A stretch of 64,000 bases of DNA, taken from positions 62,001 to 126,000 of the forward strand of contig LJZR01000016.1 in assembly GCA_001314865.1 (NCBI GenBank), in the 5' to 3' direction. Below the pieces are notes generated by a model. That model was not told the origin of the DNA and searched no databases. It was given only the letters and a program-made list of their open reading frames with translations. Shown here in pieces: positions 1 to 64,000 of this stretch. The stretch comes from Phormidesmis priestleyi Ana. Its GTDB lineage: Bacteria > Cyanobacteriota > Cyanobacteriia > Phormidesmidales > Phormidesmidaceae. Both the position numbers and the translations under genes were made by a program. Numbering within the stretch: position 1 is the stretch's first letter; every line of letters starts with the position of its first letter.

Positions 1-493
1 GTTAAAGGCGCTTGCTTACACAACGCTTTGAGGAAGAATCCGGTTAACTTAATTTCTTCTTTACAATTACGAAATTATACGGGGATCACGCGACCAAATA
101 TAGAACGCTTCCAAATATTCGTACATAGACTCTGAGAGCTATAAGAAAAGCTTAATGCTAATTTTCAGTATTTACACTTAGCCGGATCAGCATTTCTGAT
201 GGTGCTGTATAGGGTTACAGCCCTTTGATATTGCTGTAAAAAGCCTGAAATCGGCAGTTAAAATACAAGGTACTAAGTTAGCGACCGCATTTTGTTTGGT
301 AGCATTTTTTACCTAAATATGCGTCTGGTACGGAGGGGTACTCCTGTCAGAAGGATTTTCTGTTTATTCCTTTGAAACATGCCAGAGGTGTCGCAGAGTG
401 ACTGCAAAAGCACCGTATGAGTAATATGGCCTTGCCAACGCCAGCCAATATTCGTCACAGTAAAGCTAACAATATATGTATGGACGAAATTTT
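1..493. other. Intergenic region, no gene seen
   Basis: No open frame of convincing length or composition lies here before the first gene. The stretch is A+T-rich and probably holds the end of an upstream transcription unit and the promoter of the MBL-fold gene. I see no tRNA, no clear terminator and no recognisable RNA motif. Confidence 0.5.
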
Positions 494-1291
494 ATGAAAC
501 TCACTTGGTTTGATGCCAACACCTGGCTCATTGAGGCAGGAGGACTGCGAGTTTTAGTCGATCCTTGGCTAGTGGGCGATTTAGTGTTTGCCAACATGCC
601 CTGGTTGGTACGCGGTGTGAGGGCTCAGCCAGTAACGATTCCTCAAAATATTGACTTTATTTTGCTTTCACAAGGGCTAGCCGACCATGCTCACCCTGAA
701 ACGCTTAGTCAATTAGATAAAGCGATTCCAGTGGTCGCTTCGCCAGATGGAGCCGAAGTTGCACAAAACGCTGGCTTTCGCTCAGTGACGGCTTTGGAGC
801 ATGGCAAAACGCTCAAATTAGGCCGTCAGGAGAAAGGCGCTAAACAGTTAGAGGTTCGCGCTTTTATGGGTGCGGTCGTTGGCCCGGTGAAGCGAGAGAA
901 TGCCTATGTTCTTACTTTTGTGACAGAGGGCGTGAGTTTGTATTACGAGCCTCATGGATATCCAGACAATGAGCACTTAAAATCAGTCGGTGCGGTGGAT
1001 GTGGCGATTACACCAATGGCTGATCAGACGCTGCTGAGCGTTGCGCCAGTTATTCGAGGTAGCATTGCTGCGCCTCAAATTGCTGAAATGCTAAGCCCCA
1101 AAGTGATGCTGCCAACGGCTGAAGCCGGAAAAGTTAGCTACGACGGATTAATTGCGCCGACGCTGGTGACAAAGGGGGGCTCTGCTGAGATGCGATCGCG
1201 CTTTCAGTCAGAAGGCAAAAATATTCAAGTTATTCAACCGATTTCAGGCGAAACCATCGATTTGGATTTGAAACCGATTTTGCGGGTTTAA
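494..1291 (+). CDS. MBL-fold metallo-hydrolase-like protein (UlaG-like)
   Basis: Protein of about 265 residues in the metallo-beta-lactamase superfamily, of the beta-lactamase_2/UlaG-like type found in cyanobacteria and plastid-bearing organisms. The N-terminus (MKLTWFDANTWLIEAGG) and the DPW motif near residue 23 are typical. The place where the HxHxDH metal motif should be reads SQGLADHAH (about residues 59-67), so the first two histidines are absent and only the D-H pair and the trailing His remain. The chosen start is the ATG at 494; another ATG at 476 adds six residues that do not look conserved. It stands alone on the plus strand. Substrate unknown; the altered metal site makes ordinary two-zinc hydrolase activity uncertain. 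Confidence 0.75.
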   Translation: MKLTWFDANTWLIEAGGLRVLVDPWLVGDLVFANMPWLVRGVRAQPVTIPQNIDFILLSQGLADHAHPETLSQLDKAIPVVASPDGAEVAQNAGFRSVTALEHGKTLKLGRQEKGAKQLEVRAFMGAVVGPVKRENAYVLTFVTEGVSLYYEPHGYPDNEHLKSVGAVDVAITPMADQTLLSVAPVIRGSIAAPQIAEMLSPKVMLPTAEAGKVSYDGLIAPTLVTKGGSAEMRSRFQSEGKNIQVIQPISGETIDLDLKPILRV

Positions 1292-1350
1292 TTGTCGGAT
1301 TTAATAGCTAGACTTAAAGACTAATGCTGAAAAGATTAACGCTGGAAAGA

Positions 1351-1890
1351 CTAATGCTGGGTAGGGACAGATTTTAAATCCGTTTTTGAATCTGTCTTAG
1401 AGTCTTTAGAATTTGTCTTAGAGTCTTTGGAATTTGGCTTAGAATGCCTGATGACGTTGGCTTTTCGACCGCCATTCGAATCCGTCTGTACTGAAGGCAA
1501 CAGGGCCTTAAGCTCTGCAATCACCTGATCTTGTTCTGAGCGCAGGGCCTCTAGTCGTAGAATTAGCTCGTTGACCTGAACAGACTGAGAAGGCTGGCTA
1601 GGCGTTGTGGCTCGCTGCCATAGCCATTGGCTCACCACCAGCGGCAGCTTAATGACCAGGGTAAGACTGGTTTTGATCGCGCGCTTAAAAAGGTCTATGA
1701 CAATTTGAATACAGACGAGACTAGTCAGGACAGCGACGATCGCCCATGCCGGATGGCTAATTGCCATACTCAGCCAAGTTGGCACCTGAGTTACAAAAGC
1801 GGTCAGCGTGTCAAGCGTGTCTGGCAAATCCATCCAGGGAAGCGCCAGCAAAATGCGCCCAGGACGCAAAAGTAAAAGAATAGTCATCAT
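1351..1890 (-). CDS. Hypothetical membrane protein with repeat tail
   Basis: I do not recognise this 179-residue protein. It has one or two hydrophobic stretches (about residues 35-65 and 70-90), then a charged helix with heptad character (about 105-132, rich in Leu, Glu and Gln), and a polar tail built of Ser-Lys-Asp repeats (SKDSKTNSKDSKTDSK). The tail is encoded by an imperfect 21-bp tandem repeat near 1396-1443. No ribosome-binding site is clear, and the start could lie further in. It is convergent with the MBL-fold gene upstream in coordinates. A small membrane-anchored coiled-coil protein is as far as the sequence goes. Confidence 0.5.
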   Translation of the reverse strand: MMTILLLLRPGRILLALPWMDLPDTLDTLTAFVTQVPTWLSMAISHPAWAIVAVLTSLVCIQIVIDLFKRAIKTSLTLVIKLPLVVSQWLWQRATTPSQPSQSVQVNELILRLEALRSEQDQVIAELKALLPSVQTDSNGGRKANVIRHSKPNSKDSKTNSKDSKTDSKTDLKSVPTQH

Positions 1891-2017
1891 CGCAAATGTC
1901 CGTCAAAGACTTTATGCTTAAAGCGCTAACGTTTGAACGGCTGATTGGTGCTGATCGCTTAAGCGATTACTTCAATTACTATATTTCAATCACTTCGATC
2001 ATTCACTTTGATCACTA

Positions 2018-2079
2018 TAGTTCAACTGTATAGTTCAAGAGTTCAACTGTATAGTTCAAGTTCAACTGTATAGTTCAAC
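2018..2079. repeat. Tandem repeat in spacer
   Basis: The unit GTTCAACTGTATAGTTCAAG (about 20 bp) is repeated about three times, with a short insertion between copies, in the spacer between the divergent hypothetical membrane gene and the DUF1499 gene. Related TTCAA/TTTCAA words continue to about 2130. Confidence 0.85.
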
Positions 2080-2155
2080 CCCTAATTTCAACATTTCAAC
2101 CACTCATTTCCAATCAATCATTTCCAACCACTATATTAAGGAGCGCACGGTCACT

Positions 2156-2710
2156 GTGAGATCTGTTTTGTCTAATTTGCTTGCGATTTTACTCTTCTTT
2201 ATTGTTTGCTTGAGTGGCCCAAATGCGGCCATGGCTCAGTCTCAGGTCGCGGTGCTACCAGGACTTGGAAGCGCCTTTGCAGGTAAACAGCCTAGCAACT
2301 TAGGGGTTAAAGACGGTTCGCTTTTGGCCTGTCCCGCTACGCCTAACTGCGTTGTGAGTCAAAACGGTGATGAGAAACATGCGATCGCACCTATTACCTA
2401 CACCAGCGATCGCGCCACCGCCCGCCAAAACCTGATCGACATTCTCGGCGTTGTCCCCCGTACTGAAATCGTCGAGCGCAGCGACAGCTATATCCTCGCC
2501 AAGTCAGAAAGCCGTCTGATGGGCTTTGTAGATGACACCGAATTTTATCTGCCTGAGGGTGAAAAGGTAATTCACGCCCGAGCAGCCGCTCGGCTGGGCG
2601 AGTCAGACTTAGGAGTCAACCGCCGCCGCATAGAGCAAATTCGTTTGGCATTTCAAGATTTGGCACAACGTTCTAGCGCTCCATCTAATGCCCAGCCTAG
2701 CGCCCAGTAA
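2156..2710 (+). CDS. DUF1499 domain protein, exported
   Basis: Protein of 184 residues with an N-terminal signal peptide (hydrophobic run about 8-20, AMA-Q cleavage site near 27) followed by a DUF1499 domain. The domain signature is visible: the LACPATPNCV segment, a conserved CVVSQ, the HAI-P-Y stretch, and FVDD-EFYLPEG-VIHARAAARLGESDLGVNR near the end. Function is unknown; the family is found in cyanobacteria, plastids and proteobacteria. The start is GTG, chosen because AAGGAG lies 12 bases before it. The 3' end overlaps the convergent TPR gene by 14 bp. A shorter paralogue without a signal peptide lies at 42849-43256 next to the carotenoid ketolase gene. Confidence 0.8.
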   Translation: MRSVLSNLLAILLFFIVCLSGPNAAMAQSQVAVLPGLGSAFAGKQPSNLGVKDGSLLACPATPNCVVSQNGDEKHAIAPITYTSDRATARQNLIDILGVVPRTEIVERSDSYILAKSESRLMGFVDDTEFYLPEGEKVIHARAAARLGESDLGVNRRRIEQIRLAFQDLAQRSSAPSNAQPSAQ

Positions 2711-3572
2711 GTGCTAACTGCTCAGCAGATTGATAGAAACTGATTGATTCTGTCTGGCGGCCTTGTTTATCTAGTAAAAAGGCCAGGTTGTAGCGCAAGC
2801 TAGAATCAGTCGGAAAGCGCTCAATAGCCTGACGGAAAATGGTTTCTGCCGCTTCTAGTCGGTTTTGGTTAGAGAGCGTAATACCCAGATATTGATAGCC
2901 TCGCCGGTTATCGGGTTCTAGCAAAAGCACTCTGCGAAACATCACCTCAGCTTCTGCAAACCGGGCTTGCTCGCTGAGCAGCGCACCTAAGTTGTAGTAA
3001 GTGCTGGCATCGTAAGGATTTAGCCGAACCGCTTCTCGGTAATTAATTTCAGCCGCTTCTAGCTGACCTTTTGCTTTGAGCCAGTAGCCCAAATTGTAAT
3101 GGGCATCGGCATTGCTAGGCTCAAGGCGAATGGCATTTTGAAAAGCTGCGATCGCCGCATCCATTTTTTCTTGGGCCGCTAGCACATTTCCAAGGTTGTA
3201 GTAGCGAATAGCCGCTTCTTCTGGCGCAAGCCGAATAGCCGCCCTGTAGGCGGATTCTGCTTCTGTTAATCGGCCCAGCTCAGCAAGCGCGTTGCCTAAA
3301 TTGTTATATGCCGCATCGTTGTCAGGGCTAACGCTCAAAATTTGTCGCCAAATGGCTTCTGCCTCAGCATAGCTACCGCTGCTATGTGCCGCTATCCCTT
3401 TTTGAACTAGCTGGCTTGTTTCTACACTGTTGGCTATTTCTACACTATTAGATGTTTCTACACTATTAGCTGTTTCTAAATTATTAACTCTGGGCGTTTC
3501 TGCTGCACTAAACGCAGAAGGTATCCCAACGAACATTGCCAAACTCAACCCAGCTGCAAAAAGAGGACGCAT
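2697..3572 (-). CDS. TPR-repeat protein, exported
   Basis: Protein of 291 residues. A signal peptide (about 1-22) is followed by a repetitive linker (ETANSVETSNSVEIANSVET), then about seven tetratricopeptide repeats from residue 55 to the end, with the usual pattern AxYNLGxxLxxxGxxxEAxxxYxxAxxLxP. TPR arrays mediate protein contacts, here probably in the periplasm or thylakoid lumen. The linker is encoded by an 18-bp tandem repeat (3418-3486). Partner and process are unknown; it overlaps the DUF1499 gene tail to tail. Confidence 0.85.
   Translation of the reverse strand: MRPLFAAGLSLAMFVGIPSAFSAAETPRVNNLETANSVETSNSVEIANSVETSQLVQKGIAAHSSGSYAEAEAIWRQILSVSPDNDAAYNNLGNALAELGRLTEAESAYRAAIRLAPEEAAIRYYNLGNVLAAQEKMDAAIAAFQNAIRLEPSNADAHYNLGYWLKAKGQLEAAEINYREAVRLNPYDASTYYNLGALLSEQARFAEAEVMFRRVLLLEPDNRRGYQYLGITLSNQNRLEAAETIFRQAIERFPTDSSLRYNLAFLLDKQGRQTESISFYQSAEQLALTGR
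3418..3486. repeat. 18-bp tandem repeat inside TPR gene
   Basis: About four copies of an 18-bp unit (TTTCTACACTATTAGCTG and close variants) encode the SVETAN-type linker between the signal peptide and the TPR array. Because the unit is six codons long, copy-number change would keep the frame. Confidence 0.85.
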
Positions 3573-3927
3573 ATCAGGCTAACAAAGAACATTTCTACCA
3601 GTGTACTCAGCGTATTTACGCAAACACAGGGCAGCTGACAAGTCATTAATGTTACTTTAGCAAGGGCTTATCGTTGCTTCATTAAGCTCAAAGCCAAGCC
3701 TGCATTCGTTTCTGCACTCGTTTCTGCACTAGTTTGGCTATTTAGCGACTATCTAATGATTATCTAGTGACTATTTAACAACAAGCGCACACCACGATCA
3801 GCCGAATGCGTCCATATGCGGGTCATCAGGGCCTATGGCATCGTCTTTTTTGTATTTTTTTGTATTTTGAGGGTCGGTCTTTTGAGGGTTTGTTAAGGGT
3901 TTATCGATATGCTATCTCACCCAAACA
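3573..3927. other. Spacer between recA and TPR gene
   Basis: No gene is supported here. It contains short repeated words (TTTCTGCACT, ATCTAGTGACTAT) and a T-rich stretch near 3848-3870, which on the minus strand lies beyond the recA stop. A frame at 3806-4372 on the plus strand is antisense to recA and is not credible. Confidence 0.5.
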
Positions 3928-5085
3928 CTATTTTTTAGCCTTACTTCTACTCTTCGTCTTGGTTGCCTTTTCTTCAGCAGTGCTTGCTTCAGCATCTTCC
4001 ACGGCTGCTTGGGCTTGGGCATCAATGGCATCTAAGTCCACTTCAACGGGTGGCAAAATGGGTTCTTCACCAGGCTCAATCGGAATGGCCTCTGGCTTGA
4101 GCTTAGCCATCACCAAATCTTTGACCTTTTGGGCAAATTCAGGATCTTCCTTCATGCGAATGATGGTGTTGTCTCGGCCCTGGCCCACATTGACGCCTTC
4201 AAAGCTGTACCAAGCCCCCTTCCGTACGACAATATCGTGCTCTTCGGCAATGTCTAACAAACAGCCCAATATAGAAATCCCTTCGCCAAAAATAATGTCG
4301 AATTCTGCAACTCGGAAAGGAGGCGCGACTTTATTTTTAGCGACTTTGACTTTTACGCGAATACCAAATTGATCGTTACCCTTTTTCAAGGTTTGAATTC
4401 GACGAATGTCTAAACGAACGGATGCGTAAAACTTCAGCGCGTTGCCACCAGTCGTGGTCTCAGGGTTGCCGTAGGTGACGCCAATCTTAAGGCGCAGCTG
4501 GTTAAGAAAAATAACCGTACACTGCGATTTGCCGATGTTGCCGGTAATTTTGCGTAAGGCCTGACTCATGAGTCTGGCCTGCAAACCCATATGAGAGTCG
4601 CCCATTTCACCTTCAATTTCGGCGCGAGGCGTGAGTGCAGCAACAGAGTCGATCACGATTAAATCGACTGCTGAAGAGCGTACCAGTTGGTCGCAAATCT
4701 CTAAGCCCATTTCACCGGTGTCCGGCTGAGAAATTAGCAGATCTTCTATGTTGACGCCTAAGTTTTCAGCATAGTAAGGATCTAGCGCGTGCTCTGCATC
4801 AATGAAAGCAGCTACGCCCCCTTGCCGCTGAATTTCGGCGATCGCATGCAACGCCAGCGTCGTTTTACCCGAACTCTCCGGCCCATATATTTCAATCACG
4901 CGGCCTCTAGGCAAACCGCCACCCAGTGCCATATCTAGGGTTAATGCCCCAGTAGGAATGGTTTCTACCTGCATACGGTTGGCTTCGCCTAACCGCATAA
5001 TAGAGCCCTTCCCAAAGTTACGTTCTATTTGGGTGAGTACTGAGGTAAGGGCTTTTTCCTTATCAGAGGAGGCATTGGCAGCCAT
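3928..5085 (-). CDS. recA: Recombinase RecA
   Basis: Full-length RecA of 385 residues, the DNA-dependent ATPase that forms filaments on single-stranded DNA, drives strand exchange and promotes self-cleavage of LexA. Visible features: the Walker A motif GPESSGKTT near residue 70, the Walker B region [10 protein letters not shown] near 142-150, loops L1/L2 (including [17 protein letters not shown]), and an acidic/Lys-rich C-terminal tail with Ala-rich linker (ending [10 protein letters not shown]), which is typical of cyanobacterial RecA. It is a single-gene unit. A LexA-like imperfect dyad lies far upstream (5349-5366), too distant to be sure that it controls recA. Confidence 0.98.
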
Positions 5086-5428
5086 AAGTATTTCCGAGGA
5101 TTATTTTCGAGAGTGAGCGTTTTTGCTAGCGGAATTGCGATTCTTTACTAAAGAGGCTGCACCCGCGTGCAAAATATAGAGGGTTAGCAGATATTTGAAA
5201 AGTATACGGTCAAGCCATCGGTTATAAAAATCTATCTAAAGAAGCCCTAAAGAAATCCTAAATAAGGGTCTTTTTTAGGAGCTAAATCGATCTTTAAAAC
5301 ATCTCCTTACTTAGGCCAAATACTAAGACCAAATTCGCTATACTAATTTTAGTACAAACGAACTAAATCCGACACCCATTCAACTCATATCAGCTCAATA
5401 TATCTAGCAAAAGCATAATCATTGTCCT
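5086..5428. other. Divergent promoter region between recA and small ORF
   Basis: Holds the promoters of recA (minus) and the 64-residue gene (plus). It contains an imperfect dyad TTAGTAC-AAAC-GAACTAA at 5349-5366 that resembles the cyanobacterial LexA-type site but matches it imperfectly. No coding frame is seen. Confidence 0.45.
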
Positions 5429-5623
5429 ATGCCAGACTATGAACTCATCGACATTTTGACTTATCCAGGCTGGGTAATTGCCATCGGACGCACTGATCTA
5501 GGCTATCGCTGCTGGGTATTTACTCCCGATTTTACGGTGCTTGATGACGGCGAATTTTACACAACAAGCGAAGCTGCTGCTAACAATGCCCGCTGTTTGA
5601 TCAGTGATTTTAGAGACTATTAA
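5429..5623 (+). CDS. Small conserved cyanobacterial hypothetical protein
   Basis: Protein of 64 residues (begins MPDYELIDILTYPGWVIAI) with a well-balanced composition and evenly used codons. No signal peptide or membrane segment. It looks like one of the small soluble proteins widespread in cyanobacteria, but I cannot name the family. It is divergent from recA and convergent with the GH15 gene; several AGTAT/TAGTACT words follow the stop codon (5631-5700). Function unknown. Confidence 0.65.
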   Translation: MPDYELIDILTYPGWVIAIGRTDLGYRCWVFTPDFTVLDDGEFYTTSEAAANNARCLISDFRDY

Positions 5624-5694
5624 CTGGTTGCTGAGTACTTTTATATTAGTACTTTAGTATTATTTCTTCATAGTATTTTCTGAGTATTATTTGC

Positions 5695-7752
5695 TTAGTA
5701 TTTATCCAACGCTTCATCTAAATTCCAAGCAGCGCTGATCAGTGCAATATGTGTGAATGCCTGAGGAAAGTTGCCTAGCGCTTCTCCACTGATGCCCAGC
5801 TCTTCGGAATATAAGCCAAGGTGATTGGCATAAGTGAGCATTTCTTCAAAAATGCGACGGGCTTCTGTGAGCGCATCAGCTTGGACGCGGCCTGCTCGGG
5901 TCAGCGCTTCTACTAGCCAAAAGGTGCATAAATTAAAAGTGCCTTCTGCCCCTTCTAAGCCATCGGTAGACTCTCCCTGTGAGTCGAGGGGGTTATAGCG
6001 ATACACCAAGCTGTTAGCGCTCAGTCCGCCTGCCTGGGGCGATTTCTTGACCGTTTCAATTGTTTTGAGCATTTTAGGATCGCTAGGCGCCATAAAAAAG
6101 ACCAACGGCATAATTAAACAGCCTGCATCTAATTCTGGACTACCATAGGCCTGTACAAACGCCTGACGGTCCTCATCCCACCCTTTTTCTAAGATTTCCT
6201 CGTAGATTTCATCACGAACCGATTCCCAGCGCGATCGCTCAGCCGGAAATGATCGCGTTGTCGCAATCCGCAGTGCCCGATCTATGGCGACCCAGCACAT
6301 CAGTCTGGAATACACGTGGTTTTTCTTCCCACCTCGCGACTCCCATACTCCCTGGTCCTGCCGCTGCCAATTGTCACACACCCAATTAGTCAAGTAGCGC
6401 AGATGCGTCCAAAAATCATGCGATATGAAGCTGCCATGCTTATTGTATAAATACGCTGAATCCATCAGCTCACCGCAAATATCGAGCTGAAGTTGCTCGA
6501 ATGCGCCGTTGCCAATCCGGACAGGCTGCGAACCTTTGTAGCCTTCCCAATGATCAAGATGTTCTTCTTGCAGGTCTAGCTGACCATCAATTCGGTACAT
6601 GACCTGTAAGCTGCCGCCCTTGCCAAGCTCCTGGCAGCGTGCCTCCAACCACTGCATAAATTCTTTAGCCTCTTCAGTAAAGCCAATGCGGATCAGCGCA
6701 TAAACGGTAAAAGCGGCATCTCGAATCCAGGTATAGCGATAGTCCCAGTTGCGCTCTCCACCAATTTTCTCAGGCAGGCTAGTCGTTGGGGCCGCTATTA
6801 TTGCGCCCGTAGGCTCGTAGGTCATGAGCTTGAGTGCTAGCGCAGATCGCTTCACTCGCCCGCGCCAGCGCCCAGTGTACACGCATTGAGAAAGCCACTT
6901 GCGCCAGTAAGTAACTGTTTCTGAAAAAAATGACTCAGCCGTTTGGTCTAAGTGACTCAACTGGTGCTCGGATAAAGGTGCAGTCGGGCTTACCTGTTGT
7001 TTCTTAGTTGTTGTATTGGCCCTAGATAGTGCGGATAGCGCATCAGTATATTGCTTGTCAGAAGATCGAACAAAAGATCTGCTGTCAGATTTATCAGATT
7101 TGTGAGATTTTTCAGACAGAGGGGCTTCCTCGGTCACACTCTGAGCGGGTCTAAAGAGAAACGTTGCTGTTTCTCCTTCTTTAAGCGTAAATTCGGAAAA
7201 AGCACCGCGCTCATTTACTTCTAAGGGGACTTCAGTCACCAGCTCAAAATTTCTGTACTGCGCCTTTGCGCCATCGTCTACTGAATTGTTTGGGCGAGTA
7301 TTGCCATAGGGATCTTCTACACAGGAAAAACGTGCCCCAATGCCTGTACGAGTTGTTTTATGGGTGGCTCGGCCATAGTCAAAAGCAGGATAGCATTCTG
7401 CTCTAAACTTAATTTCATTGCGAACTGTCCGAACCTGCCGAATAATCCAGTTGCGAATCACTGAGTTGCCTAACGGCATAAAATCAACAACTTCGCCAAC
7501 ACCGCAATCACATAAAAATCGGGTGATTAAAATGTTGGTTTCAGGATAGTAAAACTGTCGGTGGTTATCACCCTTAATCAAGGACTCAATCTTGAAATGG
7601 CCCCCTTTTTGGCTATCTAAAATAGCGCCAAAAATACTGGGAGAGTCATGGCGAGGATGGCAAAACCAGTCTATCGATCCGTTGAGCCCGACTAGCGCGG
7701 TTGTCCGCATATTACCAATGATGCCATAGTCTCCAATGGGCTGATAGCTCAC
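5695..7752 (-). CDS. Glycoside hydrolase family 15 protein
   Basis: Protein of 685 residues with a trehalase-like N-terminal domain (begins [20 protein letters not shown], with the [15 protein letters not shown] segment) and a C-terminal GH15 (alpha/alpha)6 barrel. The barrel has typical signatures: [12 protein letters not shown] near residue 340, [14 protein letters not shown], and [14 protein letters not shown] near 615. Family members hydrolyse terminal alpha-glucosidic bonds in glucans or trehalose; no signal peptide, so it should be cytoplasmic. A polar low-complexity insert of about 50 residues (about 213-265, Ser/Lys/Asp-rich) separates the two domains. Glucoamylase or trehalase specificity cannot be decided from sequence. 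Confidence 0.9.
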
Positions 7753-8143
7753 AATTTGTCCTGACCAACTGGGCTGTTGGTTCCTATTTGTACCTGGCTA
7801 TAGTAGGGTATTTCTGGTCTCAGTCAATCTGACCAAAGAACAGCCTCTTGTCATTTCTATCTTTAGACAGATTTATTTCTATCTGTTAGACAGATTTGTC
7901 ACGGTTTAGGTTTGTTGGTTCATGTGGGATGAGTTTATGCCGGAAAAATCTTGCACTTTTTGAAATAGAACATTAAAAGATTATTTTATTTTTTTGAGAT
8001 AGATAGAACAATCTTTGTTGTAAGACTCTCTAACTCTCTAACTCTCCTAGACTTTATTGAGTTTAGATGAATTAGGCCTGGATTTGTTAGGCTGAGATTG
8101 TCATTAGATGGTTATAAGTATTGTCACAAGTACTGTTACAAGT
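7753..8143. other. Spacer, no gene seen
   Basis: Lies upstream of the GH15 gene and downstream of the RND pump gene, both on the minus strand. It contains repeated short words: CTCTAA units at about 8026-8047 and TATCT-x-TTAGACAGATTT twice near 7858-7895. No coding frame or known RNA is seen. Confidence 0.45.
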
Positions 8144-11100
8144 TTAGAGGGAACGGGCTGAAGTGGCGCGACCAATGCCAGTGGCGCGGCTAAGCACTCG
8201 GGCTGTACGACTGCGGGCACCGCTAATGTAGGTGAAAAATACAGGAACGACAACTAGGGTAAGGAGGGTCGAGGTAGAAAAGCCACCGATAACTGCGATC
8301 GCCATTGGGCTTCGCGTTTCTCCTCCGGCTCCAATTGCCAGCGCGATTGGTACCATGCCCGCTACGGTCGAAAGTGAGGTCATCAAAATCGGTCGCAGGC
8401 GGATAATGCCGGCTTCAATCACGGCCTGACGGCGCGATTTGCCTTCTTGCAGGGCAATCAGCGCGTAGTCTACCAGCAGAATCGAGTTCTTAGTCACTAG
8501 GCCCACCAGCAGTACGATACCGATGAGGGCAAACAGGCCCATGGGCTTTTGGGCGATCAATAGGCCCATCAGCGCGCCACCGACGCAAAGCGGAATGGCG
8601 ACCATAACGGCAAAGGGATAGAGAAAGTCGTTATAGAGCAGGACAAGTACTGCGTAGATCATCATAATCGCAGTGCCGAGTGCAAGGCCGAATCGACTGA
8701 AAATTTCTCGCTGAATGTCAGCATCACCGGTTGGCTGCTGACGAATGCCGTCTGGCAGGTTCTGCATGGCCGGAAGTTCATCGACAGCGGCGATCGCCTC
8801 ACCGAGTTCAATGCCCTGCAAGTTTGCGCCGACGGTCACCTGCCGAGAGCGATTAAAGCGGTCAATTTGAGCAGGGCCACTGCCAAACTCAATGTCGGCC
8901 ACGGCAATCAGCGGCACCATATCGCCATTTTGGGAGGGCACCTGAAGGTTTTCTAGGGTGGTAATGTCCTGAGTAGATTCAGGTGAGAGTCGGACGCGGA
9001 TAGGAATTTGGCGATCGCCCGCATTAAAGTCAGCCAGATTGGATTCCGCATCGCCTAGCGTGGCCAAAGATGCCGTCCGCGCGATGCTACTGACCGATAC
9101 GCCTAAGTCAGCTGCACGAATCGGATCTGGTCTAATCAAAATCTCTGGCTGAACCAGCGCCGCCGTAGAAGAGACCTCTACAAGGCCAGGCACCGCCCGC
9201 ATTTGCTGCGTTAGGGTTTGAGCCGCTTCGCCCAGCAGCTCTGGATTTTCGCCAGTGAGTACAATTTCGAGCCCTTTCCCGCCGCCGCCCGCGCCCTGAC
9301 TCACAAAGTTAATTCGGGTGCCGGGAATAGTCTTAAACTCCTCGCGCATGCTTTGCTCAAAGGTCAGGCGATTCACGCGTTCGTCTTTGGGCTTAAGCTG
9401 TACGTAGGCTGTGGACTCTCCTGGCTCTTGAGTGCGAAAGACGCGATCGGTGGCAGGATGGGCCAAGAGGCGATCGCTCACCAGTTTGCTGACTTGATCG
9501 GTCTTAGCCAGTGTAGAACCTGGCGGCAGCTCTACTTGTACTGTGGTGAGGTCAGTATTCCCCGCATCAAACAGCGCTGTGGGAATAAACTGCGCCAGCA
9601 TGCAGCTACCGATAAAAAAGCTCAGCGCCAAAATAATCGTCAGCAGCCGATGCCGCAGCGCACTGTTCAAAAGCTTGTGATAAGGCAGCAACAGGCGGGG
9701 CACTCGCATGCCATCAGCGGCGATGACCATATTGTCAGTCTGACCTTCTACTTGGGGTTGGAGCAAGTAGGCTGCCATCATCGGGGTTACCAAGCGCGCA
9801 ACCAGCGTCGAAAACATGGTAGCAACGGCAACCGTCACCCCAAAGGGCTGGAAAAACTGGCCGGGAATCCCGCCCATAAAGGCAACAGGCAAAAATACGG
9901 CCACAATTGTTGCAGTGGTGGTCACCACAGCTAAGCCCACCTCAGCAGTAGAGTCTAGCGCGGCTTGCAGGGGCGGCTTGCCCATTTGAATATGCCGCTC
10001 AACATTTTCAATTTCAACAATGGCATCATCTACTAGGTTGCCAACGGCGAGCGTTAGCGCCAAGAGTGACATGCTGTTGAGCGTGTAGTTAAGCGCCTGA
10101 AGTACCAAAAAAGTTGGAATAATAGAGAGGGGCAGAGCGGTGGCAGTAATCAGCGTTGTGCGCCAGTTACGAAGAAACAGCCCGACTACAACAACGGCTA
10201 AAATGCAGCCCAAAATCAAGGCATCTATAGAGGCTTGGTAGGAGTCGCGAATATCAGTGGCTTGAGTGAATACCAGCTGAAAGGAAATGTCTTCATCCAA
10301 GGTGTTTTCTAGATCTGCGATCGCCGCTTTGACCCCATCTTCTACCCCAACAACAACGCTACCCTTGCTGCGATACACCTCAAATCCCACCACCGGAGTG
10401 TCATTGCTATAGGCAGACGTGCGAATCTCGGCAAAGTCATCCTTCACGGTTCCCAGGCTAGTGAGCGGCACCGTGTCACCTGCCGGGAGCACCACGTTAA
10501 ACGCCTGTAGCGCAGCAACCGTATCAGCGCTGCCTAAGGTGCGAATGCCCTGCTCAATACCGGAAATATCACTGCGGCCCCCCGGCAAGTCAATATTGAA
10601 GGCGCGAATCTGGTCGTTCACGGCCGTTGCAGTAATGCCCAAGGCATTGAGCTGATCGGGCTGCAAATCAACCCGAATTTCTCGATCTACCCCGCCCACG
10701 CGCGTGACCTGAGAAACCCCATCTACCGACAGCAGCCTGCGACTGATTGTGCGATCCACCAAATCGCTGAGCGCTTCTACTGAACGCTGATCAGAGGCCA
10801 CTGTGTAAATGACGGTAGGCCCCCCGCTAAATTCTAGGCGGCGAACCAGCGGCTCTTGAGCATCTTGGGGCAAATCTTGGCGAATGCGAGTAACGGCATC
10901 GCGCACGTCATTAGTGGCCTGCTCGGTATCTACCCCCAAATCAAACGAAATCACTGTGGTAGATAATCCATCTGAGACAGTAGAGGTGAGCTGGTCAATA
11001 TCACCTAGCCCAGCGACCGCATCTTCCACCTTTCTCGTCACCTGCGTTTCTAATTCGGCAGGGCCTGCGCCCGTCTGTCGAACTTCGACTAAGACAGCCG

Positions 11101-11230
11101 GAACATCGATATTAGGGTTAGCATCCACACCGAGTTGGCCAAAGGCGACTAGGCCTGCGACGGTGAGCACTAAAAAAAGAACAAGGGTGGGGACTGGGCG
11201 TTTGATTGACCAGGCAGAGATGTTGAACAT
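8144..11230 (-). CDS. RND efflux pump permease (HAE1/AcrB family)
   Basis: Full-length inner-membrane proton-driven efflux transporter of 1028 residues, with the expected 12 transmembrane helices and two large periplasmic loops. The proton-relay Asp pair is visible in TM4 ([14 protein letters not shown], about residues 395-410), and the conserved Lys in TM10 ([16 protein letters not shown]). The N-terminus [17 protein letters not shown] is typical of this family in cyanobacteria. The adaptor gene lies 89 bp upstream on the same strand, so adaptor and pump form an operon; an outer-membrane TolC-like partner is not in the window. Substrate unknown. Confidence 0.95.
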
Positions 11231-11319
11231 TGGGCCAGCAGGAGAGTGGGGGAATTTAGAGAAACCAGGAATTGGGAAAAGAGTAATTGGGGAAACAGGA
11301 AATTTTAGAGAAGAGGAAA

Positions 11320-12735
11320 TTAGGGAAGAACAGGATCTACCAAGTCGCCATCTTGGAGGTAGCTTGCGCCTGCGACCACGACAGGGACGTTGGCCTGAAT
11401 ACCGGAGCTGATTTCAATTTTGGCCGGGGTGCTGCCGTTCGCCGGAGTGCGGTTACCGATTGTCACGGGGTTGGCTTTCACGGTTCTATCGGCGTTGAGG
11501 GTATAGACCACAAAGCCGCCGCTCGCTTGGGGGACTACTGCCTCGGCGGGGACGACAACGCCCTGGCGAGAGCCCGTAGTAATGGCGGCCTGCAAAAACA
11601 TGCCGGGGCGAAGTTTATCGCTGCTGGGCAGGCTGACTTTTACGGTGGCCTTTCGGCTTTGGGCTTCAAGCGTTGGATCAATACTTTGAACTTGCCCCTG
11701 GAGCTGAAGGTTAGGATCGGCGCTGGCGGTAATTTGTACGGCAGATCCAACGTTGATTTTAGCGAGCTGAGATTGGGCGAGCTCAACGGCGAGTTCTAAC
11801 TGATCACCGCTGATGAGTTTGAACAAAGGCGTGCCGGTGGTGGCGGTGTCGCCGACGGTGGCCGTTTTTTCAGCGATGATGCCGCTGGCGGGTGCCAGCA
11901 CCTGAGTTTGATCGAGCTGAGTGTAAAGCTGAGCAACTTCAGCCTGACGGCTGCGGACGTTGGCTTTAGCACTGTTGATTGCAGCAACGGCTGAACCAAT
12001 AGATTCGCGGCTGGTCGTAAGCTCAGTGCGTAGGGTTGCCAGTTCTTCTTGGCTAACGGCACCTTGGGCCTGTAAGGATGCGTAGCGGTCAAATTTTTCT
12101 TGGGCTTCGGCGGCAGTCGCTTGAGCCTGGGCGGCTCTGGCTTCTTCTTGGGCGACATCGGCTTGAGCGGCTATCACCTGGGCTTCGGCTTGTTCAATTT
12201 GGGCGCGAAGAATGCTGTCATCTAGGGTGGCGAGTACCTGGCCAGCGGTTACGCGATCGCCCGCTCGCACGGTCACCGCCTGAATTTGGAGTCCGCTGGC
12301 TCTGGGCGAAACTGATAGCAAATCAAAGGCTGCCACCGTCCCGCTGGCCGAAATAGTTTCTTTAACCGGGGCGCTTTGGGCTCGTACGGTCGTGACGCTG
12401 CCGCTAGAGACGGGTGTTTCAGCTGCGGTTGGCGTGACCTCAGGAGTGGCCGCTGGCTGGTTAAGTCGCGTGCTAGCAAAGGCAATGCCTAGTCCAAGCG
12501 CCAAGCCTAGCAACAGTCCCTGGGGACCGCTTAGCCATCCTAGCCTGTCCCTTTTATTTTGTTGATCATTCGCCTTTTGCGGGCTAAAGTCAGCATCGTC
12601 ATAATTTTTGCGCTCAGTCGGCAGATCGTAAGCGGCAGTGTTTAGCGGCAGTTTTCGTTCGGCGTTTTCGCCTGCTTGTCCGCCCAGTTGTCCGCCTATT
12701 TTAAGGTTGTCGTCTTGAAAATTTTGGTAGGTCAC
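11320..12735 (-). CDS. RND efflux periplasmic adaptor (HlyD/MFP family)
   Basis: Membrane-fusion protein of 471 residues. An N-terminal cytoplasmic stretch of about 70 residues precedes one transmembrane anchor (GLLLGLALGLGIAFA, about 72-90). Then follow the lipoyl half-motifs (VRAGDRVTAGQVLATLDD; APASGIIAEKTATVGDTA), a long alpha-helical hairpin rich in Ala, Gln and Glu, and beta-barrel and membrane-proximal domains. It links an RND pump to an outer-membrane channel. The RND gene follows directly downstream, which supports the role. The first Met gives an unusually long N-terminal extension; a later start is possible. Confidence 0.93.
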   Translation of the reverse strand: MTYQNFQDDNLKIGGQLGGQAGENAERKLPLNTAAYDLPTERKNYDDADFSPQKANDQQNKRDRLGWLSGPQGLLLGLALGLGIAFASTRLNQPAATPEVTPTAAETPVSSGSVTTVRAQSAPVKETISASGTVAAFDLLSVSPRASGLQIQAVTVRAGDRVTAGQVLATLDDSILRAQIEQAEAQVIAAQADVAQEEARAAQAQATAAEAQEKFDRYASLQAQGAVSQEELATLRTELTTSRESIGSAVAAINSAKANVRSRQAEVAQLYTQLDQTQVLAPASGIIAEKTATVGDTATTGTPLFKLISGDQLELAVELAQSQLAKINVGSAVQITASADPNLQLQGQVQSIDPTLEAQSRKATVKVSLPSSDKLRPGMFLQAAITTGSRQGVVVPAEAVVPQASGGFVVYTLNADRTVKANPVTIGNRTPANGSTPAKIEISSGIQANVPVVVAGASYLQDGDLVDPVLP

Positions 12736-13145
12736 AGGTGGTTAGTTGCAAGTATCGGGATGACAGGCTCTGCCGAGGCTTAACGCTACCTATAATGAGC
12801 AGAGGTTGAAATTGCGTTTACAAAAGTTAAACATTCCCATTATCGCGCATTCCTAATAACTTTGATGGGTAATTGGGTCACTGCCAAAACAGTCATAGCT
12901 CTGATGGCTATATAGCAGGACTGTATTTAACTGAAGGTTCTGTGGCGCGGCTCGCGAGTTGGCAGGTCAATTGGCAGGTCAGTTCGCAGGTAGTCACTAA
13001 AGGGCCAAAGCGCTAAATTGCTGCTAATGTAATGTCCAAACAGTTGAGTAGTTCAGATGAGTAGTCCAGATTTTACTGGCCTAGCTGTTGTCTTTACTTT
13101 TTAGTCGTATTTAGCCGTTCTTAGGCCTTCTTAGCAGTAGTGCAA
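12736..13145. other. Divergent spacer, no gene seen
   Basis: Separates the divergent adaptor and ABC permease genes and should hold both promoters. It contains GGCAGGTCAATTGGCAGGTCAG-type direct repeats near 12960-12985. No open frame or RNA gene is recognisable. Confidence 0.45.
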
Positions 13146-14399
13146 ATGGAAACTCGATCCTGGTGGCAAAAGCTTAAAACCAACTCGCTGGCCCGTTTTG
13201 CGGTCGTTGTGCTGATTATTTTTTATATGGCCGCCATCTTTGCCGATTTTGTTGCGCCCTATGGCCCGACTGATTCGCAGCCGAGTGGATCACTGCTGCC
13301 GCCTACTCAAATTTATTGGCGCGCGGTGGAAACGGGTGAGTTTATTGGCCCTCATGTATATCCTACGATTCGAGGCCCGATTAATGTCAATACGGGCGCT
13401 CAGCTCATAGAAGCAGACTATAGCCGCCCTGCACCGCTGAGACTATTTATGCAGGGCGATGAATATCGTTTGTTTGCCTTCACGCTGCCGGTGATTCAGC
13501 GCTGGACTTTGGACGGTGAGATTGAGATTAAAAAGTATGAGATTTTCAAAGGGATTCCTGGCAACCTGCATTTATATGGTGTGGCTGATGTCACGCCTGA
13601 TTCTTCTGGGGTTGAGAGTCGGGTTGAGAGTCGGGTTGAGAGTGGCGCTGTAGAAGATCCATCGCTGTCTGAAGCGGTGGCGATCGCACCTGCTTATATC
13701 AATATTTTTGGCACAGACAATGCGGCTCGTGATGTATTTAGCCGGTTGGTGCATGGCGGCAGAATTAGCTTGAGCATTGGGCTCATTGGGATTGCTATTT
13801 CCTTTCCACTGGGTTTATTAGTGGGCGGCATTTCGGGCTACTTTGGGGGCGCGATAGATGCCGTGCTCATGCGCTTAGTCGAAGTGATTATGACGATTCC
13901 TTCGATTTATTTGCTCGTGGCGCTCGGTGTTTTGTTGCCTGCTGAGCTAGAGAGTTCTGAGCGTTTTTTGATGATCGTTTTGATCGTTTCTTTTGTGGGC
14001 TGGGCTGGCTTAGCGCGGGTGATTCGAGGCGAAGTGCTCTCGATTAAAGAACGCACGTTTGTACAGGCCTCTCAGTCGATGGGGGCGCGATCGCTCCACA
14101 TCATTACCCGCCATATTTTGCCGCAAACAGCCACCTACGTGATTATCACCGCCACGCTTGCCGTTCCGGGCTACATCATTTCTGAGGCTGTTTTAAGCCT
14201 CATTGGCCTCGGTATTCAAGAGCCCGACCCCTCTTGGGGCAACATGCTATCGGCAGGCACCAACGCTTCTGTTTTAATTCTGTATCCCTGGCTGGTATGG
14301 CCGCCTGCTGTACTCATTATTATTACCGTGCTGTCGTTTAATCTGCTTGGCGACGGCCTCAGAGATGCATTAGATCCCCGCAGTCTGGAAGGGCGCTAG
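13146..14399 (+). CDS. ABC transporter permease, OppC/DppC type
   Basis: Inner-membrane permease of about 417 residues for peptide/nickel-type ABC importers. TM1 (about 18-38) is followed by an unusually long extracytoplasmic region (about 40-190). Then comes the usual permease core with TM helices and the EAA loop (IRGEVLSIKERTFVQASQSMGAR, split here across about residues 300-320), ending LGDGLRDALDPR as in OppC proteins. The segment GTDNAARDVFSRLVHGGR before the core is also typical. The extra loop contains VESRVESRVES, encoded by a 12-bp tandem repeat. No binding protein, second permease or ATPase gene is adjacent, so partners must be elsewhere. A GTG at 13140 is an alternative start. Confidence 0.88.
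   Translation: METRSWWQKLKTNSLARFAVVVLIIFYMAAIFADFVAPYGPTDSQPSGSLLPPTQIYWRAVETGEFIGPHVYPTIRGPINVNTGAQLIEADYSRPAPLRLFMQGDEYRLFAFTLPVIQRWTLDGEIEIKKYEIFKGIPGNLHLYGVADVTPDSSGVESRVESRVESGAVEDPSLSEAVAIAPAYINIFGTDNAARDVFSRLVHGGRISLSIGLIGIAISFPLGLLVGGISGYFGGAIDAVLMRLVEVIMTIPSIYLLVALGVLLPAELESSERFLMIVLIVSFVGWAGLARVIRGEVLSIKERTFVQASQSMGARSLHIITRHILPQTATYVIITATLAVPGYIISEAVLSLIGLGIQEPDPSWGNMLSAGTNASVLILYPWLVWPPAVLIIITVLSFNLLGDGLRDALDPRSLEGR
13609..13645. repeat. 12-bp tandem repeat inside permease gene
   Basis: Three copies of GGTTGAGAGTCG encode the (V)ESR repeats in the extracytoplasmic loop of the permease; the unit length keeps the frame. Confidence 0.85.
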
Positions 14400-14414
14400 G
14401 ACATGAGTGATCGT

Positions 14415-14462
14415 TACCACCCTAGCGACCATCATAGCGACCACCATAGCGACCACCATCTC
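14415..14462. repeat. 12-bp tandem repeat after permease gene
   Basis: About four imperfect copies of AGCGACCACCAT lie between the convergent permease and PEP-CTERM genes. Confidence 0.8.
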
Positions 14463-14481
14463 AACGATTAAAAATTCAGTG

Positions 14482-15267
14482 CTAAGAGTTTTTTTGCCAT
14501 TTCAATTTAAATGCTGCAACAGCGACCACACCTAGGGCTGCAATCATGCCGGGCTCTGGAATATCTTGAGAGGTGGGTGGGTGGCTCGCTAAAGCGATGG
14601 TCTCTTTTGAGCTAGCGTCATACCAGCCTTGGGCCTTGTAGCTAAATTGGCTAAGCTCTTCGCTTTCCAAGTAGCTAGCTTGTAGACCATCTAAGCCATG
14701 AAACCAAATCCCAATTTTGTCGGTAAACTGGGTTCCTTTCCAGTCAGCGCCAAAATCTGTACGGCTGTTGATGGCGCTCATATCAAAGCTAAAGTCTAGA
14801 GTGCGCTGTTCTCCATCGGCAGTGGTGGTGCTGGTAAGCGGTGCTGAACCCAGAAAGGTGGTGCTGCCCCAGCTGTGGCTGCGATGGGTGTTGCTGTAGT
14901 CGTAGGCGGAGACTTTACCATTGTTGCCATCTAAGTAAAAGATGACGTATTCCTGAGAAAAGGGTCTAGGGTCTGGCCCATCGCTGATCACTAACCAGCC
15001 GCCATCTGCCAGACGGTTGTTGCGGGCATTGCGGGCCAGTGTAGAAGACCAAGAAAAGAGATTGCTGTTGGTGTTAAAGTCAGCTGAAATAACGCGGTAT
15101 TCGCCAACGGTTGGGTTGCCCCCGACATCAGTTCCCTTAAAGTTGAAGGTTGTTGCAGCAGCAGGTGCGATTGCCCATAAGGCTGTGAGCACTGCCAATG
15201 GCATTGAGAAGAGTAATCGCGCTTTTAATGCAAATGTGGGGCGATTGCTGAGAGCATTGGTAATCAT
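14482..15267 (-). CDS. PEP-CTERM sorting-domain protein
   Basis: Exported protein of about 261 residues. A signal peptide (hydrophobic run ending APAAA near residue 40) is followed by a beta-rich Ser/Thr/Asn-rich domain, and a C-terminal PEP-CTERM tripartite tail: IPEPG, a hydrophobic helix (MIAALGVVAVAAF), then the basic KLKWQKNS. Such proteins are sorted by exosortase and often linked to exopolysaccharide. I chose the ATG at 15267 because AAGGG precedes it at a good distance; frames extending to 15312 lack this. The body is not a family I can name, and no exosortase gene is in the window. Confidence 0.85.
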   Translation of the reverse strand: MITNALSNRPTFALKARLLFSMPLAVLTALWAIAPAAATTFNFKGTDVGGNPTVGEYRVISADFNTNSNLFSWSSTLARNARNNRLADGGWLVISDGPDPRPFSQEYVIFYLDGNNGKVSAYDYSNTHRSHSWGSTTFLGSAPLTSTTTADGEQRTLDFSFDMSAINSRTDFGADWKGTQFTDKIGIWFHGLDGLQASYLESEELSQFSYKAQGWYDASSKETIALASHPPTSQDIPEPGMIAALGVVAVAAFKLKWQKNS

Positions 15268-15437
15268 GGTAGACCCTTGAAAAGTGACGAAACGAGTGAC
15301 AACTCGGAGCATCGCCGTATATTAGGACGCCATTAGCCGCTGATATGTGATTCCGAGCACTGGGTGATTTCACTCAGGGTATCTAGTTAAAACGTCTTTA
15401 TCTAATCACCTGTTCACCTGTTTTTATCTACCTGTTT

Positions 15438-16769
15438 TTATCTACCAAATGTTAAATTTTCTAGACTTTGACCCGGTGGCAGATCAATAAAGACGCGATC
15501 GCCCGCTTCCAATCCCTCAATAATTTGAATTTGCTCACCCACCTGAGATCCTAAAACCACTGGTTCAAACTGGGCTTGACCGTTCTCTCCAGGAACCAGC
15601 ACGCCCGACTCCCCGCTCTGAGTGATGATAGAAACCGTCGGAACAACCAGCGCATTTTCCAGGCGATCGCCAATAAAAGAAACCGTCGTCGTCATATTTG
15701 ATCGCAGCTGATCGGTCCCGCTCAGCAGCTGTACTCTCACCTGAAAAACGGTCACGTTTTGCCGCTCAATCGCCTCCGGTGCAATCAGCCGTACCCTGCC
15801 TTCAAACGTCTGATTCGGGAACGCATCGGCCTGTATCTCTACCGTCTGCCCCACTTGAATGCGACTGATGTCTGCTTCAGGGACTTCGGCAATTACCTCT
15901 AGTCCACTGGCGATCGCCACAATCGCAGTAGAAGTTGCTGATGTCACATCTGAAGCGGTTGCAGTAGGCGTTACAAACGCACCTTCTTCAGCGAAACGTT
16001 GGGTGACAATGCCGTCAAAGGGGGCGCGAATTTCGGTATCGGCGAGCTGCACTTCTATCGACTGTAGTTGGCCAATGGCGCGATCTAGGCGCGCCTGAGC
16101 TTGGGCAATCGTCTCGGCATTGTTGCCGTCTTGCTGATCAATCAGGCGCTGCTCCGCTTCGTTAACACCCGCAATTGCCTGATTAACTCCCGAGGTGGCG
16201 CTGCGATTTTCATTGATCGCCCGGTCTAAGTCGCTGCGTGAAATCGCACCCTGATTGTACAGGCGCTGATTGCGACTCAAATCATCGGCGGCAAGCGTTT
16301 GGCGAGCGCGGGCATCGGTGAGCTGAGCGGCGGCGGCGGCCACAGCAGCTTCGGCCTGTCGGATATCGGTACTAGAGGCTCCGTTGAGTGTGTCGTCTAA
16401 CTGAGCTTGGGCTTCAGCAACGCTCGCTCGGTTTTGCGCGAGCTGAGCATCGATCTGGGTGCTGTCCATACGGGCAATCAGCTGACCTTGAGTAACGCGA
16501 TCGCCTTGCTCTACCAATAGCGACTCTAGGGTGCCTGAGGTCTTAGGGCTAAGGTTTACCGTCCGTAACGGTTCTACGCTACCGCTAGCAGTGATCCGCA
16601 CGGTTAGCTCGTCAGCAGTGACGGGTACCGTGAGTTCATTAATGTCGTATTGTGGGCCGCGGCGAGACAGGGAAAAGGCAATCCCAACAGCTGCCACAAT
16701 GCCGAGAAATCCCAACGCCAGAAACCAGGGCAGCGGCCGCTTAAAACGACCAGAAAAGGGCAAACGCAT
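15438..16769 (-). CDS. Efflux periplasmic adaptor (HlyD/MFP family), no pump partner adjacent
   Basis: Membrane-fusion protein of about 443 residues: an N-terminal anchor (FLALGFLGIVAAVGIAFSL, about 15-33), lipoyl half-motifs (VEQGDRVTQGQLIARMD; IRAPFDGIVTQRFAEEGAFV), a long coiled-coil hairpin between them, and beta-barrel domains ending in GLEAGDRVFIDLPPG. This organisation suits an RND or MacAB-type efflux complex. No RND or ABC gene is beside it. It is divergent from the NRPS gene, so export of the NRPS product is a reasonable but untested idea. ATG at 16769 is preferred; an in-frame GTG at 16799 is possible. Confidence 0.88.
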   Translation of the reverse strand: MRLPFSGRFKRPLPWFLALGFLGIVAAVGIAFSLSRRGPQYDINELTVPVTADELTVRITASGSVEPLRTVNLSPKTSGTLESLLVEQGDRVTQGQLIARMDSTQIDAQLAQNRASVAEAQAQLDDTLNGASSTDIRQAEAAVAAAAAQLTDARARQTLAADDLSRNQRLYNQGAISRSDLDRAINENRSATSGVNQAIAGVNEAEQRLIDQQDGNNAETIAQAQARLDRAIGQLQSIEVQLADTEIRAPFDGIVTQRFAEEGAFVTPTATASDVTSATSTAIVAIASGLEVIAEVPEADISRIQVGQTVEIQADAFPNQTFEGRVRLIAPEAIERQNVTVFQVRVQLLSGTDQLRSNMTTTVSFIGDRLENALVVPTVSIITQSGESGVLVPGENGQAQFEPVVLGSQVGEQIQIIEGLEAGDRVFIDLPPGQSLENLTFGR

Positions 16770-17150
16770 AAAAACCAGTGCATGGAAGGAGATGCACACA
16801 TTAAGAAAAACAAGCTCTGAAATAGACCAAAGCCTCTCTTCCTACAGCATAGTGATTTTTTAAGCGTAATGATTTTCCTAAGAGGGTAGGCTGCGCGATC
16901 GCTAGAACTTTTTCAGAACTTTTTTGAGGAGCAATCCGCCAACTGGCGGATACCTTTTATGGAACTAGACCGATTGGAGAATAGTCAGATCTTACAATTC
17001 CCAACTTTATTTCCAGATGTAATTACTAGTTTAATCAACTGTTTTTTTTGCTGGCTGTTTTTTGCTGGCTGTTTTTCTCCCAGTGCTCTTTTCCCCAGTG
17101 CTCTATCCTTCTGGCAAACTTCTCGCTAAGTCTTGCTATATCTAATCACT
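16770..17150. other. Divergent adaptor/NRPS promoter region
   Basis: Holds the promoters of the efflux adaptor (minus) and the NRPS (plus). It contains a perfect dyad at 16934-16951 and T-rich repeated words near 17040-17080 (CTGGCTGTTTTT twice). No gene is seen. Confidence 0.55.
16934..16951. promoter_or_regulatory. Perfect palindrome, possible operator
   Basis: ATCCGCCA-AC-TGGCGGAT is a perfect 8-bp inverted repeat with a 2-base centre, placed between the divergent adaptor and NRPS genes. It lacks a following T-run on the plus strand, so an operator for a dimeric regulator fits better than a terminator. No regulator gene is adjacent. Confidence 0.45.
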
Positions 17151-19928
17151 ATGCAGACCGCTACCTCTTCATCGACGACCGTATCGTCATCCGCATCTCG
17201 CTTAACCTCTCCACGAGCAGTCTCTTCTGCTGATGAACTCACATTGCATGGTCTGTTCGAAGCACAGGCGCAGCGAACCCCCCATACTGTCGCGGTTGTA
17301 CATCACAATGGCCACCCACTAACCTACCAACAGCTCAACGAGCAGGCTAATCAGCTGGCTCACTATTTGATCAGTCTGGGTGTTAAGGGCGAGCAACTGA
17401 TTGCCATTAGTCTGGTGCGATCGCCCGATATGCTGGTTGCCTTCCTCGGCGTTCTCAAAGCGGGCGCGGCCTATGTGCCCATCGATCCCGACTATCCCGA
17501 AACCCGGCGACAGTACATTTTGGCCGATGCTCAAGTGAACATTACGCTCACCCAGAGCGATTTGTTAGCAACGCTATCTAGCGATTTAGGCCAAATAATC
17601 TGCTTAGACACAGCGACTTTGCAACTGCAATCGCAGCCTAAGACAAATCCGAATGTGGCGATCGCTCCCGAGCAACTGGCCTATGTTATCTACACCTCCG
17701 GATCTACTGGCAATCCTAAAGGCGTCATGGCCCACCATCGCGGCCTAGTGAACTACAGCCTTGCCCTAGCCGAAGCCATTGACCTGAGCGCCGCTGACCG
17801 GATGCTTCAGTTTTCAACCATGAGCTTTGACTTTATTGTCTCCGAGGTATATCCGACTTTGGCGGTCGGTGGCACGCTGGTACTGCGCTCCGATGAAATG
17901 GTCACTTCTACACAGACGTTTGTTGACTTTATCGCCACGCAAGAAGTCTCGGTGATTCAGTTCACCACCGCCTTTTGGCATGAGCTGGTCAGCGGTATTG
18001 ACCGACTCGGCATTACGCTGCCTGCTTGCCTGCGTCTGGTACTGTTTGGTGGCGAAAAAGCCTCCCTTGCGCTTTGCCAGCAGTGGCTCCAAAAGGTCGG
18101 CGACTATCCCCGCTTGTTCAACGCTTATGGGCCCACTGAAACAACTGTGATTACCACGCTATACGACGTGGTAGGAGAAAATTACGATGCTCAGCACGAT
18201 TTGCCCATTGGCCGCGCTATTCGCAACGCGCAAACCTATGTATTAGATGAGCATTTAAAGCCGGTCAAACCCGGTGAGTCGGGTGAGCTGCATATTGGAG
18301 GGCCAGGGGTCACTCGCGGCTATATGAACTTGCCAGAAAAGACCGCCAGTGTGTTTATTGACAGTCCGTTTGAGCCGGGGCAGCGTCTGTACAAAACGGG
18401 CGACTTGGTCAGGATGGATGAGAGCGGTCTGATTGAGTTTGTCGGACGGGTGGATTTTCAGGTGAAAATCCGAGGCTTTCGGATTGAGCTGGGTGAAATT
18501 GAGAGCTGCCTAGACAGGTATCCACAAGTTCAGCATCGAATTGTGATTGCCAGAGAAGATGTGCCGGGAGATAAGCGGCTGGTGGCCTATGTGGTGCCTA
18601 AGCCGCAGCAGGTGCTGAAACAGGATGATCTAAAGGCGTTTTTGCGATCGCAACTCCCTGCCTTTATGCTGCCATCGGTGATTGTAGAGCTGCCTGAGCT
18701 GCCGAAAAATGCCAACGGCAAGATAGATCGTCAAGCCCTCCCTGCCCCTGATTGGCAAGCCAGTCAGCAAGCCCTCGTACCGCCTCGAACCCCGCTAGAA
18801 GAAAAGCTCGTGGCGCTGTGGCAATCGGTGCTGAATGTAGACGCAATTGGCATTACCGACAACTTCTTTGATATGGGCGGTAATTCGCTGCTGGTGATGC
18901 GCCTCTTTAGCGAGATTGAAGCCCTATTGGGCCAGCGTCTACCGTTGGTTGATATTTTTTCAGCGCCAACGGTTGAACAAATGGCCACCCGATTAGAACA
19001 GATCGAATCTTTGGTGGTTCAACCCAATGCACTGGTAACCCTGCGGTCAGGTACGGTTAATCCGCCCTTGTTTTTGGTTCATGATGTAGATGGCGATACG
19101 ACACTCTATTTAAATGTAGCCAGGCAGTTAAAGGGCGATCGCTCGGTTTATGCGATCGCGCCGCCCAAAGGTCAAAATGGCGTCCTCACCTGTAGCCGTG
19201 TTCCAGAGTTGGCGCAGCACTGCGTCGATCAAATTCGTCAGATACAGCCAAACGGCCCCTATCTGATTGGCGGGCTGTGCGCAGGCGGAGTCATCGCCTT
19301 TGAAACAGCGCGTCAGCTAGAGCAGCGCCAACAACCTGTAAACCTGATTTTAATGGACGCTCCTGCACCAATGGCCCAAAAGCGAGAGGGCCTCATCGCC
19401 AGCGCGCGTGCAGACAGTTTGAGTAGCCTGTGGACTTCACAACAAAGCGTAAAACAAATCGCCTGTAAAGTTTGGCAAAAGGGCACCAACACATTGCGCT
19501 ACGAAATATCTAACGCCTATCAACAACTTGAAACCGGTCTTCGCACTCGATCTTTCCAATGGTTTCAGGACAACGCCTTGCCCTTACCCTCAGTATTGCG
19601 CAGCCTCTCTGTTCGCGATCTGATCCTATTTGCCTACCACCACTATCGCCCCGACGACGCAATGGAATATCAGCTCTCAGGCAAGGTGCTGTTAATTCGG
19701 GCTACCCAAGGCAACGGCACCAAAGCCGACAACGCCTACATCACAGAATACGCCGATCCGCTCTTTGGCTGGAGCCGTTACAGCCAAACCACCATTGAGG
19801 TTAAAGACGTTCCGGGCGGACATTCCACCATGCTCAGCGACACCCATTCGCAAAGTTTTGTGAATGTCCTAGAACCCTTCATCAACTCAGCCCTGTCGTT
19901 AAATGCATCTGAGCCCATCAATCAGTAG
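17151..19928 (+). CDS. Single-module NRPS: adenylation-carrier-thioesterase
   Basis: Enzyme of 925 residues with three domains and no condensation domain. Adenylation (about 30-530): YTSGSTGNPKGV, NAYGPTETT, YKTGDLVRM, the RGFRIELGEIE hinge and the catalytic Lys in NANGKIDRQAL. The Asp that normally binds an alpha-amino group is present in SFDFIV (about D227), so an amino acid is a likelier substrate than a keto acid. Carrier (about 545-620): DMGGNSLLV with the phosphopantetheine Ser near 579. Thioesterase (about 640-920): nucleophile motif GLCAGG, with Cys near 710 in place of the usual Ser, an Asp in LMDAPAP and His near 891 in PGGHS. The start is the ATG at 17151. The cupin-like gene follows on the same strand. 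Product unknown. Confidence 0.93.
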   Translation: MQTATSSSTTVSSSASRLTSPRAVSSADELTLHGLFEAQAQRTPHTVAVVHHNGHPLTYQQLNEQANQLAHYLISLGVKGEQLIAISLVRSPDMLVAFLGVLKAGAAYVPIDPDYPETRRQYILADAQVNITLTQSDLLATLSSDLGQIICLDTATLQLQSQPKTNPNVAIAPEQLAYVIYTSGSTGNPKGVMAHHRGLVNYSLALAEAIDLSAADRMLQFSTMSFDFIVSEVYPTLAVGGTLVLRSDEMVTSTQTFVDFIATQEVSVIQFTTAFWHELVSGIDRLGITLPACLRLVLFGGEKASLALCQQWLQKVGDYPRLFNAYGPTETTVITTLYDVVGENYDAQHDLPIGRAIRNAQTYVLDEHLKPVKPGESGELHIGGPGVTRGYMNLPEKTASVFIDSPFEPGQRLYKTGDLVRMDESGLIEFVGRVDFQVKIRGFRIELGEIESCLDRYPQVQHRIVIAREDVPGDKRLVAYVVPKPQQVLKQDDLKAFLRSQLPAFMLPSVIVELPELPKNANGKIDRQALPAPDWQASQQALVPPRTPLEEKLVALWQSVLNVDAIGITDNFFDMGGNSLLVMRLFSEIEALLGQRLPLVDIFSAPTVEQMATRLEQIESLVVQPNALVTLRSGTVNPPLFLVHDVDGDTTLYLNVARQLKGDRSVYAIAPPKGQNGVLTCSRVPELAQHCVDQIRQIQPNGPYLIGGLCAGGVIAFETARQLEQRQQPVNLILMDAPAPMAQKREGLIASARADSLSSLWTSQQSVKQIACKVWQKGTNTLRYEISNAYQQLETGLRTRSFQWFQDNALPLPSVLRSLSVRDLILFAYHHYRPDDAMEYQLSGKVLLIRATQGNGTKADNAYITEYADPLFGWSRYSQTTIEVKDVPGGHSTMLSDTHSQSFVNVLEPFINSALSLNASEPINQ

Positions 19929-20038
19929 AAGATACCGGATCAATAGATTTTGCATCAATCGGATTACAAATCAATTAGATCACCCATCAATAGATTGCCT
20001 AATCTTCCCATCACGATCCATCCAACCCAAGACAAACT

Positions 20039-20074
20039 GAACACCCAATTGAACACCCAATTGAACACCCGATC
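20039..20074. repeat. 12-bp tandem repeat before cupin-like gene
   Basis: Three copies of GAACACCCAATT (the last one altered) lie just upstream of the preferred start codon at 20082. Confidence 0.85.
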
Positions 20075-20081
20075 AAACACT

Positions 20082-21119
20082 ATGACGACAGCTTCCCCTT
20101 CCGCACCAGCTTCTACGCTAGACTCTGCCAACAACCTCAACAATTATGGCACCCCCCGTATTGGCTGGAGCCCTCAAGACTACGCCGCATTTGGCCGCAA
20201 AACCCAGCTGTTTGACCATAGCTACCATCAACTACCACTGTTTGAAAAGTCAGCGCTCATAACCTTGCTAGACACCTACCCACGGTCGTGCCTACAAGCC
20301 TTTACCATGGGCACCGACAAAACAAACCGTTCTGAATGGCAAAGCGTAGATATTCATCCCGACAGCAGCGGTGAAGACCTGTGGAATGCGGTTGAAAAAG
20401 GCCGCTTGTGGCTCAATATTATTTCTTTAGAAAAGCACAGTAAGGACTATGCCGAGCTTGTAAGAGGTATGTATCGCCATCTTGACCAGCACTGTCCGCA
20501 CCTGGGCGACTTGGTCGCTAGCTACACAACTATGCTGATTTCGTCACCGGGTGCTCAGGTGTATTACCACATGGATGAGTCGCCCAATATGCTGTGGCAT
20601 ATCAGCGGCCAAAAGCGCCTGTGGGTATACCCCGCGATGGACTTGCGATTTGTTCCTCAAGACTTTTTGGAAGAGATTTACACGGGTGAAATAGCCGAGT
20701 TTTTGCCTTACGATCCTAGCTTTGACGAGGCTGCCGAAAGCTTTTTACTCACACCTGGCAAAGTCGTTTCTTGGCCGCACAATGCGCCCCATCGCATCGA
20801 AAACCTGACTATGAATGTCTCACTGACTACAAGTTTTCGAGCCCCTACTCAACAGCGTCGCGCGCTGGTGCAGCAGGCGAATCGCTACATTATGCGCAAC
20901 CTAGGAGTCACCAACCGCTCCATGCGTGAAGACGGTTTCCGGTCCGCAGCTAAGCGATTCAGCTACCGAGTGATCAACAAAATTAAACCCTTCAAGCCGA
21001 CCAAGCATCCTCATGACGACTATGTCACCAATTTGCAAATAGACCCTAATGCGTTAAACGGCATGCGAGTGCTGGATCAACCGGTCGTGGCGTCTTTTTC
21101 TAAAGATCGAAAGAACTAA
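20082..21119 (+). CDS. JmjC/cupin-like oxygenase-type protein
   Basis: Protein of about 345 residues with a double-stranded beta-helix (cupin/JmjC-like) core. A plausible metal triad is visible: YYHMDESPNMLWHISG (His-x-Asp, about residues 150-155 of this start) and the distal His in WPHNAPHRIEN (about 235-245), as in Fe(II)/2-oxoglutarate oxygenases. The preceding segment LWLNIISLEKH and the QKRLWVYP strand fit cupin-like proteins. The ATG at 20082 is preferred, because the frame upstream of it is made of the tandem repeat. It lies 153 bp after the NRPS on the same strand, so it may hydroxylate or otherwise tailor the carrier-bound amino acid or the released product. That role is inference. 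Confidence 0.78.
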   Translation: MTTASPSAPASTLDSANNLNNYGTPRIGWSPQDYAAFGRKTQLFDHSYHQLPLFEKSALITLLDTYPRSCLQAFTMGTDKTNRSEWQSVDIHPDSSGEDLWNAVEKGRLWLNIISLEKHSKDYAELVRGMYRHLDQHCPHLGDLVASYTTMLISSPGAQVYYHMDESPNMLWHISGQKRLWVYPAMDLRFVPQDFLEEIYTGEIAEFLPYDPSFDEAAESFLLTPGKVVSWPHNAPHRIENLTMNVSLTTSFRAPTQQRRALVQQANRYIMRNLGVTNRSMREDGFRSAAKRFSYRVINKIKPFKPTKHPHDDYVTNLQIDPNALNGMRVLDQPVVASFSKDRKN

Positions 21120-21207
21120 AAGATCGAAAGAATTGGAAAATTGAAAGAACTCAAAAATCGACAAGACCCAGTGTTGTGTCCATTCCTGGAAGTCGTCGGG
21201 GTTGCAG

Positions 21208-21996
21208 CTATTTCTTAACGGCTACTATTCGTAAGCGTCTATAGTCTGCAATCCATTGCCCTTCTTGATACAGCTCACTGGCAGCAGTCTCAACAGCACT
21301 CACGATCTGAGCCCATTGTGCGGCAGAAAGATCCGCAAAAAAGCGCTGTGAGAACATGGCTAACCATCCGGCTAAGCCAGCATCCCCTAAAGGCGTGGGC
21401 CGATCAAATAGCTGGGCAAAGACCACCTCGAATCCGACTTTCTCAAGCAGGCTGCTGTACTCTCCTATGCTGGGGAAATACCAAGGGTTTAGGTTGTTTG
21501 GGGGGGTTAGAGGATTTAGGGTGGGGCGATCGCGCATCTCCTCACCCAGATTGCTCACTGTTTCTAAAGCGGTTTCTAGGGCGGTGAGGATCGTCTGCAC
21601 ATTGCCTTTGCCGCCTAGCTCTGCAACAAATCGCCCGTTGGGTTTTAGCGATCGCGCCACGCAGCGAGCCGCATCTTCAGCTTGCGTCACCCAATGTAGC
21701 GCCGCGTTAGAAAACACTGCATCCACAGGCTCAACCAGCTGAAAGTCGGCAGCATCAGCTACTTTGAAGGTGATATGGGGGTAGTTAGCCTGAGCTTGAG
21801 CAATCATATTAGGATCGCTATCTATCCCAATCACTTCAGCACCACTAGCCGAAATTTGTCCTGCTAGTTGCCCAGTCCCACAGCCCAAGTCAAGAATTTT
21901 CTCCGTAACCTGAGGATTCAGCTGTGCCAGCAGGCTTTCGCCATGTTGCCAAATATAGCTGTACTGCTGCTGATAGTGAGTGGCATTCCAATTCAT
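21208..21996 (-). CDS. Class I SAM-dependent methyltransferase
   Basis: Protein of 262 residues with a Rossmann-type methyltransferase fold. Motif I is LDLGCGTGQLAG (about 35-46), the acidic residue GIDSDP closes strand beta2 (about 56-61), and the beta4 motif VDAVFSNAALHWV is of the trans-aconitate methyltransferase/UbiE-like type. The overall length and the SNAALHWV segment fit the Tam-like group, which methylates small acids. It is convergent with the cupin-like gene, so it may belong to the NRPS locus or may be independent; divergent from cobS. Confidence 0.85.
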   Translation of the reverse strand: MNWNATHYQQQYSYIWQHGESLLAQLNPQVTEKILDLGCGTGQLAGQISASGAEVIGIDSDPNMIAQAQANYPHITFKVADAADFQLVEPVDAVFSNAALHWVTQAEDAARCVARSLKPNGRFVAELGGKGNVQTILTALETALETVSNLGEEMRDRPTLNPLTPPNNLNPWYFPSIGEYSSLLEKVGFEVVFAQLFDRPTPLGDAGLAGWLAMFSQRFFADLSAAQWAQIVSAVETAASELYQEGQWIADYRRLRIVAVKK

Positions 21997-22049
21997 CGCA
22001 AATTTGCCGGTGAGGGAGAATATGATTCGGTATTGTACTTATTAAATAG

Positions 22050-22829
22050 ATGAAATCGACTGCGAAATCGACTGCGAAATCGTTCTGGGCGAGTTGGAAC
22101 GGGGCGCTGATGTTTTACACCTGCTTGCCTATTCCGCCGCGATGGCCGCTGGAGTTTCGGTGGATTGCTTGTTGGGTGCCGGGCGTTGGGATTGTTGTTG
22201 GTGGCCTGCTAGCACTGGCTTATGAGGCTTTGTCAGCACTTCGGGTTCCCAATGGGGTTAGCAGTGTGCTGGTAGTGGCGCTGTGGATAGCGGTGACGGG
22301 CGGACTGCATTTAGATGGCGTGATGGATACGGCAGATGGGCTAGCAGTGCCGGATGCTAACAGGCGATTGGCCGTTATGAGTGACAGCCGGATGGGTGCG
22401 TTTGGCGGGATGGCCCTGGTGGTTTTGATACTGCTTAAAGTGATGGCGCTAGCCGCGCTGCCGGACGACGATCGGGCGTTTGCTTTAGTCAGTGTAGCCG
22501 TATGGGGACGATGGGGACAGCAGTGGGCGATCGCCCGGTACTCCTACCTAAAAAAAGAAGGCAAAGGTGCTTTTCACCAGGCTGCGCTTCCTTCAGTACA
22601 GTATACGTTGCCTAGCTTAGCGGTCATTATTTTAATTAGCGGTAGCCTGGGATGGTTTAACATCGTGTCTGCCGCAATGGTTTGGCGAACGATGATAGGC
22701 GGTTTTGTGATTGCCACTCTCACGAGTGCCTACTTCAACAAAAAGCTCGGTGGGCATACCGGAGATACTTACGGCGCTGTCGTGGAATGGACTGAGGCGC
22801 TGCTACTTTGTAGTTTGACGGCTTTGTAG
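22050..22829 (+). CDS. cobS: Adenosylcobinamide-GDP ribazoletransferase
   Basis: Membrane enzyme of 259 residues that joins adenosylcobinamide-GDP with alpha-ribazole in the last assembly steps of the cobalamin lower ligand. Typical signatures are FYTCLPIPPRW at the N-terminus, GGLHLDGVMDTADGLAV (about 88-105, the metal-binding acidic motif), SRMGAFGGMALV, and GGHTGDTYGA near the end. Multiple TM helices are clear. The first codons are a 12-bp repeat (KSTAKSTAK), so the exact start is uncertain. No other cobalamin gene is adjacent and no cobalamin riboswitch is seen. Confidence 0.95.
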   Translation: MKSTAKSTAKSFWASWNGALMFYTCLPIPPRWPLEFRWIACWVPGVGIVVGGLLALAYEALSALRVPNGVSSVLVVALWIAVTGGLHLDGVMDTADGLAVPDANRRLAVMSDSRMGAFGGMALVVLILLKVMALAALPDDDRAFALVSVAVWGRWGQQWAIARYSYLKKEGKGAFHQAALPSVQYTLPSLAVIILISGSLGWFNIVSAAMVWRTMIGGFVIATLTSAYFNKKLGGHTGDTYGAVVEWTEALLLCSLTAL

Positions 22830-22945
22830 TTAGGCCAGAACCGCTAGCGTGAATTACGATCCGTGAATTACGGTAGGATATCTGACAGGCTCTAGCACCG
22901 TTCTGCTTAGTTTTGCCATCTTACTTTCAGCCATTTTAATTAACT

Positions 22946-23554
22946 ATGAGTGATTCTTCTTCAGCCCAAATCACCACGATTTCTGGTCACGGGTTGCCCC
23001 TTGTAGGCAACGATATTGACACCGATCGGATTATTCCAGCCCGGTTCTTACGAGCCGTGACCTTTGATGGCTTAGGAGAACAGGTTTTTGCTGATGATCG
23101 CCAGCAGCTAGCCGATCATCCCTTTAATCAGAAGCCGTATCAAGAGGCTGAAGTACTGGTGGTGAATCGCAATTTTGGCTGCGGTTCTTCGCGTGAGCAT
23201 GCGCCGCAAGCGATCGCCCGATGGGGTATCAAAGCGCTCATTGGCGAAAGCTTTGCAGAAATATTTTTTGGTAACTGCGTAGCTATGGGGGTGCCCTGTG
23301 TCACCGCTCAAGGTGACCATGTGACAGCTTTACAAAAATTGATTGAACAAGATCCGACCGTTGAGATCAGCCTCGATTTGGAATCAATGAACGTGACAGC
23401 TGGTGATTTGAGCTTTGCGGTCAATATGGGCGATGGCTCTCGGCAGATGTTTTTGAAGGGGACTTGGGACGCTTGCGGCCAACTAGTCGCTAGCGCTGAG
23501 GCGATCGCTAAAACAGCAGAACAACTACCCTATGTGAATTGGGCAGCCAGTTAG
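22946..23554 (+). CDS. leuD: 3-isopropylmalate dehydratase small subunit
   Basis: Small subunit (202 residues) of isopropylmalate isomerase, which acts with LeuC in leucine biosynthesis. Signatures are the N-terminal LVGNDIDTDRIIPARFL and the swivelling-domain motif NRNFGCGSSREHAP (about 70-83), with ALIGESFAEIFFGNC after it. Length is normal. leuC is not in this window. The gene is followed by the convergent TTM-type gene. Confidence 0.96.
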   Translation: MSDSSSAQITTISGHGLPLVGNDIDTDRIIPARFLRAVTFDGLGEQVFADDRQQLADHPFNQKPYQEAEVLVVNRNFGCGSSREHAPQAIARWGIKALIGESFAEIFFGNCVAMGVPCVTAQGDHVTALQKLIEQDPTVEISLDLESMNVTAGDLSFAVNMGDGSRQMFLKGTWDACGQLVASAEAIAKTAEQLPYVNWAAS

Positions 23555-23586
23555 GCAGATCAATTCGCTATTTTTTATTCCTTAGG

Positions 23587-24063
23587 CTATTCCTTGGGCC
23601 ATTTGGAATAGGGATTACGCACCAGGCTGGCGTTATAGTACTTGGCCTGGCCTGAGACCTCCTCGCCTAGCCAGTTTGGCTTTTCAAAGGGCTGGGCCTC
23701 TGAGGTGAGCTCTACTTCAGCGACGATCAGGCCTGCATTTTCACCTGCGAATTCGTCTATTTCCCACAAAATGTCGCCGACTGGTAGGCGGTAGCGAACT
23801 TTGTCTATAAATGGGCGATCGCACAGCGTCTCTAACATTTCCTGCGCATCGGCTACTGGAATCGCGTACTCAAATTCAGCGCGGGTTAGCCCTTGAGATG
23901 GCCCTTTAATCGTGAGATAGCCGCTGTCTCCAGCAATACGAACTCTAACGCTATGGCCCAAGCGAGCGGTTGCAATATATCCCTGGCGATAGCGTTGACC
24001 GGTCGCTGTCGCCCGCCAGCTATCCTCTCTTACCAAAAACTTACGCTCAATTTCTTTAGCCAT
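23587..24063 (-). CDS. CYTH-domain triphosphate tunnel metalloenzyme
   Basis: Protein of 158 residues that begins with the signature EIERKFLV (ExExK). It has the alternating charged beta strands of a triphosphate tunnel: RVRIAGDSGYLTIKG, EFEYAIPV, KVRYRLPVGDILWEIDEF, and GLIVAEVELTSE. Bacterial members of this size act on inorganic triphosphate or related substrates with divalent metal. The start codon sits 8 bp from a 100-bp tandem repeat, so its promoter and leader are made largely of repeat units. It is convergent with leuD. Confidence 0.9.
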   Translation of the reverse strand: MAKEIERKFLVREDSWRATATGQRYRQGYIATARLGHSVRVRIAGDSGYLTIKGPSQGLTRAEFEYAIPVADAQEMLETLCDRPFIDKVRYRLPVGDILWEIDEFAGENAGLIVAEVELTSEAQPFEKPNWLGEEVSGQAKYYNASLVRNPYSKWPKE

Positions 24064-24070
24064 TGAATTC

Positions 24071-24170
24071 TTTAACTATTGAGTCTTTAACTATTGAGTC
24101 TTTAACTATTGAGTCTTTAACTATTGAGTCTTTAACTATTGAGTCTTTAACTATTGAGTCTTTAACTATT
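24071..24170. repeat. 15-bp tandem repeat array upstream of TTM gene
   Basis: Six exact copies plus a 10-bp partial copy of TTTAACTATTGAGTC, without spacers. On the minus strand it is immediately upstream of the TTM start codon, and on the plus strand it lies downstream of nothing that needs it. An open frame across it only spells repeated LTIES and is not a gene. Confidence 0.95.
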
Positions 24171-24254
24171 TATAGTGAGATAGAGAACTATTCGGTTGAA
24201 GCACCATTCAGAATGTCATTCATAATAGAACGCTATTCAGAGCATCATTCAGCA

Positions 24255-25241
24255 TCATTCAGATAGAGAACTATTGAGATAGAGAAAAACTTCGATTTCT
24301 TTAGGGGTTGGCAGTGCTGCGATCGCCCCTGGTCGGGTAGTCGTCAGCGCTGCTACCGCGCTTGCATACACAACTGCTTTTCGGGCGATCGCCTCATCTC
24401 TCATACAGGCGACTCCGGTATGCATCAGCTGTCGGACAAACCCAGCTGTAAAGGCATCGCCTGCACCCGTCGTTTCTTCTACATCTACTAAAAAGCCAGG
24501 AATAGTGCCTGCATTACCCATTATCCAATAGTGACAGCCTTCAGCACCAGCCGTGACCAACACGCCTTGTAAATGGGGTAACTGCCGTGCGATCGCCCCT
24601 GCCGACTGGGTGCCAAACAGCCACTCGGCTTCATCAGTCGAAACTTTAAGAAACTGCGCCTGCTTGATCAGGTCATAAACTCGGCCCGGTGCCTCAGCAG
24701 GATGAGGCCAAAACATTGGTCGCCAATTGACATCCACCAGCACAGTCATTCCCTGCCCAGCCGCTAGCCTGACTGCCTGATCCACCGACTGTCGAGTGTC
24801 TTCATAAGCTAAAGAAACGGTGCCCAGCACCAAAAAACTAGCACCCACAAACAGCATGGGATCTATAGCATCGGCAAACAAATGTGCATCGGCAAACACC
24901 GTCGGATCGTTTTCACTAAAGCCTGCAAAGGTGTGATCGCCTTGCTGATTGCGGGTAACAAATACCTGACGAGTCGGCGCTTTCATTCGTGTTTGCACGC
25001 CGCTATAACCCACACCCATATCAGCCAGCAGCCGAATCAAGGCAGTTCCCCAGTGATCGCTGCCTACCGCTCCGATAAAGTCTGCTTGAGCGCCTAGCTT
25101 TACCAATCCGCAAGCGACATTCGCAGGCGCACCGCCCGGCAAGGGTATCCAGTTGGTAACTTCACTGCCAGAGAGTCCCGACTGCTGAGCAAAACAGTCA
25201 ATGACGATCTCTCCCAAACAAATAGCACGCGCTAGAGCCAC
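24255..25241 (-). CDS. PfkB-family carbohydrate kinase (fructokinase-like)
   Basis: Sugar kinase of 328 residues. The N-terminal GG motif region is PLPGGAPANVACGLVKLG (about 31-48). The C-terminal signature ETTGAGDAFTAGFVRQL (about 265-281) carries the catalytic Asp and the anion hole. Members with this layout are usually fructokinases, phosphorylating fructose with ATP, though ribokinase-like specificity cannot be excluded. It lies downstream of the sds gene on the same strand, across about 100 bp of imperfect repeats. Confidence 0.88.
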   Translation of the reverse strand: MALARAICLGEIVIDCFAQQSGLSGSEVTNWIPLPGGAPANVACGLVKLGAQADFIGAVGSDHWGTALIRLLADMGVGYSGVQTRMKAPTRQVFVTRNQQGDHTFAGFSENDPTVFADAHLFADAIDPMLFVGASFLVLGTVSLAYEDTRQSVDQAVRLAAGQGMTVLVDVNWRPMFWPHPAEAPGRVYDLIKQAQFLKVSTDEAEWLFGTQSAGAIARQLPHLQGVLVTAGAEGCHYWIMGNAGTIPGFLVDVEETTGAGDAFTAGFVRQLMHTGVACMRDEAIARKAVVYASAVAALTTTRPGAIAALPTPKEIEVFLYLNSSLSE

Positions 25242-25244
25242 AGG

Positions 25245-25335
25245 CTTTCACAGGTTCTCTGGTAAGTTCTCCAGCAAGTTTTCTGGCTAGGTTTCCGGCT
25301 AGGCTTCCCAGCCAGTTCTCCGGCCAGTTCGATAG
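25245..25335. repeat. Imperfect repeats between sds and kinase genes
   Basis: About seven degenerate copies of a 12-bp unit of the form GTTCTCCGGCCA/GTTTCCGGCTAG fill the spacer between the two minus-strand genes. Confidence 0.75.
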
Positions 25336-25341
25336 CTAACC

Positions 25342-26313
25342 CTATTTCAGTCGTCGAAGCACATACTCTGAAATATCTTCTAACGCCTGTCGCGACTCTG
25401 ATGGTGGCAGCTGACTCAAGCATTCTAAGGCACGATGTACATGCTGCGTAGCCAGCTCACGAGAACGGTCAATTCCACCGCTGGCGTTAACGAGTTCAAC
25501 CGCCTGCTCAAAATCTTCTGACTCAGCAAACTCCCGATCAATCAGCGTCTTTAAATAAGGTACTTCTTCCAAAGCATATAGCACGGGTGCAGTGAGGTTT
25601 CCACTTAGCAGATCAGAGCCTGCTGGTTTACCCATCACCTCTGCCGAACTTGTGAAATCTAAAATATCATCAACTATCTGATAGGCCAGCCCTAAGCTAC
25701 GACCAAACTGATAAAGATTTTCAGCCATGGCATCAGGAACCTCGCTGAGCACACCTACGGCTTTGGCACTGTTGGCAATGAGCGTGGCCGTTTTGTAATA
25801 GCTCTTTTCTAAATAGGCCTCAATAGAGAGCGTCGTATCAAAATGCTTCAGCCCCTGTCGAATCTCGCCTTCGGCCAGGTCCATAATCACCCTTGAAAGC
25901 AGCTTGACAACTTCTAAGTTGTCCAAGTTAGCCAGATACCAAGATGACTGGGCAAACAAAAAATCGCCCGCTAGGACAGCTACTCGATTGTTAAACAAGC
26001 TGTGAACCGTCGGAACCCCTCGGCGAGTCGCTGACTCATCCACGACGTCGTCATGAACCAAACTGGCAGTGTGGATCATCTCGGTGATTTCGGCGAGACG
26101 ACGGTGACGAGCCGTAATATCACCATCTGACTCAATGGCCCTAGCGAGCAAAAGCACGATGGCCGGACGAATACGTTTTCCCCCAGCTCCAAACAAGTGC
26201 TCAGCAGCGGCATACAGAATTTTATGGCGAGCACCAACCAGACTTTTTAAGTTGTCAGTCAGGAGAACTAGGTCGGCTTCAACGGGAGAGAATAGAGATG
26301 TGGCTGAGGTCAT
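25342..26313 (-). CDS. sds: Solanesyl diphosphate synthase-type polyprenyl synthetase
   Basis: Trans-prenyltransferase of 323 residues, adding isopentenyl diphosphate units to make the long side chain of plastoquinone. The first Asp-rich motif is LVHDDVVDESATRRG (about 90-104), the second is QIVDDILDFTSS (about 212-223), and GGKRIRPAIVLL lies near residue 45. The N-terminus MTSATSLFSPVEADLVLL is typical for cyanobacterial Sds. Geranylgeranyl diphosphate synthases share the fold, but the overall length and N-terminus fit Sds. In many cyanobacteria this gene neighbours murI, as here, though with a long spacer. Confidence 0.9.
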   Translation of the reverse strand: MTSATSLFSPVEADLVLLTDNLKSLVGARHKILYAAAEHLFGAGGKRIRPAIVLLLARAIESDGDITARHRRLAEITEMIHTASLVHDDVVDESATRRGVPTVHSLFNNRVAVLAGDFLFAQSSWYLANLDNLEVVKLLSRVIMDLAEGEIRQGLKHFDTTLSIEAYLEKSYYKTATLIANSAKAVGVLSEVPDAMAENLYQFGRSLGLAYQIVDDILDFTSSAEVMGKPAGSDLLSGNLTAPVLYALEEVPYLKTLIDREFAESEDFEQAVELVNASGGIDRSRELATQHVHRALECLSQLPPSESRQALEDISEYVLRRLK

Positions 26314-27349
26314 GGAGTACGCGACTCAGGCGGATTAAGTTACGAAATTTTAAGCTGTCTGTTTTTATTCTAAGCTATTGCGCTGGTAAAGGGACTCCAG
26401 AACCCAATGAAAGCTATCTGAGCAATTTCTACTTTTATTCCTTCAGATAATGAAAACTTATGATAAACTGTAAACATCAAAAGACTTTCTGAAAAAAGTC
26501 GGTCAAAAAAATGCTAGCTGGCTATCTGGTGTTGCATCAGATGAAAGCATTAAAACAGAACAAAATCACCAGTATCATTTATGTATCTGGCTTTTGCGCA
26601 TAATGTTTGATCCAGCTTTTCTTTCAAATCTGTAGTCCTACCTGTTCTTGCTGAATGTCTGCTTGCAGATAGCTGTAAGAATGGCTAATCGGAACTATTG
26701 ATTAGGCCTATTTGAGCAAGGCTATTTGATTTAAGCCTATTTGCAAATGCTCTTAGCTTAAGCTTTCGATTAAAGCATTGGCTGGAGTTTCTAAGTTCAG
26801 AATTTTAAATTCAGGTTTTTAACCAGCACTTTCGATATTTCAACAGTCGTTGGTTTGTTTCTATGACCTGTTCTTATGGCTGAACTTGTCCAGTTGACTT
26901 TTAAGAAAGTTACGACTTGTGAGGAGATCGTACCTTAGCTTTAAAGCTATGCAGTACCTGCAATATTGCTTTAAGGCTTCAACAGTAGCTCAACGGCTGC
27001 TAATCAGTCGATTTTGGCAGATAGGCTTCCCATCAAAGAAAGCATACCGCTTTTAATCCAAGCTACGGCGCACATATCTTTATCTGTGCGGATGGCAAAG
27101 GTGATGAGCATGACAACACCTATTTAGGTTGCTCCGGCTATTGGATGCGATCGCAGGTGCTCTATTCGTGGTTCTACTTTTTTTGCAAGTAGTTCCAACC
27201 TAGCCGGCTTCATCTATACGAAGGAGCCTGTTACGGGCTCTATGCTTTTTCTTTGTATTTTTTGCTCTGTATAGGTCTTTCGCTGCTTTATTTTTTCCAG
27301 CCTGCTTTTCAGTCTGCACTTAAACTCAACACCCGACTTTAAAACTGCT
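26314..27349. other. Long spacer between sds and murI, no large gene
   Basis: A stretch of about 1 kb without a convincing long frame. It has repeated words (CCTATTTG, GGCTATTTGA near 26705-26750) and a hairpin GAGCC-TGTTACG-GGCTC at 27224-27240 followed by a T-rich run, a weak terminator that could end an RNA transcribed from this region. Another near-symmetric stem is GGTTCTACTT/AAGTAGTTCC near 27170-27196. I recognise no RNA family. Confidence 0.45.
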
Positions 27350-27463
27350 ATGACTCACTTTCTCAACGCCGAGCCAATTACTTTCGTACTGCCAGCACTG
27401 GGCTACCTAGTCACAGTGTATTTAATCATTATGTGGATGAGTTCGCGCACATCAGAAATGTAG
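27350..27463 (+). CDS. Putative 37-residue single-helix membrane protein
   Basis: A short frame begins MTHFLNAEPITFVLPALG and continues as one strong hydrophobic helix (about residues 12-29, YLVTVYLIIMW at its end), then a short polar tail SSRTSEM. The size and topology resemble the tiny subunits of photosystem, cytochrome b6f or NDH-1 complexes, but I cannot match it to a named one (not psbK, psbX, psbM, petN, petL, petG, psaI or psaM as I know them). Support for a real gene: a near-perfect terminator hairpin begins 40 bp after the stop, and the spacer is otherwise empty. The start has no strong ribosome-binding site. Confidence 0.6.
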   Translation: MTHFLNAEPITFVLPALGYLVTVYLIIMWMSSRTSEM

Positions 27464-27502
27464 GTGGCTACTTTACCTTTATATACAAAAAAAGTCAAAT
27501 GG

Positions 27503-27538
27503 AGCTAAGCAGGCATTAGAAAAAATGCCTGCTTAGCT
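27503..27538. terminator. Strong bidirectional terminator
   Basis: A perfect 15-bp stem AGCTAAGCAGGCATT / AATGCCTGCTTAGCT with loop AGAAAA. It lies between the small membrane gene (plus) and murI (minus), and can serve both. Confidence 0.85.
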
Positions 27539-27555
27539 CTGCTTATTTCAGCAAT

Positions 27556-28470
27556 TTAGTAATCACCCAATCGAGATGACCCGGCATGAATCATCTCTAA
27601 CGTAGCGACCGAAACCTGAGCAACTTGAGGTTTAAACCCCAGCCACTGCTGAGAAACCTGAGCAAACTTGTTAGGATCGCCGCTGACGTAAAATTCTGTG
27701 CTTTTGAGACTGCTCTTAGGGTTAGAAGCCATTTTCCCCGGCCAGGTCTCGGTCATCGCTTTCTGACTACGTCTGAGTCTTAAAATTTCTAACTCTTGCT
27801 GGGCGGCGGCCGTCAAATGCTCAGCAGGATCTACAAGAGAAATATGCTCAGGCAAAATTTGCTTAAAAACAGGAGCAAGGTGCGGATAGTGGGTGCAGCC
27901 GTACACCAATGTATCGATTCCTGCTTCAATTAATGGATTGAGATAGCGTTTAGCAACGGCTAGCGTGTAGGGGTCGTAGATGCGATCGCCCTCAATTAAA
28001 GGAACAAAATCCTGACAGCCTACCTGCCATACCTGCGCGGTTGGATCAATCTCTAAAACGGCCTGCTTGTAAGCATTACTATCGGCTGTTGCCTGCGTAG
28101 AAACCACGCCAATTTTTTTACCGTTTTTTACAGCCGCTCTAGCACCGGGCAAAATAATGCCCAAGATAGGAATCGGAAACTCAGAGCGCACTTCTTCAAG
28201 CACTAGCGCCGAGCTAGTGTTGCAGGCCATGATGATCATTTTGACTTCTAAACCCATCATCCAAGCAATGATCTCTCGGACAAAGCGAAGGATTTCGCTT
28301 TTAGAACGGTTGCCATAGGGCACACGAGCCGTATCGCCAAAGTAAATGACTCGCTCGTGCGACATTTGATCACATATTCTGGTGAGTACCGTTAGTCCCC
28401 CTACACCGCTGTCAAAAACACCAATTTTGAAGTTGGAGCGCAGCTTGCTAGAAAGTGCCGGAATGCTCAT
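27556..28470 (-). CDS. murI: Glutamate racemase
   Basis: Cofactor-independent racemase of 304 residues that supplies D-glutamate for peptidoglycan. N-terminal GVFDSGVGGLTVL is the classic signature. The two catalytic cysteines are visible in MACNTSSA (about Cys 83) and LVYGCTHYPHL (about Cys 194). Length is slightly above the usual 260-270 residues owing to a C-terminal stretch. A perfect 17-bp dyad lies upstream (28835-28851). Confidence 0.96.
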   Translation of the reverse strand: MSIPALSSKLRSNFKIGVFDSGVGGLTVLTRICDQMSHERVIYFGDTARVPYGNRSKSEILRFVREIIAWMMGLEVKMIIMACNTSSALVLEEVRSEFPIPILGIILPGARAAVKNGKKIGVVSTQATADSNAYKQAVLEIDPTAQVWQVGCQDFVPLIEGDRIYDPYTLAVAKRYLNPLIEAGIDTLVYGCTHYPHLAPVFKQILPEHISLVDPAEHLTAAAQQELEILRLRRSQKAMTETWPGKMASNPKSSLKSTEFYVSGDPNKFAQVSQQWLGFKPQVAQVSVATLEMIHAGSSRLGDY

Positions 28471-28939
28471 AGGTAAATATGCTCAGTGTATAAAGCGGTT
28501 AAATATTGCTTAGAGTTTAGTCGGATTTGGCAACTTTACTTGTTCTGTTTTTGACTTTATCAGTAAGAAAACGAATTTTTCATGCATGTTTTTTACCGTT
28601 CAGCTTTAATTTTTGCTGAGAAAGTGCTGCCTAAAAAATGAAGATATCACGACTCCCTGCCATAAAAATCTGCCAAAAGCATTCCAGCCCAAAATCAGTA
28701 AGACACTTTCATTCGTAGCCTTAACGATTTTCTGATTGATGTATTCTGCTCAACCACAGAAAAATGATTCTCCGTGCTAAGCATTTAGCCCATATTGCTA
28801 GATATTGCCCAACTATTGATGAATACAGGTATAAATACGGATATTCCGTATAAATTCAAATATTAATTCTGAGCTGAGTAAGTTAGGCAATACTTATTAG
28901 ACAATACTGGGGCTCTAGAAACAGAGCCTAAGCAGAAAC
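28471..28939. other. Spacer upstream of murI, with one dyad
   Basis: No gene seen. It separates the antiporter gene (ending at 28940 on the minus strand) from murI. The notable element is the perfect inverted repeat ATACGGA-TAT-TCCGTAT at 28835-28851. Confidence 0.5.
28835..28851. promoter_or_regulatory. Perfect palindrome upstream of murI
   Basis: ATACGGA-TAT-TCCGTAT, 7-bp arms with a 3-base centre, about 365 bp before the murI start. There is no T-run, so a protein-binding site is more likely than a terminator. Confidence 0.35.
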
Positions 28940-30472
28940 TTACGACTCAGCAGTCGGCGTTGTTGCAGATGTTGCCCCTGCTGCGCCTTCTAAAGAGGAT
29001 TCTAAAACATCACTGGTCGCAGCCTTTATCTCGCCGTCCGTAGAAGAATCGTCGCTATCAAACACGAGGCGTAGTAACGGCGGCGCAATAAAGGTGGTAA
29101 CGATGACCATCACAATAATGGCTGCATCTAACGATTCTGAAAGGACGCCACTGGCTGCGCCAACACCCGCAAAGACCAACCCGACTTCGCCCCGAGGAAT
29201 CATCCCAAAGCCAACTGCCAAACGGTTTATTCCGGGCTGACCAAACACCGCATAGCCCGTAATCGTTTTACCAATAATAGCGACAATCACCAAAAAGGAG
29301 GCAATGATCAAGCCTTCCCGATTGGCTGGAACCAAAGGATTAAGTACGCTGATATCCGTTCGCGCGCCCACCGTGACAAAGAAAACCGGCACTAGCATAT
29401 CGGCAATGGGAGTGATTTGCTCCTCTAACTCTCGACGTTTGGAGGTTTCCGCCAAAATGAGTCCTGCGGCGAATGCACCGAGAATCGTTTCTAACTGAAT
29501 AGCCGCCGCAATGTAAGAGAGCACAAAGGCGAATATGAGGGAGGTAATAATCAGCTGACCTCTCGTCTGGAGTTGATCCACTAAGGAAACAAATAAGGGG
29601 CTAAGCAAACGACCCAGAAAAATCGAGCCGACCAAAAAGGCAGCTGCGCCTAAAACCAGGTAAATAACATTGGTGATTTCGATTTCGCCAGTTTTGGCAA
29701 GGCTAGCAACAACGGCTAATACGATAATGCCTAGAACATCGTCTAGCACCGCTGCGCCAATAATGATTTGGCCTTCGCGCGAGCTGAGCTGCTGCATTTC
29801 GGCCAAGACTTTAGCTGTAATGCCAATACTGGTTGCAGTGAGTGCAGCTCCTGCAAAAACTGCTGGTATCGTGGCGATATTGAAGAAGACAATTAGCCCG
29901 ACCGTACCTGCGATGAAGGGCGCAAGCACACCAATAATTGCGACAACAGCTGCCTGAGGCCCTACTTTAATGAGCTCTTTCAGGTCTGACTCTAGACCAA
30001 TCTCAAAGAGCAAAATAATCACCCCTAGTTCGGCCAAGACCGAAAGCGCCTCGCTCTCCCCGCTGAACACTCTAAGCAAGCCGTCGGGCTCCAAATGTGC
30101 TGTCATTTGAATGACATTCATTAGCGCTGAAGTGGGTACTTCTCCCCCTTCAGGGAAAACGATTAGATTGAGCGCTGAAACGCCCACGACAACACCACCG
30201 ACTAGTTCTCCAAGTACAGAGGGCAGATTGAGTCGGGCGCAGAGTTCGCCACCTACTTTGGCAGCAATAAAAACAGTGATTAAGCTCAGCAGGACGCCTG
30301 CTAGCACCAGCGAGCCAACTTCGGCTTCGTCAACTTCGGCTAGCAAGGGAAAAAGCGATGGCGAAGGGCAAATCCACAGGCCCTGAAATAAGCTCTGTAA
30401 TGCTATTGGGATACTGGCTATGGGTAGGAGCTCGTGCGCTGAAAAACCGGGTGAAAGGAGGCCGTCTATCAT
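28940..30472 (-). CDS. Monovalent cation/proton antiporter, CPA2 family (NhaS3-like)
   Basis: Integral membrane antiporter of 510 residues. After a divergent N-terminal stretch (about 1-45), the CPA2 core begins with AAKVGGELCARLNLPSVLGELVGGVVVG. The segment GVSALNLIVFPEGGE is characteristic of cyanobacterial NhaS3-type proteins. The ion-binding TM helix reads AAVLDDVLGIIVLA (two adjacent Asp, about 242-243). In Synechocystis NhaS3 is an essential thylakoid Na+/H+ antiporter. The C-terminus is a Ser/Thr/Glu-rich tail. The real start may be downstream of the first Met. Confidence 0.88.
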   Translation of the reverse strand: MIDGLLSPGFSAHELLPIASIPIALQSLFQGLWICPSPSLFPLLAEVDEAEVGSLVLAGVLLSLITVFIAAKVGGELCARLNLPSVLGELVGGVVVGVSALNLIVFPEGGEVPTSALMNVIQMTAHLEPDGLLRVFSGESEALSVLAELGVIILLFEIGLESDLKELIKVGPQAAVVAIIGVLAPFIAGTVGLIVFFNIATIPAVFAGAALTATSIGITAKVLAEMQQLSSREGQIIIGAAVLDDVLGIIVLAVVASLAKTGEIEITNVIYLVLGAAAFLVGSIFLGRLLSPLFVSLVDQLQTRGQLIITSLIFAFVLSYIAAAIQLETILGAFAAGLILAETSKRRELEEQITPIADMLVPVFFVTVGARTDISVLNPLVPANREGLIIASFLVIVAIIGKTITGYAVFGQPGINRLAVGFGMIPRGEVGLVFAGVGAASGVLSESLDAAIIVMVIVTTFIAPPLLRLVFDSDDSSTDGEIKAATSDVLESSLEGAAGATSATTPTAES

Positions 30473-30826
30473 GCCGTTTCTACTCTTGCTTCAATAAATG
30501 GGCTTGATTGTATGCGAGTGAGCTTTGTAATACGCTTTTTAGATACCGTTGTCTAATTTACATGAGTAGTCGGGATCTATTTTGTTCATTTGGGCGTAAG
30601 CCATTAATCAAGCTTGGTTAGGTTGAGACTCAAACTTCATGAGTTAACCAAGCAGACCGAATACAAGCAGGCCAAATATATTTCAACTAACCATACCAAG
30701 ACTAGATACGCTAGCCATGCTAAGTCAGTCGTACCAAACAGGCTTAGCCACTATGCTCATCTCAATAGGTCTAGCCAAACACATTTAGCCAAACACATTT
30801 AGCCAAACACATTTAGCCAGACCGGC
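30473..30826. other. Spacer with tandem repeat
   Basis: Lies between two minus-strand genes (antiporter promoter side and the nitrilase 3' end). It holds repeated AAGCAGACC/AAGCAGGCC words near 30645-30675 and the 14-bp array at 30772-30813. No gene is supported. Confidence 0.5.
30772..30813. repeat. 14-bp tandem repeat
   Basis: Three exact copies of TAGCCAAACACATT, with degenerate copies on both sides, just beyond the nitrilase stop codon. Confidence 0.9.
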
Positions 30827-31639
30827 CTAGCCAAATACTCTGTGCTGAAGCGAGGGCATTTGGCGGCGAACCTGGGCTAGCCGTGAGGGATTAATCTCGG
30901 CTAGCGCCATCCCGATGCTTTCACCTGCGTCGGCGAGTGTAATGCCCCATGGGTCAATAATCATGGCATGCCCGTGGGTTTGTCGGCGGGCGTTGTGAAA
31001 GCCCGTTTGAGCCGGGGCAATCATATAGCAGGTGTTTTCAATGGCTCTGGCCTGTAGCAACACCTGCCAGTGGTCTTTACCTGTAAAGGCTGTAAAGGCA
31101 GCTGGCACGATTAGAACTTCTGCGCCGTCTTTGGAGAGTTGGCGGTACAGCTCAGGAAAGCGCACGTCGTAGCAGACGGAAATCCCTAGATTGCCTAGCC
31201 TATCTGACTTATAGACTTCAGGTAGGCGGCTGCCGGAGGTTACGGCAACTGACTCTTGATAGGTATTGCCATCGGGTAAGTTCACATCAAATAGGTGGAC
31301 TTTGTCGTATTGCCTGAGTGCTTCGCCATTGGCATTGACGAGTAGCGCTCGGTTGTAGGTGCGGCCATCGGGAGCGGGGACCGGGTAACCACCGCCTAGC
31401 AGGGTGATGCGATAGCGCTGGGCCATCGTTTTGATAAATTTTTCGCTGGCCACAGAGATCTCTTCTGCGCGGCTAAATTTGGCTTTTTCATCACCCAAAA
31501 AGGAAAAATTTTCGGGGAGCGTAATCAGCTCAGCGCCGCGACGGGTGGCTAAGTCAATTAGCTCTTCAGCCTGGGCCAGGTTTTCACCTAGGTTAGGCAC
31601 ACTGGTCATTTGTAGCGCAGCCGCCAGGTAGGGCTTCAT
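30827..31639 (-). CDS. Nitrilase-superfamily amidase (Nit1/omega-amidase-like)
   Basis: Carbon-nitrogen hydrolase of 270 residues with the catalytic Glu-Lys-Cys triad visible: Glu in LPENFSFLG (about 42), Lys in YDKVHLFDV (about 113) and Cys in ISVCYDVRFPELYR (about 154). This pattern and length match the Nit1/YafV group, whose members hydrolyse deaminated glutathione or omega-amides as metabolite repair enzymes. Cytoplasmic, single gene. The precise substrate is not set by sequence. Confidence 0.88.
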   Translation of the reverse strand: MKPYLAAALQMTSVPNLGENLAQAEELIDLATRRGAELITLPENFSFLGDEKAKFSRAEEISVASEKFIKTMAQRYRITLLGGGYPVPAPDGRTYNRALLVNANGEALRQYDKVHLFDVNLPDGNTYQESVAVTSGSRLPEVYKSDRLGNLGISVCYDVRFPELYRQLSKDGAEVLIVPAAFTAFTGKDHWQVLLQARAIENTCYMIAPAQTGFHNARRQTHGHAMIIDPWGITLADAGESIGMALAEINPSRLAQVRRQMPSLQHRVFG

Positions 31640-31887
31640 AGGTCTTTTCGATATGCGCAGAACAGGTTTTTAATTGTACGGGGTAACTGCGTCAGGGAAT
31701 AGTGTGTGTACGAGGATAATTGTTTTGACCTATTGTGAGCGGCCTATTGTAATCGGTGTGCCTACTGTATGCAGTCAGGCTGTTACGCAATAGTTTTATA
31801 ATTTTATTGAGATATTGACAAATGTGGTATTGACAAATTGCATGGAGGCGGGGTGGATTGGGAGAAGCCAGGGAAAGGGTGGCTGCG

Positions 31888-33075
31888 ATGGTAACGCCAA
31901 CGGTTCAAGAGTTAGATCAAACCCAGAGGGCGATTGAGGCTCATTTGGCAGCGGTGCGATCGCACCCCGATCAGCGACCCAATGCGCATCCCTACTATCG
32001 CTTTCATCCGGCAGGCGAGCCAATTCATGGCACGGTGATGATTTTTCATGGGTTCAGTATGCGGCCACATCAGATGTGGCGGCTAGCAAACTATTTATTT
32101 GACAACGGCTTTAACATTTATCAGCTGACGTTGGCAGGGCATGACCGCCTAAACCCTGCCAAAAACTGGCCGCAGATAGACTTAAAACCAGAGTATGCTG
32201 AGCCGCTGATGCAAAAAGTGCAACAGGATGCGGTGCTGCGAGCGGCGATTGTGCAAAAGGCTCAAAGCGGTGGCGTGGTGATCGGTCAGCAGCGAGCCTT
32301 GCTCCAGCGACTGTTTATGATCGCTCCTGAAATGCAAGACTTTGCCAGTGCGATCGCCCAACCCAACCATCCCGACTTTGATCGCTACTTCACCTCAACT
32401 CACCGCGCCTTTTTAGCCGATGCCCAACAGCGGTTAGAGGAGCTATCTGCCCTACCTGGGCCAATTTATGCCGTGGGGCTATCGGTAGGTGGGGCGACCG
32501 CATTAGGCTTGGCCAGCAGCGTCCCAGAACGCATCGAAAAAGTCGTCGCCTACTCGCCGCTATTGAAAATTATTGGCGAAAACAGACGACAGTTTGTCCA
32601 ACTCACTGGCCCGTTAGATATTAACGAAACCGGCTGGGATCCAGCCCTCCAGTTTCCCGTCGGAGCACTCACCGCAGCTGACTACTTTGGCAGCGAAGTG
32701 CGCTCAAAAGACAGTATTAAACGGCTAAAATCAACCCCTGTTTTCATTGCACTCACAGAAAACGAAGATGCTGCTGATATAGACGCCAGCGAAATATTTT
32801 TTGCTGATTTAGCTACTTCAAATGCCGCAGACTCAGAGACTGCAAAAACCAAAGAACAGCCGCCGCGCTGGCTATATAAGTATCCAGCGCCAGCCATGGT
32901 GCCTCACGCAATGGTAGATCCCACCGAGGTCAGTCAGGGAATGCGTAATCTGTTCTGGCAAAGCCTCTACCAGGAAACGCTGCGTTTCTTGAAGAAGGGT
33001 GAAGTAAACATAAACAATTTAGAACGTCTGAGTCAGGATGAAGCACTGCCGCTCGTGCCGCCAGTCACCAGTTAA
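31888..33075 (+). CDS. Alpha/beta hydrolase fold protein
   Basis: Protein of about 395 residues with an alpha/beta hydrolase core. The strand/oxyanion region is VMIFHGFSMRPHQMWRLA (about 55-72), followed by the nucleophile elbow AVGLSVGGATALGLA (about 205, Ser), and a late His in VPHAMVDP is a candidate catalytic base. The long insertion between them (about 95-190) is unusual for the small lipases and would form a large lid. No signal peptide, so probably cytoplasmic. The ATG at 31888 is preferred over an in-frame TTG at 31858. Substrate unknown; esterase or lipase activity is only a guess. Confidence 0.8.
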   Translation: MVTPTVQELDQTQRAIEAHLAAVRSHPDQRPNAHPYYRFHPAGEPIHGTVMIFHGFSMRPHQMWRLANYLFDNGFNIYQLTLAGHDRLNPAKNWPQIDLKPEYAEPLMQKVQQDAVLRAAIVQKAQSGGVVIGQQRALLQRLFMIAPEMQDFASAIAQPNHPDFDRYFTSTHRAFLADAQQRLEELSALPGPIYAVGLSVGGATALGLASSVPERIEKVVAYSPLLKIIGENRRQFVQLTGPLDINETGWDPALQFPVGALTAADYFGSEVRSKDSIKRLKSTPVFIALTENEDAADIDASEIFFADLATSNAADSETAKTKEQPPRWLYKYPAPAMVPHAMVDPTEVSQGMRNLFWQSLYQETLRFLKKGEVNINNLERLSQDEALPLVPPVTS

Positions 33076-33297
33076 GGTTACGTTCTTGGGTCTGGCCTGG
33101 CTTATCCCTACTTTTTCGGGGTAGCCCCTTGACACAGGGGGCTTTAGGTCGCGACAATGTATACTCTCGTAAATGTTCGTTCTCACTAATACTGCTCGGA
33201 TCAGGTGAAAAGACACTATTGAGGTAGATTTTGGCTGACGCCTTTTATCTATACCCATAGCCGCCTACCTGTACGGCACTCAAGAAAATAAGGAATT

Positions 33298-33642
33298 ATG
33301 GCTTACGCAATTATTGCAGCTGGGGGCACTCAGCTCCGGGTAGAACCCGGTCGTTTCTATGACATCAACCGATTGCCCGTAGAGGCTGACGAAACCATCA
33401 CCATCGACAATGTGCTGATGGTTGAGAACGGTGGTGACATTAGCATTGGTACACCTTTGGTAGAAGGCGCAACGGTTAGCGGTACTATTGTCAGCCACTT
33501 GCGCGGCAAAAAGGTCATTGTGTACAAAATGCAGCCCAAGAAAAAGACTCGCAAAAAGCAGGGTCACCGCCAAGAGCTGACTCGGGTGATGATTGACTCT
33601 ATTACCATAGGCGGTAAGACAATCACGGCTGAGCAAGATTAG
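33298..33642 (+). CDS. rplU: 50S ribosomal protein L21
   Basis: Ribosomal protein of 114 residues. Family signatures are MAYAIIAAGGTQLRV at the N-terminus and KVIVYKMQPKKKTRKKQGHRQELT near the centre, split here at KPKK-type basic runs, ending with ITIGGKT. AAGGAA precedes the ATG at a normal distance. rpmA follows 160 bp downstream, the usual bacterial pairing. A stem AGCCCCTTGACACAGGGGGCT at 33122-33142 just upstream could be an upstream terminator or part of the leader. Confidence 0.96.
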   Translation: MAYAIIAAGGTQLRVEPGRFYDINRLPVEADETITIDNVLMVENGGDISIGTPLVEGATVSGTIVSHLRGKKVIVYKMQPKKKTRKKQGHRQELTRVMIDSITIGGKTITAEQD

Positions 33643-33713
33643 ACTCAAGGCAAACCCAGACTAAGGCAAACCTAGACGAAGGCAAAGCTAGACGAAGGCA
33701 AAGCTAGACCAAG
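33643..33713. repeat. 16-bp tandem repeat between rplU and rpmA
   Basis: About four copies of a 16-bp unit (AAGGCAAAGCTAGACG and variants) occupy the spacer of the ribosomal operon, widening it well beyond the usual distance. Confidence 0.88.
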
Positions 33714-33802
33714 ATTGAGAAAATGAGCAGTCTTTGATTAGCAGTCTTGAATCGGACAGTCTTTAATTAGATATAGAGCAACCAAAGGAGAATATTGAAG
33801 TC

Positions 33803-34063
33803 ATGGCACATAAGAAGGGTACCGGTAGTACAAGAAACGGTCGCGACTCTAACGCACAGCGACTAGGCGTGAAAAAATATGGCGGCGAGCAGGTAATTGC
33901 CGGTAACATTTTGGTGCGTCAGCGTGGTACTAAGTACCATATGGGCAATAACGTCGGTATCGGCGGAGACTATACGCTGTTTGCTTTAATTGATGGCGTT
34001 GTCAAGTTTGAGCGGAAGGGTAAAAACCGCAAACAGGTGAGCGTCTACTCGGCTTCTGTTTAG
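33803..34063 (+). CDS. rpmA: 50S ribosomal protein L27
   Basis: Ribosomal protein of 86 residues that starts directly [22 protein letters not shown], without the N-terminal extension that firmicute L27 proteins cleave off. It reaches into the peptidyl-transferase centre. GGAG lies upstream of the start. A terminator hairpin follows at 34111-34144, ending the rplU-rpmA operon. Confidence 0.97.
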
Positions 34064-34110
34064 CGATTTATGCGCTTAACAAGCGCTAGATGAACGATTT
34101 TTAAAACGCA

Positions 34111-34144
34111 AAAGCTCGCTATTTCTAAGGATTTAGCGAGCTTT
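34111..34144 (+). terminator. Terminator of rplU-rpmA
   Basis: Stem AAAGCTCGCT / AGCGAGCTTT with a 14-base loop, followed by T-rich sequence. Confidence 0.8.
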
Positions 34145-34334
34145 TACATTTTTGCTCCATGCATTTTTGCTCCATGCATTTTTGCTTTATCTCTGAGTGC
34201 CTATCTCCTAGCTATATATCTACAGCATATCTACAGCACTCACTTTGTTGAAGACTCTACATCGACTGACATCTGGATAGAAAAAGAGCCCAGCGAATAG
34301 CTGCCTTTTTTACGAAAAGTTAAAAAAGAGTAGA

Positions 34335-34781
34335 CTAACCAAGCGTTTTAGGCGCTTGCGCATCGCTTACAAGTTCAAAGCTGTCGGCAACGGCCTGCGG
34401 GATAGACAACGGCTTACCTGTTTGCGCATCGACAAAAACCCAGTCAGTTTCACATTGGGCGAGTATGGCCTGGTCGGCGACTCGGAAGAAGGTGTATTTT
34501 CGCTGCGATCGCACTTTTTTTATCTCAGAAATCCAAGTGAGAATCGCCAGCTGCTCACCTTCAAAAGCCGCACGTAAATACTCTATACGGTGAGACCGTA
34601 CAACCCAGGTTGCGCCCACGGCATTGGTTTGGCGAGTGCAGGGCGTGTGGTGGGCATGCGCAATCGATGCTGCCTGCATCCAGCGTACATACTCTACGTT
34701 ATTGAGATGACCATTTTCATCAATTGCCGAAGCGGGTACGGTCACGTCATAACGATAAATCGCCAATGCAGCCTCAGACAT
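34335..34781 (-). CDS. Acyl-CoA thioesterase, hot-dog fold (4HBT/YbgC type)
   Basis: Hot-dog thioesterase of 148 residues. The signature VPASAIDENGHLNNVEYVRW (about 15-34) holds the catalytic Asp-x-x-Gly-His-x-Asn pattern. The rest follows the fold: a central helix, then YLRAAFEGEQLAILTW, a WVF-DAQTGKP strand, and a polar tail. It would hydrolyse acyl-CoA or acyl-ACP; chain length or DHNA-CoA activity cannot be decided. It lies downstream of ndhD across a terminator, so it is probably its own unit. Confidence 0.85.
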   Translation of the reverse strand: MSEAALAIYRYDVTVPASAIDENGHLNNVEYVRWMQAASIAHAHHTPCTRQTNAVGATWVVRSHRIEYLRAAFEGEQLAILTWISEIKKVRSQRKYTFFRVADQAILAQCETDWVFVDAQTGKPLSIPQAVADSFELVSDAQAPKTLG

Positions 34782-34796
34782 AAGCCCATAAAAAAT

Positions 34797-34838
34797 AACA
34801 GCGTTGCTACCCTAGCAAAAGCCGGGAACAACGCTGCT
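34797..34838 (-). terminator. Terminator downstream of ndhD
   Basis: On the minus strand, GCAGCGTTG pairs with CAACGCTG around an 18-22-base loop that itself contains a small stem, followed by TTATTTTTTAT. Confidence 0.75.
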
Positions 34839-34880
34839 ATTTTGTTTTGATAATCGCCTTTAGATAATTGCCAGTTGCTA

Positions 34881-34949
34881 GCAGCAGAAGTCAGTCGCAG
34901 AAGTCAGTCGCAGAAGTCAGGCGCTGAAGTCAGGCGCTGAAATCAGTCG
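34881..34949. repeat. 13-bp tandem repeat after ndhD
   Basis: Five copies of a 13-bp unit (CGCAGAAGTCAGT and close variants) abut the ndhD stop codon. Confidence 0.88.
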
Positions 34950-36539
34950 CTACAAAGACGGCGCAATAATTTGCTCCGCACCTGGCATCATCATCACCTT
35001 AGAGAGCGGTGCGGCATCTGGTACATCCGGCAGTGTCGTCTGAATCCGAGCGGCCACCTGTACCGTTTTAGCGCTGTAGGTTTGAATCGCTACCTTAGGA
35101 TACAAACCAATGCCAATGATGGGAACCAGTAAGCAAACAGCGACAAATGCCTCACGCGGCAAAATTTCCCAGGAACTATCCTTGGGCAGTTTTACCTCAC
35201 CCTGCTCACCGTAAAAAATGTTACGCAGCATCGAGAGCAGATATATCGGCGAGAGCACCACGCCAACCGCCGCTAGCAGCACCACACCCGCCTTAAAAAA
35301 GACGTTATAAGCATCACTGGTCGCCATCCCTAAAAACACCGTGATTTCAGCAATGAAGCCACTCATCCCCGGCAGAGCTAGCGACGCCATCGCCCCAGCG
35401 GTGAAAAAGGCAAACGCGATTGGCATGGCTTTACCCAGCCCACCCATTTTTTCCATAGATAGCGTGTGTGTGCGTTCGTAAGCTACCCCCGAAAGGAAAA
35501 ACAGCACTGCCGCAACCAGTCCATGAGAGATCATTTGCAGCATTGCACCGCTCATACCGAGCGAGTTAAAGGCCGCTAAGCCCACTAGCACAAAGCCCAT
35601 ATGCGCAATAGAGGAGTAAGCCATTCGCCGCTTTAAATTGTCTTGCGCAAAGGCCGTCAGCGAGGCATACACAATGTTAATCACGCCCAGTACCGCTAGC
35701 ACAGGCGCGAAGTAAAGATGGGCATCTGGCAGGATAGAAATATTCATCCGAATCAGGCCATAGCCCGCCATTTTTAACAAGACGCCGGCTAAGATCATTG
35801 AGACTGGAGCAGGTGCCTCGCTGTGGGCATCAGGTAGCCAGGTATGCAGCGGAAAAATGGGCAGCTTTGCGCCGAAGGCGATGAGCAAGCCCAGATAGCA
35901 AATTAGTTGGAAGGGCAATGAGTATTCTTTGGCCGCTAGCTCGCTGAGGTTAAAGCTAAAGCCACCCGCGCTAAAGGCTAGCGCCAGCGCCACTACTAGA
36001 ATAAAGACCGAGCAGGTTGCCGTGTAAATGATAAACTTGGTGGCTGCGTACTGTCTTTTTTGCCCGCCCCAAATGGAGATCAGCAGGTACACCGGCACCA
36101 GTTCTAGCTCCCACATGATGAAAAACAGCATCATGTCCTGAGCTAAAAATACGCCGAGCTGGGCGCTAAATATCAGCAGCATTAGCGAATAGTACAGACG
36201 CGGCTTTAGCTTGATATTCCAAGAGGCAATAATGGCTAGCGTGGTCACTAAACCACTGAGTAAAACTAGCGGGAAAGACAGGCCATCGACTGCCAACGAC
36301 CAGCTCAGGCCAAACTGAGGAATCCAAGAAAACTCTTCGACGAGCTGAAGCCCTGCGCTCCCAAGCTCATACTGAGTTGTAAATACATAGAGAATTAAGC
36401 CAAATTCGGCAAGGCTCGCTCCTAGTGCATACCAGCGAATGGTTTTACCGTCTTCATCTGGCAGCACCGGGATGGGCATAGCGGCCAAGAGCGGAAAAAT
36501 GACTAGGAACGTCAGCCACGGAAATTGTTCACCGATCAT
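34950..36539 (-). CDS. ndhD: NAD(P)H-quinone oxidoreductase chain 4 (NdhD)
   Basis: Membrane proton-pumping subunit of the cyanobacterial NDH-1 complex, 529 residues with about 14 TM helices. Signatures include [18 protein letters not shown] (about 140-157), [18 protein letters not shown]-type sequence here read as [21 protein letters not shown], and [14 protein letters not shown]. The length and N-terminus ([13 protein letters not shown]) fit the D1/D2 type that works in respiration and cyclic electron flow, rather than the CO2-uptake D3/D4 types. ndhF is not adjacent. Confidence 0.95.
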
Positions 36540-36941
36540 TAAAATTCACGCAATTTCGATAGCGACAAAGGCGCAGTCATGCCGAAAAAGAAGGGTCTAG
36601 TTGAGGTCTAGCTCAAGGGGCCTAGGTCGAGAGTGTAGTTCGAGGTCTAGCGCAGAGCTCAGATTTTGGACTAGGCGAAACTAACGGACGGGCAATAAGC
36701 ATTAGTACTTACCGTGAATGCGCCCACAGGACAGTATACAAAACTTAACCAACCTTTGATAAGAAAGTATTCCCTAGAGGATAAATAACTTATGTTGATG
36801 GGCTTGTCTAATAAAATTTACACGTTTTCTGCTGTTTTACGATAGTCCTGAAATAAAGAATACAGGTTGCAAAAATAGCTTTGAACGGTAGGCATGACCG
36901 TATCACAACCAATTGCAGATTGCTTGATAAGTTTGTTGTCA
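36540..36941. other. Spacer between thrB and ndhD, no gene seen
   Basis: Should contain the ndhD promoter. It includes repeated GAGGTCTAGC/GGCCTAGGTCGAG words near 36600-36650. Short frames on the minus strand run into thrB and are not supported. Confidence 0.45.
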
Positions 36942-37868
36942 TTAGGCGGTGGTGACTGCTGCCCCGGTAGTGTTGAGGGTTAGGCAGTGTGCCTGCGCTG
37001 CGAAAGGTTGTGGCGCCCAAGCCAATGCTAAGGCCTCTCGTACGGGCTCTGCGGCCTCGGGTGGGCAAAGAGCGAGCAGCGTTGGCCCTGCGCCGCTAAT
37101 GACAAGTCCCCAAGCGCCAGCTTTGAGGGCTGCGCGGTGGGCCTCGTCATAACCGGGGATGAGCTTTTTGCGGTAGGGCTGATGGATGCGATCGCTCATT
37201 CCCCCTCTAATCCAATCACCATTGCCGGTTGCAATTCCCTGTAGCAGCAGCGCCATATGCGACGTATTAAAAATGGCATCCGCCCGGCTGTATCGAGCCG
37301 GCAGCACTCGTCGGGCATCGGCGGTGGAAAGCTCAAATTCTGGAATAATCACCACTGGCACTACGGACTCATGCCAAGGCAAATCGCAAATTTGCAGCCA
37401 GCCGTTTGTGAGGACCGCCAGCCTTGCGCCGCCTAACAAAGCCGGTACCACATTGTCGGGATGACCTTCGAGTTCATTGGCTAGAGCCGCGAGATCTGCT
37501 TCACTAAGCGGCGAGCCAGCCAAGGCATTTGCGCCCATAATGCCGCCGACTATCGCGGTTGACGAACTGCCCAGTCCGCGCGAGAGCGGCACACCCAGAC
37601 TAATTTTGATATGGACAGGCGGCGCAGCTAGTCCCATGCGCTCATAGCACTTGAGGTAGGCCCGATAGACCAGATTATTGGGCCCGGAATTGACCCGACT
37701 TGCCTCTGTGCCTTCTATCGAAATTTGAAACGGTTCACTATCAGAGAGCGGAGTAAACGGGGTAAATTGAAAACGATTGTAAAGACTCAGGGCAGCTCCT
37801 AAGCAGTCGAAACCGGGGCCGATATTGGCAGTGGTCGCAGGAACCGTAACGGTGACGGAAGAAAGCAC
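36942..37868 (-). CDS. thrB: Homoserine kinase
   Basis: GHMP-family kinase of 308 residues that phosphorylates homoserine in threonine biosynthesis. The ATP-binding motif VPLSRGLGSSSTAIVGG lies at about 93-109. The N-terminus VTVPATTANIGPGFDCLGAAL is the classic ThrB signature, and GAWGLVISGAGPTLLAL the C-terminal one. thrS, encoding threonyl-tRNA synthetase, lies upstream on the same strand after a 218-bp repeat-bearing spacer; co-transcription is possible but not shown. Confidence 0.96.
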   Translation of the reverse strand: MLSSVTVTVPATTANIGPGFDCLGAALSLYNRFQFTPFTPLSDSEPFQISIEGTEASRVNSGPNNLVYRAYLKCYERMGLAAPPVHIKISLGVPLSRGLGSSSTAIVGGIMGANALAGSPLSEADLAALANELEGHPDNVVPALLGGARLAVLTNGWLQICDLPWHESVVPVVIIPEFELSTADARRVLPARYSRADAIFNTSHMALLLQGIATGNGDWIRGGMSDRIHQPYRKKLIPGYDEAHRAALKAGAWGLVISGAGPTLLALCPPEAAEPVREALALAWAPQPFAAQAHCLTLNTTGAAVTTA

Positions 37869-37888
37869 GAGAGCAGCAGTCCTTTAGC

Positions 37889-37955
37889 GCAAGGTTGAAA
37901 AGGCTAGAGCAAGGTTGAAAGGCTAGAGCAAGGTTGAAAGGCTAGAGCAAGATTA
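37889..37955. repeat. 19-bp tandem repeat between thrS and thrB
   Basis: About three and a half copies of GCAAGGTTGAAAGGCTAGA, with one base of length variation in the first copy. Confidence 0.9.
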
Positions 37956-38086
37956 GAAGGCGCAACGTCAATCAAGACAAATGAAAATAAATTAAAGTAA
38001 TTCTCGCCATTGTTATAGGCGTCGATGTAATTTCCACATCTCAAAGCGTAATTTGTCAGAAAAAAAGCAATCAAAAGGCGTCAGGG

Positions 38087-39946
38087 TTAGAAATCGGCGC
38101 GATCGCTCAACCCTTTTTGCAACCGTTCCAACACTTCCGGCAGCGCCATAGATCCCAAATCCCCATCCTTGCGAGTTCGAATACTCAGCGACTGAGCTTC
38201 AACCTCCTTATCGCCAATTACCGACATGACCGGAATCTTACCTTTTTCAGCATTGCGAATCATTTTACCTAGTCGCTCGCCGCTCTTATCCACTTCTACC
38301 CTTACGCCAATCTGACGCATCTGGGCGGCGGCCTCATCGGCATAGGCCCAATGGTCGGCGGTAACTGGCAGCAGCCTTACCTGCTCAGGCGCAAGCCACA
38401 GCGGGAAATCGCCTGCATATTGCTCAATCAAAATACCGATCAGCCGCTCTAGCGAACCAAACGGAGCCCGATGAATCATCACTGGCCGCTGACGGCTGCC
38501 ATCTTCGGCAACATACTCCAACCCAAACCGCTCAGGCAGGTTGTAGTCTACCTGCACAGTGCCAAGCTGCCATTCTCTATCAAGGGCATCGCGCACAATA
38601 AAGTCTAGCTTAGGGCCATAAAAAGCCGCTTCGCCAATCCCCTCAAAGTGCTCCATTCCCCTGCTTTCTACCGCTTGACGAATGGCAGCTTGCGCTTTTT
38701 CCCAAGCATCATCTGAGCCAATATATTTGCTCTTGTTTTCAGGATCGCGAAAGCTGAGCCTCGCCCTAAAGGATTGATCAAGCTTTAAGGCTCGCAGCGT
38801 GACCTGAATCAAATCCACCACTTTCAAAAACTCGTCATTGAGCTGATCGGGGGTAACAAACAGATGAGCATCATCCTGAGTAAAGCCTCGTACCCGAGTG
38901 AGTCCGCCAAGTTCGCCCGACTGCTCATAGCGATACACCGTGCCAAATTCGGCCAGGCGAAGTGGCAGCTCCTTGTAAGAGCGCAGCTGACTTTTGTATA
39001 TCTCAATATGAAAAGGACAGTTCATGGCTTTGAGCACAAACCCATCCTTTTCGTCTTCACCCATCATGGGGAACAGATCGTCTTTGTACTTTTGCCAATG
39101 CCCAGAGGTCTTAAACAAGTCCACCTTGCCGACATGAGGGGTAACCACGGGCAAATAGCCCCTAGCGACCTGCTCGTCTCTGAGAAAATTTTCGAGTGTA
39201 GATCGCAGCATCGTCCCTTTGGGCGTCCACATCGGTAGTCCTGGCCCAACGATGTCTGAAAAGACAAACAACCCTAGCTCCTTGCCCAGCTTGCGATGAT
39301 CTCGCCGCTTGGCTTCTTCAATTCGACGCTGATATTCTTTCAGTTCTTCCGGCGTTTCCCAGGCGGTTCCATAGATGCGCTGAAGCTGCGATCGCTTTTC
39401 GTCCCCGCGCCAGTAGGCACCTGCTACGCTATCTAGCGAAAAAGCCTTGGGGTTGAGATCTTTGGTACTTTCTACATGAGGGCCCGCACAAAGATCCCAC
39501 CATTGGTCGCCCAAATGGTAGAGCGTAATGGGTTCTTGCAGTCCTTCGAGAATTTCTAGCTTGTAGGGCTCACCTATCTTTTCAATCCGTGCCTTAGCTT
39601 CTTCTCGGCTAACTTCTTCGCGAATGACTGGCAGCCCCGTTTTGATGATTTTAATCATCTCTTTTTTAATCGACTTAAGATCCTGCTCGGTAAACGGATC
39701 AGGATTGTCGAAATCGTAGTAAAAGCCGTAGTCAATAGAGGGGCCAATGGTTACCTGTGCTTTGGGAAACAGGCGCTGCACAGCCATTGCCATGACATGA
39801 GAAAAGGTATGACGCACGCGCTCTAAGCGTTCAGATTCATGGGTGCGCAGCAGCCTCATGGGGGTCGCATCGTGGCTACTGCCTTCTTTATTGCTCGCAG
39901 AGGCGTCAGTGCTAGCTTGGGCCGAGTTTTGAGGGGAAGCAACCAT
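38087..39946 (-). CDS. thrS: Threonyl-tRNA synthetase
   Basis: Class II synthetase of about 619 residues that charges tRNA-Thr. The editing domain is present (RHTFSHVMAMA with the HxxxH metal pattern near 45-49, and DLCAGPHV near 150). The catalytic core carries motif 2 (YRYEQSGELGGLTRVRGFTQDD) in two parts and the zinc ligands Cys in MNCPFHIEIY and His in MIHRAPFGSLERL. The anticodon-binding domain ends the protein. There is no TGS domain before the editing domain, as in other cyanobacterial ThrRS. The ATG at 39946 is preferred over a start at 40003. Confidence 0.95.
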   Translation of the reverse strand: MVASPQNSAQASTDASASNKEGSSHDATPMRLLRTHESERLERVRHTFSHVMAMAVQRLFPKAQVTIGPSIDYGFYYDFDNPDPFTEQDLKSIKKEMIKIIKTGLPVIREEVSREEAKARIEKIGEPYKLEILEGLQEPITLYHLGDQWWDLCAGPHVESTKDLNPKAFSLDSVAGAYWRGDEKRSQLQRIYGTAWETPEELKEYQRRIEEAKRRDHRKLGKELGLFVFSDIVGPGLPMWTPKGTMLRSTLENFLRDEQVARGYLPVVTPHVGKVDLFKTSGHWQKYKDDLFPMMGEDEKDGFVLKAMNCPFHIEIYKSQLRSYKELPLRLAEFGTVYRYEQSGELGGLTRVRGFTQDDAHLFVTPDQLNDEFLKVVDLIQVTLRALKLDQSFRARLSFRDPENKSKYIGSDDAWEKAQAAIRQAVESRGMEHFEGIGEAAFYGPKLDFIVRDALDREWQLGTVQVDYNLPERFGLEYVAEDGSRQRPVMIHRAPFGSLERLIGILIEQYAGDFPLWLAPEQVRLLPVTADHWAYADEAAAQMRQIGVRVEVDKSGERLGKMIRNAEKGKIPVMSVIGDKEVEAQSLSIRTRKDGDLGSMALPEVLERLQKGLSDRADF

Positions 39947-40003
39947 AAAACAAAACAACTGTGAAGTGAAATAGACTTGGAAGACGGCTCGAAGACGGCT
40001 CAA

Positions 40004-40920
40004 AAATTGATCAAAGACTACTCAAAAATTGAAAAAGGATTAAGAGTCAGCCAGTGTCTGGATTAATCGTGTATTTAGATTTATATCTACAGTATCTACC
40101 TAACACAGTATCTACCTAACACAGTATCTGCCGAGCATATTAATCTATCAAGCTGAGTACCTAATGATTAGGTTACCTAGATTAAGGTAAATAGTGTAGC
40201 GCGAAGACCCATCAAGTCAGTCGCGAATAAAGTCAGTAACGAAACGAAAGGCCAATTGCGAACAAAGTCAATTACCCAATACAGACAGTTCCTCAAATGT
40301 CGCTTGAAAAATATCTGCAAAAAATATCTGCACATGTCACACATGCGAGTTTTATCTGCTAATATGCATTCTCACGGGTGGAATTTTCACAGATGAAATA
40401 TGCTTTCAAACGTGGAAACTGAGTGAGGAAACCCGTACCGTAAAGATTCTATCTTTTGGAAGAATTACTCTATACTGAAAGCAGTTATTCTTACGAAACG
40501 TTAAAAGCTTGAAGTTGCGACTCTTCTATTCGCTATAACTTGGTGGCAAGCCGATTTAATTAGGTTTAGTAAGGTTTGCTAAAGTGTTTTACTAAGTTGG
40601 ATGAGTGGCCCTGAACCGTCCTCAACTTGAGTATAAAACTCTTTTTAAGCAAAAGTTCTGAGCATAGGCTCATGTATGGCTGCTGCTACCTGCTACCACC
40701 TATTGCCCATACCACCTACTGCCGAGCAGTCAATGCTATCAAGCAATTGAAGCTAAGTCATTAAATCATGTTCAAGGCTATACGATTCAAGGCTGTGCAG
40801 TCTGAGGCTATATAGTCTACGACTATGAGCTCAAGGCTATGCACTCAAGACTATGCATCTAAACAGATAGCAGACAACAATCAACATTCTCTCAGTTAGT
40901 ACATTTTCAAAACAGAATTT
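40004..40920. other. Long spacer upstream of thrS, repeats only
   Basis: About 0.9 kb without a convincing gene. It holds a 17-bp tandem repeat at 40090-40131 and a series of CAAGGCTATGCA/CGATTCAAGGCT words at 40770-40850. No T-box, tRNA or known RNA motif is recognisable. It should carry the thrS promoter (minus) and that of the 89-residue gene (plus). Confidence 0.5.
40090..40131. repeat. 17-bp tandem repeat
   Basis: Two and a half copies of CAGTATCTACCTAACAC. Confidence 0.88.
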
Positions 40921-41190
40921 ATGTCGAACACCAATGCCACTCTGCCACAGGCTAAATCTGTGGTGAGCCACCCTATGGACAAATTTCAGCGTAAAGTGCG
41001 ATCGCTCGTTGAAACCAAGGCGATTTCACCGTCAGACAGCTTGTGGAAAATTGCCTTTATCTTTGGTGACAAGTGGCCTCACTGGAAGGCCGAACTTGAA
41101 TCATTTGACTTCACCATGCAAGACTCTATCGGTGACTTGCTAGCAGTCGATTGCTGGGAAGAAGAAGATGAAATGGCTCTTAATGCCTAG
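40921..41190 (+). CDS. Small conserved hypothetical protein
   Basis: Protein of 89 residues that I do not recognise. The body (DKFQRKVRSLVETKAISPSD to about residue 80) is well ordered in composition, with conserved-looking aromatic residues (WKIAFIFGDKWPHWKAELE) and an acidic end CWEEEDEM. No signal peptide or membrane helix. A strong terminator follows at 41244-41277, which supports expression as a single gene. The long, repeat-rich upstream region suggests its own promoter. Confidence 0.65.
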   Translation: MSNTNATLPQAKSVVSHPMDKFQRKVRSLVETKAISPSDSLWKIAFIFGDKWPHWKAELESFDFTMQDSIGDLLAVDCWEEEDEMALNA

Positions 41191-41243
41191 AAAGTAACCA
41201 GTACGTACAGCATGTCATGTGATTGGCATGTCATGAATTCATT

Positions 41244-41277
41244 AAGTCCCCTTTGTGCCGTAGTGCAAAGGGGACTT
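41244..41277 (+). terminator. Strong terminator
   Basis: A 12-bp stem AAGTCCCCTTTG / CAAAGGGGACTT with a 10-base loop, followed by T-rich sequence. Confidence 0.88.
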
Positions 41278-41322
41278 TGTTGCGTTTTGATGATTTTAGT
41301 TCTGTGATTTTAGTTTTGGTCG

Positions 41323-41841
41323 CTATCCTCCTTCCGTTTGGTCGTTATCCTCCTTCCGGTCAATGAGCTGACTTAGATCGTTGGGGTCAATATCGTAAGC
41401 TGCCCCAAAGCCAAGCACGAAGCGACCTGAGTGAGGACGCAGCTGAAAAATACGGAAGTCAGGCAACCCTATCATCAGCTCAACAATGCTGCCAAAGCGA
41501 GCTTCAAACTGCTGGGCGATCGCCTGCCATAGTTCGCTGTCGCGTTCTAACAAACTAGCCGTGCAGCTGTAACTCAGGCGCTGACGGGCAAACATCTGTG
41601 TTGTCTGTGACTCATCTTGGACAAACAGAGCGCTGACTTTGCCGGTTGTCGTTAGGTTTTGCGTATGAGCCGACAGCCCGCTGACAAAAACGTATATGTT
41701 ACGCGCTTTGTCCATTACGCAGGGTGCATAACTTGCCTGCGGCTCGCCGATCTCGCTAGTGGTTGCCAAAACGACGCTTTTGAACTGCTTCGTAAAGTCG
41801 TGATAGAGCTGGTGTAGTTTCTCTGAAGACAGTTTGGGCAT
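41323..41841 (-). CDS. HugZ-like, pyridoxamine 5'-phosphate oxidase-fold protein
   Basis: Protein of about 172 residues with a split-barrel flavin/heme-binding fold. The N-terminal helix is followed by strands such as VVLATTSEIGEPQASYAP and ISALFVQDE-type sequence (here KVSALFVQDE), and the end reads GRFVLGFGAAYDIDP, which is characteristic of HugZ-type heme-utilisation proteins. Some family members degrade heme; others bind flavin. The ATG at 41841 is preferred. The 3' end carries a short repeat (TCGCTATCCTCCTTCCG twice). No heme transport genes are adjacent. Confidence 0.78.
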   Translation of the reverse strand: MPKLSSEKLHQLYHDFTKQFKSVVLATTSEIGEPQASYAPCVMDKARNIYVFVSGLSAHTQNLTTTGKVSALFVQDESQTTQMFARQRLSYSCTASLLERDSELWQAIAQQFEARFGSIVELMIGLPDFRIFQLRPHSGRFVLGFGAAYDIDPNDLSQLIDRKEDNDQTEGG

Positions 41842-42059
41842 AGGTGAAAGACCAGTGAAAGATAGCACGCGTAGACAGCGGAAGCTCGTTTAGGAATGAG
41901 TCGCAACGCTCGGGGGCAAATTTCTATATCGTAATCCGCCTATACCCTGGCCAACCGCAAATCTCATTCGGAGGAAGGTTAGCTCACTCACCGAATCTTT
42001 GTTACTCTGCAATAAGGTAGCTTAATATTTCTATACAATTAGTTTACGATACTAACTCT

Positions 42060-42815
42060 ATGACCGTTCGCTCTTTATCATCTGATTCCTTGATCAGAGA
42101 ATCTCTTACTTCTATTTCTATTGCCGCTGCAATTGTACTGTTGTGGCTGCTAACGGCTTATTTTGGCCTGTTTGTATTGCCAGATGCCCGAGAAATGACG
42201 CTCATTGGGGTGATTGCTGTCATTGCATTACGGTCATTTTTGCATACGGGGCTGTTTATTTTGGCTCACGATGCCATGCATGGCACGCTTATTCCGGCTT
42301 ACCCAAACCTCAACAACTGGGCAGGACAGGCAATATTGGGCATTTACAGTATGCTTTCTTTTAAAACACTTTCGGCTTGCCACCGCCAGCATCACCGAAC
42401 GCCTGCGCAGAAGACAGACCCAGACTACTATCAAGGCGGTTTTTGGATTTGGTATTTCAAATTCATGCGCAGCTATATCAAAGGAAAGCAGGGCGCAGTC
42501 ATTTTTTGGGGAATGTCTTTTTTGTTTTACCCGCTGCTGTTTTTGTTTGATGTTCCGGTGATGAATGCTGCGTTGTTTTGGTTACTGCCTCAGGCGGTGA
42601 GTTCTTGGCAACTATTTTACTTTGGTACTTACCGTCCTCACAAAACACCGCCGGGCGGACATACTAATTCTCATCGGGCTAATAGCTCAACGGTGTCGCC
42701 GCTGCTATCGTTTTTGAGCTGCTACCATTTCGACTATCATTGGGAGCACCATCAGTATCCACATTTACCCTGGTACAGGCTTCCTTCTGTGCATGGTGCT
42801 GACTGTGGTCGCTAA
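42060..42815 (+). CDS. crtW: Beta-carotene ketolase (CrtW type)
   Basis: Membrane di-iron enzyme of 251 residues that adds the 4-keto group to beta-ionone rings, giving echinenone or canthaxanthin. The histidine clusters are visible: LAHDAMHGTL (about 69-78), CHRQHHRTP (about 105-113) and YHFDYHWEHHQYPHLPWYRLP (in two parts, about 220-240). The family is the fatty-acid-hydroxylase-like CrtW, not CrtO. The DUF1499 gene follows 33 bp downstream on the same strand, so the two are probably co-transcribed. Confidence 0.93.
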   Translation: MTVRSLSSDSLIRESLTSISIAAAIVLLWLLTAYFGLFVLPDAREMTLIGVIAVIALRSFLHTGLFILAHDAMHGTLIPAYPNLNNWAGQAILGIYSMLSFKTLSACHRQHHRTPAQKTDPDYYQGGFWIWYFKFMRSYIKGKQGAVIFWGMSFLFYPLLFLFDVPVMNAALFWLLPQAVSSWQLFYFGTYRPHKTPPGGHTNSHRANSSTVSPLLSFLSCYHFDYHWEHHQYPHLPWYRLPSVHGADCGR

Positions 42816-42848
42816 TCGTTTATTTTTCACGCTTTGGGGATTTCTGCT

Positions 42849-43256
42849 ATGGCTTTGTTTTCTTTTTCAGGTACGGCTCCGACTGACTTAGGCGTGACTA
42901 ATGGTCAGCTAAAAGGCTGTCCCAATACGCCAAACTGTGTGAGTTCCCAGGCGCCTGCTGAGGACAAAGAGCATGCGATCGCGCCCTTTACCTACACCGG
43001 ATCTGCAAAAGATGCGATCGCCCGTCTTAAGCAAATTATTGAGAGCATGGAGCGATCGACCATCCGTAAGGTAACTGACGACTACCTATACGCCGAATTT
43101 TCTAGCAAGCTAATGGGCTTTGTGGACGATGTTGAATTTTATGCACCGCCCGGAGAATCGGTGATTCACACTCGTACAGCGGCTCGGTTAGGTAAGTCGG
43201 ATCTAGGCGTCAATCGCAAGCGCACAGAAGAAATCCGCGCCCGATTCAGCGCCTAA
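42849..43256 (+). CDS. DUF1499 domain protein
   Basis: Protein of about 135 residues with the same domain as the gene at 2156: LKGCPNTPNCVSSQAP, HAIAPFTYTG, FVDDVEFYAPPGESVIHTRTAARLGKSDLGVNR, here given in parts. It has no signal peptide, unlike the paralogue. It directly follows crtW, a pairing that may link this uncharacterised domain to carotenoid or membrane biology. The ATG at 42849 is preferred over a TTG at 42834. Confidence 0.82.
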   Translation: MALFSFSGTAPTDLGVTNGQLKGCPNTPNCVSSQAPAEDKEHAIAPFTYTGSAKDAIARLKQIIESMERSTIRKVTDDYLYAEFSSKLMGFVDDVEFYAPPGESVIHTRTAARLGKSDLGVNRKRTEEIRARFSA

Positions 43257-43447
43257 ATAACGTACAAACGACGTCTAAATAACACCTACTCAGCATCTCA
43301 ACAACACCCAAGAAAATTATTAAAAATTCATCTCATTTTTGTTTTGTAACCTTTGTTTTGTAAGGAACACGACAAATATGCCAGCAGGGCGATGCACTCA
43401 CCATGTACGATAGGCACAGAATATCGTCAGTAATGCCCACAAATTAG

Positions 43448-45181
43448 ATGGTTCATACTATTGGATTGGGTCGAGTTTCCCCGGCTCAAGTGTCATCGCA
43501 ACAGCCCGTTTCCCCATCGACTGATTCACTTCAGGAAAGTCGCTTCCTAACAGCGCAAGATAAAAATCTTGATCGTCAAGACCTGGTATTAGCGGCAATA
43601 GATATTGGCACCAATTCGGTTCATATGGTGGTTGTCAACATTGATGCTTCCTTACCGTCTTTTAACATCATTGGGAAAGAGAAAGAAACGGTTCGCTTGG
43701 GCGAATTTTGTGAGGCCACAGGGAATCTGTCCGATGAGGCGATAGAGCGTTGCATTGGAGCACTCAAGCGCTGTATGCAGGTGGCCGAGAGCTTTAATGT
43801 GGATGATGTGGTTGCCGTTGCAACCAGCGCAGTCCGAGAAGCGGCTAACGGTCAAGCCTTTATTGATCGAGTGAAGGCTGAAGTCGGTCTGTCTATTAAC
43901 TTAATTTCGGGCACAGAAGAGGCCAGACGCATCTATTTAGGTGCGATTTCGGGCATGGAGCTCAAAGGCAAACCTCATGCCATTATTGATATTGGCGGTG
44001 GATCAACTGAGATTATTTTAGGTCGGGGCGGTCCGCCAGACTTTTTAAGCAGCAGCAAGGTCGGGGCGGTTAGGCTTACCTCCCGCTTTGTTTCGACTGA
44101 TCCACTCAGCAAAAAAGAATATGAATACTTACATGCTTACGTTCGAGGTGTATTAGAGCCCACCATAGATCAGCTGCACCGAAAGCTGGATAAGTTCCTC
44201 CAAGAAGGCGATACACCCCCCGAACCGCTACGGCTAATCGGCACATCAGGCACAATTGAGTGCTTGGCCATTTTATCGGCGATGGAAAAAACGGGTGTCG
44301 AGCCCGATCCTCTTAACGGCTATCAGCTGACCTCACAGGAGCTCACCCGATGGGTTAATCGCCTGCGAAAAATGTCCTATGCAGAGCGGCTCGCAGTGCC
44401 TGGTATGTCGGATAGGCGTGCCGAAATTATGGTATCGGGGGCGATTATTTTGCAGATGGCCATGGATCTGCTGGGGGTGGATCATTTGACGATTTGCGAG
44501 CGAGCACTGCGCGAAGGCGTCGTGGTGGACTGGATGCTCACACATGGCCTGATTGAAGACCGTATGGAGTTTCAAGATTCGGTGCGCGATCGCTCAGTGC
44601 GCAAACTAGCCAGCAAGTATAGAGCCGATGGCGATCGCGTTGCCCAGTTAGCAATCACCCTCTTTGACCAAATCCAGTCTGTCCTACATGAGCTTGGTTC
44701 TTTAGAGCGTGAGTACCTATGGGCCGCTGCGATGTTGCACAACAGCGGTCACTATGTGAGCCATTCGGCACACCACAAGCATTCTTACTATCTAATTCGC
44801 AACGGTGGCCTGTTAGGCTTTACCGAAACTGAAGTAGAGATCATTGCAAATATCGCTCGCTATCACCGTAAGAGCCAGCCCAAAAAACGGCATGAAGGTT
44901 ACAACAACCTGCCCAGCAAACGAGAGCGCCAAGTTGTTGATCAGCTCGGGGCAATTTTAAGAATTGCTGTTGCGTTGGATCGAGGGCGAAGCGGAGCAAT
45001 TGCATCGATTCAAACCCAGTACGAGCCCAATGCTAAAACGCTAACGCTATTCCTAACGCCCGTTCTTAAGGAGAATAGCTGCGAACTAGAGCTATGGAAT
45101 ATAAACTTTAAAAAAGCGTGGTTTGAAGAAGTCTTTGACGCTAAGCTTGAGCCCCAGCGAGCGACCTTTGAGAATGAATAA
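43448..45181 (+). CDS. ppx: Exopolyphosphatase / guanosine pentaphosphatase (Ppx/GppA)
   Basis: Enzyme of 577 residues that releases phosphate from the ends of polyphosphate and may hydrolyse pppGpp. The ASKHA core has AAIDIGTNSVHMVVVNID (about 47-64) and DIGGGSTEIILG (about 178-189). The C-terminal half is HD-domain-like (AAMLHNSGHYVSHSAHHKHS with its histidines at about 435-450). An N-terminal stretch of about 40 residues is extra. Single gene, with a spacer of about 0.6 kb after it. Confidence 0.94.
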   Translation: MVHTIGLGRVSPAQVSSQQPVSPSTDSLQESRFLTAQDKNLDRQDLVLAAIDIGTNSVHMVVVNIDASLPSFNIIGKEKETVRLGEFCEATGNLSDEAIERCIGALKRCMQVAESFNVDDVVAVATSAVREAANGQAFIDRVKAEVGLSINLISGTEEARRIYLGAISGMELKGKPHAIIDIGGGSTEIILGRGGPPDFLSSSKVGAVRLTSRFVSTDPLSKKEYEYLHAYVRGVLEPTIDQLHRKLDKFLQEGDTPPEPLRLIGTSGTIECLAILSAMEKTGVEPDPLNGYQLTSQELTRWVNRLRKMSYAERLAVPGMSDRRAEIMVSGAIILQMAMDLLGVDHLTICERALREGVVVDWMLTHGLIEDRMEFQDSVRDRSVRKLASKYRADGDRVAQLAITLFDQIQSVLHELGSLEREYLWAAAMLHNSGHYVSHSAHHKHSYYLIRNGGLLGFTETEVEIIANIARYHRKSQPKKRHEGYNNLPSKRERQVVDQLGAILRIAVALDRGRSGAIASIQTQYEPNAKTLTLFLTPVLKENSCELELWNINFKKAWFEEVFDAKLEPQRATFENE

Positions 45182-45806
45182 AATCAGTTAGCAGAAGTAG
45201 AGCCATAGTAAAAGCAGCGCGGTGAAGCCGCACTACCGAACAGCTTGGCTACACTGAGTACTGACAGCGGTTCATTAAAAAATTAAGTATCCGCTAATTT
45301 GTTCTGAACCCACATTTGTAGAGATATTTACGCAGACGGTTTTTTACAAATCGCACTTTGGTTATTGCGATGCCATAGGCAATCAGCCTGAACTGTAGAT
45401 AGGTGGATATTTGGTTTTATAGTTACTGTAGGCATTTGCAGCGCTCAATTGGGATCTATTTAAGCTGTTTATACGGAGATTTGTCAGTGTAGCTAGCAAT
45501 AGCTTTACAAAGAGAAAAGACCTCTTATGAAGTCTTTTAAGATCTTACTTGTATGATATTGAAAACATCCAAAAGTCGTATATCGTAGGGGTATATTTGC
45601 GGATGTATTAAGTCGTACTTAAGTTGTCTTGACAGCACTTGGGTTCCTTATTCACTCCCTCGTCTGCTTTACAACCGTATCAGTTCATTGCGGTATCGGT
45701 TAAAACGGCATCAAGGTCTACCTCAATTCAGTCCCGCCATTTCTTATAGCCATTTTCTTCCCATATTCACGGGCCTGTGATTGCGGGCCTAAACGAAGCC
45801 TCTCCT
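45182..45806. other. Spacer, no gene seen
   Basis: About 0.6 kb between ppx and the next gene. It has a small stem GCGCGGTGAAGCCGC near 45216 just after ppx that could act in termination. No frame or known RNA is convincing. Confidence 0.45.
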
Positions 45807-46310
45807 ATGAACCCAAAATTCTCTAGTGGTCTGCCTATTCCATTGTCCGCGCCCTGCATCGTTGAAAATGGCATTGTGTTTCACAAAACCGATATGCTCA
45901 GGCTGCTAAAAGGTCTGCATCGTGTGCGCTATGTTCATAGGCAAGATAGCGAAATTACGAATAGCGGTGAAGGCTGTGTGATGGAAGTATTTAGTGATCC
46001 TACACAGGCCACGATTGTGGCTAACCGCAGCTTATATCTCAATGTTCATAGCTTTGACTACTTAGAACTCATTACCGATGGGCACAAGACGGCTCAAGAG
46101 ATAGCTCCACAGGCAACTCCAGAAGCCGTTGAAACAACTTGTTTTGCACTGGTGCAAGACAACCGTTGCCTTTGTCTAACGCCGCTGCCGAACCTAGAGG
46201 TCACGCCCGCTATCGGACATTTAGATACTGCAACCTTAGAGGCCATTGTCACTGAAGCGCTCTCAGCGAGTTGGGATGCTTCTTTGGATGATGAACGAAA
46301 TTTGCCTTAG
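45807..46310 (+). CDS. Conserved hypothetical protein
   Basis: Protein of about 167 residues that I do not recognise. It is soluble, with even composition and no repeats in the body; the segment YLNVHSFDYLELITDGHKTAQEIA resembles a small winged or peptide-binding fold of the PqqD type, but the match is too weak to claim. The ATG at 45807 is preferred over a GTG at 45777. Its stop codon lies inside the first unit of a 15-bp tandem repeat, so changes in the array could affect the end of the gene. Confidence 0.6.
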   Translation: MNPKFSSGLPIPLSAPCIVENGIVFHKTDMLRLLKGLHRVRYVHRQDSEITNSGEGCVMEVFSDPTQATIVANRSLYLNVHSFDYLELITDGHKTAQEIAPQATPEAVETTCFALVQDNRCLCLTPLPNLEVTPAIGHLDTATLEAIVTEALSASWDASLDDERNLP

Positions 46311-46365
46311 GAACGGCTGTCTTAGGAATGGTTGTCTTAGGAACGGTTGTCTTAGGAATGGTTGT
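46306..46365. repeat. 15-bp tandem repeat across a stop codon
   Basis: Four copies of CTTAGGAACGGCTGT (two variants alternate, AACGG and AATGG). The first unit contains the stop codon of the preceding gene. Confidence 0.92.
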
Positions 46366-46518
46366 CTTAACGAACGGGTAGAGATTCAGCGACCTGAGGC
46401 TTTAGACTTAAGGCTCTGGCTTTTAACCGATACTAACGCTTACCAACAATTAAGGATCTGCTGATACTTGAATCTATGGGTGCTTAGGTCTATCGATACT
46501 TAAAATCAGGCATCTTGA

Positions 46519-47739
<1,221 letters not shown>

Positions 47740-47845
47740 AAAGCCCGTATGAGAAGCCTGTATAAGAAGCCCGTGTAATAGAGGCATCACGGATCGTGAT
47801 AAAATAATGTTCACTATTACATAAGCATTTGGAGATATTGGATTT

Positions 47846-47983
47846 ATGGAAGCAGCACTGCTGGTAGCGACTTTGCCTGAAGCCTATCGTGCGTTCGGCC
47901 CTCTGATCGACGTCCTACCGATTCTTCCTATTTTCTTTTTGCTGCTGGCCTTTGTTTGGCAGGCTGCTGTTGGCTTTAAGTAA
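47846..47983 (+). CDS. psbK: Photosystem II reaction centre protein K
   Basis: A 45-residue precursor of PsbK, a single-helix core subunit of photosystem II near CP43. The N-terminal leader ([15 protein letters not shown]) is removed in vivo; the mature part begins near [15 protein letters not shown] and has the hydrophobic helix [14 protein letters not shown] at its end, exactly the family pattern. GGAG lies 11 bases upstream. The terminator at 48084-48124 follows. This gene identifies the organism as an oxygenic phototroph. Confidence 0.96.
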
Positions 47984-48677
47984 ATGCTCGCAAAGCATGC
48001 CCACTGCTTGTCTTACCTCTCATTGAGGTGAATTAGGCGAAAAGCTGGGCTAAAAGACAGAAAAATTTATTAAGAAACTTAACAAAAGTAGCCAGTGTTG
48101 ACTCGTAAAACGCTGGCTACTTTTTTGCGTGATTTTTTGCGTGATTTTTTGCGTGAAGCGGATAGGTAATCACTGATGTCTTAAAGCAATAACTGGCTTG
48201 AAACAATAGCTGGCTTAAAACAGTAGCGTTTGTCTAGGTGAGTTTTGCCTAAAGAGGGTCTTGTCTAAAGGGGTCTTGTCTAAGTGCTTGGCACTTCCAT
48301 CTAGGTGCTTGACACTCCAATCTAGGCGCTTAACACTCCAAGCTTTTGGTGTAATCAGTAACAATCTTTAGCTTTATTTTAGGAATGCACAAAAAGCCTG
48401 CTGCTGCTGCCTATTTTTTTTCGGCATTTGTACTTACATATCAATTTTCCTTTGAGGGTAAAGCGACGATTCCTCCGTTCTTTTTCGGTTTGGTTCGTCA
48501 GGACTCACGTGAGAGTATTTCATCAACAACATTTCGTTTAAGTAATTTTGTTTTATTAATTTCAAGATTTGACTATATCCGCTAAGGATCGACTTATTCA
48601 AATCGTTGTATTTCAGGGTACGGTTACACACTTTTTAGGCTAGCAGCCCTTTAGCTTCCTACAGGACATCTTTACCC
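47984..48677. other. Spacer after psbK with repeats
   Basis: Holds the psbK terminator, a 13-bp repeat (GATTTTTTGCGTG, about 48121-48157) and imperfect repeats of a 25-bp unit (TCTAGGTGCTTGACACTCCAA, about 48240-48345, quoted in part). Short frames at 48385-48631 look like chance. Confidence 0.55.
48084..48124 (+). terminator. Terminator of psbK
   Basis: A 12-bp stem AAAAGTAGCCAG / CTGGCTACTTTT followed by a T-run. Confidence 0.88.
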
Positions 48678-49454
48678 ATGCGTTCTTTAAATTCTACTAA
48701 TTCTATCTTTAATCGCAATCGGCGAGTTGACAGCAATACGCGATCAGAGCATCGGCTGCTTGCTGCTAATTTAGCGCGACAGCATGCTGCCAAACCTAGT
48801 TATTTTCAGCCTGATAGCTGGCTTTCTACTGAAGATGCCTGTTTGCTATTGCGCAAGCATGCCAATGCTGCGGCACACACCCAAGACTATACGCTAGCTG
48901 TAAAACTGTTTGACCGACTGATTGGCTATGAGCCTAGAAATGCAAGTCACTATGCGAATCGTGGCCTGATGCACTACTCGCTAGCGCAGGTAGAGAAAGC
49001 GCTAGCCGACTACAATCAGGCCTTGGAGATTGCTCCAACGCTAGATAAGGTCTATAACAACCGAGCCAATCTACAGGCGACCCAACAGAATTGGGAAGTA
49101 GCGATCGCAGACTATGACCGCGCGATTGATCTGAATCCACTGAACTTGCGCGCCCGAATTAATCAGGCTATTACCTTTAGAGAAATGGGCCACTATGAAG
49201 AAGCCTTGGCCTGCTTAGACATTGCCATGTTTTTTCAGTCGGATAGCGTCGTGCTTCACGCTACGATTTATGCCGAAAGAGGCCGAACCTATCACCTGCA
49301 AGGCGATTGGAATTGTGCGATCGCAGACTATAAACAAGCGCTTTTAAAACTTCAGGCGAGCGATCTAAACTGTCAGCAGGTAGCGCTAGCCGAATTTGCC
49401 CGTCACCATAGGCTATCGCACCGAGTGCGCAGATGGATTAGTAGCTTAATGTAA
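48678..49454 (+). CDS. TPR-repeat protein
   Basis: Protein of 258 residues with about four tetratricopeptide repeats (about 50-225): AVKLFDRLIGYEPRNASHYANRG-type, ALADYNQALEIAPTLDKVYNNRAN, AIADYDRAIDLNPLNLRARIN and ALACLDIAMFFQSDS, quoted in parts. The N-terminus is basic and not a signal peptide, so it is cytoplasmic. The YNNRAN/IADYDRAI pattern is common in cyanobacterial TPR proteins. Partner unknown; convergent with the small gene at 49472. Confidence 0.85.
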   Translation: MRSLNSTNSIFNRNRRVDSNTRSEHRLLAANLARQHAAKPSYFQPDSWLSTEDACLLLRKHANAAAHTQDYTLAVKLFDRLIGYEPRNASHYANRGLMHYSLAQVEKALADYNQALEIAPTLDKVYNNRANLQATQQNWEVAIADYDRAIDLNPLNLRARINQAITFREMGHYEEALACLDIAMFFQSDSVVLHATIYAERGRTYHLQGDWNCAIADYKQALLKLQASDLNCQQVALAEFARHHRLSHRVRRWISSLM

Positions 49455-49471
49455 GCGTTAGGTCGGCGCAA

Positions 49472-49696
49472 CTAGTCGATATCGATAGATTGTGGGCCTT
49501 TGGAATTGCCTATGGGGCGGCTGTTGCTGTCCATAGGCGAGCCAGCGGCAGGGTTTGCGCCCTGCTTATTTAACCAGCTTTTAACGGGGTCTTCGGTTAA
49601 ATCTAGGCTGAAAACGCCTGAAAAAAAGCCGCCCAAAAATGCAATGGGCTGATGGGCTAATTCCCGCATAAAAGGGGTGAGTTCATTGACAAACAT
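49472..49696 (-). CDS. Small conserved cyanobacterial hypothetical protein
   Basis: Protein of 74 residues (begins MFVNELTPFMRELAHQPIAF) with a short hydrophobic segment FLGGFFSGVFSLDL and a polar tail. Proteins with the pattern P-x-AF-GGFxSGxxxLxLxxDPVKSWL are common and short in cyanobacteria, but I know of no function. It lies downstream of the SpkB-like kinase on the same strand (67 bp), so it could be co-transcribed. Confidence 0.7.
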   Translation of the reverse strand: MFVNELTPFMRELAHQPIAFLGGFFSGVFSLDLTEDPVKSWLNKQGANPAAGSPMDSNSRPIGNSKGPQSIDID

Positions 49697-49763
49697 ATCG
49701 CTTTATTTACTCGCTAAACACCTCTTAACAGTTTAGCGGGCAAAAACGGTCTTTTAGCGAAGG

Positions 49764-51278
49764 TTAGCGAAACATTCGCTTGCCATTGGGATGAATGGTA
49801 GACCAGTTGGTGCGAGCCATCGCCAACTGTGTGTCGCTAAGGGTGGCGCCGCTTAAGTCGGCGCCGCAGAGGTTCGCATCTTTAAGCTGGGCAGATTCCA
49901 AGGTTACTCTAGACAAGTTTGCGCCTCGGAGGTCGGCGTTTTCTAGCTTAGCGCCGACTAAGTAGGCGTTGGTGAGGTCAGCGTTTTTGAGTATGGCCTG
50001 ATTGAGATTTGCGTAGCTGAGGTTGCTGTGCGACAGGTCGGCGTTTGAGAGGTTGGTTTTGAAAAAAGTGGATTTGGTGAATCGACAACCGGTTAACACC
50101 TGCTTATGCAAGTCGAGCTGACTAAAGACCTGCTCCGAAAAATCGCGGTAGCCTTTGTCATAGGATTCTTTTAGAGACTGCGCAGTTGGTTTTTGGCTTT
50201 TTCTGCGCTCTGTGCCGGTATAGACAGTGGTTTTGCCAGTGCGCCGCTCCTGCCGAGCCCGAATAGCTTCGGCCATTCGGGCGGAGGGGGAAATGCGCGG
50301 GACTTCTTCGACGACTGTGACCTCTTGGGTAAGGCTCGCGGTGGTGGCAAATGCCATATTTTGGGATAGGCTGTCCAGGTAGGGCTCTAGGTCTAAGTCC
50401 TGGAGGATTTCAGAGGCCATTTGGTAGCGATCGCGCACTGAAATATTCAGCATTTTTTGCAAAATTTTGGCAAAGTGGCTGCTGACGGCTGTGTAGTCTT
50501 GCCAACGCAATTCACCACTTTGCGAATCGTAGGGCAGATCTTTGGGCGATCGCCCCGTGAGCAGATAAACGCAAGTGACCCCAATGGCGTACAAATCGCT
50601 TGCATAGACCGGTCGCATGGCCATTTGCTCAGGCGGAGCGTATCCAGGCGTGCCAATCGCATAGGCCGTGAGGGCGGTTTCATCAGAATGGTCAATCTCG
50701 GGGGGGCGAACCTTGTCTTTAACTGCGCCAAAATCGATCATTACGAGCTGCTGGTCTTGCTCTCGGCGGATGAGGTTGGCGGGCTTAATATCGCGATGAA
50801 TGATTTTATGGCTGTGAATGTACTGAACCACTGGCAAAATTTCAGTGAGGAACCGTTTGACCCGTACTTCAGAAAACGGACCGTTCAGCTTGACTTCTTT
50901 TTGCAATGTAGAGCCGCTCACATACTCCTGTACCAGGTAAAACTCCTGAGCGATTTCAAAATAGTCGAGCAGGCGGGGCAGCTGGGGATGATTGCCGATT
51001 TTGCCAAGGATATTGGCTTCTCGTTGAAACAAATCACGGGCCATTTCTAATAGGCTAGGCACCGAGGTCGTGGGTCGCAGCTGCTTGATTACGCAGGAAG
51101 GATGGCCCGGTAAAGACTGGTCTCGGGCCAAAAAGGTTGCACCAAAGCCGCCCCGCCCCAAGGCGCCTAACACCCGATAGCGATCGCGCAGCCAGAGTTT
51201 GCTGCCACAGGTTGCACAAATTCGAGCGTTCAGCGCGTTTTTGGGCTGAGGACAGTCGGGAGCAATGCAATAGGTCAT
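49764..51278 (-). CDS. Ser/Thr protein kinase with pentapeptide repeats (SpkB-like)
   Basis: Hanks-type kinase of 504 residues with three parts. An N-terminal zinc-ribbon (YCIAPDCPQPKN...ICATCGSKL, two Cys pairs) is followed by the kinase domain (about 33-295): GRGGFGATF, the invariant Lys in VIKQL, HRDIKPANLI, DFGAVKD and GTPGYAPPEQ. The tail (about 400-490) is a pentapeptide-repeat coil of the A(D/N)Lxx type. Synechocystis SpkB has this arrangement and takes part in oxidative-stress responses. A 14-bp perfect inverted repeat with a 35-base loop lies just before the gene. Confidence 0.93.
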   Translation of the reverse strand: MTYCIAPDCPQPKNALNARICATCGSKLWLRDRYRVLGALGRGGFGATFLARDQSLPGHPSCVIKQLRPTTSVPSLLEMARDLFQREANILGKIGNHPQLPRLLDYFEIAQEFYLVQEYVSGSTLQKEVKLNGPFSEVRVKRFLTEILPVVQYIHSHKIIHRDIKPANLIRREQDQQLVMIDFGAVKDKVRPPEIDHSDETALTAYAIGTPGYAPPEQMAMRPVYASDLYAIGVTCVYLLTGRSPKDLPYDSQSGELRWQDYTAVSSHFAKILQKMLNISVRDRYQMASEILQDLDLEPYLDSLSQNMAFATTASLTQEVTVVEEVPRISPSARMAEAIRARQERRTGKTTVYTGTERRKSQKPTAQSLKESYDKGYRDFSEQVFSQLDLHKQVLTGCRFTKSTFFKTNLSNADLSHSNLSYANLNQAILKNADLTNAYLVGAKLENADLRGANLSRVTLESAQLKDANLCGADLSGATLSDTQLAMARTNWSTIHPNGKRMFR

Positions 51279-51595
51279 TTCAGGTAATAAAAATTGCCCT
51301 ATCTAGTGCTATGTCCTAGCAAAATAGATAAGTTGGCAGTCATGGAGATAGCACTAGATAGCCTCACTTTAGATTGTTCCCGCTTATGGAAAGGCGATAG
51401 AAACTCAAGAAGAGAAAATTGACACGCATCAACGGCTCTGTGAAAGGTCTTTGTGAGGTTACCCGTGAGGGTTATCAGAGCGCTGTTGGTTAATCGGGGC
51501 TGTGCTTTCGGCGATTTGCTTCTGTTGCGGCTAGCGGCTAACGCTATAGTACGATAGAGCTTTGTCGTGGCTAGCGCCTAGGCGTTAATTTTCCA
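51279..51595. other. Divergent spacer between kinase and pheT
   Basis: Contains the long inverted repeat at 51299-51361 and should hold promoters for the kinase gene (minus) and pheT (plus). No gene is seen. Confidence 0.5.
51299..51361. repeat. 14-bp perfect inverted repeat upstream of kinase gene
   Basis: CTATCTAGTGCTAT (51299-51312) and ATAGCACTAGATAG (51348-51361) are exact reverse complements around a 35-base spacer, beginning 21 bp before the kinase start. Confidence 0.85.
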
Positions 51596-54199
51596 ATGCG
51601 TGTTTCTGTTAACTGGCTCAAAGAACTTGTCGATTTCGACCTTTCCCCAGAGGCGCTGGCCGAGGCGCTAACAATGGCGGGTTTTGAGGTAGAAGATATT
51701 GAAGATCGTCAAAGTTGGGCAGAAGGTGTCGTCGTTGGCCGGGTGATCAGCCGTCGGCCCCACCCCGATGCCGAAAAGCTGAGCGTTTGCACGGTCGATA
51801 TTGGCGCAGCAGAGAATTCGACCATTGTATGCGGCGCAGCCAACGTAGGTGCAGACATGTGTGTGCCGGTAGCGACAGTCGGCAGCTATCTGCCCAAGGT
51901 CGATCTTAAAATTAAACCGCGTGAGCTGCGGGGTGTGCCTTCAGCCGGGATGATTTGCTCACTTGCTGAGCTGGGCTTAGCAAAAGAATCCGAGGGCATT
52001 TACATTTTTGATGAGGCCGCCTTTGAGCGAGGTGAGATTAAGCCGGGGCAAGATGTGCGATCGCTGCTAGGGCTCAACGACTTTGTGCTAGATGTGACTT
52101 CTACGGCCAATCGGGCTGATGCACTGAGCATGATCGGCATCGCGCGGGAAATTACTGCGATTACAGGTAACGAACTCAAGCTCCCGATTTCTGATAGGAA
52201 ACCCGCTGAGCCGTCGCAAACTTCTTCGCTCGGCCAGGTTAAAATTGGATTAAGCGATCCCAAAGCTTGCCCTATTTATATCGGTAGCGTTTTAGACAAT
52301 ATTCAAATCGCTCCGTCGCCTGATTGGCTACAGCAGCGACTGCTTGCCGCTGGCACTCGCGCGATTAATAATGTGGTTGATATCACTAACTATGTGCTGC
52401 TGGAATGGGGGCAGCCGCTGCATGCCTTTGATTTGGATCGGTTGGCTGCTGCTGGCAGTGACGCTAAAATAAGCGACGCTAAAACAAGCAACGCTAAAAC
52501 AAACGACGCTAAAACAAGCGCTGAAACCCTGATTGGCGTGCGTTTTGCCAAGCCGGGTGAAACACTCGTTACCCTGGACGATAAAGAACGTGAACTCGCA
52601 GAACAAACCCTGTTGATCACTGCTGCTGACATGCCCGTCGCCTTGGCCGGTGTAATGGGCGGGGCGGCGACAGAAGTTGTTGACAGTACTCAAAGCGTCT
52701 TTTTAGAGGCGGCTTATTTTGATTCGGCGGCAATTCGCAAGTCGGCTAGGTCGCAGGGTTTGCGAACAGAGGCCTCGGCTCGCTACGAACGCGGTGTCAA
52801 CCCGGCTGAACTGAGTTTGGCGAGCGATCGCGCTCTACAGCTGCTCCAAGAGATTGCCGGTGCAACACTCATAGGCCAAACGGAAGATAGAACCGACATT
52901 GGCCATATTACGCCGACCCGAGAAGTCTCTTTGCGGCTGAGCCGAATCAGTCAAATTTTAGGCCCCATCAAGGCAGAGCCTGGCCAATCGACAGCGTTGA
53001 ATCAAGCGACGATTGAAGCGTTGCTCACCAAACTGGGCTGTCAGGCGACGCCGAGTAGCACCGATCCTATGGTCTGGACGGTGACCGTGCCGCCCTATCG
53101 ATATCAAGACCTAGAACGAGAGATTGATTTGATTGAAGAGATCGCTCGACTGTACGGCTATGATCGCTTTGACAACACATTGCCCGCTCAAACCTCGCGC
53201 GGCTATCTCTCTGAAGAAGCCGCCTTATCGAGACAGCTGCGATCGGCTTTTCGCGCTGCTGGGCTCACTGAAACCATTCACTACTCACTTACTAGCACTG
53301 ATCCGAACAAAAATCAGGTCGTCCTAGCCAATCCGCTGTTCAAAGAGTACTCCGCGCTGAGAACCGATTTGCTGGACGGTTTAATTGATGCGTTTAAGCT
53401 AAATTTGGACAACGGCAATGGCCCCATTAATGCCTTTGAAATAGGCAATGTTTTTCGTCAGCCGGCGGGCAATGCCGAAGGCGATCCGATTGAAACCTGC
53501 AAAATTTCAGGGATTGTCGGCGGCGATGCGAGACGGGGCCGATGGGTGACTAGCAACAAAGAGTCGCCGCTGACCTGGTTTGAAGCGAAGGGAATTTTGC
53601 AGCGTGTGTTTGACAGTGTTGGGCTCAGCGTAGACTATCGGGCGATAGACGATGGCGCCAGAAATGAGAAATTAAATGAAAAATTAAATGAAAAATTGAA
53701 TGAAAAATTAGACGAGAGACTGCATCCGGGGCGGACGGCCTCACTGTGGGTGCGCGGGCGAACTCGGCTAGGGACTTTTGGGCAGCTACATCCGCAACTC
53801 CGTCAGGCGCAGGATTTGCCAGAGGCTGTGTATGTTTTTGAGCTGAACTGGGATGTGCTAACAATGTGCTTGACGGGCACCAGTAGCAAAGCCGTATTGT
53901 TCAAAGCTTATTCTACTTATCCGGCCTCTGATCGCGATTTGGCTTTCTTTGCCCCGATAGAAGTTACGGTGGCTGATTTGGCGCGATCTATCAGTAAGTC
54001 TGGTGGTAAATTACTGGACTCGGTAATGCTGTTTGATGAGTATCGTGGTGACAATGTGCCTGAGGGGCAAAGATCGTTAGCTTTTAAGCTAGTGTACCGG
54101 GCGAGCGATCGCACGCTCACAGATCAAGACATTGAGCCAGTTCATCAAAAGGTTCGTGCCGCGCTAGAGAAGACTTATCAAGTGAGTTTGCGCAGCTAA
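51596..54199 (+). CDS. pheT: Phenylalanyl-tRNA synthetase beta chain
   Basis: Beta subunit of 867 residues; with PheS it charges tRNA-Phe. Domains in order: B1/B6 start [14 protein letters not shown], tRNA-binding EMAP-like domain (about 39-150, [18 protein letters not shown]), B3/B4 editing region, B5, a catalytic-like core, and the C-terminal ferredoxin-fold anticodon domain ([17 protein letters not shown]). The protein is longer than usual (about 800-810) because two low-complexity insertions are present: DAK-rich (about 289-308) and NEKL-rich (about 690-709), each from an in-frame tandem repeat. pheS is not in the window. Confidence 0.95.
52460..52519. repeat. 15-bp tandem repeat inside pheT
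   Basis: Four copies of GACGCTAAAACAAGC and variants, five codons per unit, encode a DAKTS-type insertion after the HAFDLDRL segment. Confidence 0.93.
53663..53722. repeat. 12-bp tandem repeat inside pheT
   Basis: Four to five copies of AATGAAAAATTA, four codons per unit, encode NEKL repeats between two conserved segments (YRAIDDGAR and [10 protein letters not shown]). Confidence 0.93.
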
Positions 54200-54210
54200 G
54201 GCCGTGTAAG

Positions 54211-54246
54211 CCATCAGAGACAATTTAAGATGATGGTCTCTGATGG
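54211..54246. terminator. Hairpin between convergent pheT and dnaX
   Basis: An 11-bp stem CCATCAGAGAC / GTCTCTGATGG with a 14-base loop, in the short gap between the two stop codons. The T-run is weak, so termination is likely but not certain. Confidence 0.6.
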
Positions 54247-54296
54247 TCTCTGATGCTTTCTAAAACTTCTAATAAACGGACGTTAAAGTCCTGAGT

Positions 54297-56546
54297 TTAA
54301 AAAGGAACATCTGGGCCAGGATCAGAAGATTTGGACGCTGATGATTTATTGTTGTTTCTTTTAGTTTTCTCTTTTGAGGTCTTTTGAGATAGCTGACCAG
54401 ACAGCTCTTCAATATCGTCTAAGTTTACAATCTGACCGTTAAAGAACTGAGCGAATCGTTTAATATTTTCCTCGTCTTGATTGCGAACCCATTGATCAGC
54501 GGATAAATCGGCGGGTAGTCCCGAAGATGCCGCAGAAGGCAAAGATACGGTTGTTGCAGAATCTGGAAAGGGTTTTGCACTAGAGGCATCTGGCAGACGA
54601 AATTCGTCGGAGTTTTCATCTCTAATAGAACGATTAGCCGCTGAGTTTTTTGTTTCTAAGTTGTTCTGAGGAGCCGATACAGGTTGTTGGTGTGGTGGGT
54701 TTTGAGACGGGTTGCTAGGTCGCTGATTCGGCAGGGTTCTGTTGGGAGTACTGTTGTTTGAAGTGCTGGCCGGAGTGCTGATCGGAGCACTGGGTTTAGA
54801 GTCTTTTTTGGGAAGCACTGAGCGCACTGAGCTAGCGCCTTGTTCAGTTTTTTCTCCATCAGATGTTTCTGCTTTAAGGACTTCTAAAGAGACTTTTATA
54901 CGGCGCTGAAAAACAGTTTCAAAAGCAGCTTCAAGATTCGGAACTCTCTCTCGACCCATTTGTTGCAGTTTGGCTGAGCGAAAGCCGACGGTTGCCCCCA
55001 CACCATCAAAGCTCTTTAGCATGCCCTGCTGCGACATCAGCATTTGAGTGCCCCTAGGCGCGAGCGCTGCTAAAATTTTGGCCCATAGCTCATCTAATGT
55101 GCCAAAGGCCACTTCTGCAACTTCTTCTGTCGCTTCTGCCGCTTCTGCTACGGTCTCTTTCACAGCTTCTTTTGCAGGCTGGAAAGATGAACCGATCGGC
55201 AATGGTTTGCTAGGCAGCGGTGCTGTAGTCGGTGTAGGTGTAGGTGTAGAGGTTTCTGCCGAGACTGGTGTTTGAGCTGTCGGCTGAACGGTCGGCTGAA
55301 CGGGTGGCTGAACGGGCAGATGAACGGGTGGCTGAACGGGCAGATGAACGGGTGGCTGAGTGGAAATCGCAGGTGGATTGGCGACTGAGAGTACAGATCT
55401 GGCGGGACCTGTGCCTGCATGACCGGTTCCATTTTCGGCTAGCTGAGCGATCGCACCCAAGGCGCTAGGCAGTAGTCCAGTGAGCGTAATTTCTAGCCAC
55501 AGGCGCGGTTGAGTAGTGTTTTTTATTTGAACTTCGGCGAGCTGAAGCTTTTGTTGGCTCGCTAGCATCTGCGCAGCTGAGAGCGTTTGGGCAAAGTCGG
55601 TCATTTCGGCCCAGGTGGGCGGCGTAATGGCAACCATATCGACTCGGGCGGGTGCTGTTTTGGCAATCAGCAGGTCGCGATAGAAACCGACTAGACTTTG
55701 CAGCACAATGAGCGGCTCACGGCCTTTGTCCATGAGGTGACGGGTGCGATCTAGCAGGGCAGTGCCATCGTCGGCAGCGATCGCTCGAACCAAATTCAAC
55801 AAGTCTCGCTCGGGCACAGCGCCGACCAAGTCCCAAACGGCCTCTACCGAAATCTCATCGGCCTGCAAACTCAGCTGATCCAACAGACTTTCGGCATCTC
55901 GCAGTCCGCCTTGAGAAATTTGCGCGACTAGCTGAACCGCCGGATCAGCAATTTGAATAGACTCTTGAGCGGCAATATAGCTCAGGTGCTTAATCATGGC
56001 AGGCAGCGGTATTCGGCGAAAGTCGAACCGCTGACAGCGCGAAATAATCGTTGGCAGAACCCGCTGAGGATCGGTAGTGGCCAGCACAAAAACAACGCGA
56101 TCAGGCGGCTCTTCTAATGTTTTGAGGAGTGCATTGAATGCGGCAGTGCTGAGCATGTGGCATTCGTCAATGACATATACCTTATAGCGGCACTGAACGG
56201 GGGCAAACTGCGATCGCTCAATTAGCTCACGAATATTATCGACGCCCGTATTGCTAGCAGCGTCAATTTCAACAATATCTAGGGCATTGCCGCGCGTGAC
56301 TGACTGGCACACATCGCAAACGCCACAGGGCTGTGGGGTAGGCGCGGGCGACTGAAGACAGTTGAGCGACTTGGCTAAAATACGGGCGCTAGAGGTTTTA
56401 CCGGTGCCGCGTGGGCCACAAAATAGGTAAGCCGGGGCAATGCGGTTTTGCTGAAGGGCGTTGATCAAAGTAGAGGCGATCGCGCCCTGACCCACGAGCT
56501 GAGCAAATGTTTGGGGTCGATACTTATGGTGGAGAGGTTCGTACAA
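54297..56546 (-). CDS. dnaX: DNA polymerase III subunit gamma/tau
   Basis: Clamp-loader ATPase of about 749 residues. The AAA+ core begins YEPLHHKYRPQTFAQLVGQ and has Walker A GPRGTGKTSSA (about 45-55), a zinc-ribbon CGVCDVCQ, Walker B VIDECHML and sensor motifs. After about residue 360 comes a long Pro/Gln/Thr-rich linker with a VHLPVQPP repeat, then a conserved domain (DELWAKILAAL... to VSLEVLKAE), and a further low-complexity tail ending DPGPDVPF. I prefer the TTG at 56546 (MYEPLHH); the frame is open to 56564. No intein or frameshift signal was noted. Confidence 0.94.
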   Translation of the reverse strand: MYEPLHHKYRPQTFAQLVGQGAIASTLINALQQNRIAPAYLFCGPRGTGKTSSARILAKSLNCLQSPAPTPQPCGVCDVCQSVTRGNALDIVEIDAASNTGVDNIRELIERSQFAPVQCRYKVYVIDECHMLSTAAFNALLKTLEEPPDRVVFVLATTDPQRVLPTIISRCQRFDFRRIPLPAMIKHLSYIAAQESIQIADPAVQLVAQISQGGLRDAESLLDQLSLQADEISVEAVWDLVGAVPERDLLNLVRAIAADDGTALLDRTRHLMDKGREPLIVLQSLVGFYRDLLIAKTAPARVDMVAITPPTWAEMTDFAQTLSAAQMLASQQKLQLAEVQIKNTTQPRLWLEITLTGLLPSALGAIAQLAENGTGHAGTGPARSVLSVANPPAISTQPPVHLPVQPPVHLPVQPPVQPTVQPTAQTPVSAETSTPTPTPTTAPLPSKPLPIGSSFQPAKEAVKETVAEAAEATEEVAEVAFGTLDELWAKILAALAPRGTQMLMSQQGMLKSFDGVGATVGFRSAKLQQMGRERVPNLEAAFETVFQRRIKVSLEVLKAETSDGEKTEQGASSVRSVLPKKDSKPSAPISTPASTSNNSTPNRTLPNQRPSNPSQNPPHQQPVSAPQNNLETKNSAANRSIRDENSDEFRLPDASSAKPFPDSATTVSLPSAASSGLPADLSADQWVRNQDEENIKRFAQFFNGQIVNLDDIEELSGQLSQKTSKEKTKRNNNKSSASKSSDPGPDVPF
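55280..55360. repeat. 12-bp tandem repeat inside dnaX linker
   Basis: About seven copies of a 12-bp unit (GGCTGAACGGGT / AGATGAACGGGC in alternation) encode the VHLPVQPP linker; the unit keeps the frame. Confidence 0.92.
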
Positions 56547-56771
56547 ACGAGCGCACCTGAGCAAACAGCGAACAGCTAACCGGCGGTATCTATATTTTGT
56601 ATCTCTATCTTCATGTATCTATCTTCATGTATATAGACAGATACATAATTATAGATACCTGTAGATATCAATAGAGCAATCAGCCGCCGCTACTAAGATA
56701 TCGTTTTCACCCGGTGAATGAGCATCTATTTTTATTTCAGCTCAGGTGAGGCTACATAGAACATGTCTTAG

Positions 56772-57206
56772 CTAGGCAGCCACAGAGCCAAAAGCGCTAT
56801 CTGAGAGACGCTCTAGCGTATCGTTGGTGATGTAGGTTGCAGCTTCGCTAAACTGAGTGGGCTGAGCTTTTCGCCGCTGTCGCAGCTCAGATGCCGCTAG
56901 TAGGGCGGGAGAAACTTTACCAACCTGAGTATATGACTGACCCGGTGATTGGACAGATGACCGGATAATTTCCTTTTGATCAGCCTCTATCCAAAAGCCA
57001 TTTAAATAAGCATCGACTAGCCAGTCAAAGACGCTTTTAAGTGAGGCTGGCAGATCTCGACTAATTTCCTCTTGCGTAGCGTAATTATCGACCAGACGGC
57101 CCATTGATTGCATCAGCAATAGGCTATTGGATGAACTGATTTGGTGGCTGTTTTGGAACAACTGCCAGCGAGCCTCAAATGCTTTAATTCCGGTAAGCTT
57201 AGTCAT
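56772..57206 (-). CDS. Hypothetical protein
   Basis: I do not recognise this protein of about 144 residues. It is helical and soluble, with a conserved-looking centre (SVFDWLVDAYLNGFWIEADQ, about 65-84). The start is uncertain: a TTG at 57302 would add 32 residues, while the ATG at 57206 (MTKLTG) gives a compact protein. The four-copy 11-bp repeat at 57329-57372 lies in the spacer beyond it. Confidence 0.6.
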   Translation of the reverse strand: MTKLTGIKAFEARWQLFQNSHQISSSNSLLLMQSMGRLVDNYATQEEISRDLPASLKSVFDWLVDAYLNGFWIEADQKEIIRSSVQSPGQSYTQVGKVSPALLAASELRQRRKAQPTQFSEAATYITNDTLERLSDSAFGSVAA

Positions 57207-57328
57207 TGCTTTTGGTTGGTAGATTTCTGTAGAACGAAGAGGTTTGGCGAAAAGAAAATCACCTATTAATGTTTTCTTAAGCAGAGATGTTAGTCCGGAC
57301 AAGCTATCTCCGAAAAAGCACTGAACTT

Positions 57329-57372
57329 AAGCCATATTCAAGCCATATTCAAGCCATATTCAAGCCATATTC
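57329..57372. repeat. 11-bp tandem repeat
   Basis: Four exact copies of AAGCCATATTC between the hypothetical gene and the SAM hydrolase-type gene, right at the 3' end of the latter. Confidence 0.94.
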
Positions 57373-58237
57373 AGGCAAAAAGAGGCGCTAAACTTACCGT
57401 TACCTCATAAGAAGGCGTTATTTGGCTTAATGCATCGACTGACACTCCTAGCGCTGCTGCTGCACTGCCGCTATTACAGGCAATTTCAATAAAGCCATGG
57501 CTGCCTGCTAAAGCTGCGATCGCACCAACTGGAACATCGGTATAAAATTTTACACCGGTAAATACCTGTGTGTGGGCTGGTGTTGTCAGCGTGACTTGCC
57601 AGGGAAAATCCGGCAGCAATGAGTGGGGAATGTTGCTGATTAAATTGCCAAATCCATCTATATACTGAATGCTGCCACGGCAAAAAGGCCGACGACTTGA
57701 GGCGACGCGATCGCGCAGAATTTGCGATGGCTCGGCCAGCTGCGTAAAGGGTCGTAAAGTCGGCTGAATTAAGCTACTAGGCGAGATGCGATCGCCCAGC
57801 TCTCCAATAGCCACCCCCCTCGCCAAATGCGCCGCCACCGGGGCAAAAATATCTCTACCGTGAAACGTGTGGCTCGGTTGATCGGTACGCCAATAAACAG
57901 AATTGTTAAGCACAACAGCCTGTAACACGGTTTCCTGCTGCAAAACACCGCTCAATAGCCCATTGTCCGGCCCTACCAAAAACCCCCGCGAACATTCCAC
58001 CGCCACCGCCCGACGGCTAGACCCCACACCCGGATCGACCACCGCCAAATGTACTGTTTTAATGGGGAAGTAAGGATAAGCCACCATTAAATTAAATCGA
58101 CCCGCTAAAATGTCTTGTGGCGGCACCTCATGTGTTAAATCACACGTAGCTATTTCTGGGGCGATCGCAGCAATAACCGCCTTCATGATTGAAACATAAA
58201 CATCTTTCCGGCCAAAGTCGCTGAGTAGCGTAATCAT
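57371..58237 (-). CDS. SAM hydrolase/hydroxide adenosyltransferase (DUF62)
   Basis: Protein of 288 residues of the DUF62/SAM-hydroxide adenosyltransferase family. The N-terminus MITLLSDFGRKDVYVSIMK and the HLAVVDPGVGSSRRAV and LVGPDNGLLSG segments are the family signatures. Members split S-adenosylmethionine to adenosine and methionine using water, or chlorinate it in rare cases; this sequence lacks the extra loop of chlorinases as far as I can judge. Cytoplasmic. The in vivo purpose of such enzymes in cyanobacteria is not settled. Confidence 0.88.
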   Translation of the reverse strand: MITLLSDFGRKDVYVSIMKAVIAAIAPEIATCDLTHEVPPQDILAGRFNLMVAYPYFPIKTVHLAVVDPGVGSSRRAVAVECSRGFLVGPDNGLLSGVLQQETVLQAVVLNNSVYWRTDQPSHTFHGRDIFAPVAAHLARGVAIGELGDRISPSSLIQPTLRPFTQLAEPSQILRDRVASSRRPFCRGSIQYIDGFGNLISNIPHSLLPDFPWQVTLTTPAHTQVFTGVKFYTDVPVGAIAALAGSHGFIEIACNSGSAAAALGVSVDALSQITPSYEVTVSLAPLFA

Positions 58238-58359
58238 GAAAAGTCGCTCCTGTGGTTACCTCGCGAGCAAATCGGTATCATTTGACACCCAAACGGTGTG
58301 ATAGCGATCATTGATTGTACGTAAAGACTTGCCTTTAATATGTACCTGGTGTGTTTGAT

Positions 58360-58755
58360 ATGTCTTTATCTCAGTTTGAGCCAACTGCCGATGTTCTTCA
58401 AAAGAGTGCTGAAGCACTTTCCTTAGCTGATATTAAAAGGCATGTTTTTATATGTGCCGATCAAACCACGCCAAAGTGCTGTGACAAAGAAGAAAGCCTA
58501 ATTGCCTGGAATTATTTAAAGCAGCGACTAAAAGCGCTAAAACTAGATGTTCCAGTTAATCAGTATTCAACCTTTGTTTTTAGAACAAAAGCTAACTGCC
58601 TGCGCGTATGTCAAAAAGGACCTATCCTGCTGATTTATCCCGAAGGTGTTTGGTATCACAGTGCGACACCGGAAGTGATTGAGCGCATTATTCAAGAGCA
58701 CTTAATCGGCGGCAATGTTGTTTTAGACTATATGTTTTTACAGCATCCACTGTAA
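58360..58755 (+). CDS. Thioredoxin-like [2Fe-2S] ferredoxin
   Basis: Protein of about 131 residues with the thioredoxin-like ferredoxin fold. Cluster ligands are visible as [11 protein letters not shown] (two of the Cys, about 31-41) and [11 protein letters not shown] (two more, about 84-92). The ending [11 protein letters not shown]-type segment, here [14 protein letters not shown], and [13 protein letters not shown] are typical of the family. It would act in electron transfer in the cytoplasm; the partner is not known. The ATG at 58360 is preferred over a GTG at 58351. Confidence 0.88.
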
Positions 58756-59013
58756 GCAAATCCATCAGTTGTGTATGTTTTTGGAACCGCTTCAGCTGAG
58801 TGATGTTATTGACATTTTGGGAATACTTGATGAGTCAATCGGTATTCACCCCTAATACGACCCACCAAAGTAACAGCAAAATCAGAAAATATTAGTATAG
58901 AAAAATAGCCATTGGCTAGAAGCTGCCACAAAGCAATTTCTATTAATTGACTGTTTGACTATTTATTGAATAAGCATATTTTCCCGAGATACGAATACGA
59001 GTGAGCATACGGA

Positions 59014-59661
59014 ATGAAAGAAGGTAATACAGGGGATCAGAAGAAACTTTTACTCATTGATGATGATCCCAATCTCATCTTGCTAGTAAAAGACTATCTA
59101 GAATTCCGGGGCTATCAGGTGATGACCGCAGGCAACGGTAGAGAAGCTCTCGCTGCACTCGCCGACCTGTCGCCAGACATGATTATTTGCGACGTGATGA
59201 TGCCAGAGATGGATGGCTATGCTTTTGTTGAGCAGGTTCGTCAGGACCCAGGCAAAAGCTGGATTCCTATTCTGTTTCTGTCGGCTAAAGGCCAAAGTCA
59301 GGATCGGGTAAAGGGACTCACCACTGGTGCCGATGTATATATGGTGAAGCCTTTTGAACCAGAAGAACTGGTTGCTCAGGTAGAGTCTTCTTTGAAGCAG
59401 GCCACTCGCCTCATTCATCACCAAAACAAAGGGCCAAACTCGATTCCGACTATCCAGGTTCCGTTTGATGTAGAACTTACACCGACTGAGCTAAAGGTGG
59501 TGCAGTTTGTCGCACGGGGGATGGCTAACCGCCAGATTGCTGAAGAGCTAAAGGTCAGCCAGCGCACGATTGAGAGCCATGTGAGTAACATGCTGGGCAA
59601 AACGGGCCTGCATAACCGCACCGAACTCGCACGCTGGGCAGTAGAAAATCACAAGGCATAG
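59014..59661 (+). CDS. NarL-family response regulator (Ycf29-like)
   Basis: Response regulator of 215 residues. The receiver (about 10-130) has the acidic pair IDDDPN, the phosphorylated Asp in ICDVMMPEMDG (about 56), Ser/Thr in LSAKG and the Lys in MVKPFEPEE (about 112). A LuxR-type helix-turn-helix follows (about 150-212: LTPTELKVVQFVARGMANRQIAEEL, quoted across its parts). The pattern fits the plastid/cyanobacterial Ycf29 group. No sensor kinase lies adjacent. A terminator follows at 59741-59789. Confidence 0.92.
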   Translation: MKEGNTGDQKKLLLIDDDPNLILLVKDYLEFRGYQVMTAGNGREALAALADLSPDMIICDVMMPEMDGYAFVEQVRQDPGKSWIPILFLSAKGQSQDRVKGLTTGADVYMVKPFEPEELVAQVESSLKQATRLIHHQNKGPNSIPTIQVPFDVELTPTELKVVQFVARGMANRQIAEELKVSQRTIESHVSNMLGKTGLHNRTELARWAVENHKA

Positions 59662-59740
59662 CGAGCCTTATGAAACCGAATGCCCCTGTTTGCTTCCATC
59701 TGCTGGAATAGTACGAAAGCTATTCTGTATGCTAAGTGAT

Positions 59741-59789
59741 ATCTGAGGCGCTAGAGATTAGGTTCCCCTATGCGCTCTACGCCTCAGAT
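59741..59789 (+). terminator. Terminator of response regulator gene
   Basis: Stem ATCTGAGGCG / CGCCTCAGAT with an inner TAGAG/CTCTA pairing, followed by TCTTTT. Confidence 0.8.
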
Positions 59790-59843
59790 TCTTTTCCCAA
59801 AATGGCTATTTAAATTCGTTGTTCAATAGTCAACAACCTTTGA

Positions 59844-59849
59844 TATAAT
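59844..59849 (+). promoter_or_regulatory. Candidate -10 box of tRNA-Thr
   Basis: TATAAT with a possible -35 (TTGTTC) about 19 bp upstream. The predicted start falls near 59856, just before the degraded tRNA-like copy, so the precursor would contain both. Confidence 0.55.
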
Positions 59850-59857
59850 CAAGTTCC

Positions 59858-59894
59858 TTGGTGAGCAGCTGCTTCTAAATCAGTGAGTCGCAAG
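59858..59894 (+). pseudogene. Decayed partial tRNA copy
   Basis: The stretch from TTGGTGAGCAGCTG to GTCGCAAG matches the D-loop to T-arm part of the tRNA-Thr that follows (59920-59954) with a few substitutions and a one-base deletion. The acceptor stem and T-loop are missing, so it cannot fold to a full tRNA. Confidence 0.7.
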
Positions 59895-59901
59895 GTTATT
59901 T

Positions 59902-59974
59902 GCTGGTGTAGCTCAGTTGGTAGAGCAGCTGATTTGTAATCAGCCGGTCGCAAGTTCGAGTCTTGTCACCAGCT
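59902..59974 (+). tRNA. tRNA-Thr (anticodon UGU)
   Basis: A 73-base cloverleaf without encoded CCA. Acceptor arms GCTGGTG (59902-59908) and CACCAGC (59967-59973) pair fully; the D-stem is GCTC/GAGC; the anticodon stem GCTGA/TCAGC encloses the loop TTTGTAA with anticodon TGT; the T-stem GCAAG/CTTGT encloses TTCGAGT. The discriminator base is T. A terminator follows at 59998. Such tRNA genes are common integration targets, and the sequence beyond this one changes to mobile and defence-related content. Confidence 0.95.
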
Positions 59975-59997
59975 TCCTAGTTAAATCAATGATTTCC

Positions 59998-60033
59998 CAG
60001 TCCCCGTAAGGCTTACAAGCTTTGCGGGGACTG
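59998..60033 (+). terminator. Terminator of tRNA-Thr
   Basis: Stem CAGTCCCCG / CGGGGACTG with an imperfect inner stem, followed by TGTTTTG. Confidence 0.75.
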
Positions 60034-60147
60034 TGTTTTGAGCGGCGTTTTAAAGAGCGGTTGGTCGTTTTTGGCTATTAACAGCCCTTACTTCCCTGTG
60101 AGGGTAAGGCTTAGCCCTATTGCTCTCGGCTCAGCGTGAGTGGGGTG

Positions 60148-60316
60148 ATGACCATCGTCATTGCCTTTCATGGCTCAGAACTTCGGACATTCAAAGACTT
60201 CTACACTTGCCAAGTGTTACCCCACTGGCGTCGCGCTTTCCCTAATTTGGTGCGCTCACAGGTATTAGCTTGATTGATTCGACTTCAGTAGAAGTGTGTC
60301 ATCCGAATCGTTGGCT
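60148..60316 (+). pseudogene. Remnant of an IS982-family transposase
   Basis: Translation from the ATG at 60148 gives MTIVIAFHGSELRTFKDFY followed by a segment ending HWRRAFPNLVRSQVL and then a stop, which matches the N-terminal half of IS982 transposases. Immediately after, in another frame, IDSTSVEVCHPNR matches the catalytic IDST(x)V-C-P-R motif of that family. The middle of the gene has been deleted and the frame shifted, so it is not functional. I did not find inverted repeats bounding it. Confidence 0.65.
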
Positions 60317-60449
60317 CTGCTAGGCGGCTTGATTGTCTATTCCTATCATCCAACTAAACCTTCGCTAAATTGGTCTCAAAAAGATTTGGATGCTTTGCCT
60401 GCCGCTATCCTCTAGCGGTATCGAACTCACGTTAAAAAAAGTAGGGCAT

Positions 60450-60482
60450 CTTTCAATCCATTATCCCACAAGGGGACGGAAC
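60450..60482. repeat. Solitary CRISPR-repeat-like sequence
   Basis: On the minus strand this 33-bp stretch starts GTTCCGTCCCCTTGTGGG and ends GGATTGAAAG, the look of a cyanobacterial CRISPR repeat (start, C-rich stem, GAAAG end). It occurs only once here, without spacers or cas genes nearby. Either a relic of an array or coincidence. Confidence 0.45.
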
Positions 60483-60726
60483 CCTCGCAGAACTCTTGAT
60501 CAGTTATAAGCCTACTATCCTAGACGTCTGCAGCTCGCTCGGTTGGTTGCGGTAGGAACGCGCGCGATGTTTGGGACAGCAATGTTGGTTTTCGAGTAGT
60601 GTGCGTCTCCTTGTGGACTCTTGTATCGCCCTTTGTTCTTTTGCTTGCTTTCGCGATGCCGCCATCCTTGCTCCATTGCCAACCAGGTTAGATCTTGAAG
60701 CCACCGACTAAATGTTTCTTTCTTTG

Positions 60727-62652
60727 TTATCGCTGCCGCCGAGCGGTTTGTATAAGCTTCTTCTGATAAGAATTCAAGTCCTTTTTCCATACAACGCGGT
60801 GACCTCTCAACTCTGCGCAATGTGATTCTAGGCACTTCTCCCAACCTTGACGATTGTTAATGGAAGGCAAATCATCTAGGAGTCCCCAAGATTGTTCTTG
60901 TGCGGTTAGCTTTGCAAATTTTTCATACTCTGGATAATCTGCGGCTAATAGCTGATGCTTCTGATGCAGCAGCGGCGGATTATCGATTGGATCGTAGTCC
61001 TGATAGCGTACGTTTAGATCCCTTAGCCCAATCTGCATACTGGTGTGTAAAGGTGGATGGGGGTCTTTATCGAATGTGGGAAAAAACAGGTAGGAGATCT
61101 TCGGCTTATGGGTATGAAATTTTACAACGGTTGCTTCTTTAGGCCGTCCAATGGTGCGAGAAGCACAGCCCTCGTAAAGCCGTAGCAGCGGATCAAGCTG
61201 ATCTAGGGCAGAGGTATGAACCCATAGCGAATGCGATCGCTGCTGACCAATCGCACTGTGCCGACATCGAGCTGCGATGACTTCGGTATTGCCCAAGCTC
61301 ATCAACATGAGATCGGCAGCCATACAGGCTTGTTGGTAGCTGCCAAACAGCGCTTTGATGTCGTTTCTTGCTACGGTTGCTAAGTCTTTGAACTTAGGCC
61401 GACGCCCAAACTGACTTAATGCCAAATATACCAATAAGTCTTGGCGACGTTTTTCTGCAATATCGTCCCATTCACGACTATCGGTGGCTTGTAGAACAAT
61501 TTTGAAAGCTCGCTGGACATTCCCAAACGCCGATTTTAGCGACTCAAGGTTATGAATATCTAGTTCGCCCGCAGCGGGTAGTCGGCCTCGTTCGGTATAA
61601 AAGGCCATCAAGGGTTGCAGGCGTTCTTGGTAATCCTCAAATCGCTTGATGCTGATACGCACTCTGGGCGTAGTTGCCCGAGACCGAAACCGAGATGCCC
61701 GGAAAGTTTCAGCTCGCTTTTCATCTCTAAAGACGAAGTAGATTCCTAATGCGACAGGTACGGCGTCAACTCCTAATACCTGGTCTATATAGTTTTTAAG
61801 TTCTTGCTGGTCGTAGTATTTTTGAAAGGTGTTGCGGCTGGTGATGATGCCGTCACCGTAGGCAATTATGCCTTGGGCGCGATCGCTAATCAACACCTGA
61901 GCCGAAACTACTAGCACTTGCCGGGTAAGCGCCCAAGCATTCAGCAGCGCTTCCCGCCGCTCTGCCATATTTTCGACAACATTGATGACATAACCAAGGT
62001 TTACAATATCGGCTTTTGTGTGATCGGCATCAGGTCGGAAATGAGGATCCCAGCCTTTGCTGTCGTAGCCGAGCTTACGGATATATTCAATGTCAGCACC
62101 GCGCCCGCAGCCATAGTCAAAGAAGGTTACACCGGGTTCAAACAAGGCAGCTTCTACAGCTAGGCGAATGGGTTTGGAGGATTGCGATCGCACAATTGCG
62201 GCCTTATGCCGCTCAATCTTAGGCTTAGCGTGATTCGCAGCAGGACGTGCTTCTGGCTGAAGTCGGCAAACCACAGCATGGCCCTCTATTGCCCAACCGT
62301 ACTGATCTAATCGCTGCTGCCAGCCTTTGGCGGTGCCGATGGTCGTAGCGTTATCGAGTAAACCTAGTGTCTCTTCTTGGTAGGTTAGATGCCGAAATGT
62401 CTCATACAGGTGATAGGCAGGGGCAACGAAGGTTTCTTTTCGATGCAATATGGGCGGGTTTGCCGTATTGCTGTAATCACGGGTAGACACTTCTCCCGTT
62501 ACTAAATCGACTTTGATGCTGAGCTTGAGGGCTGGATGTGGACTCCGGTCAAAATCGGGATAAAAGAGACATGAAAGCTGAGGCTTAGTCAGATATTTTT
62601 CAGTCAGATATTTTTCAGAGATCCCAGTATTCAGTTGATAAAGAAAATTCAC
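60727..62652 (-). CDS. DNA phosphorothioation-associated putative methyltransferase
   Basis: Protein of 641 residues that matches the family of putative methyltransferases found beside dnd genes in cyanobacteria (TIGR04096 type). The SAM-binding core is central: FFDYGCGRGADIEYI (about 177-191) and the VNLGYVINVVENMAERREAL segment (about 218-237, quoted here in full). Around it are two similar flanking modules: residues about 28-135 and 525-630 share FxPxFDxxPHPxL, DYxxxxNPP(I/L)LH, and a GLLD...GW segment. So the core is framed by a duplicated domain. Target base or molecule unknown. It overlaps the upstream 150-residue gene by 38 bp, which points to coupled translation. Confidence 0.88.
   Translation of the reverse strand: MNFLYQLNTGISEKYLTEKYLTKPQLSCLFYPDFDRSPHPALKLSIKVDLVTGEVSTRDYSNTANPPILHRKETFVAPAYHLYETFRHLTYQEETLGLLDNATTIGTAKGWQQRLDQYGWAIEGHAVVCRLQPEARPAANHAKPKIERHKAAIVRSQSSKPIRLAVEAALFEPGVTFFDYGCGRGADIEYIRKLGYDSKGWDPHFRPDADHTKADIVNLGYVINVVENMAERREALLNAWALTRQVLVVSAQVLISDRAQGIIAYGDGIITSRNTFQKYYDQQELKNYIDQVLGVDAVPVALGIYFVFRDEKRAETFRASRFRSRATTPRVRISIKRFEDYQERLQPLMAFYTERGRLPAAGELDIHNLESLKSAFGNVQRAFKIVLQATDSREWDDIAEKRRQDLLVYLALSQFGRRPKFKDLATVARNDIKALFGSYQQACMAADLMLMSLGNTEVIAARCRHSAIGQQRSHSLWVHTSALDQLDPLLRLYEGCASRTIGRPKEATVVKFHTHKPKISYLFFPTFDKDPHPPLHTSMQIGLRDLNVRYQDYDPIDNPPLLHQKHQLLAADYPEYEKFAKLTAQEQSWGLLDDLPSINNRQGWEKCLESHCAELRGHRVVWKKDLNSYQKKLIQTARRQR
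62589..62618. repeat. 15-bp tandem duplication at a gene overlap
   Basis: Two exact copies of TCAGATATTTTTCAG. They encode the YLTEKYLTEKYLT stretch near the methyltransferase N-terminus, and the upstream gene ends (62615) inside the second copy. Confidence 0.9.
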
Positions 62653-63067
62653 TTAACTCATGCACTTCGCGAGCCCATTTTGTAAGTCGGTATGCAATGG
62701 CGCTACGAACTGCTGTGTCATAAATTTCAGGATGCCTCTCGGCTACCAATTTCAGCTTGGCTTGCACCATAGAACGAACCTTTGGCAAAGGATACTGGCT
62801 CAACGATGAGTTAGCTTCACGCATTATTTGAGTAACTTCTAAGTTACCTTTAGGGCTATACATTTCCCACTCGGTCGGTATGGATTCCACAATTTTCTCC
62901 ACTGGAATGTACATGATTGTGTAGTTTTTGTCTGAGTTGGTTTGCCGTAGCAAGCGTAAAAATCCTTCAGCATCTGAACGACGCCGAAATCTGTTGACGA
63001 CCGGATTCTGCATAGTGGTTGATAGCAGGACAACTGCCCAGACATGAAAAATATTAGAATTGACCAT
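62615..63067 (-). CDS. Unknown protein coupled to dnd-type methyltransferase gene
   Basis: Protein of 150 residues that I do not recognise. The first residues are hydrophobic (FHVWAVVLLSTTMQ), then come basic residues (NRFRRRSDAEGFLRLLR) and a helical body ending SEFSLSTEYWDL. The ATG at 63067 is well supported by GGGGGAG just before it. The gene runs into the methyltransferase gene by 38 bp and is divergent from the HTH gene, with both promoters between. An auxiliary role in the same island is an inference from position only. Confidence 0.7.
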   Translation of the reverse strand: MVNSNIFHVWAVVLLSTTMQNPVVNRFRRRSDAEGFLRLLRQTNSDKNYTIMYIPVEKIVESIPTEWEMYSPKGNLEVTQIMREANSSLSQYPLPKVRSMVQAKLKLVAERHPEIYDTAVRSAIAYRLTKWAREVHELSEFSLSTEYWDL

Positions 63068-63194
63068 CTTCTCCCCCTGCTACTAACACCAGGTAATCAT
63101 AGTAAAATTGTTATCATATTTGATAACACAAATTTTAAGATAGTTATCAAATGTAGTAACGACTTATGAAGCAGACTCTGGCATAATCTTTTGC
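63068..63194. promoter_or_regulatory. Divergent promoter region with two operator-like dyads
   Basis: Contains GTTATCA-TATT-TGATAAC (63110-63127), a perfect 7-bp dyad, and a second site GTTATCA-AATG-TAGTAAC (63143-63160) with two mismatches in one arm. The centres are 33 bp apart, about three helical turns, so two dimers could bind on the same face. The adjacent HTH gene is the natural candidate for the binding protein. A possible -10 (CATAAT) lies at 63182-63187. Confidence 0.65.
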
Positions 63195-64000
63195 ATGGGC
63201 AAAGCAGGTAAAGCATTAAAGCAAGTTCTTAGCGCTAATGGCATTAGTCAGAGTCGATTAGCGTCCACGCTAGGGGTAGAGCGCCCCATTGTTTTCCGCT
63301 GGTTTCATGAGCAGACTGATCCGACTGCTGAGACAGTGGCAAAGATCGTTGAGATTTTACGAGAACTCGATCCAGGTGCAGCTTCAGAATTCATCCATTT
63401 GTACCTTGGAGATGAATCGCCATCTTCACCCAGTGCAGCTTCAGTTATTTCAGCACAGAGCTTACCTGAGTCGAATCAGCTAAACATTTCAGCGCTCTCG
63501 CGACTTTTTTCAGATACTACGAACTCGTATAAGTATCTTTTTTTCCTATCTCTGCTAGACATTCTCAACAGACGGCAGTTTGAAGTCCTGTCACCTATTA
63601 GTTTTCAAGAGCTGATAGTAGAGATGATCGCGAACGCTTGGTATCCTCATACTTTTTTTAAGCTGTCTTTTGGTAAGCAAGATAAGATTGCTCAAAAGTT
63701 AGATTCTCTAGCGCTGAATATTGAAGAACCGATTCTTCAGTTTAAAGATTCAGATAAAAAGCTGCTTAGAAAGGCGATTGCTTCTCAAGATCTAAAAGAC
63801 GCAGTATCTCATCTACGAAGATACGTTCCCTTTCGCTTAATTGTTCCATTTCTAGAAACTGAGTTGGAAGGTATCAGCCGTGGCAAAGGTAATCAGGTGG
63901 ACTTAGCAATACCTGCTATTGCTGATCGCTACTTTGAGGATAAAAAACCTCTTTATCGGTTTGATGCGACTATACATAAAGACTGCCACTCAATTATTGT
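63195..64000 (+). CDS. HTH-domain protein of the island, incomplete at the window end
   Basis: An open frame runs from the ATG at 63195 to the last base (268 codons without stop). Residues 1-70 form an XRE-type helix-turn-helix (KALKQVLSANGISQSRLAST, then GVERPIVFRWFHE and AETVAKIVEILREL). After a polar linker comes a second domain from about residue 110 (YLFFLSLLDILNRRQFEVLS, with FQELIVEMIANAWYPHTFF) that I recall, without certainty, from cyanobacterial proteins carrying a C-terminal HNH nuclease. The end lies outside the window, so nuclease activity cannot be judged. Likely a self-regulated component of the dnd-type island. Confidence 0.75.
   Translation, partial: MGKAGKALKQVLSANGISQSRLASTLGVERPIVFRWFHEQTDPTAETVAKIVEILRELDPGAASEFIHLYLGDESPSSPSAASVISAQSLPESNQLNISALSRLFSDTTNSYKYLFFLSLLDILNRRQFEVLSPISFQELIVEMIANAWYPHTFFKLSFGKQDKIAQKLDSLALNIEEPILQFKDSDKKLLRKAIASQDLKDAVSHLRRYVPFRLIVPFLETELEGISRGKGNQVDLAIPAIADRYFEDKKPLYRFDATIHKDCHSII

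Follow-up and report, generated by a model that had tools for sequence, protein, structure and literature searches.

Background

Within one stretch of DNA of the cyanobacterium Phormidesmis priestleyi Ana, a single-module, NRPS-like protein, a predicted oxygenase, a small-molecule methyltransferase and an efflux adaptor are encoded side by side. Do these genes constitute one minimal biosynthetic pathway and, if only some of them do, what might those make? The window analysed here (64,000 nucleotides in length) was the subject of a preliminary description, which took the four genes for one compact locus. Its open reading frames and domain readings agree with the coordinates and the Pfam and NCBIfam assignments obtained here:

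15438-16799, minus strand: periplasmic adaptor of the RND/HlyD type (Pfam and NCBIfam)
17133-19928, plus strand: NRPS-like single-module protein with adenylation (A), thiolation (T) and thioesterase (TE) domains, 931 residues, TTG open reading frame (Pfam)
17256-18722, plus strand: adenylation domain, code DFSQLGAVIK
18801-18995, plus strand: thiolation (carrier) domain, phosphopantetheine serine in MGGNSL
19065-19922, plus strand: thioesterase domain, cysteine nucleophile
19950-21119, plus strand: predicted, divergent Fe(II)/2-oxoglutarate oxygenase of the Cupin_8/JmjC type, TTG open reading frame
21208-21996, minus strand: class I SAM methyltransferase (Pfam and NCBIfam)

The A-T-TE and oxygenase genes, whose likely start codons are the ATGs at 17151 and 20082, respectively, lie on the same strand and are flanked on either side by genes of the opposite strand. 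Scans for promoters and terminators gave no signal above chance. Short direct repeats (AACACCCAATTG; 20039-20070) occur in the leader, directly ahead of the ATG at which the oxygenase gene probably starts.

Results and discussion

Which of the four genes belong together

Joint conservation provides a basis for deciding which genes form a unit, and it divides the proposed locus in two. The HlyD-type adaptor, part of an older efflux/permease block, is found in 56 of the 57 genomes of the family, without the pair formed by the A-T-TE and oxygenase genes; in the sister species G383 the AcrB-adaptor-OppC-secreted protein block around it matches that of the window but has no A-T-TE gene. The methyltransferase is present in 23 of the 57, and in those relatives that were inspected its neighbours are different. 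Both genes, which are on the strand opposite to the pair, are therefore unrelated neighbours rather than partners, and the four-gene cluster is ruled out; what stands of it is a compact biosynthetic unit of two genes.

The oxygenase is rare: within the order it is present in 2 of 63 genomes, namely this genome (G000) and that of G383, and across the class (388 genomes) these two are joined only by a few distant homologues. Both genomes also encode an A-T-TE protein with a cysteine thioesterase (Cys-TE); of the seven genomes in the genus, the remaining five lack the oxygenase and show weak matches or none to the Cys-TE. No close relative of the pair was found among plasmid sequences or viral contigs.

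In G383 the two genes lie on separate contigs, but their apparent lack of linkage is overturned by the contig ends: C428 (with the oxygenase gene) and C241 (with the A-T-TE gene) terminate within the two halves of one gene for an FAD-dependent protein, which is single-copy in all four genomes tested. Measured against the G000 orthologue, which has 546 residues, one fragment spans residues 5-357 and the other 370-541; the contig ends read ...VVTNGM and GKNANSG..., where the orthologues have VVTNGMSQYERSG(R/K)NANSG, so that about six residues are missing. Because the contigs abut inside a single-copy gene, the A-T-TE and oxygenase genes of G383 would lie about 4.5 kb apart on the same strand; this join is inferred, and the draft assembly behind it has 7% contamination. 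The A-T-TE gene comes first, and between it and the oxygenase gene are the FAD-dependent gene, mnmE and a DUF2062-like gene. In G000 the FAD-gene block is found on the contig of the window, at a distance of about 50 kb, and contains neither member of the pair; hence the pair sits at a different site in G383 than in the window, in the same order and on the same strand. By simple arithmetic, an unlinked gene in a genome of 5.6 Mb has a chance of about 0.2% of lying no more than 5 kb from a given gene.

Apart from G000, linkage was thus found in a single genome, that of G383, which is also the only further member of the genus to carry the oxygenase. The two genes are linked in both species, each time at a different site, and are jointly missing from the remaining five members of the genus; this travelling together supports a functional link. 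Against such a link, the G383 genes are not immediate neighbours, and the oxygenase frame (L025:3924-4911) is split by a frameshift, which reflects either an assembly error or a decaying gene.

The A-T-TE protein

The A-T-TE protein matches the Pfam families AMP-binding (2.2e-90), PP-binding (1.3e-15) and Thioesterase (1.8e-22), as well as AMP-binding_C, and Pfam detects no condensation (C) domain in it; it therefore comprises a single module, in which the A, T and TE domains have their catalytic residues. Among solved A domains, ApnA A1 (4d4g, Arg/Tyr) of the anabaenopeptin synthetase is closest over the substrate-binding region. A domains with ApnA A1 codes, DVE(D/S)IG... (such as DVEDIGAIEK and its variants), take Arg, Tyr or Lys (PMC5311044). 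The window code, DFSQLGAVIK, keeps the equivalent of D235, which points to an amino acid as substrate, but has no acidic residue at positions 239 and 278 (the latter read by alignment with ApnA). As both acidic code residues of its Arg-like relatives have been lost, a basic amino acid is, judging by the code, an unlikely substrate.

In a tree of A domains the window protein groups with the G383 protein and with a paralogue of its own on contig C115 (support 97/96). Their codes, DIEDVGTVTK and DIEDVGTVSK, are both near those of ApnA A1, and the difference between the window and G383 codes makes a substrate common to these two proteins doubtful. The C115 paralogue (L024, 4256-9696) is likewise an A-T-TE protein, with an Arg-like code; its A domain is 52% identical to that of the window protein, but its thioesterase has a serine (GHSFGG) instead of a cysteine. 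It is encoded near a different Fe/2-oxoglutarate oxygenase, PF13640 (an AhpC/TSA-2OG-FeII_Oxy_3 fusion), and a sulfotransferase.

The catalytic residues of the window thioesterase are a cysteine (rather than serine) nucleophile in GGLCAGG, an aspartate in LILMDAP and a histidine in PGGHSTM. Its best match among solved structures (2.5e-20) is AB3403 of Acinetobacter (4zxh), which has a cysteine nucleophile and an aspartate at position I (PMC11298585). Both residues align with those of the window thioesterase, whose aspartate is kept as D or E in its relatives; AB3403, however, is a longer, complete NRPS protein of 1320 residues, whereas the window protein has no C domain. In a tree of thioesterases the window domain groups with that of G383 and with a third protein (support 99/98).

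The oxygenase

The oxygenase has no Pfam match at default thresholds. At a relaxed threshold it gives sub-threshold matches to Cupin_8 (18.5 bits, where the cut-off is 27.4) and JmjC_2. Its relatives in Acidobacteria do pass the Cupin_8 cut-off (34.0 bits for L022 and 37.6 for L023), and in an alignment of eight sequences, the window oxygenase included, an HxD...H iron triad (H207xD209...H281) and K222 are invariant. The profile of these eight sequences matches a solved human JmjC protein, C2orf60 (3al5), at 6.9e-5. A structure prediction from four sequences reached a pLDDT of 46, too low for a judgement of the fold.

Large NRPS clusters of other cyanobacteria do contain distant Cupin_8-like relatives, but these (L029-L031) are only 19-22% identical to the window oxygenase and form a separate clade. 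A comparable known system is the biosynthesis of laxaphycins and scytocyclamides, where hydroxylation of Leu and Asn has been proposed for the Cupin_8 proteins LxaF-G (PMC7524897). Like the window, this system couples a Cupin_8/JmjC-type oxygenase with a cyanobacterial NRPS; unlike LxaF-G, whose proposed targets are residues within a long peptide from a large cluster (PMC7524897), the window oxygenase is paired with one module and no peptide.

A proposed two-gene pathway

As both proteins are complete in their domains and motifs, and their genes are linked, the simplest reading is one of loading, oxidation and release. The A domain would adenylate one amino acid and load it onto the carrier domain as a thioester; the JmjC/Cupin_8 oxygenase would then hydroxylate this residue, most likely in its tethered state; and the cysteine thioesterase would remove it, either by hydrolysis or by transferring it onto a small nucleophile. 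Such a sequence would yield a hydroxylated amino acid, or else a small ester or amide derived from it. The preliminary description expected a modified single amino acid, a dimer or an ester; a single modified residue, or a small derivative of one, is indeed the reasonable product. Precedents for the proposed steps are LxaF-G, for Cupin_8 hydroxylation in the context of an NRPS (itself a proposal), and SyrB1-SyrB2-SyrC (see below), for oxidation on a single loaded carrier; in its favour, too, the C115 paralogue is encoded near an Fe/2-oxoglutarate oxygenase. This reading is regarded here as about evenly poised between right and wrong.

Alternative explanations

The foremost alternative is that the two genes are linked by chance or through co-transfer, with the oxygenase acting on a surface polysaccharide or protein and the A-T-TE protein working alone. 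The nearest relatives of the oxygenase are from a Gammaproteobacterium (55-56% identical) and G383, followed by those of Acidobacteria. The gammaproteobacterial gene adjoins a CelD/FemAB-like GNAT gene, the acidobacterial genes lie among glycosyltransferase genes and a second Cupin_8 gene, and a relative in Mariluticola is within an exopolysaccharide operon. The oxygenase family is therefore not confined to NRPS settings, and this alternative stays alive; moreover, lone A-T-TE genes of the Cys-TE family occur elsewhere (L085 and L093). Nevertheless, the linkage of the pair at two sites in two species and its joint absence from the remaining five members of the genus render it unlikely, though it deserves serious consideration.

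A less probable alternative is that the cysteine thioesterase esterifies the amino acid, or its hydroxylated form, onto a sugar, thereby decorating a glycan or glycolipid in a manner comparable to the aminoacylation of cell-surface polymers. The window thioesterase belongs to a family with cysteine nucleophiles that is spread over the class, and about 40 of its relatives have no such oxygenase nearby; 24 of the roughly 40 loci of this family have a gene for a family 2 glycosyltransferase in their vicinity, mostly directly adjoining. This association, together with the presence of oxygenase relatives in exopolysaccharide operons, favours decoration, but the whole of the window lacks a gene homologous to that for this glycosyltransferase, and this alternative is accordingly considered rather improbable. 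A broader formulation, that the pair is a mobile minimal pathway in which JmjC-type hydroxylation of a single amino acid takes place on an A-T-TE protein and the cysteine thioesterase hands the residue to a non-peptide acceptor (such as a surface sugar), is tentative and likewise unlikely, though less so.

At ten loci of other cyanobacteria (L064-L069, L071, L075, L077 and L080) the same Cys-TE is fused as FkbH-T-TE, its FkbH domain matching TIGR01686 in all three proteins tested, and a family 2 glycosyltransferase gene adjoins in most; these loci possibly specify a small glyceryl-glycoside or ester pathway. In a further set of proteins (L072, L074, L076, L083, L087, L092, L096, L098 and L102), which are A-T-TE proteins or longer, a serine replaces D235, the code being SIFHSGICMK in several that were checked. 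Their genes lie near those for a glycosyltransferase, a 4-hydroxyphenylpyruvate dioxygenase homologue and, mostly, a prephenate dehydrogenase; code and neighbours together suggest that these proteins may activate an aryl keto or hydroxy acid. A plasmid of Gloeothece verrucosa (L141, 4549-12354) encodes an NRPS of one-module size (1380 residues) that matches the window A-T-TE protein and is followed by a glycosyltransferase, PEP-CTERM proteins and a protein with an Asp/Asn beta-hydroxylase domain.

About as improbable as glycan decoration is a role as an in-trans loader, in which the cysteine thioesterase would be an aminoacyl transferase that passes the residue to another assembly line. The precedent for oxidation on a single loaded carrier, and for the same division of labour, is SyrB1-SyrB2-SyrC of syringomycin biosynthesis, of which SyrC is the aminoacyltransferase (PMC3039948). 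Like the window pair, that system combines an A-T loader with an Fe/2-oxoglutarate enzyme, but its acyl-transferring activity is separate, whereas the window thioesterase is fused to the loader; likewise, the window oxygenase is of another family, with HxD and not the HxA/G of halogenases. The genome does hold a large PKS/NRPS cluster (contig C88, about 26.8-101 kb; L142-L146), its main one, which begins with an acyl-AMP-ligase-like protein and has about ten C-A-T modules. Every NRPS module seen in it has an A domain of its own, however, so that no outside loader is needed there, and no acceptor module lacking an A domain was found in this cluster. At the end of the C88 cluster no thioesterase of the window type was detected.

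A beta-lactone synthase of the ObiF type, with the oxygenase making the beta-hydroxyl and the cysteine thioesterase closing the ring, would fit the nucleophile and the predicted hydroxylase, but is most improbable and was rejected: ObiF1 and SulM have their catalytic aspartate at position II (PMC11298585), while that of the window thioesterase aligns, by sequence, with the position I site of AB3403. The acylating C domain, too, is absent. Finally, a ligase for mycosporine-like amino acids resembling MysE (a cyanobacterial A-T-TE protein, and thus of the same architecture), acting with a MysH-like oxygenase, is scarcely credible and is refuted at the gene level: no mysA, mysB or mysC lies beside the A-T-TE gene, the code DFSQLGAVIK differs from the usual Ser code, and the single DHQ-synthase homologue in the whole genome is presumably AroB, leaving mysA (DHQS-like) absent.

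Conclusions

Each part of the proposed two-gene pathway is of a known kind, and its novelty is modest; the literature searched describes no such combination of an A-T-TE protein and oxygenase, and the preliminary description knew of no named pathway with the larger set. If the proposed reading is correct, however, this unit would be among the smallest possible carrier-protein pathways, and one that is easily expressed. It would furnish a test case for the action of JmjC/Cupin_8 enzymes on carrier-bound amino acids. More generally, it would shed light on a family of one-module Cys-TE proteins that is widespread in cyanobacteria and whose products were not found described in the literature searched.
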